A stretch of 41,785 nucleotides of DNA from Planctomycetales bacterium (lineage in GTDB: Bacteria > Omnitrophota > Gorgyraeia > Zapsychrales > Zapsychraceae). Of the stretch, positions 1-41,785 are shown one piece after another. Numbering within the stretch: position 1 is the first letter of the stretch; each line of letters opens with the position of its first letter. The stretch covers positions 1 through 41,785 of the forward strand of contig SBBO01000034.1 of NCBI GenBank assembly GCA_005239675.1. The letters run 5' to 3'. Both the position numbers and the translations under genes were made by a program. The notes below the pieces were generated by a model. The model ran no database searches, was not told the origin of the DNA, and worked only from the letters and a program-made list of their open reading frames with translations.

Positions 1-5
1 AAAAA

Positions 6-29
6 CCCCCGCCCAATAGCGCCCGCCCC
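6..29 (-). other. Potential G-quadruplex followed by T-run
   Basis: On the minus (transcribed) strand this stretch has four G-runs of 4, 3, 3 and 5 bases with loops of 1, 7 and 1, followed by five T at positions 5-1. It matches the usual G3+N1-7 quadruplex pattern exactly. It lies 27 bases after the stop codon of the last gene of the operon. It could stall or end transcription, but no normal stem-loop is visible, so a terminator role is only a guess. Confidence 0.45.
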
Positions 30-55
30 ATAGATTAATATTTTCAAAGGCATGT

Positions 56-1594
56 TTATATCTTGGTAAATTCCTTTTCGCGTAACTTACGCCTTAAAAT
101 CTTTCCCGAAGGCCCTTGCGGGAGTTCTGCAACAAATTCTATCTCGGAAGGGGTCTTAAAATCTCCCAATAATTTCCGGCAATGCCGTTGCAGCTCTTTG
201 GTATCCAGCGTCTTGGAATCTTTTAAAACGACATAACTCTTAATAACTTCTCCTAGCAACATATCCGGCTTACCTACCGTGGCCGCATCCCGGACAGATT
301 CGTGCAATAGTAAGGCCTCATCGACTTGAGAAGGAACGATGTTAACACCGCCCTTGATGATCAAATCTTTTTTGCGGTCCACGTAATAAAAAATCCCGCC
401 TTCATCCACATACCCGATATCTCCGGTCATAAAATAACCATTCTTTAAGCAGGCCTCATATTCGCTGGTATTTTTATAATAGCCGCGCAATAAGCTGGGC
501 CCCTTGACGGCAAGTTCTCCTGTCTGGCCAGGCTTAACCTCGCGGGCGTCCTCATCGAAGACTTTTACCTCCATGATATCCAACGGCCTCCCAATGGAGC
601 CAGTTTTACGATTGGGCAGAAATGGATTGTCGAAGTGTGTCGCCCCTGTCTCCGAGAGGCCGTACATATTCGCCAGCGGCACATTAAATTTTGTTTCAAA
701 TTTTTCTTGTAAATTTTTGGATAGGTACGCTGAACCGCACCCGATGAATTTCAGGCTGGCGATGGTCTCTCTATTGAAATCCTTATAATCCGTATTTAAT
801 AGCGCAACAACGATGGAGGGAACAATCTCGACAAAGGTGATCTTATATCGTTCAATGATTTTCCAAAAATCCGTCCTCGCCTTCCAAAACGATTCAAACA
901 AAATGACCCGAGAGCCGGTCAAAAGACATGGCCAGATGGAATAGCGAATAGCCGCGGTGTGCCCTAGCGGTAAGACACATAGATGGGAGGAATCTGGCGC
1001 AATAAAGGCACTCCTTAAGAGAGAACCCATAGCCAAGATCTCACTGCGAGTCGAATATTCGATGATCTTGGGCGAGCCAGTCGTGCCCGAAGAGTAGTAC
1101 AAAAAGGCAGTATCATCGGGATTAATAGAAGGATGAGGGTATTCACTGTCCGAGAATTCTTGAAGCTTATTTGCCATCATCGATTCTTTGTCGGACTGGA
1201 CAGTCTTGACGTTGAGGCCTTTGCTAGATATCTTCTCGGCTTGCGCGGCATGTGCGTAAATAACCTTAGGACCGATCCCCACCAGCTTCTCTTTGATCTC
1301 TTCGCCACCTAGATGAAATGGAAAGGGACTGATGACACAACCCATTTTTAGCGTCGCAAAGTAAAGGATCAGGTAGTCGATGGAATTTTTTAAGATAATG
1401 GAGACGATATCTCCTGCCTGTACGCCATCTTTGGCGAGCATGCGGCAACATTGATTAACGAGCCGATTGAAGGCGTGAAATGAATATTCTCTGTTTTGCT
1501 CAACGAGAAAAATCTTTTCAGCGAAGACCTCAGCGGCATCGGCTAAGATTTCAGGAAAACTCTTATGTTCCTCTATCACCTTCATCATCTTCAT
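56..1594 (-). CDS. AMP-dependent acyl-CoA synthetase / acyl-AMP ligase
   Basis: This 512-residue protein is a class I adenylate-forming enzyme that would activate a carboxylic acid as acyl-AMP and pass it to CoA or a carrier. The core motifs are all present: the phosphate loop SSGTTGSPK (about 168-176), YGLSETG (311-317), TGD (390-392), DRKKDLIIKGG (406-416) and the C-terminal catalytic lysine in PSGKILRRK (about K498). Length is normal for the family. The ATG is preceded by GAGG about 8 bases upstream. It is the last gene of the operon in the window, 14 bases after a GNAT gene, so it may supply an unusual acyl group for sugar N-acylation; no acyl carrier protein is seen nearby. The substrate cannot be told from sequence. 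It could also be an unrelated fatty-acid or amino-acid activating enzyme. Confidence 0.9.
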   Translation of the reverse strand: MKMMKVIEEHKSFPEILADAAEVFAEKIFLVEQNREYSFHAFNRLVNQCCRMLAKDGVQAGDIVSIILKNSIDYLILYFATLKMGCVISPFPFHLGGEEIKEKLVGIGPKVIYAHAAQAEKISSKGLNVKTVQSDKESMMANKLQEFSDSEYPHPSINPDDTAFLYYSSGTTGSPKIIEYSTRSEILAMGSLLRSAFIAPDSSHLCVLPLGHTAAIRYSIWPCLLTGSRVILFESFWKARTDFWKIIERYKITFVEIVPSIVVALLNTDYKDFNRETIASLKFIGCGSAYLSKNLQEKFETKFNVPLANMYGLSETGATHFDNPFLPNRKTGSIGRPLDIMEVKVFDEDAREVKPGQTGELAVKGPSLLRGYYKNTSEYEACLKNGYFMTGDIGYVDEGGIFYYVDRKKDLIIKGGVNIVPSQVDEALLLHESVRDAATVGKPDMLLGEVIKSYVVLKDSKTLDTKELQRHCRKLLGDFKTPSEIEFVAELPQGPSGKILRRKLREKEFTKI

Positions 1595-1608
1595 TGCTGC
1601 CTCGTTAA

Positions 1609-2592
1609 TTAGAAAATCTCGGTTGTGTCACCCATGGTAAAATACCAGTCTTCACCGTTAAGCACATCTTGGTATTTTTCCTTATCCAGATTAATCCGGC
1701 ATATAAAAGGCCTGGGCCTAAGAAGGACAAACCCCTTTTGGGACAAAAGATCATGGTATAGCCGTGATCCGACTATCCAAGCACTTTGAATATTGGTTTG
1801 ATGTTCCACAAAGAAGCCCTCACTACCCTCCAATAAGGCCAAGGCGATGTCATCGCGGCCTGGCAAAGACATGATATCGATGATATGCCCTTTCAAGACG
1901 GCAGCATCCTGATATAATTTCAGAATAACATAACCGGTTAACGTATCAGCCTCGTATAAACCAAAGGCATAATATTTCTGATCCGGCCTTTCCAGATATC
2001 GCCAATTTAGATAAGCCGCATCACGGATAACAGCAATCTTATGCTCATCTTTGACCTGGTCCCACAATGCATCCACCGATTTGTCGAACTTTTGTATCGC
2101 AAGAAACTCAAATCTTGAAGTACCTATCTTGCGGATCGGTTGATCATTGGCATTGGTTTGTTTCTCCCAGGTGCTTATGGCCATGACATCGCTATATCCC
2201 ATCAATTTTTTATGCAGATCATGGGCCAATAGATTAGGAAAGCCGTAAGAAAAAATAATATTCCTCTGAGAGACCTCAACGAATAATCGATCAGCAACAA
2301 ATTTGATTAAACCCTTTCCCTGATAGGACGGTAAGACCATGGACCCTATCGAATGAGAGCCTAAGACATCCTCTCCAAAGACCCGCAGTCGATAGGGGAC
2401 GACAGCAAAATGCACGATGATCTTATGCTCGTTTTCCATCACATAAATGATGGCCCTGCCAGCGGGATTATTCCCGGCGTATTTCCAATACCAATTATCC
2501 AGATTTCTTTTATTCCACGGGTCAGGAAACAACAACCAATCCATCTCCAGGATCTGCTGCTCATCTCCAGGGGCATAGGGTCTAATATTCAT
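1609..2592 (-). CDS. GNAT-family N-acyltransferase
   Basis: This 327-residue protein has an N-terminal GNAT fold: residues 1-110 include the motif-A-like stretch VLPSYQGKGL (about 87-96), where the Q-x-x-G-x pattern binds the pyrophosphate of acyl-CoA. The C-terminal half (about 140-327) has no motif I recognise but has the mixed hydrophobic pattern of a second GNAT-like lobe, as in double-GNAT proteins. It overlaps the end of pseG by 11 bases and precedes the acyl-AMP ligase, which suggests transfer of an acyl group to an amino sugar made by the neighbouring pathway. The donor (acetyl-CoA or another acyl-CoA) is unknown. It starts with ATG. Confidence 0.75.
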   Translation of the reverse strand: MNIRPYAPGDEQQILEMDWLLFPDPWNKRNLDNWYWKYAGNNPAGRAIIYVMENEHKIIVHFAVVPYRLRVFGEDVLGSHSIGSMVLPSYQGKGLIKFVADRLFVEVSQRNIIFSYGFPNLLAHDLHKKLMGYSDVMAISTWEKQTNANDQPIRKIGTSRFEFLAIQKFDKSVDALWDQVKDEHKIAVIRDAAYLNWRYLERPDQKYYAFGLYEADTLTGYVILKLYQDAAVLKGHIIDIMSLPGRDDIALALLEGSEGFFVEHQTNIQSAWIVGSRLYHDLLSQKGFVLLRPRPFICRINLDKEKYQDVLNGEDWYFTMGDTTEIF

Positions 2593-3568
2593 AAGTCAGC
2601 AACGCCTCCCTGATCCTCCTTGCCCCTTGTCCATCGACTAGCTTTGTCCCGATCCGGCCTCGCCTGGCCCTCTCTTTTTTTGAAGAGAGCTTATCGAACC
2701 CCTGCGTGATCTTTCGTTCATAGTGATCATAGTTGCCGGCATATTCAATGAAGCCCTCTTTGTCCCAGCCTTCCAGATTGAATTGCTGGTTCGGGGCCTG
2801 GAGAAAGGCTACCGTCGGCACACCCATACGCGCTAGTTCATATAAAGTTTGTCCACCGGCAGAAATCGCGACATCACAGTGCCCCATCACTTCTTTCATC
2901 TTTGTCGCATCTGGAGAATAAACAAAATCTGTATGACGATCGGCCTGTTCCTTAATCTGTCCCTTATTGGCAAACGCGCCACCAATGATGACTATTTTCT
3001 TCAAGGCCGGATAATACGCCTTGAGAAATTTTAGAATCTTAGGCATCATGTTTAAAGGATCTTGGCCACCGGTTGTTACCATCACAACTTTTATCTTCTC
3101 GCTAACTTTAGTCGCCCCTACTTCCCAAAAGGCTTTTCGCAAACAGGCATATTGATTTCCCAGTAAGCATCTAATATCTTTTCTCTTGGGGTAGTTCAAC
3201 GTCCTTGCACAGATACTGCTGTTGAGGATAACGCCTGACGGATAATCCAAACGTTTATGGTCATCTATGTAAACTGGGATCTTGACCAACACAGAGAGTC
3301 TCTTATAAAAATCAACCCCCCCCAAATAAGAATCCATGACAACGATATCGAATTCCTTGGCGAGCGCAAAGAGTTTATTTTTTTCTTTAAGCCAGTTGGC
3401 GATCTGACAATCCTCTCCTTGAATTACTTTCTTAATACTGTCATCACCATTAATGACGAATCGTGGTCTTATTCCCTTCTCTTGAAAAGCCTGGGAAATT
3501 GCCAAACACCTCTGGATATGGCCTAACCCGCCAATCTTGCCACCCTCGGTCACTATAAGAATTCTCAA
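2582..3568 (-). CDS. pseG: PseG-like UDP-diacetamido-trideoxy-sugar hydrolase
   Basis: PseG removes UDP from UDP-2,4-diacetamido-2,4,6-trideoxy-L-altrose, giving the free hexose that is condensed to pseudaminic acid. The 328-residue protein has the family signature G-L-G-H-I-Q-R-C (14-21, with the catalytic-type H17), the GGQDP stretch (about 167-171) and the nucleotide-binding SAGGQTLYE (236-244) of the GT-B-like fold. The start appears to be TTG: an in-frame TTG overlaps the TGA stop of the upstream spsF-like gene (TTGA), with GGAG 5-6 bases before it, and the family N-terminus begins right there. It sits between the CMP-transferase and a GNAT gene, which supports a nonulosonic-acid role. 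The exact sugar stereoisomer is not provable from sequence. Confidence 0.87.
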   Translation of the reverse strand: MRILIVTEGGKIGGLGHIQRCLAISQAFQEKGIRPRFVINGDDSIKKVIQGEDCQIANWLKEKNKLFALAKEFDIVVMDSYLGGVDFYKRLSVLVKIPVYIDDHKRLDYPSGVILNSSICARTLNYPKRKDIRCLLGNQYACLRKAFWEVGATKVSEKIKVVMVTTGGQDPLNMMPKILKFLKAYYPALKKIVIIGGAFANKGQIKEQADRHTDFVYSPDATKMKEVMGHCDVAISAGGQTLYELARMGVPTVAFLQAPNQQFNLEGWDKEGFIEYAGNYDHYERKITQGFDKLSSKKERARRGRIGTKLVDGQGARRIREALLTYEY

Positions 3569-4338
3569 TCTGACTCCACCCTTGAAGAAATCACCCGATC
3601 ATTCTTTAAAGATTTAACGAGGCCTTCATTACGAACAATGTCCGCATTAAGCCGCAAGATATCATCATGGGCATCCAAGAAGGTCTTAATGTCATCTATC
3701 AAGAAGCATTGCCGCTTTTCCCGTTTAAAATGTTCAAAGATCGCCGTAGCTACCAAGAAATCCCGCTCTTCATCAACGGACAACCGATACCGGCTGTCAT
3801 CGGTCTTATTATCTAATATCAATGTTTTAAATAGTTCCGGATGATTATAAAAATAAAGCGTGACGTGTTCCCGTTCTGACTGAAGGCTCGCCTCGTTCCA
3901 GGCCTTGGCCAAGGCCTGGAAGGTACACACCTCGCAGTCTAATCCTTCCGCGAACGTTGGCCCTGTTTTCCCATAATCAAATCTTCCTTTCTGAAAGGTC
4001 GTGATCAGCTCCTCACAGACCTGAGGGTCGATCAAGGGGCAATCGCCGGTTAGTCGTACGATGATTTTGGGATGATCTTGTTTAGCCACCTGATAAAATC
4101 TGTCCAAGACGTCCTCTTCACTGCCTCGATAGACCGCTAGCCCTATATCTCGCGCGTATTGAGCCATTGGATCATTTTCGGGTAGAACCGAGGTGGCCAA
4201 CACCATCTTGTCGATACTTTTTATCCAGGACAATCTTTCTAATAAATGCCCGATCATCGGCTTACCTGCGATCTCTTTCATGACCTTGCCGGGTAAACGG
4301 GTTGACGACATCCTTGCTTGAATAATGGCTAGGATCAT
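3565..4338 (-). CDS. SpsF/PseF-type cytidylyltransferase
   Basis: This 257-residue protein belongs to the SpsF/CMP-nonulosonate cytidylyltransferase family, which activates 9-carbon sugar acids with CTP. The nucleotide-binding signature IIQARMSSTRLPGKV is at 5-19 and the metal-binding LTGDCPLID at 96-104. The order spsF-pseG with a 4-base overlap is typical of pseudaminic or legionaminic acid clusters. The start is an ATG 5 bases after the stop of the class III aminotransferase gene. The gene contains a 26-base perfect palindrome (3896-3921). Some SpsF proteins in such clusters are not proven to be CMP-transferases, so the product is given as a family. Confidence 0.85.
   Translation of the reverse strand: MILAIIQARMSSTRLPGKVMKEIAGKPMIGHLLERLSWIKSIDKMVLATSVLPENDPMAQYARDIGLAVYRGSEEDVLDRFYQVAKQDHPKIIVRLTGDCPLIDPQVCEELITTFQKGRFDYGKTGPTFAEGLDCEVCTFQALAKAWNEASLQSEREHVTLYFYNHPELFKTLILDNKTDDSRYRLSVDEERDFLVATAIFEHFKREKRQCFLIDDIKTFLDAHDDILRLNADIVRNEGLVKSLKNDRVISSRVESD
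3896..3921. repeat. 26-base perfect palindrome inside spsF-like gene
   Basis: The sequence from TTCCAGGCCTTGG to its exact reverse complement CCAAGGCCTGGAA forms two 13-base arms with no spacer. It lies inside the coding frame (it encodes part of FQALAKAW), so it may be coincidental, but a spacer-free palindrome this long is rare by chance. It could extrude as a cruciform, or form a strong hairpin in the polycistronic mRNA. Confidence 0.95.
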
Positions 4339-4343
4339 AAGTT

Positions 4344-5654
4344 TTAGGCCAGCCTCTTGAATCCAGAATGGCAGACCGGCCCCTCCAGCATATCCTCTAA
4401 GGTCCCTGCCTTTAAGGCATCGGCAATCCTTCGCCAGACCTTATTAGCAACAACCAAGTACCGATCGATGATGGCCATGGTGTGAGCGTACGATACATAA
4501 ATAGTGGTCGTGGCTAGAAATCCTTCTTTGAGCATCTCTTGAGTAAAGATCGTCTTTACAACCAACGGTTTCTCTAGCCTAATAACCATCATTGGAACCG
4601 AGACAAGCCCTGCCATATCGATCTTCAAGGAATATTTTTTGAAGATATCAAGAAGCCCTTGGGTAAGATATTCGCCGGTCTCCATGAGTTTCTTGGCGAC
4701 TTGATCGCGCTCGAATATCTTAATGGTTTCCAGCGCCGCTACAAAACCTATCCGCTCCGTCCAGTAAGTACTACTAATAAATGTCCTTTGTGCTGCCTGC
4801 ATGACATCGCGGATACCAATCACAGAGGAGATCGGATACCCGTTGCCCAAGGCCTTACCCAGAACCAAGATATCCGGATTAATCCCATAGACCATGTGCA
4901 TTCCCCCCGTTGTTACCCGAAATCCAGAGGAGACCTCATCAAAGATAAGAACCGCACCGATGGCCTTGGTGATCTCTTTTACTTTCTTTAGAAATTCCAC
5001 AGCAACTTTTTGATGACGGCCAACCTCCATAATGACGACACCGATTTCATTTTTATTCTCCTCAATTAACCGCTGAAATCCTTCAGTGTCGCCATAGACG
5101 AAAGGGACTGCTGAATGGGCGAGTCCCGCGGGGACACCACAGGGCTCCAGGCCTGGTAATAGCTGGCCGTCCAAATTCTTGTCATCGGCCAGATTAGAGG
5201 CAAGATACCAATCCCCCCAGCCATGGTAACCGCAGAAAGCGACCTTATCTTTTTTAGAAAAAGCCCGCGCAATGCGTACCGCGATCATACACGCCTCACC
5301 TCCGCTTTTGGCATATCTAACCATCTGGGCCCAGGGGTGGAGCGTAATCAGTTTCTGGGCCAACTGGATTTCTTCATAACAATTCAAGGTCGACATGTTC
5401 CCCTCAGCAATGGCTGCCATGACCGCTTGGTTGACTTCATCATTGGCATAACCCAAGACACAGGTGCCCACCCCCATAATGCTCATGTCATCATAATGCC
5501 TATCATCCAGGTCCCAGACCTCGACTCCTTTAGCTTTTTTATAATAAGATGGCCATTGATCTGGTAAAAACATCTCAGAACGTTTTGACAAAAGCTGGGT
5601 TCCCCCAGGAATAAGTTGTTTGGCCTGTTGGTATAATTCTTGAGATTTTCCCAT
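4344..5654 (-). CDS. Class III PLP aminotransferase (GSA-aminomutase-like)
   Basis: This is a fold-type I class III aminotransferase resembling glutamate-1-semialdehyde aminomutase (HemL). It has YHGWGDW (about 143-149), the PLP-binding DEVSSGFR (239-246) and the PLP lysine in LGKALGNG (about K267). HemL-like copies in SpsF/PseG clusters are widespread and are thought to aminate a sugar or a side-chain precursor rather than make haem. The ORF track starts at a TTG at 5678; I prefer the ATG at 5654, which has AAGG about 9 bases upstream and leaves an 11-base gap rather than a 13-base overlap with the upstream gene. That gives 436 residues, a normal length. The substrate is unknown. Confidence 0.85.
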   Translation of the reverse strand: MGKSQELYQQAKQLIPGGTQLLSKRSEMFLPDQWPSYYKKAKGVEVWDLDDRHYDDMSIMGVGTCVLGYANDEVNQAVMAAIAEGNMSTLNCYEEIQLAQKLITLHPWAQMVRYAKSGGEACMIAVRIARAFSKKDKVAFCGYHGWGDWYLASNLADDKNLDGQLLPGLEPCGVPAGLAHSAVPFVYGDTEGFQRLIEENKNEIGVVIMEVGRHQKVAVEFLKKVKEITKAIGAVLIFDEVSSGFRVTTGGMHMVYGINPDILVLGKALGNGYPISSVIGIRDVMQAAQRTFISSTYWTERIGFVAALETIKIFERDQVAKKLMETGEYLTQGLLDIFKKYSLKIDMAGLVSVPMMVIRLEKPLVVKTIFTQEMLKEGFLATTTIYVSYAHTMAIIDRYLVVANKVWRRIADALKAGTLEDMLEGPVCHSGFKRLA

Positions 5655-5665
5655 AGTATCAAACC

Positions 5666-7789
5666 TTAATTTACGCAAGCATATTGTTTCAAATTACTAT
5701 TAATCGAAAAAACCTTGTCTTTACCCCACAGGGCACTGTAACGCTCGGCCGCATCGGACAAAATTGTCTCCCGAGGCAGTTTGGCCTTGAACCCTTCCAT
5801 GATCCATTGTAAATATGCGCCCATCCTCTGGGCGGCACGACCATCACGGAAAGGGTCCAGTTCATCAATCATCGATGACCAGTCACCAAATCGAGGCACC
5901 CCGCTTGGATAGGCCCAATGGTCCTCACAGGCCCTCCAAAGTTCACCCCAATTTTTAAAGATGACTCGCCCTACACCCAATGCATATAACGGACTTCTCG
6001 AATAGCCCTCCCGATCAAGCATAAGCGTTGGTGTCCCTGTTAGCGCGGATTCAAGGCCAGCGGTGGCAGCAAAAAAATGACCGTGGATAGCCAGATCCGC
6101 TGCTAAGGCCGCGGCCGCAGGTGGATAGGACCCAAACACATTATTTTTGTCAAAGACAAAACACCGTCCGGTCTTTAGGGCGCAGTCAAGAAGCCCAGCC
6201 ACATTCCCCAATCTCTTCCTTAGGCTGGAAACGACTTTGGGTTTCAAGATGAGTCCTAACCACGGTTTTTCCAAAACCTTATTCAATAAATAGGTATAAT
6301 TCTCCTGGGTTACCTGATGGCCAATATTCCACCGATCATCATCAACAGAACTCTCATCAAAGTAGGCTATAATCTTTTGGGCTCCAGCAGCGCGCAGGCG
6401 GGTCTTAAAATTTTCCGCTTCTTTGCGGATCCCGGCAAAACGGTACTCCCCCCAATATCCGGTGACAACATAATAAGGAATTAAGGAATCGACATCGTGT
6501 CCTAAATGAGCCCCTAGCTTGGAAAATCCAAAGACCACATCCGCTGCGGTCACCGTCCATGGATTCGAGGCCATTTCAAAGGAGCGCTGATAGATAACCC
6601 CCACACCACCGCCCTGACGCAAGGCATCTGCCAATGGCAAATAGCCCGATTCATATTTATACCAGGACACATGCATTTTAATATTGTACCGAGCAAAAAA
6701 GTGTGCCCAATAACGACGCTGTTGATCATAATCTCCCAACTGTTTGCACAGATCTTCTTGGATAGCAGCCTCATCTTGATTCATGGTGCTGCTGGGATGA
6801 GAGTCAACCTTGACTTTCGGGCTATGGTAGTTGAAAATTGGTGCGCGAGGGGTGCGCGCGGCCCTGGTATTGAGAACAACCGCGGACATCCCGCAGCTTA
6901 AGATTTCCTCCAACTCTTTATCCGAGACCGGGAAACGGGTATGCTGAAAATAAATAAGGATGTCCTTACTGGCAATTGTTGAATTTTGGTAAAAGAATAG
7001 GTCGGAATTCAGATAAGGAGAAGACAAATTAAGGTGTCCGTAAAATTCAACCGCTATTTTAGGAGACGAATCCTTCGAAGGGTTATTGATGGCAATATCC
7101 ATCAGCGATTTTTGAAAGATTGTACACATCCTATATTTTATCTTCATTCCATGATACATCATTTTCTTAATGAAAGACTTTACAGGACCGGATTGTGCCA
7201 CAATCCTTGCAATATTACAATCAAACCCGATACCGCGCATGGGAATAATAGCAACATCCTGCTTTTGGATCGCCCATTTCCCAACTTGCGCCAACCATGG
7301 TCTCTGTCCAGAGGAAAGGAACATAGTGACAGGGCCTTGACTGTTCAATCGACAAGAGGCCAACCGAATAAGCAGAAGAATCCTGGTCAGTCCAAATGGA
7401 CTTAAATCAAAATATAAAATACGCCGCATCAAAAATAGCAACAGATGCTTTTGGGTCCGGTACTTCTTCAGGAGGTCCTGGAATGCCAGGTGCGTCATCA
7501 TGTATTTCTGGATTTCAACTAGGTCTTCGAAGGCGACTTTCCACCACAAGAGATCCCCCTGGCTATCTTTGGAATCAAATAAAGTAAAATCCAGCCGCCT
7601 AACCTCGGCCCTTATGGTCGGGGACATCCCCTGAGCCAACTTTAACCCCAGCCAGGAGGCATCAATATAATATAAAGACAAAGATACCTTGAGTGATTGT
7701 TTTAAAAAGTAGGGAAAGATGAAAAACAACCACGAACAAATGGTCAATTTTTCAATATAAAAAACTTTTCTATCATTCATATCATTCAT
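5666..7789 (-). CDS. Large GT-B-like protein, putative glycosyltransferase
   Basis: I do not recognise a named family for the whole 707-residue protein. The C-terminal 400 residues look like a GT-B fold. They include a Rossmann-like segment with HGHFFAATAGLESALTGTP near 580-600, resembling the donor-binding stretch where a conserved Glu follows a Gly/Ala-rich loop, and an RDGRAAQRMG stretch near the end. The N-terminal 300 residues have hydrophobic strands but no clear signal peptide. It overlaps the upstream GNAT gene by 4 bases (ATGA) and sits with pseG and spsF-like genes. A plausible but unproven role is transfer of a nonulosonic acid to protein or glycan. Confidence 0.5.
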   Translation of the reverse strand: MNDMNDRKVFYIEKLTICSWLFFIFPYFLKQSLKVSLSLYYIDASWLGLKLAQGMSPTIRAEVRRLDFTLFDSKDSQGDLLWWKVAFEDLVEIQKYMMTHLAFQDLLKKYRTQKHLLLFLMRRILYFDLSPFGLTRILLLIRLASCRLNSQGPVTMFLSSGQRPWLAQVGKWAIQKQDVAIIPMRGIGFDCNIARIVAQSGPVKSFIKKMMYHGMKIKYRMCTIFQKSLMDIAINNPSKDSSPKIAVEFYGHLNLSSPYLNSDLFFYQNSTIASKDILIYFQHTRFPVSDKELEEILSCGMSAVVLNTRAARTPRAPIFNYHSPKVKVDSHPSSTMNQDEAAIQEDLCKQLGDYDQQRRYWAHFFARYNIKMHVSWYKYESGYLPLADALRQGGGVGVIYQRSFEMASNPWTVTAADVVFGFSKLGAHLGHDVDSLIPYYVVTGYWGEYRFAGIRKEAENFKTRLRAAGAQKIIAYFDESSVDDDRWNIGHQVTQENYTYLLNKVLEKPWLGLILKPKVVSSLRKRLGNVAGLLDCALKTGRCFVFDKNNVFGSYPPAAAALAADLAIHGHFFAATAGLESALTGTPTLMLDREGYSRSPLYALGVGRVIFKNWGELWRACEDHWAYPSGVPRFGDWSSMIDELDPFRDGRAAQRMGAYLQWIMEGFKAKLPRETILSDAAERYSALWGKDKVFSINSNLKQYACVN

Positions 7790-8346
7790 ACGCTCTTTTT
7801 AAACTTTAGCGGGCCATTGGCACACTTTTCAACTAATACTGTATCCACGTATCTTCCTTTGAATAATACATGCCTGGTTAAGTGTCCTACTTTCCGATAG
7901 CCAGCCTTTATAAAGGCCTGGTATGAGCCTACATTGTCAACAATCATTCCGGCCGTCAGCTTATTCAAACGAAGAGCCTGAAACGCATATTGCGTCGCCA
8001 GGGCAATGGCCTCTGTTGCATAGCCTTTTCCCCATTCCTCCTTGCAACCGATGATTAACCCCAGATCGGCAAACTTATGCAACGCATTTACGTTTCCAAT
8101 CTTTATGTTACCAATATGCTGATATTTTTTCTTAAGAAAAATCCCAAACAAATAATCATTGGGGCTCTTACGCATCCGCGCAACATATCTTTTAAGTTCT
8201 GCTCGGCTATACCCCTTGTCCCGACCTGTTAAATAGCGAAGCACTTGGGGATCCTGCATCCAACGAATATAGTCTGATGAAACTTGTTCCTCGTTCAACG
8301 GATTTAAGAAAATTCTTTTGCCGGTAATTTTAACCAAATTTTTCAT
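7786..8346 (-). CDS. RimJ/RimL-type GNAT, PseH-like acetyltransferase
   Basis: This 186-residue GNAT protein has the RimJ/RimL layout: FLNPLNEEQ near 13-21, I-G-N-I-K near 78, and the acetyl-CoA loop EEWGKGYATEA at 103-113, followed by N-x-G-S-Y-Q-A-F-I-K-A-G-Y near 137-150. PseH of the pseudaminic pathway, which acetylates the 4-amino group made by PseC, is this type and size. Overlap with the next gene (ATGA) and the PseC-fusion gene two genes upstream support this role. RimJ/RimL-like proteins are numerous, so an acetyltransferase for another amino sugar in this operon is also possible. Confidence 0.75.
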   Translation of the reverse strand: MKNLVKITGKRIFLNPLNEEQVSSDYIRWMQDPQVLRYLTGRDKGYSRAELKRYVARMRKSPNDYLFGIFLKKKYQHIGNIKIGNVNALHKFADLGLIIGCKEEWGKGYATEAIALATQYAFQALRLNKLTAGMIVDNVGSYQAFIKAGYRKVGHLTRHVLFKGRYVDTVLVEKCANGPLKFKKSV

Positions 8347-8352
8347 TCTAAT

Positions 8353-9255
8353 CTACACCTTAAGGGCCCACTGGTAAGGCAAAAGGATCTCTTCTCGCTC
8401 AATTTCTATAGAGTTTAACTGAGAATAAATTTGCCTAACCTTATTTAAGAGATTCATTGCGGCCACATTATTTTTTAAATGAGCCAGGCTATCCACACCG
8501 ATTACCACCTTATCAATGGCCGGATTGGATAACACAAAATTTAAACAAAGCGCCTCAGCTGGGATTTTCTCTCCATGGGCAATCCGCTGTAAATTGGCCA
8601 ACGCTGGTCTGGCCTCTTGCAAGAATACCGGAAGACTATCCAAATTTAAGAAGGCCACTCCCTGTAAGAAGACCGACCGGGCATGGACTGCTATGCCTTT
8701 TTTAGCCAATGGCTCAAAATATTTCTCAAACCGACGATCAAAGATGCTGTACGGAATCTGGACCATGTCCAATTTTATTTCTTTATCCAATAAAAAGACC
8801 AATTCATCAGGAGAATACAAAGAGACGCCTACCTTCTCTATCTTGCCTTCTTCCTTAAGCATGGCGAGATCTTTCCATATATCCTCATTAGCTACGATAT
8901 CCTTAAACCGATGCACCAAGTATCCATAAAGTCTATGGACTCCCAAGCGTTGTAGGCTCTGCTGAAAAAATTCAGCAATTTTTCCCGGGACATATTGACC
9001 GAGCGATGGCAATTTGGAGACAATTTTAAAAATGCCCGGTTTATCCCGAAGACATTCTCCAATCACTGACTCACTGTCGCCATAGGCCCAAGCCGTATCC
9101 AAACAAAAAATGCCAACCGACTGCGCGTAATTGAGGATGTCGGCCACCTGAGGCTTGGTTGCCTTACCTAAGCTGTTGGCAATGCCATAATCCTGCCCGA
9201 ATTGGGCGGTCCCCAAACAAATCTTTCCTGTCGTGTTATCTACTTTTGTAGACAT
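8353..9255 (-). CDS. Aldo/keto reductase
   Basis: This is an NAD(P)H-dependent aldo/keto reductase with a TIM-barrel fold. With the start used here it has 300 residues and the classic catalytic tetrad: D53 and Y58 in LDTAWAYGDSE, K81 in IVSKLP and H115 in YLVHRF. GTAQFGQDYGIAN at 15-27 is typical of the subfamily found in nonulosonic-acid and polysaccharide clusters. The track start at 9351 would add 32 residues overlapping the upstream coding region by 112 bases; the ATG at 9255 begins at the family N-terminus and overlaps by only 16 bases. It probably reduces a keto-sugar intermediate; the substrate is unknown. Confidence 0.86.
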   Translation of the reverse strand: MSTKVDNTTGKICLGTAQFGQDYGIANSLGKATKPQVADILNYAQSVGIFCLDTAWAYGDSESVIGECLRDKPGIFKIVSKLPSLGQYVPGKIAEFFQQSLQRLGVHRLYGYLVHRFKDIVANEDIWKDLAMLKEEGKIEKVGVSLYSPDELVFLLDKEIKLDMVQIPYSIFDRRFEKYFEPLAKKGIAVHARSVFLQGVAFLNLDSLPVFLQEARPALANLQRIAHGEKIPAEALCLNFVLSNPAIDKVVIGVDSLAHLKNNVAAMNLLNKVRQIYSQLNSIEIEREEILLPYQWALKV

Positions 9256-11420
9256 AAATTTTGCGATCCCGCGATTAATTGCCTTATCGTTGAAATGACT
9301 TTTTCCGTATCGCCTGGCGTTAACTGAGGATGAAGCGGGATAGAGAGGCACCGCTTATAATAATGTTCCGCCACAGGATAATCCCCCCATTTCGTTGCAA
9401 AATTCTTTTGATAAAAGGGTTGCGTGTGGATCGGGATATAATGAACTTGGGTCTGGATTCCTTTTTTCTTCAACTCGGTCATCAGCCAGGCCCTGGTTAT
9501 TCCAATCCCTTGAAAATCAAAACAAAGGACATAGAGGTGGAAATTGCTCTCGCCAAAGTCTGCCTCATAAGGAACGATAACCCCCGGGGTGTCCCGAAAG
9601 GCACTATTGTATTGACGAACAATTGCTTTCCTTCTATCGACAAATTTAGGCAATTTTTTTAACTGAGAAATTCCTAAGGCACACTGGATGTCGGTGATTC
9701 TATAGTTATACCCCAAACAATGCTGCTCATAATACCAAGGCTTCCTGATGACGTTGTCCTGGGGCCCGGGAGAGATTTCAAAGGCCTCTTGCCGATAGAT
9801 AAATTCTTCTGGGGAACTCGTAATCCCGTGCGAACGAAAATAACTTAATTGTCGGTGTAATTCTCGATCATTGGTCAAGACGGCCCCGCCTTCGCCGGTG
9901 GTGATATGCTTGACTGGATGAAAGCTCAAGACCGCCATATCCGAAAAGGCGCAGGAACCAACTTGCGTCTTTTGATAGCGAGAACCCAAGGCATGGGAGG
10001 CATCTTCAATAATATAAATTTTATGCCCGTATTTTTTCTCCGCTGCTCTAACAAGACCCTGGATTTGCTCCATGGCACAACTCTGTCCAGCAAAGTGCAC
10101 GGGGATGATCGCCTTGGTCCTCTCATTAATTCTTTTGGCGATCTCCTGGGGCGCGATGTTGTAGGTCTGCGGGTCAATATCCGCAAACACAGGCCTTCCC
10201 CCGCAATAGACAACGCAATTGGCTGAGGCCACAAATGTACTGGGCGATGTAATCACCTCATCGCCAGGACCAATCCCTGCCGCAAGACAGGCAATATGCA
10301 AAGCCGAGGTCCCAGAATTTACCGCGACCGCAAAGGCTGCCTCTGTTTTTTGGCAAAGGGCTGATTCAAATTCTTCAATCTTAGGCCCTTGCGTAATAGA
10401 TCTTGATTTTAAGACTTCCACAACCGCAGCGAGATCGTCACTTTCAATGCATTGATGCCCATATAAAATTATATCTGAGGAAGGCAGTGTATTGTTTAAA
10501 ACAATATTAGATTTGATCACCCGAGGAATTCCTTCCCGGAAATCTTCTACAAAACGTTTCATGGAATGATCCATAGAGGGGATATCAACCGAGAGGGCCT
10601 TGGCTAGTTTAGCTGTGTTAAGATTTAATCTCTTGCTACGTCTCGCTTTAAACCCGAAATCATCCACTGAAATCGGTTTGATTAAATTCGTATTAAGATT
10701 GAGTCTGGTGGCAATCTCCTTTAAAAAGGTATATTTAGACATCGATGTTGCACTGGCACAATTATAGATTCCCGCAAGATGTTTATGAATCGCTAGATCC
10801 AAAATCCTTGCCAACTCAAAGGTATAGATGGAGGAAAAAATACAGTCCGTAAATCCTTGGATCTCTCTTTGTCGGGTTAATTCATGAATCACCCACTCCC
10901 CGATACTGTATTTATCCTGGATATTCCAACCAAAGAAATTGGTCCTTAAGACCAAGGAACCCTCGCGACGCAAGACCTCGGCCTCGGCCTTGCATTTGGT
11001 TATTCCATAGCAATTGAGAGGATTAGGCCGGTCCTCCTCGCAAAAGTCTCCCCTAAGGCCATCATAAACCAAGTCGGTTGAGATATAAATCAATTTGGTT
11101 TGTGGGTAATTATTCAAACTCTCCACTAAATTCCTCGTCCCGAACACATTAATACGTTCAGCTTCTTGGGCGCGTTCTTCGCATATATCCACATCTGCCT
11201 GAGCTGCGCCGTGAACAACAATATCAGGGCTAAATCGTTTGATCAGGGCGCCAATGCCATCACCGACCGTTAGGTCTACCGCCTGCGTTGATATCCCATC
11301 TATCTCAACCCTGCAGGAATGGTAGAGCCCTAAGATTTCATAAGAGTCTCTTAGCGAAAAGGCTAAATTATTGCCCAAGAGACCACTGACACCAGTAATA
11401 AGCATTTTTTGTTTTTGCAT
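9240..11420 (-). CDS. Fusion: RmlD-like SDR + PseC-like aminotransferase
   Basis: This 726-residue protein joins two enzymes. Residues 1-300 are an extended SDR of the dTDP-4-dehydrorhamnose reductase (RmlD) type: TGVSGLLGNN at 9-18, STD at 114-116 and the catalytic YGITK (Y138, K142). Residues from about 317 to the end are a DegT/PseC aminotransferase: YGHQCIESDDL...ITQGP matches the PseC N-terminal signature, NSGTSALH is at 368-375, and the PLP lysine is K504 in HPVKHITTGEGG. PseC makes UDP-4-amino-4,6-dideoxy-L-AltNAc from the PseB product. No stop codon or frameshift separates the two halves. The linker is about 290-316. Fusion suggests channelling of a keto intermediate between reductase and aminotransferase, or two enzymes of one modification branch. 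The start is ATG with a weak upstream GAG. Confidence 0.9.
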   Translation of the reverse strand: MQKQKMLITGVSGLLGNNLAFSLRDSYEILGLYHSCRVEIDGISTQAVDLTVGDGIGALIKRFSPDIVVHGAAQADVDICEERAQEAERINVFGTRNLVESLNNYPQTKLIYISTDLVYDGLRGDFCEEDRPNPLNCYGITKCKAEAEVLRREGSLVLRTNFFGWNIQDKYSIGEWVIHELTRQREIQGFTDCIFSSIYTFELARILDLAIHKHLAGIYNCASATSMSKYTFLKEIATRLNLNTNLIKPISVDDFGFKARRSKRLNLNTAKLAKALSVDIPSMDHSMKRFVEDFREGIPRVIKSNIVLNNTLPSSDIILYGHQCIESDDLAAVVEVLKSRSITQGPKIEEFESALCQKTEAAFAVAVNSGTSALHIACLAAGIGPGDEVITSPSTFVASANCVVYCGGRPVFADIDPQTYNIAPQEIAKRINERTKAIIPVHFAGQSCAMEQIQGLVRAAEKKYGHKIYIIEDASHALGSRYQKTQVGSCAFSDMAVLSFHPVKHITTGEGGAVLTNDRELHRQLSYFRSHGITSSPEEFIYRQEAFEISPGPQDNVIRKPWYYEQHCLGYNYRITDIQCALGISQLKKLPKFVDRRKAIVRQYNSAFRDTPGVIVPYEADFGESNFHLYVLCFDFQGIGITRAWLMTELKKKGIQTQVHYIPIHTQPFYQKNFATKWGDYPVAEHYYKRCLSIPLHPQLTPGDTEKVISTIRQLIAGSQNLCLQK

Positions 11421-11432
11421 TTTTACTCAATT

Positions 11433-13250
11433 TTACCCACGATCGTAAGCCGCTTCAGGGATCTTCGCCATTTTACGAAACTGTTGATTATTGGCTAAAA
11501 GTTCCTGATAAGTGCCATGATCGATAATTTTACCTTTATCCAGGAAATAAATGATATCGCATTCTTTAACGGTGCTAAGCCGATGCGCAACGATGATAAT
11601 AGTTTTTTTATACACCAAGCGACTAATCGCTTCCCAGATGGCGTCTTCGGTCACTGCGTCCAAGGCGCTGGTCGCCTCATCAAATACCAAGATCGCGGGG
11701 TCATGATACAATGCCCTCGCAATACCGATACGCTGCCTCTGCCCACCACTCAAGCGAATACCACGTTCACCCACTCGTGTCTCATACCCCGCCGGAAGTT
11801 CCTTCTCAATAAAATCATGGATATTGGCCAATCGTGCCGTGCGGACAACTGCCTGACGATCAACATCATGATCGTAGACGCCAAAGGCGATATTGCGGGT
11901 GATCGTATCATCGCAAAGATAAATATGCTGGGGAACATATCCCAGGTTCTTCTGCCACCTGCGGATATTGTCTTTGTCCACATTCTTTATAGCATCAATG
12001 ACCATAACCCCTTGCTGCGGCTGCAATAACCCAAGGATGATGTCGATCAGGGTCGTTTTTCCTGCGCCGGTCTCACCGACAAAACCGATCGTAGTATTAG
12101 CCTTGAGTAAAAGACTTAGGTTCTCAATAACAGGCCTTGGGGCCTTGGGATATTGAAATGTCACGTTGCACAATTCAATGGTCTTGGTAAAAGGCATGGG
12201 CTCAATAGGTTGACTGGCCATATTGGGCTGGTCGTGGCATTGAATAAAATCATTGTAAATGATATCCAGCGCGGTGCGGTTAAAACGTATGGACGTTACA
12301 TCATGAAAAACCTGCTGTAAGGCCGGCATCAATCGGTACGCGGCCAATGCGTACAATCCCACCAAGGGCACGAACCCTTGATAATCCTTTTTAAAGATGA
12401 CAAGGTACATCATTATGGCCAATATCCCACCAAAGGCCATCGCCTCGAACGCATAGCGAGGCAATTGGGTGATCAAAAACTGCGAACAGTAACAATCAAT
12501 AACTTTCTTTGCCGGCTTGGCATATTGGTCGATAAACATCTTTTCTTTTCCCATTAGCTTGATATCTTTAATCCCGCCAAAAGATTCGTTCAACGCCTTG
12601 TACATAGTCTGGCTACAGGCTGACAGCTCTTTTCCAGTTTTGGTGAGTCTTGCGCGAAAGAACAAATAGATCATCAGGTATCCTGTGCCAATGACGCCCA
12701 AGACCAACATAACGACAAAGGGATCTACGAAAAATAACAGCCCCACCACAAAGATAATCAATAGAAGTCGGGCAAACAACTGCAGAAAAGGAATAAGCGT
12801 GCCACTAATGACTCTAGCGACTTCCGACATCAGATAAGTCGTTAACTCTGCACTGTTGCGATTAAGGAAAAAAACATAGGGTTCATAGAGGTATTGCGAT
12901 AAGAGACGCTTAGAGATGTTGTAATGTTTCATCCAGCTAAATCGTATCAACGCCTTGCTGACTACCGCCCGCAGGATATTGCTGACCACCAAAAGGAAAA
13001 AAGAGCTGGCACCCAGGGCAATCAGAAAACTATCTTTGTTGTTAAACCCCATGACCTCATAGAGCCATTTTAATTTCGAGCTGGTAAAAATGAGCTCGGG
13101 GCGGGAGATAATATTCAAAAAGGGAAATAGCGAGGCCACCCCGAGCATGTCCAACAATGACATCATGATGATAGCCATGACCAGCCCCCACAATCTCTTT
13201 TGATCATCAAGGGAAAGTAAAAATAATATTTTATTAAGGGTCGTTGTCAT
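11433..13250 (-). CDS. PglK-like ABC transporter, lipid-linked glycan flippase
   Basis: This is a half-size ABC exporter with a membrane domain fused to an ATPase. The first helix carries LLDMLGVASLFPFL, the type of sequence that opens PglK/WlaB flippases. About five to six hydrophobic segments fall within the first 310 residues. The ATPase has Walker A GETGAGKTT (about 392-400), Q-loop YVPQ, signature LSGGQRQRIG (about 500) and Walker B ILVFDEATSALD (about 520). It probably works as a homodimer moving a lipid-linked oligosaccharide across the inner membrane. The track start at 13319 is GTG; the ATG at 13250 has GGGAG just upstream and lies 10 bases after the upstream stop, so I prefer it. 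That gives 605 residues, close to the family size. Confidence 0.88.
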   Translation of the reverse strand: MTTTLNKILFLLSLDDQKRLWGLVMAIIMMSLLDMLGVASLFPFLNIISRPELIFTSSKLKWLYEVMGFNNKDSFLIALGASSFFLLVVSNILRAVVSKALIRFSWMKHYNISKRLLSQYLYEPYVFFLNRNSAELTTYLMSEVARVISGTLIPFLQLFARLLLIIFVVGLLFFVDPFVVMLVLGVIGTGYLMIYLFFRARLTKTGKELSACSQTMYKALNESFGGIKDIKLMGKEKMFIDQYAKPAKKVIDCYCSQFLITQLPRYAFEAMAFGGILAIMMYLVIFKKDYQGFVPLVGLYALAAYRLMPALQQVFHDVTSIRFNRTALDIIYNDFIQCHDQPNMASQPIEPMPFTKTIELCNVTFQYPKAPRPVIENLSLLLKANTTIGFVGETGAGKTTLIDIILGLLQPQQGVMVIDAIKNVDKDNIRRWQKNLGYVPQHIYLCDDTITRNIAFGVYDHDVDRQAVVRTARLANIHDFIEKELPAGYETRVGERGIRLSGGQRQRIGIARALYHDPAILVFDEATSALDAVTEDAIWEAISRLVYKKTIIIVAHRLSTVKECDIIYFLDKGKIIDHGTYQELLANNQQFRKMAKIPEAAYDRG

Positions 13251-13260
13251 ATCTCCCACA

Positions 13261-14862
13261 TTATTCGGCAACGGGACAGGCCTCCATTGGCTGGGATAAT
13301 AAAAGTTCAGCATGTTCACGCAAAAATTGCCGACCTAGCCGGGCATGGGCCACCATAGCTAATCCGCCATAGAGCTTTGCGCATTGAGCGGTCACTTCCT
13401 GGAACTGTTGCTGTAGACTTTGATCTTCTTGACTATATTGTAATGTCCCCGCGCATCGCTCCAACATCTCTTCTACCACGGCCTGTATCTCTTGGGCATT
13501 ATTGGCCCTGATCTGGAGATGACAATGATCGTAATGAGATTGGGCGCTCGCGGTGCCGACAGGCGGTGATATTAATTCGCGGAAATTTAAATACCTTTTT
13601 TTATCCTCGAAAAGACAAGGCCTAGGGATGAATAAATCGCGGCTCGTAAAATGATACACCCCATACCCCGGTAATAAGTTAGTCATAACCAAAGGAACAC
13701 CAAAGGCCGCCGCAATGACGCACATCCCCGATGAGGTCCCGATCATAAAGCGACATTGCGCGCACAAGAAAATGTCCATCCAATCGCTTTTGGCTGAACT
13801 ATGCGCATAATCGATGACCTTTGCCATCGCAGGAAGTTTACTCATGCCAGGGTCACCGATACGTATAACCCAGCCTCCGGCATCGGTGATGGCCTTGATG
13901 GCGGGAATATAAGTCGTAATATCGGCATTGCGAAAATTCTCCTCTCGGGAACCACTGTCTCTCCAACCCGGCTCACGGACATGCATGGTAACAAACCATG
14001 CCCCTGGTGGAAGACCAAGCGAGCGCAAACAGTCCCAGCCTCTTTGATAATCTTCATCGGAAAGCGTAAAAAATGGCTGACGCCCTTCCTGGATCCATTG
14101 TTCCCTCAGGGTCCCCTGGATCACGTAGCTCTTAGACAAATGTCCACGGAATTGAATAAACGAAATGCAAGAAATAAGCAAGGCCTTCTCCAGCGGGGCG
14201 AGCATCTCTATTAACCCAGGATCAGAGATGACGGTAAGATATTTACCCCAATATTTCAGATAACAGGGATTTGTAATGCGGGACTTAGGATCCATAAGAA
14301 GAATCATTTTTTTATTTGGACCAGACTCCAGCGTACGGGCCTTGAGGTACATCTCAAGGAATTCATAGACACCGATACTACCTACGGGCAAGGCGCGTGG
14401 GACAAACTCAAGGCCTAAGTCGTCTAATTGATACGCCTTGATGATATGACCCTGAACCTGCCCCATTTTCCGGCAAATCTCCAACGAGGCCTTGAAATCA
14501 TTGTTCATGATATAAAGATTCCCTAGCAATGTGCTCCTTTGCCTCCAATCCGGCCATTGGTGCAAATCAGGCTCGCGCCAAGTATATTTCTGCAGATAAC
14601 CGATCAGTTTATTGATGAGCTGGTCAATGAGCGGGCTGCCGCCCTGGCGTACGCGAAGCCTTTTAATCTTCTTTAAAATTTTATTGACCAAAAAATCATA
14701 GGCCGGCGGCCATTCGATTTTTAAACTCACCGCCAGAGGGGCCAACACGCTCATCAACAATAATATTCTCGCCTTCTTGACCTTACGATGCAAGGCGCGC
14801 AATCCTTCGGATTGGATCTGCGCCCATTGCCTTTGAACAAATAAAAATATTTTCTCTATCAT
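13261..14862 (-). CDS. TIGR04372-type glycosyltransferase
   Basis: This 533-residue protein resembles the TIGR04372 glycosyltransferase family. It has the hallmark HVREPGWRDSG (about 275-285), an R-N-A-D-I-T-T-Y-I-P-A stretch, the core VIRIGDPGM (about 315), and D-I-F-L-C-A-Q-C-R-F-M-I-G-T-S-S-G, where the Gly-Thr-Ser-Ser-Gly loop likely binds the nucleotide donor. The N-terminal 180 residues look TPR-like or helical with R/K-rich patches. A second member of the family follows upstream (14894-16135). It probably adds a sugar during glycan assembly; donor and acceptor are unknown. Confidence 0.75.
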   Translation of the reverse strand: MIEKIFLFVQRQWAQIQSEGLRALHRKVKKARILLLMSVLAPLAVSLKIEWPPAYDFLVNKILKKIKRLRVRQGGSPLIDQLINKLIGYLQKYTWREPDLHQWPDWRQRSTLLGNLYIMNNDFKASLEICRKMGQVQGHIIKAYQLDDLGLEFVPRALPVGSIGVYEFLEMYLKARTLESGPNKKMILLMDPKSRITNPCYLKYWGKYLTVISDPGLIEMLAPLEKALLISCISFIQFRGHLSKSYVIQGTLREQWIQEGRQPFFTLSDEDYQRGWDCLRSLGLPPGAWFVTMHVREPGWRDSGSREENFRNADITTYIPAIKAITDAGGWVIRIGDPGMSKLPAMAKVIDYAHSSAKSDWMDIFLCAQCRFMIGTSSGMCVIAAAFGVPLVMTNLLPGYGVYHFTSRDLFIPRPCLFEDKKRYLNFRELISPPVGTASAQSHYDHCHLQIRANNAQEIQAVVEEMLERCAGTLQYSQEDQSLQQQFQEVTAQCAKLYGGLAMVAHARLGRQFLREHAELLLSQPMEACPVAE

Positions 14863-14893
14863 AAAGACTCTGCCGTAGCCGATTATTCAATAA

Positions 14894-16135
14894 TCAAGAT
14901 AGCAATGATTTATGTTGCTGTAAAAATTTGGCCCCAATACGAGCCTGGGAGGACTTTAATCGACGGGGGCCGAACAATCCCCAAAAACGCTCTTGCAACT
15001 CCTTATCTTCTTGAGTTGTCTGCCATGTCCCCTTCAAACGCTGTTCCATCTCAACAATCGTGTCCTTAATTTCTTCTGGACTATTCTCAATCAATTCTAT
15101 CCCCTCTTTGCGTAAAAAGATCTTGCCCTGCGATGGGTCAAACTCAAGATCCATCAATTCAGAAAAAGTAAGCAAACGTCTTTCCCGACAGAGATAAAAC
15201 TTTTTGAAAATAAATATCCCCTGAAGAACCCAAGGAGATATGCGTTTAATCAGTGTCCAGTTTGTGTAGACAGTCGGGCGCCTAAAGACCTCCGGGACAA
15301 TGCAAATCCCCGCATCGGAACATATAAAAAATTCACATTTGGCACTTAAATAAATATCCAAAAAATCCGTTCTCTTGCCATTCAAGGCATAATCAATAAT
15401 GGCGGGATTGGTCGTCTTAAGTCTCTCTTTAACAACCGCACCCATCCTGATTGCACAGTAACCTCTCTTAACAAGATCTTCAACGCCGGGGATATAATGT
15501 TCGATACTGGAATCCCGGTAATCGTGATAATCCCAAGAGATCCTAGCATCCATTGAGCCAAGATACGCGCTATCCCGCGCATGAAAACAAACAAAAGGTC
15601 GTCCCTGCGCAATACCTAATTCTCTAAGTGCCTTCTGACCAAAGGCCTCTTCTTGCGCTGTGAAAGAAAGATGTGGTTTGCTATATGCCAAAATAGCCTT
15701 GAGCCTGTTATAATGTTTGTCGATTGGTTCATTGCCAATCGGGATCACATGACCCAGAGGGACAACATGAGACTCATCTTTAAATACTTTCTTAAGAATT
15801 TTATCCACCATGGCCGCCAGACCCCAGAGAGGAAATGGAAAAAAATGTAAGACACGTTTCCACAGATGTAACCATGTTTGGTTGCAAACAACCCCTAGAT
15901 CCATCACGCCATAGAATATGTCAAAACATCTCTTTCCTTGAATTCCTGCAGAACATTCACTCAAGTACCAATCTGCCCCATATATGGCTCCAATCCGGGA
16001 CATATTCAGCCTCCCGAAGCGTATAGTGACAACAGGCCGCGATATCCGTATAAATAACGCGAAAGGAACGGCGCAAATTGCCAGAAATAATTTTGACACC
16101 TTAGTCCATAAGACGCGCATTGTCTTCCTAATCAT
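14894..16135 (-). CDS. TIGR04372-type glycosyltransferase (second copy)
   Basis: This 413-residue protein shares the core of the previous one: FHARDSAYLG (about 200), D-Y-R-D-S-S-I-E-H-Y-I-P-G, AIRMGAVV (about 250) and the donor-site-like stretch DIYLSAKCEFFICSDAG. It lacks the long N-terminal extension and starts with a hydrophobic segment (FLAICAVPFALFI, about 17-29) that may anchor it to the membrane. It overlaps the end of the acetyltransferase gene by 8 bases. Two diverged family members side by side suggest two successive sugar additions. Donor and acceptor are unknown. Confidence 0.75.
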   Translation of the reverse strand: MIRKTMRVLWTKVSKLFLAICAVPFALFIRISRPVVTIRFGRLNMSRIGAIYGADWYLSECSAGIQGKRCFDIFYGVMDLGVVCNQTWLHLWKRVLHFFPFPLWGLAAMVDKILKKVFKDESHVVPLGHVIPIGNEPIDKHYNRLKAILAYSKPHLSFTAQEEAFGQKALRELGIAQGRPFVCFHARDSAYLGSMDARISWDYHDYRDSSIEHYIPGVEDLVKRGYCAIRMGAVVKERLKTTNPAIIDYALNGKRTDFLDIYLSAKCEFFICSDAGICIVPEVFRRPTVYTNWTLIKRISPWVLQGIFIFKKFYLCRERRLLTFSELMDLEFDPSQGKIFLRKEGIELIENSPEEIKDTIVEMEQRLKGTWQTTQEDKELQERFWGLFGPRRLKSSQARIGAKFLQQHKSLLS

Positions 16136-16868
16136 CTAGGCCGTATCCTGCCGATTGCCGACTCTTAATGACCTTGCCCGGTACGCCCACAACAGTCACA
16201 TGGTCAGGGATATCATGAATAATAACCGTCCCAGCGCCTAGGATAGAATTTTCGCCGATCTTGATCCTATTTTTAATAACTGCACCCGTATGAACCCGCG
16301 TAAAGGCCCCAATCGTCACATTCCCGGCAAAGACAACGCCGGGATCTATCGTCGCGCATTCTTTGATCACATTATGGTGATCGAGATGGGCGCTGATAAC
16401 GATTGCCCCAGGAAATAATTCCGTCCGGTATCCCACAAACGTCCTGGGATACAGGATAATATTGTCATGAAGGATGACCTCTGCCATGATCGTCACGGTA
16501 GGATGAATGGCATTAATCAGTCGTAATCCTTTTTTTCTTGCCTGATTGATCTGCTCAGAGCGCTCGTAAGGGTTATCAGTTGTAACCAAGACATTTTTTA
16601 TATTCAAATCGACTAAGATAGCCGCCCAATCCTTGGCATTAATAAGGGGTTTATCTTTAAAGGTATTCTCCGTAGGATACGAAAAAACCTTGCAGTCCCT
16701 GCGGATCTTGGCTGTGTCTATACTCAATGGTTCATCACAGGGGTTAATAAAACAGGCAACCCGATAGTCAGACCCCTGATCCAACCATGACTGGATCTGA
16801 CCAGCCGCACCGTCGTGCCAACCCACCATGGCAACGGAGTTATCTTGCGTATTGATGTCCCATTTCAT
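16128..16868 (-). CDS. PglD/NeuD-like sugar acetyltransferase
   Basis: This 246-residue protein ends in a left-handed beta-helix of hexapeptide repeats (about 120-240: NAIHPTVTI, GVVFAGNVTIGAFTRVHTGAVI, GAGTVIIHDIP, GVPGKVIK). The N-terminal part is a Rossmann-like segment, as in PglD/NeuD, but its opening differs: instead of a glycine-rich start it begins MVGWHDGAAG. The catalytic-type histidine lies in AHLDHHNVI. It would N-acetylate the amino group placed by the upstream DegT aminotransferase, whose stop overlaps this ATG by 4 bases (ATGA). This pair mirrors PglE-PglD of bacillosamine synthesis, and a PglK-like flippase is nearby. Confidence 0.8.
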   Translation of the reverse strand: MKWDINTQDNSVAMVGWHDGAAGQIQSWLDQGSDYRVACFINPCDEPLSIDTAKIRRDCKVFSYPTENTFKDKPLINAKDWAAILVDLNIKNVLVTTDNPYERSEQINQARKKGLRLINAIHPTVTIMAEVILHDNIILYPRTFVGYRTELFPGAIVISAHLDHHNVIKECATIDPGVVFAGNVTIGAFTRVHTGAVIKNRIKIGENSILGAGTVIIHDIPDHVTVVGVPGKVIKSRQSAGYGLDD

Positions 16869-17968
16869 AATTCTTTGGAAAAAAGTTCCAATTTTTGTAC
16901 CACATAATCAATATTCTCCAAGGGCTGATCGGGGCCGCAGGGTAAGACCAACCCTTGCTCACTAAATGCCCGGGAGTTAGGAAATTCATCAAAAATTTTC
17001 AGATGAGGTGCAGTATCGAGATCCGGATAAAAAGGCCGTACTTGGATATTGTGGGAGGCCAAAAAATTAATCAACGATTGGCGTTTCTTGCAAAGCACTT
17101 CGATATAAATCGGGATTTCCCCCTTAAGGATATCCACCGGGATCAATTGAAGAAAATGGAGGCCTTTGAGTTTTTTTTCATATAGAGAATAAATCTTCTT
17201 TAAGTTAGCAATCCGCTCCTCCAGCTGGTCCAGCTGACCCAGGCCTAGGGAGGCATGGATATCAGTAAATCTGAAATTAAATCCCATTTCATAAAATGTG
17301 CAGGTAATGACGTCATCCACGCCATGGGTCCTTATTCTTTTTAATCTTTCGTAGATTTCCCTGTTCTTTGTCGCTACAAAACCCCCCTGCCCTGTGGGAA
17401 GCAATTTGGCTATCGATAAAGAGAAACAACCAGCGTCCGATCCGGTCCCTATATATCCTCCAGCCCGTTTAGAAAAAAGCCCCTGGGCCCCATCTTCGAT
17501 CACCGTAAGCCCATATTCTTTAGCAATGCCCCACACCTGCTCCATATCCACTGATCGGCCATTAAGGCAGACAGGCATGATGGCCTTGGTGCGGGTGGTG
17601 ATCTTTTTCTTGATTTGCGCAACATCCATCAAGGGGACATCGGGCAAGACATCGACCAAGACAACTTTGGCGCCGAGCATCATAGGGGCGTGGGCGGTTG
17701 CAATCCATGTCCGATTAGGGATAATCACCTCATCGTCACGTTTAATCCCCCATGCCATCAAGGCCATCAATAGCGCCACACTGCCACTAGTGGTGGCTAC
17801 GATATAAGGAACCCCCAAGGCTATCGCAAGACGCCTTTCAAACTCGGCTACGACCGGCCCCTGACTAACACATCCCGAGGCTATCGCCTCGGTTACCCTG
17901 CGGATATCCTTTTCTGTAAAATTTGTCCGCCACCAAGAAATCGATATCTGTGTCTTTGTATCTATCAT
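16865..17968 (-). CDS. DegT/DnrJ/EryC1 sugar aminotransferase (PglE-like)
   Basis: This 367-residue PLP-dependent aminotransferase converts a nucleotide keto-sugar to an amino-sugar using glutamate. It has the DegT signature SQGPVVAEFE near 35-44, TTSGSVALL near 59-67, VIEDGAQ near 157-163 and the PLP lysine in LSIAKLLPTGQGG (K188). It overlaps the acetyltransferase gene by 4 bases, so the two are probably co-translated and act in sequence. The likely substrate is the 4-keto sugar from a 4,6-dehydratase. It differs in its lysine-region signature from the two tandem DegT enzymes at 29-31 kb. Confidence 0.88.
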   Translation of the reverse strand: MIDTKTQISISWWRTNFTEKDIRRVTEAIASGCVSQGPVVAEFERRLAIALGVPYIVATTSGSVALLMALMAWGIKRDDEVIIPNRTWIATAHAPMMLGAKVVLVDVLPDVPLMDVAQIKKKITTRTKAIMPVCLNGRSVDMEQVWGIAKEYGLTVIEDGAQGLFSKRAGGYIGTGSDAGCFSLSIAKLLPTGQGGFVATKNREIYERLKRIRTHGVDDVITCTFYEMGFNFRFTDIHASLGLGQLDQLEERIANLKKIYSLYEKKLKGLHFLQLIPVDILKGEIPIYIEVLCKKRQSLINFLASHNIQVRPFYPDLDTAPHLKIFDEFPNSRAFSEQGLVLPCGPDQPLENIDYVVQKLELFSKEL

Positions 17969-19251
17969 TGATGCAATCTTGGGGTAGGAAGTGGCGTAAT
18001 AAAATGTCCGTTGTCTTGCAGATATTTTTGGTGTTTCTTCATAACAATCTCTGCGAATCTCCAGGCCAGGATAAGGATATAATCGGGTCTTTTTTCATAG
18101 ATGGCCTCTGAGGCGAAAACGGGGACATGGAGTCCGGGACTAAGCGTATTATGTTTGCGCGGATTATCATCAACGATAAAATCCAAAAACTGCCCTGTAA
18201 TCCCAAAATAATAAAGAAAGGTCGTAACGCTGTGGGACGCGCCGTAACCGGCAATGGTCTTACTCTCGGCCTTGAGTCTCCTTAAAAGCCCCAGCAATTT
18301 TTCTTTCTGACAATTGATATTACCGGCAAATTCCTTGTACATAGCCGGCCGATAAAATCCCTCCCTGATTTCCGTCTCGATGAATTCCAAAACACAGGCC
18401 TCAACTTTCCTGGAGCCGCCAGCCACCTGAACGGTCCCCCGAATTGATCCACCCTTGGTGGGGGTGCGGTCGACACAGATCAGTTCCATACCGTGTTTTT
18501 TAAAAAACGTAACCAACGGCTTTACAGAAAAATAAGATATGTGCTCGTGGTAAACATTATCGAAAACGAGGTTATGGACCGAGTCTACCCAATAACCTGT
18601 TTCAAAAATAAAGATCCCTTGAGGAGACAAAACATTGCGCACGCCTTTTATAAAACTGTCTAAGTCATCAATATTGGCCATGACGTTGTTGGCGATAACG
18701 ACATCCGCGGGTCCCTTTTGGTGTTTTATTCTTTCGCTTAAATCAACACTAAAGAATTCTGGCCAGGTCTCGACCCCGGCCTGGGTCGCACGCTGGGCAA
18801 TCTCCCGTGCAGGATCAACCCCCAATACGCATAAGCCTCGACCACGAAAAAAATTTAACAACGTGCCATCGTTACTGCCGATCTCCAAGACTAAACTCCC
18901 GGGGGAAAGTTTAATCCGACTTAAAACATCATCGGCATATTTTTGAAAATGAGCGACCAATCCGGGAGAAGTCGTTGTTTCATAAAGATACTGGCGGTAA
19001 ATCAATTCGGGATTAACCACATCGCATAGATGCACCAACCCGCAGCCCTGGCACAAATACAAATCCAAGGCATAACAGGCTTGGGATTCGTCTTTTCGTT
19101 CGATGGAAAAATAACCATCGGCAATCGGGGTCGCGGGTAAGGGCATGACCAAATCGAGATTCTGGCTGCCGCAGAGCCGACAAGTATCGCGCTTATAACA
19201 ATCGACATTGTGTTCAATGGGATTGTTGAGTGTATCTGCAGATTGACTCAT
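17965..19251 (-). CDS. Sugar C-methyltransferase, TylCIII-type (cassette 1)
   Basis: This 428-residue protein has the three-part layout of nucleotide-sugar C-methyltransferases. The N-terminal zinc site is C24, C27, C67, C70 (CRLC and CQGC). The SAM-binding motif LEIGSNDGTLL is at 123-133. The C-terminal domain has GYGASHSVTTFLYYFG. Such enzymes add a methyl to a carbon beside a keto group, making branched deoxysugars. It overlaps the cupin gene upstream by 4 bases (ATGA), and this cupin-methyltransferase pair recurs at 21.9-23.7 kb. Motifs NVYHEHISYFSVKPL and TKGGSIRG are nearly the same in both copies. Confidence 0.88.
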   Translation of the reverse strand: MSQSADTLNNPIEHNVDCYKRDTCRLCGSQNLDLVMPLPATPIADGYFSIERKDESQACYALDLYLCQGCGLVHLCDVVNPELIYRQYLYETTTSPGLVAHFQKYADDVLSRIKLSPGSLVLEIGSNDGTLLNFFRGRGLCVLGVDPAREIAQRATQAGVETWPEFFSVDLSERIKHQKGPADVVIANNVMANIDDLDSFIKGVRNVLSPQGIFIFETGYWVDSVHNLVFDNVYHEHISYFSVKPLVTFFKKHGMELICVDRTPTKGGSIRGTVQVAGGSRKVEACVLEFIETEIREGFYRPAMYKEFAGNINCQKEKLLGLLRRLKAESKTIAGYGASHSVTTFLYYFGITGQFLDFIVDDNPRKHNTLSPGLHVPVFASEAIYEKRPDYILILAWRFAEIVMKKHQKYLQDNGHFITPLPTPRLHQ

Positions 19252-19778
19252 GCATTTCTCCCTATATGTTTAATCAAATTCTCCCTATAGGCCTGGCAGG
19301 ATGCGGCATTATCTTCCTGCGGTGCCCATGGCGCTAAAATCGTGTCCGATTTCTCAAAGGGCCCCTTGGTAGTTTCATGAAATACTAAAAAATCACTATG
19401 GATGATCAAGGTGTGATAGTGAGGTGTTACCATTCGATAGTAGAACTTTCGCCCCGAGGAAAACTCTCCAACAGAAATCACCTTGGTAACGAGGCCATAT
19501 TCATCAAAAAGGACAACATCGGCACTTCCTTCCAGGATGTGTAATGATTCACTTTTGTTGAGATGTTTATGGGGCCTCACATAGGCGTCTTTAACGTGGA
19601 TAATCAGCATTTCATGGAGAGAGTCACTGACGTTACGATGACAACACAAGCGGATGCGCTTGCGGTCATTGGCCATGGCCTTCTCCTTGAGTATGGCAAT
19701 ATCACTGGCGCAGACCTTGAGCAAGGTCTCATGGGTGTGAAAGACTTCTCCTTTATATGTTAAATCTGGAAGCATCAT
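19248..19778 (-). CDS. WbuC-family cupin metalloprotein (cassette 1)
   Basis: This 176-residue protein has the cupin of the WbuC family found in O-antigen clusters. YVRPHKH supplies two metal-ligand histidines, and the second cupin half with HILEGSADVVLFDE and the closing block SDTILAPWAPQ agree with family members. No biochemical function is established for WbuC proteins; isomerase or epimerase activity is a common guess for sugar cupins. The ATG overlaps nothing upstream (7-base gap) but its stop overlaps the C-methyltransferase start by 4 bases. A paralogue lies at 23189-23749. Confidence 0.82.
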   Translation of the reverse strand: MMLPDLTYKGEVFHTHETLLKVCASDIAILKEKAMANDRKRIRLCCHRNVSDSLHEMLIIHVKDAYVRPHKHLNKSESLHILEGSADVVLFDEYGLVTKVISVGEFSSGRKFYYRMVTPHYHTLIIHSDFLVFHETTKGPFEKSDTILAPWAPQEDNAASCQAYRENLIKHIGRNA

Positions 19779-19785
19779 TTACTCG

Positions 19786-20985
19786 TCAATGGGGTAATGT
19801 AATGGCAATTGAGCTTGAAGGAAAGATGGAAAGAAAATCACCTTCCCAATCCTGGTGGGCTTGCACAATTTTACTTTCATTTAACGGATTCAGGCTTAAA
19901 AGACAAAGCCCGACATTTTCTCTATGTAGCGCACCAGAATCATAGATGGGCCGTTGACAGCCCGGCATAAAAAGTCCGCGCTTATTTGGATTGTCATCCA
20001 CAAAGAAATCGATATAATCCTTAATCCCCAACATATTCACAAACGCACAGGCCAGGTGCCCAGCGCCGAACAAAGCGATTTTCCCCTTCTCTAGGCGGTA
20101 CTCCTTAAGCAATTTCTGCAGGGCATCAGCTTTCCTGGGTAGCTCATGGGCAAAACGGTCGGCACGCGTAAGCTCTTGGTCCAGAATTTCTTTGGGTAAA
20201 TGCGGTTGTTTAATCGTTGTGGTTACGCGCACAATTCCCACCAAAGAATTTTCAAACGGATAAGGATAACATTCATAGCGTTCTATCATGAATCCCGACA
20301 CGTTTAAGGCATTCTTGAATGTCACTGGCGTAAAATAGAGCGTGTGCTCCTCCCAAAGGGTTGTATAGTCGTAAGTCTCTAAGGACTTGCTACAATCGGG
20401 CACCTCAAAAACGATATAACCACCATCGTTCAATAAACCCTTTAACGCCCGAATAAACCCAGCGACCTGATGAACATGCTCAAGGATGTGCCGAAGGATA
20501 ACCACATCAAACTTGCCTGACTTCTCGACAATGGCTAGGGCGCGTTGTGGGGTTAAATGTGCTTGGATTGTCTCTGCACCAGCACCCTTATCCTTAATAT
20601 CCAAATCGACGCAGGGGTCTAATCGTCGCGTCTTAGAAAAACCTAGCTTCTGAAGACGAGCTAATGTCGAATCATCTTTAAAGGTGATCCCACAAAATGT
20701 TGAATCTGGCCTGATGCCTGGCAAATCTCTGATGATCTCCACCAAGCTGTCTAGATGCCTTTCGGGTTCACTATACGTAATCCAGTCATAAGGTGGGCGT
20801 AATTCGCTTGCCGGCACCGGCTCATTGACCTGGATAAGTCCGCATTCTCGACACTGGTTCATAACCAAGGGATAAGTCTTTTCGCTCTCATCTTGATTTT
20901 TAAGGAAACGGTTAGAAATCGGTTGTTGGCCTAAATCCAGAAGCTGGGCAACATTGCTTGAATGGCAGAAATGGCACGTGATCAT
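19786..20985 (-). CDS. Methyltransferase-like protein with degenerate SAM motif
   Basis: This 399-residue protein has the same overall layout as the sugar C-methyltransferases: an N-terminal zinc site (C4, C7, C45, C48), a central Rossmann domain and a C-terminal domain with FGAGHLACAFVNMLG. However, the SAM-binding motif I (normally E-I/V-G-S-N-D-G) is replaced by FCGITFKDDSTL at 97-108, without the Gly-x-Gly core. The middle still has methyltransferase-like DVVILRHILEHV. A strong Shine-Dalgarno AAGGAG lies 9 bases before the ATG. It may bind SAM differently or have another reaction. The label is by fold only. Confidence 0.72.
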   Translation of the reverse strand: MITCHFCHSSNVAQLLDLGQQPISNRFLKNQDESEKTYPLVMNQCRECGLIQVNEPVPASELRPPYDWITYSEPERHLDSLVEIIRDLPGIRPDSTFCGITFKDDSTLARLQKLGFSKTRRLDPCVDLDIKDKGAGAETIQAHLTPQRALAIVEKSGKFDVVILRHILEHVHQVAGFIRALKGLLNDGGYIVFEVPDCSKSLETYDYTTLWEEHTLYFTPVTFKNALNVSGFMIERYECYPYPFENSLVGIVRVTTTIKQPHLPKEILDQELTRADRFAHELPRKADALQKLLKEYRLEKGKIALFGAGHLACAFVNMLGIKDYIDFFVDDNPNKRGLFMPGCQRPIYDSGALHRENVGLCLLSLNPLNESKIVQAHQDWEGDFLSIFPSSSIAITLPH

Positions 20986-20997
20986 CGCGCCTTCTCC

Positions 20998-21933
20998 TTA
21001 AGCAGTGACCGTTTCATTGAGCCTAATGTGTGCGTTGAAGGTCTTGCGGATGCCTTCCTCCAGAGAAGTAAACTGAAATCCCGGCATCCATTGCCTAAAT
21101 CGCTTATTATCAAATGCATTGTCTATCTTGTCCTTGGTGCGCGGTTTAGAAACAATATCCAAGTTTTCCACATACCGTGCGATGATCTTCAGTGCATCCT
21201 GAAACGTATAACTCTTGCCACTAGCAATGTTGATGATACCGTGAAAATCATTGCTTAATAAACTACCGACAATCCGCACTATATCATCCACAAAGATAAA
21301 TTCCCGCAATTCCGTCCCATCGCCCCATAATACAATCGGTTCTTTATGAACGGCCGCTTGAATGAATCCTGCCGGCCCGTAGGTCTTGCCCAAATCGCCA
21401 GGGCCATAAATCAAAGGTGGTCTTAAGATCACGAGAGAAGTCTCTTTTTGTCTACTGATAGTCTTGGTATACATGCGCTCGGCCGTATATTTAACAATCC
21501 CATAATAGGACGTTGGGCATACCCGTGTTTCCTCAGTAATATGCGTATCATGAATATCCTCTCCGTAGACTGCCGAGGAACTAAAAAAGATAAAATGCCC
21601 AACGGGATGGTTCTCCAGGACCTGGCACAAATGACTTGTCATGCTCAAATTTTTTTCAAAGACCTCGATTGTATCCCCAAATTGCCGCTTGATTGCCGCA
21701 GCCATAATGACGGCCGTTTCTAGATTAAAAACATGAGATAATTCTTTAACATCTTCTCTTTTGGTCAAGTCAAACGTTGGCAAGGATTTCCTGATGATCT
21801 CAATTTCTGGACACAATGCCTCAAAGGCCTTTTCCAGATGGCGACCGATAAAACCTGAATGACCAAAAACAACGACACGCCTTATCTTGTTTTGACCTCG
21901 ACCGCTGATGAGACTGGGCTTAAGGGTAGTCAT
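20998..21933 (-). CDS. NAD-dependent epimerase/dehydratase (SDR)
   Basis: This 311-residue extended SDR acts on a nucleotide sugar. The NAD-binding GHSGFIGRH is at about 24-32, a serine stretch IFFSSSAVYGED precedes the catalytic YYGIVKYTAE (YxxxK), and PPLIYGPGD is the usual conserved turn. The track start (22047) is rejected: the ATG at 21933 overlaps the upstream stop by 4 bases (ATGA), which matches the operon style. It sits between two methyltransferases, so a 4-keto or epimer intermediate of a C-methylated sugar is likely. The exact reaction (reductase, epimerase or dehydratase) is unknown. Confidence 0.87.
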   Translation of the reverse strand: MTTLKPSLISGRGQNKIRRVVVFGHSGFIGRHLEKAFEALCPEIEIIRKSLPTFDLTKREDVKELSHVFNLETAVIMAAAIKRQFGDTIEVFEKNLSMTSHLCQVLENHPVGHFIFFSSSAVYGEDIHDTHITEETRVCPTSYYGIVKYTAERMYTKTISRQKETSLVILRPPLIYGPGDLGKTYGPAGFIQAAVHKEPIVLWGDGTELREFIFVDDIVRIVGSLLSNDFHGIINIASGKSYTFQDALKIIARYVENLDIVSKPRTKDKIDNAFDNKRFRQWMPGFQFTSLEEGIRKTFNAHIRLNETVTA

Positions 21934-23192
21934 ACGAGTGCCCCCTGCTTGCAGACAATCTTCATTTGAGGCAAAGGGATGATGAATTGCCCGCCCTGAT
22001 CCAGATACAACTGATGTCTTTGAATAATCATTTCCTGAAAACGCCAAGCCAGGATAATAATATAGTCGGGTTTCTTTTGATAAATTTCTTGTGAGGATAA
22101 AATCGGAATATGATGACCGGGGGTGAAGGCATTGAATTTTGCCGTGTTGTCATCAAACAGAAACTCCAACTCTTCACCCAAACCAAAATAATAAAGGAAG
22201 GTCGTCACGCTATGGGAAGCGCCGTAGCCGGCGATTGTTTTATGCCCTTTTTTTAAATTACCAATCAATGTTAAAAGTTTATTCTTCTGGGTATCAAGGC
22301 GCTTTTTAAGATCAACAAAAACTTCACTGGTGTCCAGGCCAAATTCATTTTCGGTTCTGATCATCTCATCGACCGATGGCAATCTCCTCCGGCGGCCGCC
22401 TTGTAACTGTGCAACACCCCGTAGAGATCCACCTTTAGTAGAAACACAGCTAGCGTCGATTAATTCCATCTGGTTATTCTTAAAAAATAAATCCAGCGAT
22501 TTAACCGAAAAGTAAGACAGATGCTCGTGATAAATGTTATCAAAGACCATGTTTTGAACCAATTTGAGCAAATAGCCCGTCTCAAAGACGAAAATGCCGT
22601 CTTCGGTCAATAACTCCCGGATGCCTTGAATGAAAGCGGTCATATTATCGACATTGGCCATCGTGTTATTTGAAGTAATGATGTTGGCAGGCCCGCGTTT
22701 ATTTCTTAACTGACGGGCAAGCGTCAAATCATAATATTGGCCGAGCGTCTCGATTCCAGATTCTGTCGCTCGTTGGGCAATCTCGCGGGCTGGATCTACT
22801 CCCAAGACACACAAACCTTTTTTCTGGAATTCTCTTAAGAAAAGTCCGTCATTGCTGCCCACATCCACGATCCGCGCTTGTGGCGGCAGCGGAAAATTTT
22901 TTAAAATCGAATTGGCATATTCGCGAAAATGCGCTGCCAAATCCGGAGAGCTTGAGGAGACATATTTAAAATTCTTGTATAAAATTTCCGGCTCAACGAT
23001 ATCGAGGATGAATACACAACCGCAGCGTCGGCACAAGGCCACATTCAAGGGATATATTTCCTGAGTCTGGTTCAACTCATTTTTAGAAATATAATCACCG
23101 GCAATGGGAGTTGGCGCAAGATTCCAGACGACTTCGGGGGCGGTTTCTCTGCATAAGCGACAATTATTTCTTGTGTAAGATTTTTGGGTCAT
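21930..23192 (-). CDS. Sugar C-methyltransferase, TylCIII-type (cassette 2)
   Basis: This 420-residue protein is a paralogue of the one at 17965-19251. It keeps the zinc site (C11, C14, C54, C57), the SAM motif VDVGSNDGLFL (about 109-119), NIYHEHLSYFSVKSL, TKGGSLRG and GYGASHSVTTFLYYFG. The start at the ATG 23192 overlaps the stop of the cupin gene by 4 bases (ATGA); the longer track start would run deep into that gene. Two copies with matching cupin partners suggest either two sugars or two methylation steps. Confidence 0.88.
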   Translation of the reverse strand: MTQKSYTRNNCRLCRETAPEVVWNLAPTPIAGDYISKNELNQTQEIYPLNVALCRRCGCVFILDIVEPEILYKNFKYVSSSSPDLAAHFREYANSILKNFPLPPQARIVDVGSNDGLFLREFQKKGLCVLGVDPAREIAQRATESGIETLGQYYDLTLARQLRNKRGPANIITSNNTMANVDNMTAFIQGIRELLTEDGIFVFETGYLLKLVQNMVFDNIYHEHLSYFSVKSLDLFFKNNQMELIDASCVSTKGGSLRGVAQLQGGRRRRLPSVDEMIRTENEFGLDTSEVFVDLKKRLDTQKNKLLTLIGNLKKGHKTIAGYGASHSVTTFLYYFGLGEELEFLFDDNTAKFNAFTPGHHIPILSSQEIYQKKPDYIIILAWRFQEMIIQRHQLYLDQGGQFIIPLPQMKIVCKQGALV

Positions 23193-23749
23193 GGTCGCAT
23201 AGAAGAATGAAGATAGTCGTCTACCTTTGAAACCAATTCTTTCTGGAATTGAGCAACCTCTCTGGGATCCTCTCCCACAACCGCCCAAGGGGCGTAAATG
23301 GTGTCCGATGGCCTAAAAGGACCATCAATCGTTTCGTGAAACAACAAAAAGTCGGAACGCACCAGTGGCGCATAATAATAAACTTCATTAAATCGATAAT
23401 AAAAATATCGTCCCATCCCGTATTCGCCCATGGGAATCACATCCACGATCACACCCTCCTCATTGAAAACGACCATATCGGCAATCCCCTCGATAATATG
23501 GTAAGACACATCTTTGTTAGGATGTTTGTGTGGGCGAATGTAGGTCTGTTGGGAATGCAGGATAAACATCTCATGGACGCAGTCATTAATGCTTGTATGC
23601 ATGCACAAACGGATGCTTTTACGATCGTTGTGCAGTACCTTATCTTTGAGGAATTTGATTTCCTCTTTTCCAATACTTACGAAAGAGTCTTTGACGAAAA
23701 AAACCGCATCGCTTTCTATCTCTAGATTTAAATTGTCCGGCCTGGTCAT
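23189..23749 (-). CDS. WbuC-family cupin metalloprotein (cassette 2)
   Basis: This 186-residue cupin is a paralogue of the one at 19248-19778. Both contain YVRPHKH/YIRPHKH, the block VHEMFIL / LHEMLII, VVFNEEGVIVDV, F-L-x-F-H-E-T and the final SDTIYAPWA. The track start at 23767 is a TTG; the ATG at 23749 lies 4 bases after the upstream stop and is preferred. It is followed by the C-methyltransferase with a 4-base overlap. Function is unknown, with a metal-binding sugar-active role inferred from the family and context. Confidence 0.82.
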   Translation of the reverse strand: MTRPDNLNLEIESDAVFFVKDSFVSIGKEEIKFLKDKVLHNDRKSIRLCMHTSINDCVHEMFILHSQQTYIRPHKHPNKDVSYHIIEGIADMVVFNEEGVIVDVIPMGEYGMGRYFYYRFNEVYYYAPLVRSDFLLFHETIDGPFRPSDTIYAPWAVVGEDPREVAQFQKELVSKVDDYLHSSMRP

Positions 23750-23753
23750 CAAA

Positions 23754-24839
23754 TCAATCCATGGCAATGATTACCCGTCCCGTCTCGCCCCGACGGATGG
23801 CATGAAGGGCCTCATTAATCTCAGCTAGCTTAAACTCGTGCGTGATAATCCCTGCCAAGGTCATTTTGCCACGTTTCATGAGGGCAAGATAGCGGGGGAT
23901 CTCCAGATTGGGCTGAACACTGCCCCCATGCGAGCCCTTCAGGACCTTCTTAAAATGGAGCGGCAAGGAATAAATGGAGATATTGTCGCCTTTGCGTGGG
24001 ACCCCAACGAGGATGGTCTTCCCATCAGCATGGGTCAATTCATAGGCGGCTTCAATCACCCGTGCGCTACCAGTCGTGTCAATAACCACATCCGCGCCTT
24101 TTTCGCCGATAATCTGGCGAATTTGCGCAAGATAATCTTGGGCGTTCTTCGTATTAAAACAATGCGTGGCACCAAAATGTTTGGCCGTATCTAATTTTTT
24201 ATCAAAAAGATCAATGGCGATAATCGGATTAGCCGAGACCATGGCAGCCGACTGGACGATGTTGAGCCCAACGCCGCCAATACCGAAAATGACCACCGAT
24301 TGCCCGACCTTTACTTGAGCATCATTGTTGATAACCCCCATGGCGGTCGTGACGGCACAGCCAAATAAAGGCGCGATCTTCATATCGAAATCATCGGGGA
24401 TGACCGTGAGCCTGTTCTCGGATATGATCGCGTGATCGTTAAAGGTCGTAACCCAGCCGGCGTTCACTTTCTGGCCGTTCCAGCTATAACTAGGTGGCTG
24501 GGATTGGATACCATCGCTTTGGCGCCAATGCATGACCACATGATCATAAGGGTTAACCCGTGTCACCCCTTCCCCAACGGCCAAGACCGTTGCGGAACCC
24601 TCATGCCCCAATAAGTGTGGTAAAAATTTGTCAGGCCCCTTGGCACCTTCGATCTCATTAAACTGGGCCCCACAGATGCCGCTGTAATGGACCTTGACTA
24701 AAACCTGCCCGAAAGACAAACGGCTGGGCAATTCGATTTCTGCTACGATGAGCGGTTTGTTTAATTCCACCAAGATAGCCGCCTTCATGGTCTTTACCGG
24801 CAGTGTTGTTTTGTCTAATTCCATTTGTGCTTGAGTCAT
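23754..24839 (-). CDS. Zinc-type alcohol dehydrogenase (MDR family)
   Basis: This 361-residue medium-chain dehydrogenase has the catalytic zinc ligands C56 (SGICGAQ), H79/E80 (GHEG) and C161 (FGCAVTT), plus the NAD-binding GIGGVGLN (186-193). The loop that normally carries four structural-zinc cysteines holds none (HWRQSDGIQSQPPSYSW), so this site is missing although the loop is kept. ATG 24839 is preferred because AAGGA sits 8 bases upstream; the track start would overlap the upstream gene. It may oxidise a sugar or polyol, or an alcohol in a side-chain pathway with the adjacent transketolase. Confidence 0.85.
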   Translation of the reverse strand: MTQAQMELDKTTLPVKTMKAAILVELNKPLIVAEIELPSRLSFGQVLVKVHYSGICGAQFNEIEGAKGPDKFLPHLLGHEGSATVLAVGEGVTRVNPYDHVVMHWRQSDGIQSQPPSYSWNGQKVNAGWVTTFNDHAIISENRLTVIPDDFDMKIAPLFGCAVTTAMGVINNDAQVKVGQSVVIFGIGGVGLNIVQSAAMVSANPIIAIDLFDKKLDTAKHFGATHCFNTKNAQDYLAQIRQIIGEKGADVVIDTTGSARVIEAAYELTHADGKTILVGVPRKGDNISIYSLPLHFKKVLKGSHGGSVQPNLEIPRYLALMKRGKMTLAGIITHEFKLAEINEALHAIRRGETGRVIIAMD

Positions 24840-24849
24840 GGTATTTTCC

Positions 24850-25515
24850 TTATTCAAAGAAAATGAATTCATAATCACCCGTGTATCCAAAATGCCTCAA
24901 CAGCCAGATCCATGTCTCTTTGTCGAAAAAGGCCTCGGCGGTCAGCGCCCAGCATTGAAGGTTAAAAAGCTCTTGCTCATTGCGGAAACTTTCTACCATG
25001 ATGAATTTATTCTTACTGACCCGCTCGATTTCCTGGACCGCTTTCTGCAGTTGCGGCAGGCGCAGGTTATGCAGACAGCCTAGAGAAATAACCAAATCGA
25101 AATATTGATCTACCCAAGGGTATGGGACGTCCTGCGCCTTGCGCTGGGCTAACGACTTACGGATTGGCTCAGGCGCGTCAGTCAGGCCATGCCTTGAAAT
25201 GTCAAACCCATGCAGTTCTGCACCGGGCAAAAGCTGTTTTAATTCATAGAGAAGATGGGCCTTCCCACAGCCAACGTCCAAGATTTTTGAATGGCTATTA
25301 AGGCCGTATTGCTCAATGAGCCTGGCGGCGACCGGCCTCCAGCGTCCATCATAGGTATAGCCGCCGTAGCCATAACGACGGTCACCATCCCAATAATCGG
25401 CCTCGTACTCTTTGGCTTTTAGCATGCAATGAACTTTGTCATCCATCATACGGTCGATATATTTTCTCTGCGTTTTCTTGTGAAGAGGTGTAAAGACCTC
25501 AACCAAATTGCCCAT
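24850..25515 (-). CDS. SAM-dependent methyltransferase
   Basis: This 221-residue class I methyltransferase has the SAM motif ILDVGCGKAHLL at 78-89, an acidic residue in HGFDISRHG (about 97-105), and VISLGCLHNLRLP, as in O- or N-methyltransferases. The N-terminal part has KYIDRMMDDKV and the YWDGDRRYGYGGY stretch, which I do not recognise from a named family. It is between the alcohol dehydrogenase and the split transketolase genes with small gaps (10 and 4 bases). Probably it modifies a sugar or its precursor. Confidence 0.82.
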   Translation of the reverse strand: MGNLVEVFTPLHKKTQRKYIDRMMDDKVHCMLKAKEYEADYWDGDRRYGYGGYTYDGRWRPVAARLIEQYGLNSHSKILDVGCGKAHLLYELKQLLPGAELHGFDISRHGLTDAPEPIRKSLAQRKAQDVPYPWVDQYFDLVISLGCLHNLRLPQLQKAVQEIERVSKNKFIMVESFRNEQELFNLQCWALTAEAFFDKETWIWLLRHFGYTGDYEFIFFE

Positions 25516-25519
25516 ATTG

Positions 25520-26494
25520 CTAAATCTCCTTTACCAGTTCTGGTTCAATTAATTTCTCTGATGAATCTTGGAATCTGAGTAGATTCTTTATAGTGGCAAT
25601 GATATTCTCTGTGGTGATGCCAAAATCCCGCATAAGGCTGGCTTGAGAACCATATTTATCCGCAAAGATATCAGGGATACCGATGCGTTTAAATCGTTTA
25701 ACCGTTGGTAAGTTCGCCTCACTTACAATCTCAGCAACCGCACCTCCCAGGCCCCCTAAGATGTTGTGTTCTTCAACGGTAACAATGACGGAAACCTCAG
25801 CCGCACAGCCCACGATAGTTCGATAGTCCAAAGGCTTGATTGTTGGAACATGCAGGACACCCGTATTTATTCCTTCTGATCTTAGCCGGGTGGCTGCCTC
25901 TAAACCGATCTTTAAGGTAATGCCTGTTGTAACAATCAAGGCATCTCGCCCCGGACGTATTTCAAAGGCCTTGCCGATTTCAAAAGGGATTCTATCGTTG
26001 GTCACTATAGGGTCGCCGCCCTTAGCCACGCGGACATAGATGGGCCCCTTATGGTCAAGCGATTGCAGCATGACCCGACGCATTTCATCGGCATCCGCAG
26101 GCGCGATCACCGTCATATGGGGAATCGTACGCATAATCGCGATATCATCAATTGCTTCGTGAGTGGGCCCCAGCGGCGCATACACTAAACCTCCGCCGTT
26201 TCCCAGGAGTCGGACATTAAGATTGTGAAGCCCCAAATCGATGACCACCTGCTCAAAACAGCGTCGGGTCAAGAATGTTGCGATGGTGTTAACGTAAGGA
26301 ATCTTTCCTTCCATCGCGAGACCCGCGGCCATGCCAACCATATTGGCTTCGCTGATGCCTTCCATAAAAAAACGTTCGGGCATTTCATCTTTAAATTTCT
26401 GCAGCGTGCCGATCCCCAAATCCGATCCAATGAAAAAAACACGCTTATCCTTGCGCGCGAGCTCATAGACCATATCCAAACAGGCCTTACGCAT
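25520..26494 (-). CDS. Transketolase C-terminal subunit (Pyr and C domains)
   Basis: This 324-residue protein has the pyrimidine-binding and C-terminal domains of transketolase. GISEANMVGMAAGLA holds the glutamate that activates thiamine diphosphate, and PLGPTHEAIDDIAIMRTIP is the typical Pyr-domain stretch; VTVEEHNILGGLGGAV marks the C domain. The start ATG at 26494 shares its first base with the TGA stop of the N-terminal subunit gene (TGATG). Together with that gene it forms a two-subunit transketolase, as known for several catabolic and sugar-modification systems. The likely job is to move a two-carbon unit for a heptulose or branched sugar; this is inference. Confidence 0.88.
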   Translation of the reverse strand: MRKACLDMVYELARKDKRVFFIGSDLGIGTLQKFKDEMPERFFMEGISEANMVGMAAGLAMEGKIPYVNTIATFLTRRCFEQVVIDLGLHNLNVRLLGNGGGLVYAPLGPTHEAIDDIAIMRTIPHMTVIAPADADEMRRVMLQSLDHKGPIYVRVAKGGDPIVTNDRIPFEIGKAFEIRPGRDALIVTTGITLKIGLEAATRLRSEGINTGVLHVPTIKPLDYRTIVGCAAEVSVIVTVEEHNILGGLGGAVAEIVSEANLPTVKRFKRIGIPDIFADKYGSQASLMRDFGITTENIIATIKNLLRFQDSSEKLIEPELVKEI

Positions 26495-27339
26495 CAATAA
26501 ACCTCCAGGGCTTCCTGAAGTTGTTGAATTTCTTCATCGCTAATTCCGCTTTTGTGATGCCATTTCATATTGCCTTCAGTGCAGCTCATCCCCTTGCCTT
26601 TAAGTGTATGACAGATGATGGCCGTCGGTTTATTTACCTCCAATGGAACCGCTGAGAATGCGGCCTGCAACGCCTTTACGTCATGACCGTCTATCTCTCT
26701 GACGACAAAACCAAAGGCCTCCCATTTCCTGGCGAATGGTTCCAGATTTTGAACATCACGCGTCGGGCCATAAGACTGATATTGATTATAATCAATAAGG
26801 ACAGTTAAATTGCTCAGGCGGTGTTTAGCTGCACATAATGCCGCCTCCCAAACCGACCCTTCATTGCATTCACCATCACCCACAATCACAAAGACACGAT
26901 GGTTGGCCTGCTCATGCCTGGCATGGAGGGCCAAACCAATACCAATGGGCAATCCATGTCCCAGACTTCCCGTGGAGGCCTCAACCCCGGGGACCTTGAC
27001 CTCCGGATGTCCTCCTAGCAGCCCATCCTCCTCGCAAAACCGCCATAACTCTTGCTCAGGGAAAAAACCCTTATCCTGTAAGACAACATAAAGGGCCAGG
27101 CATCCATGGCCCTTGCTTAAAATGCAGCGGTCACGGTCAGGCCATTGGGGATTTGTAGGATCGTAACGCAAAATCTCATCATACAAAACGCGCAGGATCT
27201 CAACCAAAGACAACGCCGCTCCCACATGCCCGCGGCGGGTGGCCTGCAGGGTGGCGATAATACGATGGCGCAAATATTTGGATCGCTCATCGAGCTTGAT
27301 TGTCTTTGTCTTATCCACGGGCGTAGGGAAATTCCTCAT
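26494..27339 (-). CDS. Transketolase N-terminal subunit (TPP-binding)
   Basis: This 281-residue protein is the thiamine-diphosphate-binding half of a split transketolase. It has SKGHGCLALY (75-84), GSLGHGLPIG (124-133) and the GDG-x-N cofactor motif, GDGECNEG (154-161) with N185. The start ATG at 27339 overlaps the upstream phosphotransferase gene by 29 bases; a GTG at 27318 is an alternative but lies 13 bases from GAGGAA. It is next to the C-terminal subunit with a 1-base overlap. Transketolases are usually single chains of about 660 residues; this pair sums to about 605. Confidence 0.88.
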   Translation of the reverse strand: MRNFPTPVDKTKTIKLDERSKYLRHRIIATLQATRRGHVGAALSLVEILRVLYDEILRYDPTNPQWPDRDRCILSKGHGCLALYVVLQDKGFFPEQELWRFCEEDGLLGGHPEVKVPGVEASTGSLGHGLPIGIGLALHARHEQANHRVFVIVGDGECNEGSVWEAALCAAKHRLSNLTVLIDYNQYQSYGPTRDVQNLEPFARKWEAFGFVVREIDGHDVKALQAAFSAVPLEVNKPTAIICHTLKGKGMSCTEGNMKWHHKSGISDEEIQQLQEALEVY

Positions 27340-28390
27340 AAGTATCTTTAATTTTTTGAAATAAATTCTTGCTTTTTAACAGTTGCGTCTGATGGACCTG
27401 ACGGCGATCCAAGGGATTCGCCGAGGCAAAGACCCGACGGGAGAAATCATTGGCAATGAATTCATTTAAAAAGATCATGCACCATTTCATTCCAAATAAC
27501 GGGTAAACCAACCTCACCCTCTGAGCGAGGCTACTATTCTCTTTAAAGATATCAAGCATGCCGGAGATGAAATTTTCTTTCATCGCTTCGCTTAAACCCA
27601 TGGCCGGATGCAAGAGATAATCGACCACCATCTTTGCGGGATCGTCCCAGCCGAAGTATTCAAAATCCAAGAAAATAATACGGCCGTCTTTGGTGCGCAA
27701 GGCATTATGGAATCCAAAGTCCGATGGACTTAAAGTTCTTTGTTCTAAAGGTATTTCTTCGCCAAAAGAGATATTGCTTATAACACACTGCCCTGGAACC
27801 CATTGCTGCAAATGATCCAAAAATGGCTTAAAATTATTATTAAGAAAATATTCTAATTCGCGATATTCGGGCTCACGACTCTCTAGTAGGGCAAACCGAT
27901 TCAGCCTTCCTACGACATCGGCAATGACCGCTTCAATGGAAAAACAGGCATCAGAGGCCGCTGGCATATCTTCAGAGAATGCCGGCTTATTGAGTCGTTT
28001 TAGATCAGCGACAAAACTAAGGGCGCACTGAATATCTTCTTTCTTAATATCGCTGGGTGTAATCTTGGTACCTTCAATAAATTCATAGATAGCGCAAGAT
28101 TCATCAAGGCTCATCGCAATTGGCCGCGGGATATTCGTGATTCCTTGTGATGACAGAAATGAAAAGCTGTTAAATTCAGTCTCCAGGCGGTTACGTTGAT
28201 CTATTGGATTACGAAAATAAAATTTCGCCACATACCGATGGGCGCTATCGCAGGTTAGCTGATACACCCTGTTATTCCCGCTGCCGCCGATCCTTTTCAC
28301 GGCGAAGACGGTCGCATTCAACAAATTAGCCGCGATGCCGGAAACGCTCATTGTTATCTTATCTATTGCCTCATCGGTATAATTGACCAT
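27311..28390 (-). CDS. APH-fold phosphotransferase, probable sugar kinase
   Basis: This 359-residue protein has the aminoglycoside-phosphotransferase/choline-kinase fold. The lysine in YVAKFYF (about 55) would bind ATP, the catalytic loop is SPSDFGFHNAL, where Asp and Asn of the Brenner motif are kept but its usual leading His is Ser, and the metal-binding Asp is in FLDFEYFGWDDP. Drug resistance is unlikely in this setting. Its neighbours are a HAD hydrolase and a split transketolase, which suggests phosphorylation of a sugar or polyol. It ends with ARG before TAA inside the transketolase start. Confidence 0.8.
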   Translation of the reverse strand: MVNYTDEAIDKITMSVSGIAANLLNATVFAVKRIGGSGNNRVYQLTCDSAHRYVAKFYFRNPIDQRNRLETEFNSFSFLSSQGITNIPRPIAMSLDESCAIYEFIEGTKITPSDIKKEDIQCALSFVADLKRLNKPAFSEDMPAASDACFSIEAVIADVVGRLNRFALLESREPEYRELEYFLNNNFKPFLDHLQQWVPGQCVISNISFGEEIPLEQRTLSPSDFGFHNALRTKDGRIIFLDFEYFGWDDPAKMVVDYLLHPAMGLSEAMKENFISGMLDIFKENSSLAQRVRLVYPLFGMKWCMIFLNEFIANDFSRRVFASANPLDRRQVHQTQLLKSKNLFQKIKDTYEEFPYARG

Positions 28391-28392
28391 GC

Positions 28393-29019
28393 CTACCTTT
28401 CACTATGTAGAAAATAGTCCTTGATCTCTTGCCAGGTCCTAAAGGTCTTGACTGAACCATCCCGCAAAGGACTTAACCTCTGCGGACTATAGAGCATTTT
28501 ATTTACGTTACCAGGAAATGACTCTTCCAGGAATGTCTCTGGCAGATCATCAATAAAGTGCGTGCACTCTAGTATCTTGATGCGGTTAATCTTTCGTTCT
28601 CTAGTCGGTTCGAAATAAACCTGATCTTCCGAGACCCCCAATCCGGTCTTATCAAAAAATTTATTCTTCTTCATCCATGCTAAGGCAGCTGTACGAAGAT
28701 TGACTTTCTTGTCACCGATAGCAAATTCCGTTTTGTGGCTTATAATATACGTATCTAGTTTTGTTTCTTTACAAAAGCTAAAAAATTCCTCAACACCCTC
28801 GATCAAGACCGCCTCATCCATGGCCTTGCCATAAACGTGGGCCTGTAATTGCTGCCATTTTTCCTCGCCAGCAGACCCATCACGGATTGTGTCCCGTATG
28901 CTTTCTTTATGTCGGGGCCCTTGAGGAAAGATTAATCCCATCTGCAGGGCGCTACGCCAAAAAACTTCATCATAATTAACCAAGGTGTTATCAAAGTCAA
29001 CACCGAGTATATAGGACAT
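28393..29019 (-). CDS. HAD-superfamily hydrolase
   Basis: This 208-residue HAD phosphatase has the catalytic motif I VDFDNTLVN (D8 and D10), motif II TYIISHKTE (Ser) and motif IV FIDDLPETF. The start ATG at 29019 fits the family N-terminus, which begins directly with the beta strand of motif I; the longer track start would extend far into the upstream gene. It overlaps that gene by 23 bases. It sits beside an APH-fold kinase, so it could dephosphorylate a sugar phosphate. It does not resemble GmhB, whose motif I is D-x-D-G-V-I-N. Substrate unknown. Confidence 0.78.
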   Translation of the reverse strand: MSYILGVDFDNTLVNYDEVFWRSALQMGLIFPQGPRHKESIRDTIRDGSAGEEKWQQLQAHVYGKAMDEAVLIEGVEEFFSFCKETKLDTYIISHKTEFAIGDKKVNLRTAALAWMKKNKFFDKTGLGVSEDQVYFEPTRERKINRIKILECTHFIDDLPETFLEESFPGNVNKMLYSPQRLSPLRDGSVKTFRTWQEIKDYFLHSER

Positions 29020-30142
29020 CTTCTTTGGTGCTCCCTCGGCCAGCCCGGTAGAACTCATGCACACACCCAACCACATAATCAATTTGCGCTGAGATTAAAT
29101 GTTGATGGACCGGCAGACTGATGATGGTCCTGGCATCTTTTTCACAAACCGGGAAATCCCCTTCTTTGTATCCAAGATACGCGGATGCCTTTTGCAGGTG
29201 AACAGGGATAGGATAATGGACCTTAGCCTTAACACCGCGTTCGATGAGATACCTTAAAAGTCCATCGCGGTTTTTAACGCGCAGGACATACGTGTGATAA
29301 ACCTGTTGTGTGTTAGGCCTTCGCAAAGGGATAGTAACAAATTCGTTCAAATCCCCAAAGGCCTTATCGTACTGCTGGGCATTGGCAATGCGTTTGGCGG
29401 TTATATCCGCCACTTCATTGATCAAACGGTTACCAATCACGGCCTGTAGTGAATCAAGCCGCGAGTTGTGCGCGAACATCTCAATTTCGTCACGGGTCGT
29501 CATCCCGTGATTGCGAAATAATCTTAATTTCCGGTAAAGTTCTGGAGAACGGGTCACGATGACGCCACCATCGCCCCAAACATTAAGGTTCTTCAAGGGG
29601 TGTAGACTAAAACAGGCGGTCTGGCCCCATGACCCAACGTGCCTGCCGTTAATCTTAGCGAGGATAGCCTGTGCGGCATCTTCCACGACTAAAAGTTTAT
29701 GACGCTCAGCCAATTCCATAATCCGGGGCATGTCCGCTGGGGCGCCAGTTAAGTGGACCGGCACAATGGCCTTGGTCTTGGGGGTGATGGCAGCAGCAAT
29801 CTTGTCGGGATCGATGGTGTATTCCTGATTATTATCAACGAAGACAGGCCGGGCGCCCACCATAGCAATCGCGCCAACGGTGGATATGAACGTATTAGGT
29901 GTAGTGATAACCTCATCGCCGTAGCCAACGCCGATAATCTTTAACGAAAGAATCAACGCATCGGTCCCAGAGCCAACCCCAATGGCATAAGGCAACCCAC
30001 AGAGTTTAGCGAAGCGCTCTTCAAACTCGGCAACGGCTCCCCCCAGCGTAAAATCCCCGCTTTGAACAAGACGGCGGATATCTTCTAAATAATCATCGAT
30101 TTGGGCGAACTGCTCATCGAGATAAGAATAGGGTACGTTCAT
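28997..30142 (-). CDS. DegT/DnrJ/EryC1 aminotransferase (tandem copy A)
   Basis: This 381-residue PLP enzyme has the DegT signature FTLGGAVAEFEERFA (about 31-45), GSGTDALIL (57-65), VVEDAAQA (152-159) and the PLP lysine K184 in HPLKNLNVWGDGG. The sequence is close to that of the adjacent gene. It probably aminates a nucleotide keto-sugar. It follows the HAD gene by overlap and precedes copy B by 8 bases. Different spacing and loop residues around the lysine (NLNVWGDGG versus TLNSCGDGG) may reflect different substrates. Confidence 0.88.
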   Translation of the reverse strand: MNVPYSYLDEQFAQIDDYLEDIRRLVQSGDFTLGGAVAEFEERFAKLCGLPYAIGVGSGTDALILSLKIIGVGYGDEVITTPNTFISTVGAIAMVGARPVFVDNNQEYTIDPDKIAAAITPKTKAIVPVHLTGAPADMPRIMELAERHKLLVVEDAAQAILAKINGRHVGSWGQTACFSLHPLKNLNVWGDGGVIVTRSPELYRKLRLFRNHGMTTRDEIEMFAHNSRLDSLQAVIGNRLINEVADITAKRIANAQQYDKAFGDLNEFVTIPLRRPNTQQVYHTYVLRVKNRDGLLRYLIERGVKAKVHYPIPVHLQKASAYLGYKEGDFPVCEKDARTIISLPVHQHLISAQIDYVVGCVHEFYRAGRGSTKEDVLYTRC

Positions 30143-30150
30143 TGTTTTCC

Positions 30151-31254
30151 TTATATTTGGTAAAAGTCTTTTATAGTATTGACGACATATTCGAGCATTG
30201 CGGGTTGTAAGGTTTGTGAAACCGGCAGACTCAAGACACGCCTTGATAATTGCTCGGTTATAGGCAGGCTTCCCTTGGTATAGCCTAGATTGCTCGCCAT
30301 CGGCTGAAGATGAATAGGGACGGCATAGTGCACTTTGGTCCCGATTTCTCTCTTGGCCAAAAATGCCTGGAGTTCATCCCGGCGGTCAGCCTGAATAATA
30401 AAGGTGTGATAGACGGCGCGCATATTTTCTTCAACTGGGGGGACTTGGACCTGCGCAAGATGGTGTAGATTCTCTTGATAAAAATGCGCGTTGGCGCGCC
30501 TGGCCTCAGTCCAGGCCTCCAAATAATCCAATTTCACCAAAAGCATAGCCGCATGAATCGTATCAAGCCTAGAGTTATTATTCCAGTAGATACATTCATG
30601 ACGCTGGTGGAATCCGTTATCGCGTAATGCTAAAATCTTTTCATACATCTCTTTATTATTAGTGGTCAAGATACCACCGTCACCGCAGCTATTGAGCGTC
30701 TTTAGGGGATGCAGGCTAAAGCATCCTGCGTCGCCAAAGGAACCAACCTTATGCCCAGCATATTCAGCGCTCACTGCCTGGGCAGAATCCTCAATAACGG
30801 CCAGCTTATGTCTCTTGGCAATCGCTCCAATAGCGGCCATGTCCGCTGGCCGCCCGGTCCAATGGACAGGCAAAATCGCCTTCGTTTGTCTGGTTATGGC
30901 ATCCTCCATTAGCCCTGGATCTATCAGATAATCTTCACGCACATCCACAAAAACGGGTTTAGCCCCTACCTGCACGATGCAACTCGCCGATGAGACAAAC
31001 GAATTGGCTACAGTAATAACTTCATCCCCAGGACCAATGTCAAGGGCCCGCAAGGCAAGGATTAAGGCATCGGTACCGGAATTAAGCCCCACGGCATAGG
31101 ATACGCCACACAATTGGGCAAAACGGTGTTCAAATTCGGCAACCTCATCGCCTAGGACAAACTTTCCATGATCCAGGACATTGCTGACAGCCTCCAACAA
31201 TCTTTCTTTAATAGGGGCGTGCTGTTCAGCCAAATCCACATAGGGGATATTCAT
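30151..31254 (-). CDS. DegT/DnrJ/EryC1 aminotransferase (tandem copy B)
   Basis: This 367-residue PLP enzyme is a paralogue of the downstream gene. It has FVLGDEVAEFEHRFA, NSGTDALIL, VIEDSAQA and PLP lysine K185 in HPLKTLNSCGDGG. The ATG at 31254 is chosen over the track start at 31266: it shares the A of the upstream TAA stop (TAATG). A third and a fourth DegT-type enzyme exist elsewhere in the operon, one of them fused to an SDR. A 3-keto or 4-keto nucleotide sugar is the likely substrate. Confidence 0.88.
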   Translation of the reverse strand: MNIPYVDLAEQHAPIKERLLEAVSNVLDHGKFVLGDEVAEFEHRFAQLCGVSYAVGLNSGTDALILALRALDIGPGDEVITVANSFVSSASCIVQVGAKPVFVDVREDYLIDPGLMEDAITRQTKAILPVHWTGRPADMAAIGAIAKRHKLAVIEDSAQAVSAEYAGHKVGSFGDAGCFSLHPLKTLNSCGDGGILTTNNKEMYEKILALRDNGFHQRHECIYWNNNSRLDTIHAAMLLVKLDYLEAWTEARRANAHFYQENLHHLAQVQVPPVEENMRAVYHTFIIQADRRDELQAFLAKREIGTKVHYAVPIHLQPMASNLGYTKGSLPITEQLSRRVLSLPVSQTLQPAMLEYVVNTIKDFYQI

Positions 31255-32279
31255 TAAACAACGCATGAAGACTCCGACGATTTGAGCATTTTAATGTTGT
31301 AATAACGAATATTGTTCATGGGATCCTGAAACTTGCCCGCCTTAAAGGCCTTGATGAGATCGCGCACGGCATCTTCGATAGTGTGTTGAGGGATGAAATT
31401 CAATTCGCGCTTGATTTTCTCGGACGAAATACGGTAGGAACGGATATCATCCGAGGGCCGAGTTTCAATGGCAATCTCGGGCCGCTCAGGGAGTTCCTGG
31501 CGTATCACTTGACGCACGATCTGGGCGATATCGGCGACCGACCGGTTCTGATAGCCAGCGTTATAGGTCTTACCGGCAATTCTCTCTTTGGGCAACTCTA
31601 AGATAAGACAATACAAATCCGTCATATCCTCAATGTGGAGGTTGGGTCGCTCCTGAGTACCACCAAAGACCAGGATACGATTATTATTATACGCGTGGTT
31701 CGTCAAGATATTAACTGTCAGGTCAAACCTCTGGCGCGGGGAATACCCGCAGACCGTCGCCGGCCGGATAGTGACTGCCGTAAATTCCGATGATTGATAC
31801 TTCCAAAGAATAGGTTCGCATAATCCTTTATATTTATTGTAATCGGTAATCGGAAGTAGCGGATGATCTTCGGTTACGTTTTCGACATCGCTGACACCAT
31901 ACACGCTGCAGGTAGAGGCATAGATAAACCGGCGAACGCCACTTTCTTTGCTGATTTTAACCAACGGCTCAAAGGCATCGTAATTAACCTTACGACTTAA
32001 GGCAGAATTTAGCTCAAAGGTAGGATCGTTCGAGATACAGGCCAAATGAATCACGGCGTCGCAACCGCGCAGGCTTTGCCTGAGCAAATTGGTATTGCAA
32101 ATGTCACCTTTCACTTCTTCAAGCTGCGCCTTATCTTTGATACCATCAAAGACATCGGTCCCGTATGTATATAAATCTAAAACTTTTACCTTATGACCTT
32201 TGTTTAATAATTTAGGGACTAAAATACTGCCTACATATCCTGCGCCGCCAGTCACCAAAATAGTCTTCAATGCATTCAT
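31254..32279 (-). CDS. NAD-dependent epimerase/dehydratase (SDR)
   Basis: This 341-residue extended SDR has the NAD-binding TGGAGYVGS (about 9-17), the STCSVYG serine stretch and the catalytic YNKYK. It has the nucleotide-sugar GYSPRQRFDL region typical of a UDP-sugar epimerase or reductase subfamily. The ATG has AAAGGA about 9 bases upstream. It lies just after the HldE-like fusion gene with a 16-base gap and overlaps the aminotransferase start by one base. It may act on the activated sugar made by that fusion enzyme. Confidence 0.86.
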   Translation of the reverse strand: MNALKTILVTGGAGYVGSILVPKLLNKGHKVKVLDLYTYGTDVFDGIKDKAQLEEVKGDICNTNLLRQSLRGCDAVIHLACISNDPTFELNSALSRKVNYDAFEPLVKISKESGVRRFIYASTCSVYGVSDVENVTEDHPLLPITDYNKYKGLCEPILWKYQSSEFTAVTIRPATVCGYSPRQRFDLTVNILTNHAYNNNRILVFGGTQERPNLHIEDMTDLYCLILELPKERIAGKTYNAGYQNRSVADIAQIVRQVIRQELPERPEIAIETRPSDDIRSYRISSEKIKRELNFIPQHTIEDAVRDLIKAFKAGKFQDPMNNIRYYNIKMLKSSESSCVV

Positions 32280-32295
32280 CGTAACATATCCTTTC

Positions 32296-33828
32296 TTACT
32301 TTAATAACCTCGTGATGAATTTAATGAGATCCACCATCTTCACCGGCTCCCGGTTGCAAACGATTTGTACTGCTAGCGACCCGACGACATTACCAATGAA
32401 TGATACCACCTCCTGTGGCATCTTAGCGGCAAAGCATGGGGCGATGAAGGCGAAAAAGGCGTCCCCTGCGCCAATGGCATCGATGACCTGGCTGGCAAAA
32501 GCCGGCGTTTCATGAAAACCACTTTTAGCGGAATAACATAAGGAGCCAGAGGACCCACGGGTTGCGATGATATGTTCACAAGACATCTCTTGGTATATCT
32601 TCTTGGCGTGGGAACGCAAATCACTGAAGCGATCGTGCGTTGCATAACGTAATTCCAATTCATCAACACAGACACAATTGGCTCGTCGATATTTGGTCAC
32701 CAGGTTAAAACCGATATTGGCACTATTGGTCTGAACATTCAAGGCGAGATATCTAGCCCTCGCGCAGATCAAATCCCGAACACGTTTGGTTAAGAGTCCA
32801 TGCCCATAATCAGAGACAACAACTAAGTCGTAATCTTTGATCACTTGTTTAAGATGTTCTATAATCTTTTCTTCTTCGCGTTTGGCGATATCCGTATCCT
32901 CAATGAAACATATCTCAAAAAGTTTTCTGTTTTGGGGCTTACTGACATACCTTCTTTTGATAATGGTGCCGGTATCGGGGCGAAAGAAAAACTTGGCTTG
33001 AACATTTGGACTTAAATGGGCTTCAATAAAATCTTGGCAGGATTTCTTCGCCCCCAGGATAGTCACCAGATCCACCTGGCCACAAACGCTCGCCGTATTA
33101 TTCGCCGTGGCCAAACTCCCCCCAGTAAACATTTCCTTAGATTCATAACGATTGGCGACCAGATGCTCTTTGGAGGATTTACCCATCGGCGTGCAATAAT
33201 AATACTCATCAATAATCGTATCCCCAACAATCAAGACCTTTAAATTCTTTAAGGCTTCAAGGAATGCAATGATATCATCAATAGAATAACGTTTGCCCAG
33301 CGCCTTTAAATACTTAACCGTGCGCGGTGGATAGCTATCAAGATAGTCATTGATGAGCTTGGAAGAACTAAAGGTGATATCATCCGTGAAGAAAATACGG
33401 CCCCCCACTGCCCTGATCGCTTCTTCTTCATCGAAGATCTTTTTCGTGACGTCTTTATCCTTGACCTTGTAATCAGGACCCTTGGCATAGATATCAGGCC
33501 TGATTTTACGGATAAATTCCGTTGCCGTAGGGGCGTCCACAATCGACACAAAATCTGTTACAGCCAGCGATGCCAATGTCTCGGCACGCAGACGATCGCT
33601 AAAATAAGGACGGCCGGGTCCGCGCTTGACGTATTGATCTTGGGTGACCGAGGCGATCAAGACATCACCTTCCTTTTTGGCCTGATTAAAGTGGCGAATA
33701 TGCCCCAGATGCACGATATCAAAGACACCATGACACAAGACGACCTTTTTCCCTTTTTTCTTGAGACCAGCAACAATAGCCGCCAGTCTCTCTTGTGTTT
33801 GTATCTTTTTTAAGATCCCGTTATTCAT
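32296..33828 (-). CDS. Nucleotidyltransferase-PfkB kinase fusion, HldE-like with inverted domains
   Basis: This 510-residue protein joins two domains in the opposite order to E. coli HldE. Residues 1-165 form a cytidylyltransferase-type domain with GVFDIVHLGHIRHF (34-47; HxGH at 40-43) and the closing FSSSKLIND. Residues from about 195 form a PfkB/ribokinase kinase with VGDTIIDEYYY (about 202) and the catalytic GAGD (453-456). In HldE the kinase phosphorylates heptose-7-phosphate at C1 and the transferase adds the nucleotide. A GmhA-like isomerase gene lies two kilobases upstream, which supports a heptose or similar sugar. Its TAA is 16 bases before the next SDR gene and its ATG directly follows the upstream stop (TAAATG). 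Confidence 0.87.
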   Translation of the reverse strand: MNNGILKKIQTQERLAAIVAGLKKKGKKVVLCHGVFDIVHLGHIRHFNQAKKEGDVLIASVTQDQYVKRGPGRPYFSDRLRAETLASLAVTDFVSIVDAPTATEFIRKIRPDIYAKGPDYKVKDKDVTKKIFDEEEAIRAVGGRIFFTDDITFSSSKLINDYLDSYPPRTVKYLKALGKRYSIDDIIAFLEALKNLKVLIVGDTIIDEYYYCTPMGKSSKEHLVANRYESKEMFTGGSLATANNTASVCGQVDLVTILGAKKSCQDFIEAHLSPNVQAKFFFRPDTGTIIKRRYVSKPQNRKLFEICFIEDTDIAKREEEKIIEHLKQVIKDYDLVVVSDYGHGLLTKRVRDLICARARYLALNVQTNSANIGFNLVTKYRRANCVCVDELELRYATHDRFSDLRSHAKKIYQEMSCEHIIATRGSSGSLCYSAKSGFHETPAFASQVIDAIGAGDAFFAFIAPCFAAKMPQEVVSFIGNVVGSLAVQIVCNREPVKMVDLIKFITRLLK

Positions 33829-34824
33829 TTAATTCTTCACCAAATATTTAAACCAATCTGCGGTAGCTTTTTCAATGGTCTCTGGCGTCCAGACCGGTGC
33901 GGCTTTCCAATAATCGATATGCTCCAATATCTTGGCAACCCCTTCCTTGAAAGAAACCTGCGGTTCCCACTCCAAGAGGGTTTTGATTTTTGTAATATCC
34001 GCCCAGGTACAATCCGGCTCCCCTGGGCGTTTGGGGATATAAATCTTTTCTCCTTCTAACAAAGAAATCAGCGTGTTGACACTTTGTGGATTTCCTGTAC
34101 CTACATTGAATACCTCATTTTTAACCGATGAAAATCCGGCAGCAACTAGGGCATTAACTACATCAGTCACATAAACAAAATCTCTGGTCTGGCTGCCATC
34201 ACCGACTACCGTGTACGGTTTACCGTCTAATTTCTGGGCCAAAAATACACCGAACACGGCCCCATACGTTCCTGATGTCCTTGAGCGCGGGCCATAGACG
34301 TTAAACGGTCGCACAGAAACAACGGGTAGGTCATAGACTTGTCCCCAATGGAGGACTGTTTGCTCTCCCAGATATTTAGTGAGGGCATAAGGATACTGCG
34401 GGTTAATGGGGGCCGTTTCAGGGGTAGGATAGAATCCCTGAGGGGGAATACCGTAACAAGAAGACGAGGCGATGTAAACCAACTTTTGAACATCGGCTAA
34501 ACGCGCGGCCTCAACGACGTTCATCGTCCCCAATACATTCGAGGTATAATACATAGTGGGGTTGACAATGGAAGGGACGATATCAGCTAAAGCCGCTATA
34601 TGAAATACGAGATTGATACCCTTGAAATAATGGGTAATAACACCAAGATGGGTGATATCCGCCTCAATTAGCCGGATATTACCCATTTGATGCGTAAGAT
34701 TTTCTGGCCGGCCGGTCGAAAAATTATCAATGACCGTGACCGCATGACCGTGATCCACGAGCCAGTCGACCAAATGACTCCCGATAAAACCCGCACCGCC
34801 AGTTACCAAAACATTTTTCTTCAT
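33829..34824 (-). CDS. NAD-dependent sugar epimerase (GalE-type SDR)
   Basis: This 331-residue extended SDR has TGGAGFIGSHL (about 7-17), IASSSCYGIP and the catalytic YALTKYLGE, then VRPFNVYGPRS, as in UDP-hexose 4-epimerases and WbpP-like enzymes. ATG 34824 is preferred to the track start because the family begins MKKNVLVTGGAGF and the next gene's stop would be overlapped by 14 bases otherwise. It lies immediately upstream of the HldE-like fusion and downstream of the pseB-like gene. Confidence 0.87.
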   Translation of the reverse strand: MKKNVLVTGGAGFIGSHLVDWLVDHGHAVTVIDNFSTGRPENLTHQMGNIRLIEADITHLGVITHYFKGINLVFHIAALADIVPSIVNPTMYYTSNVLGTMNVVEAARLADVQKLVYIASSSCYGIPPQGFYPTPETAPINPQYPYALTKYLGEQTVLHWGQVYDLPVVSVRPFNVYGPRSRTSGTYGAVFGVFLAQKLDGKPYTVVGDGSQTRDFVYVTDVVNALVAAGFSSVKNEVFNVGTGNPQSVNTLISLLEGEKIYIPKRPGEPDCTWADITKIKTLLEWEPQVSFKEGVAKILEHIDYWKAAPVWTPETIEKATADWFKYLVKN

Positions 34825-34828
34825 AAAA

Positions 34829-35881
34829 CTATTCCGGGACATCGTCCATGGACCAGCGCGACCGCTCTATGGAATAATCGTCGGCTATTTTACTGACCAA
34901 AGACCGCAAGTCTTCAACCTTCATCCAATCGGTATTGTTATCGGAAGAATATCCAAAGCCATCAGGGCATGGCTGTCCCTTAAGATAACCTGAACCAATA
35001 TGTTCGAATAAATTCTTACGCAAATGGTGATTGTGCTGCACGATAAAACATTCTTTAAATTGCACTGCATTTCTCGCCTCATCTTCACTCAAAAGCGTCT
35101 CATGAACTTTTTCTCCAGGACGGATACCGATGATCTCATGCCGACAATCTGGATCAACAGCCTTGGCTAAATCGGTGATCTTCATCGAAGGGATACGCGG
35201 GACAAAGATCTCGCCACCCTTGGCCCTGACCAGCGACATGATGACAAAATGAACCGCCTGGTCCAGCGTGATCCAGAATCGCGTCATATTAAAATCCGTG
35301 ATCGGCAATACCCCGGTCTTTGCTCTTTCCTGAAAAAATGGAATAACCGAGCCGCGGCTTCCCAAGACATTACCGTAGCGTACCACTAGAAAACGGGTAT
35401 TGTGCCTTGCCGCCTCAGAGTCATTGGCAGCCACAAACAATTTATCAGAACATAATTTTGTTGCCCCATATAAATTCACTGGATTACAGGCCTTATCCGT
35501 TGACAAAGCGACCACTCTGCCCACTTTATTAGTGATCGCGGCGTCAATGATATTCATCGCACCAATAACGTTCGTTTTGATATATTCTTCAGGATTTCTT
35601 TCAGCAGCGGGAACTTGTTTTAAGGCAGCGGCATGAACCACATAATCAATACCTTCGAAGACACGCATCAGTCTGTCTTTATCCCGGATATCGCCTAAAA
35701 CATATTCTAGGCAGGGATACTTGGCGAGACTCCACTTCTGCGCCATTTCAAATTGTTTTAACTCATCACGGCTAAAGACAACGAGGCGCTTAGGTTTAAA
35801 TTCTGCCAAGACGATCTGGACCATCTTCTTGCCAAAAGAACCCGTACCGCCTGTTATTAATATGTTTTTATTGTTTAACAT
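34829..35881 (-). CDS. pseB: PseB-like UDP-GlcNAc 4,6-dehydratase
   Basis: This 350-residue SDR is of the inverting UDP-GlcNAc 4,6-dehydratase (PseB/FlaA1) type. It has ITGGTGSFGKKM (9-20), AALKQVPAAE (85-94), the catalytic STDKA (127-131) and NLYGATK (Y138, K142). PseB opens pseudaminic acid synthesis, and the matching PseC is fused to another SDR at 9.2-11.4 kb, with PseG and a SpsF-type protein near the 3' end. A Rossmann GxGSFG start and length match the soluble subfamily, not the large membrane PglF type. The start is ATG with GGGG nearby. Confidence 0.87.
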   Translation of the reverse strand: MLNNKNILITGGTGSFGKKMVQIVLAEFKPKRLVVFSRDELKQFEMAQKWSLAKYPCLEYVLGDIRDKDRLMRVFEGIDYVVHAAALKQVPAAERNPEEYIKTNVIGAMNIIDAAITNKVGRVVALSTDKACNPVNLYGATKLCSDKLFVAANDSEAARHNTRFLVVRYGNVLGSRGSVIPFFQERAKTGVLPITDFNMTRFWITLDQAVHFVIMSLVRAKGGEIFVPRIPSMKITDLAKAVDPDCRHEIIGIRPGEKVHETLLSEDEARNAVQFKECFIVQHNHHLRKNLFEHIGSGYLKGQPCPDGFGYSSDNNTDWMKVEDLRSLVSKIADDYSIERSRWSMDDVPE

Positions 35882-35898
35882 TTGAAGCCCCGTTATCT

Positions 35899-36513
35899 TT
35901 AGTTTCCTTGCTTTAATTCCATCATTAAGTAAGAGACGATCATGTGATTTAAAATTAAATGGATATCTTCCACGGGACCATACTCACCTTTTTTGCTTTG
36001 GATATGAACGACATGGTCACAAATTTTCGCTAGTTGGCCACCGTCAAAGCCGACAAGACCTACTGTGACCCCTTTTTTTGCTTTAGCTAACTCAACGGCC
36101 TTGATCACATTAGGGCTGTTTCCACTCGCCGAGATAACAACAAGGATATCCCCGGGATCAAAACTCTGCTGGATTTGTAATGAAAATACATCATTATAGC
36201 TATAATCGTTACTGATCGCTGTTAAAATAGAGATATTGTCATTAATGCTGCGGGCTCGAAAACCCTTGCCTTTGATCTTGCGGCCAACCTCACTTAAGTC
36301 CTGGGCAAAATGTGATGCCGTTGTCGCACTGCCACCGTTACCGGCGAAATAAATCATTTTATCACAACGCCGGCCCTCAAGAAGACAATCGACGACTCTC
36401 TTAACTGATTCGATATCGATGGTGGAAATCAATTGCCGAACATAATGACAATACTGCCTGAAATAATCTGTTTCCAGGGCACTCTGTTCAAAGATTTCTT
36501 CTAGGGTGTTCAT
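35899..36513 (-). CDS. SIS-domain isomerase, GmhA-like
   Basis: This 204-residue protein has a sugar-isomerase (SIS) fold like GmhA and DiaA. GNGGSATTASHFAQDL (about 58-73) binds phosphate, VISASGNSPNV is the second phosphate loop, and the C-terminal EDIHLILNHMI matches the E-x-x-H of the GmhA active site. GmhA turns sedoheptulose-7-phosphate into heptose-7-phosphate; the transketolase and HldE-like genes nearby make such a pathway credible. DiaA-type DNA replication proteins share the fold but are unlikely here. A strong GGGAGGG lies just before the ATG. Confidence 0.83.
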   Translation of the reverse strand: MNTLEEIFEQSALETDYFRQYCHYVRQLISTIDIESVKRVVDCLLEGRRCDKMIYFAGNGGSATTASHFAQDLSEVGRKIKGKGFRARSINDNISILTAISNDYSYNDVFSLQIQQSFDPGDILVVISASGNSPNVIKAVELAKAKKGVTVGLVGFDGGQLAKICDHVVHIQSKKGEYGPVEDIHLILNHMIVSYLMMELKQGN

Positions 36514-36533
36514 ATCCCTCCCTATTTATTATT

Positions 36534-37112
36534 TTATGCTACCGCTATATCTGCTGGTGCATTGAAATAATAATGCTCTTTGGCTAATTCCCGAATCAGA
36601 TTTACGTGCCGATGTATCGCTAAATCCGCTTCATGGACATTTTCGGTACAGATTAAAAGAAACACCTTCATGGCTGTCCGCGGAATTTCCTGTGTTATAG
36701 AAAAAGTGCAGCCTTGCAATGGGATGTCTTTAGCAGCCATTTCAACCAGAAGACTCAAGTCCGATTTGCCCACAATCAGAAAATCTCTGGCACCTTCTCT
36801 ATGCAATGCGAGCAATATTTGTTGGACCCGAATTTTAATCAACCCGATAGAATTGATGGTCTTTAAGGTATAGTTGATGGATTTGCGCATCTTTTCGGCA
36901 AATCCTTGAGGGGTCAAGATATAGCGGACCTTACGTTGATTAAGTTGCTCAATGCGGATAAAGCCTTTAGCGATGAGCCGGCGGATGAGCATGTTGGTCA
37001 TGCCCAGAGAAAGATCTAAGAGGTTAGATAAACGCCGCTGATTGGTCCCGATTTCAGCACCGATAATATTGATGAGCTCGAATTCACGCTCATTCAGAAC
37101 TTCTTTGACCAT
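36534..37112 (-). CDS. Winged-helix MarR-type regulator, EPS-associated type
   Basis: This 192-residue protein opens with a winged-helix DNA-binding domain (about 1-80: EREFELINIIG, NQRRLSNLLDLSLGMTNMLIRRLIAKGFI, then a wing RKVRYILTP). This layout matches the EPS-associated MarR family found at the head of exopolysaccharide operons. Residues from about 95 on form a second alpha/beta domain that I do not recognise. It is the first gene after the operon promoter, so it probably controls the cluster, perhaps itself. The track start at 37154 is a TTG inside a palindrome; I prefer the ATG at 37112. Confidence 0.8.
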   Translation of the reverse strand: MVKEVLNEREFELINIIGAEIGTNQRRLSNLLDLSLGMTNMLIRRLIAKGFIRIEQLNQRKVRYILTPQGFAEKMRKSINYTLKTINSIGLIKIRVQQILLALHREGARDFLIVGKSDLSLLVEMAAKDIPLQGCTFSITQEIPRTAMKVFLLICTENVHEADLAIHRHVNLIRELAKEHYYFNAPADIAVA

Positions 37113-37148
37113 AATGAGTTTTACTCTCAGATTGAGAAGTCCAATACT

Positions 37149-37163
37149 GTTCAATATTTGAAC
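37149..37163. promoter_or_regulatory. Candidate operator palindrome GTTCAA-N3-TTGAAC
   Basis: This 15-base inverted repeat has 6-base arms (GTTCAA and TTGAAC) around a TAT spacer. It starts only 9 bases after the -10 box, covering the first transcribed bases, which is where a repressor usually acts. The gene downstream encodes a MarR-type regulator, so autoregulation is the natural guess. A LexA-like box is a second possibility, since GAAC/GTTC half-sites also occur there. Confidence 0.6.
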
Positions 37164-37172
37164 GTGGCTACT

Positions 37173-37200
37173 ATTATAAAAATAAATAAATCACTGTCAA
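37173..37200 (-). promoter_or_regulatory. Sigma-70-type promoter for the glycan operon
   Basis: On the minus strand TTGACA (37200-37195) and TATAAT (37178-37173) are separated by 16 bases of AT-rich sequence. Both hexamers match the consensus exactly. Transcription would start near 37165-37168, about 53 bases before the regulator ATG at 37112. This is the only intergenic region before the 37-kb gene run, so this promoter may drive all of it. Confidence 0.85.
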
Positions 37201-37259
37201 GGAAAAATTTACGCAGAAACAGGAGAAATGGGTGGGTGGGAGATATATAAAATTTTTCC
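37201..37259. repeat. 10-base inverted repeat upstream of the promoter
   Basis: GGAAAAATTT at 37201-37210 is matched exactly by AAATTTTTCC at 37250-37259, with 39 bases between. The first arm directly abuts the -35 box. It may be an activator site or a curved AT-rich upstream element. A terminator for purN is unlikely, since no U-run follows and the loop is long. The loop also holds a short G-rich stretch, GGGTGGGTGGG. Confidence 0.5.
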
Positions 37260-37261
37260 CT

Positions 37262-37933
37262 CTAAGATGGCTCAGGAGAATCGAACTCCTTTTGGTCGAC
37301 AGCGTCTTTGGCCACGCTTGGGCTGGCAGATCTCTCGAGGATTGTGACCTTACGGCCCCTGATTTTCAGGCGCCCTTCCACAAAAAGTGCGATCGCCTTG
37401 GGATAGAATTTGTGCTCGATTTTGTGAATCCGCGCCTCTAAACTCTCCAAGGTCTCCTTGTGAGATACCTTGAAGGCCTGCTGTAAAATGATGGGGCCAT
37501 GGTCGATTTTATCATCAACAAAATGGACCGTTACTCCCGCGACCTTGACGCCGTAGGTGAACGTGTCTTTAATGCCCTGCATCCCCTTGAAGGCCGGCAA
37601 AAGCGCTGGATGGATATTAAGGATCCGCTGATAATATTCCTTAATAAAAAATGGGGTCAGAAGGCGCATGAAACCAGCCAGGACAATAAAATCTATCTGG
37701 GCCTCTTTGAGGTATATTAGTAGGTCACGGTCGTAGCTCTGGGGGGAAACGTAATCCTTGCGCTCTAGGCACAACGTCTTGATACCGACGGCCTGTGCAC
37801 GTTTGAGGGCAAAGGCCTTGTGATTATCTGAAAAAACTAAGGCAAGCTCGGATTTAATCACACCTTTTTGAACAGCCTCGATAATGGCCTGTAGATTAGA
37901 ACCCTGGCCCGAGGCGAAAACAGCAAAACGCAT
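37262..37933 (-). CDS. purN: Phosphoribosylglycinamide formyltransferase
   Basis: This 223-residue protein is PurN, which formylates glycinamide ribonucleotide using 10-formyl-tetrahydrofolate in purine synthesis. The catalytic residues fall at N106, H108 (NIHPALLP) and D144 (HFVDDKIDHGP), the same positions as in the E. coli enzyme; the N-terminal ASGQGSNLQAI binds the phosphate. A strong AGGAGA sits 7 bases before the ATG. The C-terminal tail is about 20 residues longer than usual and charged. It follows the MFS gene by 45 bases and is unrelated to glycan synthesis, so it probably marks the edge of the island. Confidence 0.96.
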   Translation of the reverse strand: MRFAVFASGQGSNLQAIIEAVQKGVIKSELALVFSDNHKAFALKRAQAVGIKTLCLERKDYVSPQSYDRDLLIYLKEAQIDFIVLAGFMRLLTPFFIKEYYQRILNIHPALLPAFKGMQGIKDTFTYGVKVAGVTVHFVDDKIDHGPIILQQAFKVSHKETLESLEARIHKIEHKFYPKAIALFVEGRLKIRGRKVTILERSASPSVAKDAVDQKEFDSPEPS

Positions 37934-37978
37934 AAACGACTCTCCTATGGCTATGTCGTAATGACCCCCGACACTTCA

Positions 37979-39256
37979 TTATGCCATGCCTTTTGACGCT
38001 CTGCAAGCCGTGTTCAGTTTCATCCGCAACCCTACCAGGCCAATGACAAGACAGATCGTGCCGACACCAACAAGGATCCATACTTTCGGGACAAATCCAG
38101 CGAGCCAGGAACTAATGAGCATCGCAGTCAAAAAGGCGCAATGAATAACAATCTCCAAGGCGCTAAAGACCTTGCCTCGCATCTTATCGTCACTGACTAC
38201 ATGTATGATCGTGTTGGCAGTAATAAACATCGGACCAATCACCAGCCCCAACCCGAAAGAAAGTAGCAACGCGCTTAAAAGCTGCGGCCGCCAATGAATA
38301 AGAAGCGCGAAAGTTACCAGCAGTATCCCTCCGGTGATGAGGCTAAAAAATATTGTCTGGTACCAGACAAAACGCTTGCCCCAGCGCCCACAGAGAATCG
38401 CGCCGACAAATAATCCTATCCCCAGAAAGATAGCGATGATGCCTAAATCTTTGGTGACACTCTGAAACGATTCCTGGGTAAAGACAATGATAACGACATA
38501 GACCGCCCCAGCGGCGCAGAGTATGATCGCGATCATCGATATGATAAACCGTAACTCGCGGTGTCCTCGGAGATATTGTAGGCCTTGTTTTAATTCATTG
38601 GCCACGGATCGGCGGATGGGACCGATGATCTCCCTACCTGCCTGAAGGATCCTGGCCCGATCGACTTTCCATTGCTGGGAAAGATTGATGGGAGAAATCA
38701 ACAAGGCCGAGACAAAAAAAGTGCCTGCATCGATCAAGAACCCCATGCGTGCCCCGTACCGGTCGATGACAAATCCCCCCACAGCGCACCCCAAGATAAA
38801 GGCAATCATGCCGGTCGTGGTAACTAGCGAATTGGCCATAAAAAGACTTTCTTGCTCGACCAGATCAGGGATAAGGGACATCTTGGCAGGTGAATAGAAG
38901 CGACTGCAGGCGAACGCCAAGAAGACAACGATGTAAATGGGCACCATCGACTCCCATGCAAAGAATACCAGCGCAATCGACAAGACTAGAAGCCCCCGGA
39001 TCACATCACACACAAGAAGGGTCACGCGCCGGTCCCAGCGGTCAATGAAGATACCCGCAAAAGACTGCAGGAAAAAGACAGGAATGATGGTAAATGCCAT
39101 CAACTTTGCCAACCCCATCACCGACCCGGGCACCCGCTCAGTGATGAGTCCCACCAATGCAAGCTGGTTGACCCGGTCGCCAAACTGAGAGATAAGCTGC
39201 GCCCACCAAAGCCTTTGAAAATTGCGATGCTCGTGATGAAGCAGGAGCTTGATCAT
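37979..39256 (-). CDS. MFS transporter
   Basis: This 425-residue protein is a major facilitator with about 12 membrane segments. The N-terminal QLISQFGDRVNQLAL, the loop FIDRWDRRVTLL (about 71-82) and repeated small-residue helices match MFS exporters of the EntS/MefA type. It overlaps the upstream TPR protein gene by 4 bases (ATGA). Substrate is unknown; an export role for a small molecule or an efflux function is typical. Confidence 0.85.
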   Translation of the reverse strand: MIKLLLHHEHRNFQRLWWAQLISQFGDRVNQLALVGLITERVPGSVMGLAKLMAFTIIPVFFLQSFAGIFIDRWDRRVTLLVCDVIRGLLVLSIALVFFAWESMVPIYIVVFLAFACSRFYSPAKMSLIPDLVEQESLFMANSLVTTTGMIAFILGCAVGGFVIDRYGARMGFLIDAGTFFVSALLISPINLSQQWKVDRARILQAGREIIGPIRRSVANELKQGLQYLRGHRELRFIISMIAIILCAAGAVYVVIIVFTQESFQSVTKDLGIIAIFLGIGLFVGAILCGRWGKRFVWYQTIFFSLITGGILLVTFALLIHWRPQLLSALLLSFGLGLVIGPMFITANTIIHVVSDDKMRGKVFSALEIVIHCAFLTAMLISSWLAGFVPKVWILVGVGTICLVIGLVGLRMKLNTACRASKGMA

Positions 39257-41175
39257 TGGACAGTGCCCTCGTCTCTCTTTGAAGTGGCGATCCTATCGGC
39301 TTTCTTTCTGTAGACTTTAGCCCGGTGGTATTGGCCTTGGCGTTCATAAATGTTGATGAGATCGCGGTAGGCGCATTCGGTCAAGTGGTCATTGCTACGC
39401 CCAAAGGCGATCACCCGCCTAAAATAGCGAGCGGCCTCCTTAACCGGGCCTTGCGCCTGTGTCAGCAAACCCAGATTGTACAATGCGTAACGGTTGCGCG
39501 GGTTAAACTGCAGGGCAGCACGGTATTCGTTCATGGCCTTAGGCAATTGACCTCTCTTGGCATAGATGATCCCGAGACTATAATGAAGATGGCTATTCTC
39601 GGGGTCACGGGTAAGGTCATCGCGGTATTGGGCAATAACAACATCATATGTCTCATTCAAATTTTTATCCAATAACATCTGCAGATTGCCAGCCTCACCA
39701 ATAGCCTCGTATTCGGCGATCGCCTCCAGACATTTATCCTGGTCGCACAAAGACTTGGCAAGGTTGATCCGTGCCCGTACGTCCCAGGGCTTGACGACCA
39801 GGATCTTGCGGAATTGGTCTTCGGCCTGCGCAAAGAGCCCCGCCTTGGCCAGGGCAAGGCCGTAGGAAACCAACACCCGCGTGTTATGAGGATTATACAT
39901 CAGCGATTGTTTGAACATACTCAATTCGTAAACAGCATGTAGGTTTTGTCCAAAGGCAATAAGCATCAGATAGCCATAAAGTGCGACAACGCAAGGCCGC
40001 GTGACGTGAGGCGATATCCTATGCCGCTGAGCACGGCACAGGATATCATTGACGACCAAGGCCGTCAATGCAGCGAGACCTGCTAGCGACACATACAGAA
40101 AATGCTCAGCGGTAGCGGCGTATCCCGAATGTGCAGACAAAGGAAAAAACTGTGCGACAGGTAAAAGGGATATACCGGCCCAAAACAGAAAGAACTTGAC
40201 ACGGCGGCTAAGTTTGTCTCGGTAATACATAAGAGCGCAGACTGCCATCATGCTTATACCCAACGTTGCCCACAATTTAACATCAAGGGAATCTGTAAAA
40301 TAGGGAATCGCGCGGTCAAAATGCAAGTCGAGAGGAAGAACAAATAGTCGCAGGTACACCAAGACGCTGTATAAAAACGTGGCAATACCCAGAAACATCG
40401 ATCCCCATGACGACCACATAGGGACGTTGGTGATATGCAGGGCGTTACGCAGGAGAAAATACGCCAACAAAAATACCCAAAACCAAATGAGGCGCCCTCC
40501 CATCTCCCTGGGCAAGCCGGTCTTAGAGGGCCCTCTGGTCAGCCAAAATTCGTACCCTGCCAAGACAATGGGCAGCACGATAGCGGATTCCTTACTCAAG
40601 AGCGCCACCGCAAAGGCAATCAGGGCCAAGACATAGTCACGCCGGTGCCGTGTCTCAACATAAAGGAGATAAAACCAAAAAGATGCGAGCTGACCAAAGG
40701 CAGACAAAAGAATAGAACGTCCAGCGATGTTGGCCACGGCCTCCCAGTGAAGGGGATGCACCAAGAAAAGAAGCGCCGTCGCAAAGGCGAGACCTCTTTT
40801 CTTCAGTAACACATTAAAAATAAATAATAAAAAAATAGTATTACCTAGGTGCAAAAAAATATTGGTCAGGTAATATAGGGCTGGTCTTAACCCAGCCAAT
40901 TGGTATTCCAGCATAAAACTCAATGTAACGAGTGGCCGGTAATAGATCGCTGTGCCAAAAAATGACTCAGTTAAAATGTCTTTTAGGGAAGAGAGATGGC
41001 GAATTTTCTCGTTGTCGACAATAGACACCTCATCGTCGATTGTCTTAAACGAGCCCGCTAGGACGACGGCGTAGATCGCGATCGTGCACAGCGTCAGGGC
41101 AAGAAGTATCCCACAAAATGTTTTAATTCTTTCTTTGGCCAATGGCCGTACGTGTTGGAAAGTCTTGCGGATCAT
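39253..41175 (-). CDS. TMTC-like GT-C membrane protein with C-terminal TPR
   Basis: This 640-residue protein has about nine to eleven membrane segments in its first 420 residues, followed by TPR repeats (about 430-625, for example LHYSLGIIYAKRGQLPKAMNE and ALYNLGLLTQAQGPVKEA). An acidic IDDEV-type motif after the first helix and the long hydrophobic domain with HPLHWEAVANIAGRS resemble the TMTC/O-mannosyltransferase group of GT-C enzymes that use lipid-linked sugars. It may glycosylate exported proteins. No strong Shine-Dalgarno is visible before the ATG. Operon partners are the MFS exporter and purN downstream. Confidence 0.82.
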   Translation of the reverse strand: MIRKTFQHVRPLAKERIKTFCGILLALTLCTIAIYAVVLAGSFKTIDDEVSIVDNEKIRHLSSLKDILTESFFGTAIYYRPLVTLSFMLEYQLAGLRPALYYLTNIFLHLGNTIFLLFIFNVLLKKRGLAFATALLFLVHPLHWEAVANIAGRSILLSAFGQLASFWFYLLYVETRHRRDYVLALIAFAVALLSKESAIVLPIVLAGYEFWLTRGPSKTGLPREMGGRLIWFWVFLLAYFLLRNALHITNVPMWSSWGSMFLGIATFLYSVLVYLRLFVLPLDLHFDRAIPYFTDSLDVKLWATLGISMMAVCALMYYRDKLSRRVKFFLFWAGISLLPVAQFFPLSAHSGYAATAEHFLYVSLAGLAALTALVVNDILCRAQRHRISPHVTRPCVVALYGYLMLIAFGQNLHAVYELSMFKQSLMYNPHNTRVLVSYGLALAKAGLFAQAEDQFRKILVVKPWDVRARINLAKSLCDQDKCLEAIAEYEAIGEAGNLQMLLDKNLNETYDVVIAQYRDDLTRDPENSHLHYSLGIIYAKRGQLPKAMNEYRAALQFNPRNRYALYNLGLLTQAQGPVKEAARYFRRVIAFGRSNDHLTECAYRDLINIYERQGQYHRAKVYRKKADRIATSKRDEGTVQ

Positions 41176-41209
41176 GAAACAGCGATCGAGGATGGTTTAT
41201 TGTTATTAG

Positions 41210-41785
41210 GGGGGTGTTCCCGCTTTTTTAAAAATTAGAAATTATTTCATAAAAATTGCGGGTAATAGCAATACAGATAGAGACTATATCGTAAATTATA
41301 TTCCTTCTTTATTTAATAGGGTATTTGGAGATAAAGGTAAATTATTCCTTTCCAAGAAAAAAGATGTGGGTTATTTTACCATTTATGGAAAAAATTATGT
41401 GATATTAATGAAATCTTTAGGTATGGGTGTCGGCAATAAAAAAATAAATAATCAAGGCATTCCAGATTGGATTAAGAATGACTCAAACCTTCTAAAGAGA
41501 TGTATAAGAGGGTTAATTGATACAGATGGCTCTATACATGTTATATCCAAAAAAAATCTTAATATGAGGATAGACTATACAAGTTACATACCAAATTTAA
41601 TAAATGACGTTAGAGCTGCTTTTATAAGGTTGGGCTTTTTTCCATCAAAGATAATTAATAATAAACATTTTTTCTTGTCCAGGCAAGAAGACATCACGAA
41701 ATATGTTGAGGAAATAGGATTTGGTAATCAAAAAAATTTAAATAGGTTCAGAGAGTTTGAAAAAAGAGCCCCGATAGTTCAGAGG
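41210..41785 (+). pseudogene. LAGLIDADG homing endonuclease, 5'-truncated, open at window end
   Basis: This plus-strand frame is open from just after a TAG at 41207 to the window end and is absent from the ORF track. It encodes KIAGNSNTDRDYIVNYI, then VGYFTIYGKNYVILMKSLGMGVGNKK, IPDWIKN and RGLIDTDGSIH, the second LAGLIDADG motif, followed by RLGFFPSKI and VEEIGFGNQKNLNRF. This order is that of LAGLIDADG endonucleases with two motifs, but the N-terminal motif and any ATG/GTG/TTG start for it are missing. Its composition is AT-rich (two 60-base lines counted: 33% and 30% GC), unlike its neighbours. It is probably a decayed mobile gene, or its start lies in lost sequence. The end of the frame runs into a tRNA-like sequence. 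Confidence 0.72.
41768..41785 (+). tRNA. 5' end of a tRNA gene, cut by window edge
   Basis: The last 18 bases, GCCCCGATAGTTCAGAGG, fit the 5' part of a tRNA: a 7-base acceptor strand, T8-A9, a D-stem strand GTTC, then A14, G15 and G18-G19. All positions agree with bacterial tRNA invariants. Only 18 bases are visible, so the anticodon and identity are unknown. Confidence 0.6.

What the first reader, a model, noticed from the sequence alone, without database searches (positions are those of the whole stretch)
9240..11420. SDR reductase fused to a PseC-type aminotransferase
A RmlD-like reductase and a PseC-like aminotransferase are one 726-residue chain with intact catalytic residues in both halves. 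PseC normally stands alone. Fusion could channel an unstable keto-sugar or tie two branches together.
Basis: seen in the sequence. Interest (0 to 1): 0.65.

Follow-up and report, generated by a model that had tools for sequence, protein, structure and literature searches.

The report
Reductase–PseC fusion at a sugar branch point
One bacterial protein joins two enzymes that probably compete for the same short-lived sugar, one adding an amino group and the other a hydroxyl group, so a single chain could feed two kinds of surface sugar; the fusion is real and conserved, but its chemistry is untested.

Summary
ORF 9240-11420 (-) is one 726-aa chain: an RmlD-like SDR (residues 5-294), a short flexible linker, and a full PseC (318-715, above the curated PseC cut-off). 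It is not a sequencing artefact: the same fusion was found at 16 loci in 15 genomes, across several classes of one phylum and in a Desulfobacteraceae MAG, 51-64% identical to the window's, with catalytic residues of both halves kept in all. The PseC halves form one clade (100/99), so one fusion event is likely. The fusion takes the slot that plain PseC holds in otherwise similar nonulosonic-acid operons. The SDR half is probably not rhamnose RmlD (below that cut-off; RmlC undetected in 12 of 15 fusion genomes). Stand-alone relatives often follow PseB and sit with NeuB in clusters without PseC, as if reduction replaces transamination. Best reading: a branch-point enzyme. [quoted passage not shown] PseC aminates it, the SDR reduces it to UDP-6-deoxy-L-AltNAc (or its C4 epimer). 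6-deoxy-L-AltNAc and a 3,5,9-trideoxy nonulosonate are known natural sugars; I found no enzyme reported for the reduction. The PseC half is near certain; the SDR substrate is inferred from gene context.

The parts
9240..11420 (-). SDR::PseC fusion gene, 726 aa
   Evidence: single open frame; same architecture at 15 further loci
10539..11408 (-). RmlD-like SDR half, residues 5-294; GxxGxxG, S114-T115-D116, Y138xxxK142
   Evidence: Pfam RmlD_sub_bind 138 bits; below the rmlD equivalog cut-off; motifs conserved in 32 sequences
10470..10538 (-). linker, residues 295-317, variable in sequence
   Evidence: alignment of 16 fusions; low model confidence at 308-311
9276..10469 (-). PseC half, residues 318-715; PLP lysine K504, D473
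   Evidence: NCBIfam PseC 494.9 bits, cut-off 423.5; alignment to 2fn6; fold match
34829..35881 (-). PseB, UDP-GlcNAc 4,6-dehydratase (inverting), the presumed source of the shared 4-keto substrate
   Evidence: 473.8 bits, cut-off 407.75
8353..9351 (-). aldo/keto reductase (listed GTG start overlaps the fusion gene; true start probably further in)
   Evidence: Pfam Aldo_ket_red; recurrent neighbour
7786..8346 (-). PseH-like GNAT acetyltransferase
   Evidence: PseH 40 bits, below cut-off 93.1; recurrent neighbour
4344..5678 (-). class III aminotransferase, GSAM-like
   Evidence: Pfam Aminotran_3; recurrent neighbour
3565..4338 (-). cytidylyltransferase (CTP_transf_3), presumed CMP-nonulosonate synthetase
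2582..3568 (-). PseG-like UDP-sugar hydrolase
   Evidence: PseG 153.6 bits, cut-off 153.55
56..2592 (-). GNAT (1609-2592) and acyl-CoA ligase (56-1594), possible N-acyl tailoring; conserved beside the fusion in L028

Best explanation
The gene encodes a bifunctional branch-point enzyme of nonulosonic-acid / 6-deoxy-HexNAc biosynthesis. PseB (34829-35881) makes UDP-2-acetamido-2,6-dideoxy-beta-L-arabino-hexos-4-ulose. The C-terminal PseC half transaminates C4 to UDP-4-amino-4,6-dideoxy-L-AltNAc, which the PseH-, PseG-, NeuB- and CMP-synthetase-type enzymes turn into a Pse-type sugar. The N-terminal SDR half reduces the same C4 ketone with NAD(P)H to UDP-6-deoxy-L-AltNAc (or its C4 epimer), used directly as a glycan residue or carried through the same enzymes to a 7-hydroxy (3,5,9-trideoxy) nonulosonate. 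Joining the two consumers would capture the ketone before PseB re-epimerises it and would fix the ratio of the two products. Shown here: architecture, conservation, one clade of PseC halves, operon context, and stand-alone SDRs in PseB/NeuB clusters that lack PseC. Inferred: SDR substrate and product, and the benefit of fusion.
For: Conserved fusion with intact catalytic residues in both halves. One clade of fused PseC halves, 100/99. The fusion holds the slot of plain PseC in otherwise similar PseB-PseC-GSAM/AKR-cytidylyltransferase-NeuB operons. Stand-alone SDR relatives follow PseB (L040, L041, L081, L083, L085, L043, L088, L091, L112, L113). In L081, L088, L091, L112 and L113 a NeuB-family synthase is present and no PseC above cut-off exists in the whole genome; L113 is reduced to PseB, PseF, SDR and NeuB beside a flagellin gene. 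RmlC undetected in the window's genome and in 12 of 15 fusion genomes. The expected products, 6-deoxy-L-AltNAc and a 3,5,9-trideoxy nonulosonate, occur together in the F. nucleatum ATCC 25586 O-chain (PMC13014188; PMC5595891). PseB re-epimerises its own product (PMC13317340).
Against: No activity measured. Most fusion loci show one set of downstream genes, which would have to serve two sugars. Some SDR relatives have no PseB beside them (L086, L089, L090, L092, L111). Several genomes that lack PseC above cut-off hold other DegT aminotransferases below it, which could aminate the ketone. In the window PseB lies 23 kb from the fusion gene, though on the same strand. NeuB was not found in the window, and only a weak hit exists in its incomplete genome.
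Confidence: 0.5

Rival explanations
1. Same pathway, different step: the SDR half acts on another keto intermediate of the single nonulosonate made by the cluster (perhaps one involving the aldo/keto reductase and GSAM-like aminotransferase), and the fusion coordinates successive steps of one pathway.
For: One set of downstream genes per fusion locus; SDR, AKR and GSAM occur together also without PseC (L083, L112).
Against: The same GSAM/AKR operons run with plain PseC and no SDR relative beside it (L099, L101, L104, L106); SDR occurs without GSAM or AKR (L081, L088, L091, L113).
Confidence: 0.22
2. The SDR half is a structural or regulatory module without turnover of its own, as the RmlD homologue MAT2B is for methionine adenosyltransferase (MAT2B role from general knowledge), stabilising or tuning PseC.
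For: MAT2B is among the nearest solved relatives.
Against: GxxGxxG and YxxxK are kept in all 16 fusions and 16 stand-alone relatives; stand-alone copies occur where PseC is absent.
Confidence: 0.1
3. The SDR half is dTDP-4-dehydrorhamnose reductase (RmlD) of rhamnose synthesis, fused by chance of operon neighbourhood.
For: RmlD is its best family match.
Against: Score below the curated cut-off (147.9 against 224.05); RmlC absent from 12 of 15 fusion genomes including the window's; in G393 an RmlD-like gene beside RmlC is a different gene; stand-alone relatives associate with PseB.
Confidence: 0.04
4. The fusion is an assembly or sequencing artefact.
For: None found.
Against: Full-length homologues in 14 other genomes.
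Confidence: 0.01

Closest known systems
PseC (TIGR03588; H. pylori PseC 2fn6/2fnu)
   Same: C-terminal half passes the family cut-off, keeps PLP lysine and Asp, and matches the fold
   Different: carries an N-terminal SDR domain; stand-alone PseC is the form in the other loci examined
RmlD (dTDP-4-dehydrorhamnose reductase)
   Same: same SDR subfamily fold and NAD(P)H / YxxxK motifs; 4-ketoreductase chemistry on a nucleotide 6-deoxy-sugar
   Different: below the RmlD cut-off; no RmlC in most fusion genomes; associated with PseB
Pdeg/Preq pair of Bacillus cereus (UDP-QuiNAc; PMC4514872)
   Same: a UDP-GlcNAc 4,6-dehydratase followed by an NADPH-dependent 4-reductase
   Different: Pdeg keeps the D configuration; here the dehydratase is the C5-inverting PseB, and the reductase is fused to an aminotransferase
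UDP-rhamnose synthase and other fused nucleotide-sugar enzymes (PMC8987622)
   Same: two nucleotide-sugar activities in one chain
   Different: those join successive steps; here both halves are proposed to use the same substrate
FnlA/FnlB-type route to L-HexNAc sugars (from general knowledge)
   Same: PseB-like dehydratase followed by an RmlD-like 4-reductase
   Different: the PseB here is far below the FnlA cut-off (228 against 730 bits), and no C2 epimerase was seen beside it

Membership tests
PseC | curated PseC profile above cut-off | tested here: met
   494.9 bits against 423.5
PseC | PLP-binding lysine and aspartate | tested here: met
   K504 and D473, conserved in all 16 fusions
PseC | works on the PseB product; PseB in the same genome or cluster | tested here: met
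   PseB at 34829-35881 above cut-off; the activity itself is untested
RmlD (rhamnose) | curated rmlD profile above cut-off | tested here: not met
   147.9 bits against 224.05
RmlD (rhamnose) | RmlC partner in the genome | tested here: not met
   no RmlC in G000 (87% complete) nor in 11 other fusion genomes
RmlD-type SDR superfamily (4-ketoreductase) | GxxGxxG and YxxxK | tested here: met
   all 16 fusions and 16 stand-alone relatives
UDP-6-deoxy-L-AltNAc synthase (proposed) | association with PseB independent of PseC | tested here: met
   L041, L081, L085, L088, L091, L112, L113; not universal among relatives
UDP-6-deoxy-L-AltNAc synthase (proposed) | reduces the PseB product with NAD(P)H | not testable with these tools
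   needs an enzyme assay

The most novel reading that the evidence does not exclude
The SDR family is the unassigned reductase that turns the PseB product into UDP-6-deoxy-L-AltNAc, defining a reductive, PseC-free route to 7-hydroxy (3,5,9-trideoxy) nonulosonic acids; the fusion lets one protein supply both the 7-amino and the 7-hydroxy type from a single labile ketone.
Probability: 0.35. Interest if true: 0.65.

Novelty: new variant of a known kind. Interest (0 to 1): 0.5.

Why it matters
The PseB ketone is known as the entry to pseudaminic acid. If this SDR reduces it, bacteria have a second, overlooked exit to 6-deoxy-L-AltNAc and to trideoxy nonulosonates such as fusaminic acid, for which I found no reported reductase in the literature searched. 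It would also be a gene fusion that joins competing and not successive enzymes, and it would warn that predicting 'pseudaminic acid' from PseB and NeuB alone can name the wrong sugar.

Tried and rejected
Artefact: rejected by 15 further fusion loci in 14 other genomes and a second copy class. Rhamnose RmlD: below cut-off, RmlC mostly absent. Plasmid collection: no record covers 80% of the fusion, and the SDR half hits only one distant rfbD. NeuB in the window's own genome: only a weak 37.9-bit hit on another contig; the contig ends just beyond the acyl-CoA ligase gene, so NeuB may be missing from the assembly. L010 and L011 first looked like fusion hits but are separate PseB and PseC genes. 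The fold search with the full-length model listed only the aminotransferase half among its best 50. No Fusobacterium genome could be reached to test for the SDR there. The roles of GSAM and AKR in these operons stayed unresolved.

Full report
OBSERVATION. The window holds one uninterrupted ORF at 9240-11420 on the minus strand, 726 aa. Residues 5-294 match RmlD_sub_bind and 324-713 match DegT_DnrJ_EryC1. The C-terminal half passes the curated PseC cut-off (494.9 against 423.5 bits), while the N-terminal half does not pass that of RmlD (147.9 against 224.05). The nearest solved relatives are RmlD-type reductases and MAT2B for the first half and ArnB and H. pylori PseC for the second.

NOT AN ARTEFACT. 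The same architecture was found in a Desulfobacteraceae MAG (L009, 57%), in the window's own family and order and in other classes of its phylum: 16 loci in 15 genomes, counting the window and two copies in G027. In an even sample of 384 genomes of the phylum, 13 carry it. Identity to the window protein is 51-64%. GxxGxxG, the Ser/Thr and YxxxK are kept in all 16 fusions and in 16 stand-alone SDR relatives; the PLP lysine (K504) and Asp (D473) are kept in all fusions. An AlphaFold2 model has mean pLDDT 93.5, with low confidence only at the linker (308-311) and around the PLP lysine (504-508); pTM 0.65 leaves the relative placement of the halves open. The aminotransferase half matches ArnB and PseC by fold.

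ORIGIN. In maximum-likelihood trees the PseC halves of all fusions form one clade with 100/99 support, apart from 18 stand-alone PseC or PseC-like proteins. The SDR halves and the seven nearest stand-alone SDRs form one clade (98/95), inside which fused and stand-alone rows are not cleanly separated. One fusion event, possibly with some later splits, is the simplest reading; the SDR tree alone does not prove it. Presence in Desulfobacteraceae suggests transfer between phyla (inference).

CONTEXT. The window has PseB above cut-off at 34829-35881, a PseG just at its cut-off, a PseH-like GNAT below cut-off, a cytidylyltransferase, an aldo/keto reductase and a GSAM-like class III aminotransferase. 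Related fusion loci typically read PseB - SDR::PseC - GSAM and AKR - cytidylyltransferase - PseH - NeuB, with contig ends cutting some short. Plain PseC holds the same slot in L099, L101, L104 and L106, with the same GSAM and AKR genes and no SDR relative beside it. So the SDR is an addition at the PseC step and not a fixed part of the GSAM/AKR set.

WHAT THE SDR DOES ALONE. Stand-alone relatives follow PseB directly or within a few genes in L040, L041, L081, L083, L085 and, more distantly, L043, L088, L091, L112 and L113. In L081, L088, L091, L112 and L113 the cluster also has a NeuB-family synthase, and no PseC above cut-off exists anywhere in those genomes. L113 is the barest: PseB (513.8 bits), PseF (329.8, above cut-off), the SDR and NeuB, beside a flagellin gene. 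L041 and L085 have PseB-SDR with no NeuB seen nearby. Not every relative has PseB beside it (L086, L089, L090, L092, L111), and these genomes contain other DegT aminotransferases below the PseC cut-off, so the pattern is strong but not universal. RmlC is absent from the window's genome and from 11 other fusion genomes of 15, and where G393 has RmlC its RmlD-like neighbour is a different gene.

MECHANISM. The best-supported reading is that the SDR reduces the C4 ketone that PseC aminates. Reduction from the face used by PseC would give UDP-6-deoxy-L-AltNAc; from the other face, the L-talo epimer (inference). 6-deoxy-L-AltNAc and a 5-N-substituted 3,5,9-trideoxy nonulosonate occur together in the F. 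nucleatum ATCC 25586 O-chain (PMC13014188; reference 13 of PMC5595891). In the tentatively assigned L-glycero-L-gluco form, C5-C8 of that nonulosonate correspond to 6-deoxy-L-altrose (my inference from the configurational prefixes). PseB is reported to re-epimerise its product at C5 (PMC13317340), which gives a reason to capture the ketone quickly. A dehydratase plus NADPH 4-reductase pair is known for UDP-QuiNAc (PMC4514872). Fusing two consumers of one substrate would set their ratio; this is not shown.

LIMITS. No activity was measured. Most fusion loci show a single downstream gene set, which would have to serve both sugars or leave the reduced sugar to be used directly. Searches of the open literature found no description of this fusion or of a UDP-6-deoxy-L-AltNAc synthase, but most subscription papers are not in that library and protein domain databases could not be queried.

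VERDICT. A real, conserved, probably single-origin SDR::PseC fusion, best explained as a branch-point enzyme at the PseB ketone. My estimates: PseC half about 0.9; SDR half as 4-reductase of the PseB product about 0.6; the joint branch-point model 0.5.

Noticed in passing
32296-33828 (-): HldE-like protein with the domains in reverse order: nucleotidyltransferase part first (18-159), kinase part second (191-490), unlike HldE; full-length relatives of 65% in L041 and L042.
   Followed up: partly
5666-7789 (-): 707-aa protein with no Pfam or NCBIfam match, yet conserved in sugar clusters: 57% in L031, 39% in L092, 30% in L090.
   Followed up: no
L010 7998-10031 (+): Another fusion in a nonulosonate cluster: cytidylyltransferase (CTP_transf_3) joined to the GSAM-like class III aminotransferase in one 677-aa chain.
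   Followed up: no
L113 7097-13697: Apparent minimal cluster PseB - PseF - SDR - NeuB beside a flagellin gene, with no PseC above cut-off in the genome; the NeuB is below both the PseI and the NeuB cut-offs.
   Followed up: partly
window 4344-5678 and 8353-9351, with L099, L101, L104, L106: A GSAM-like class III aminotransferase and an aldo/keto reductase recur with PseC in many nonulosonate operons; their role is unexplained.
   Followed up: no
25520-27339 (-): Transketolase-like enzyme split in two adjacent genes inside the polysaccharide cluster, with similar pairs in L028 and L041.
   Followed up: no
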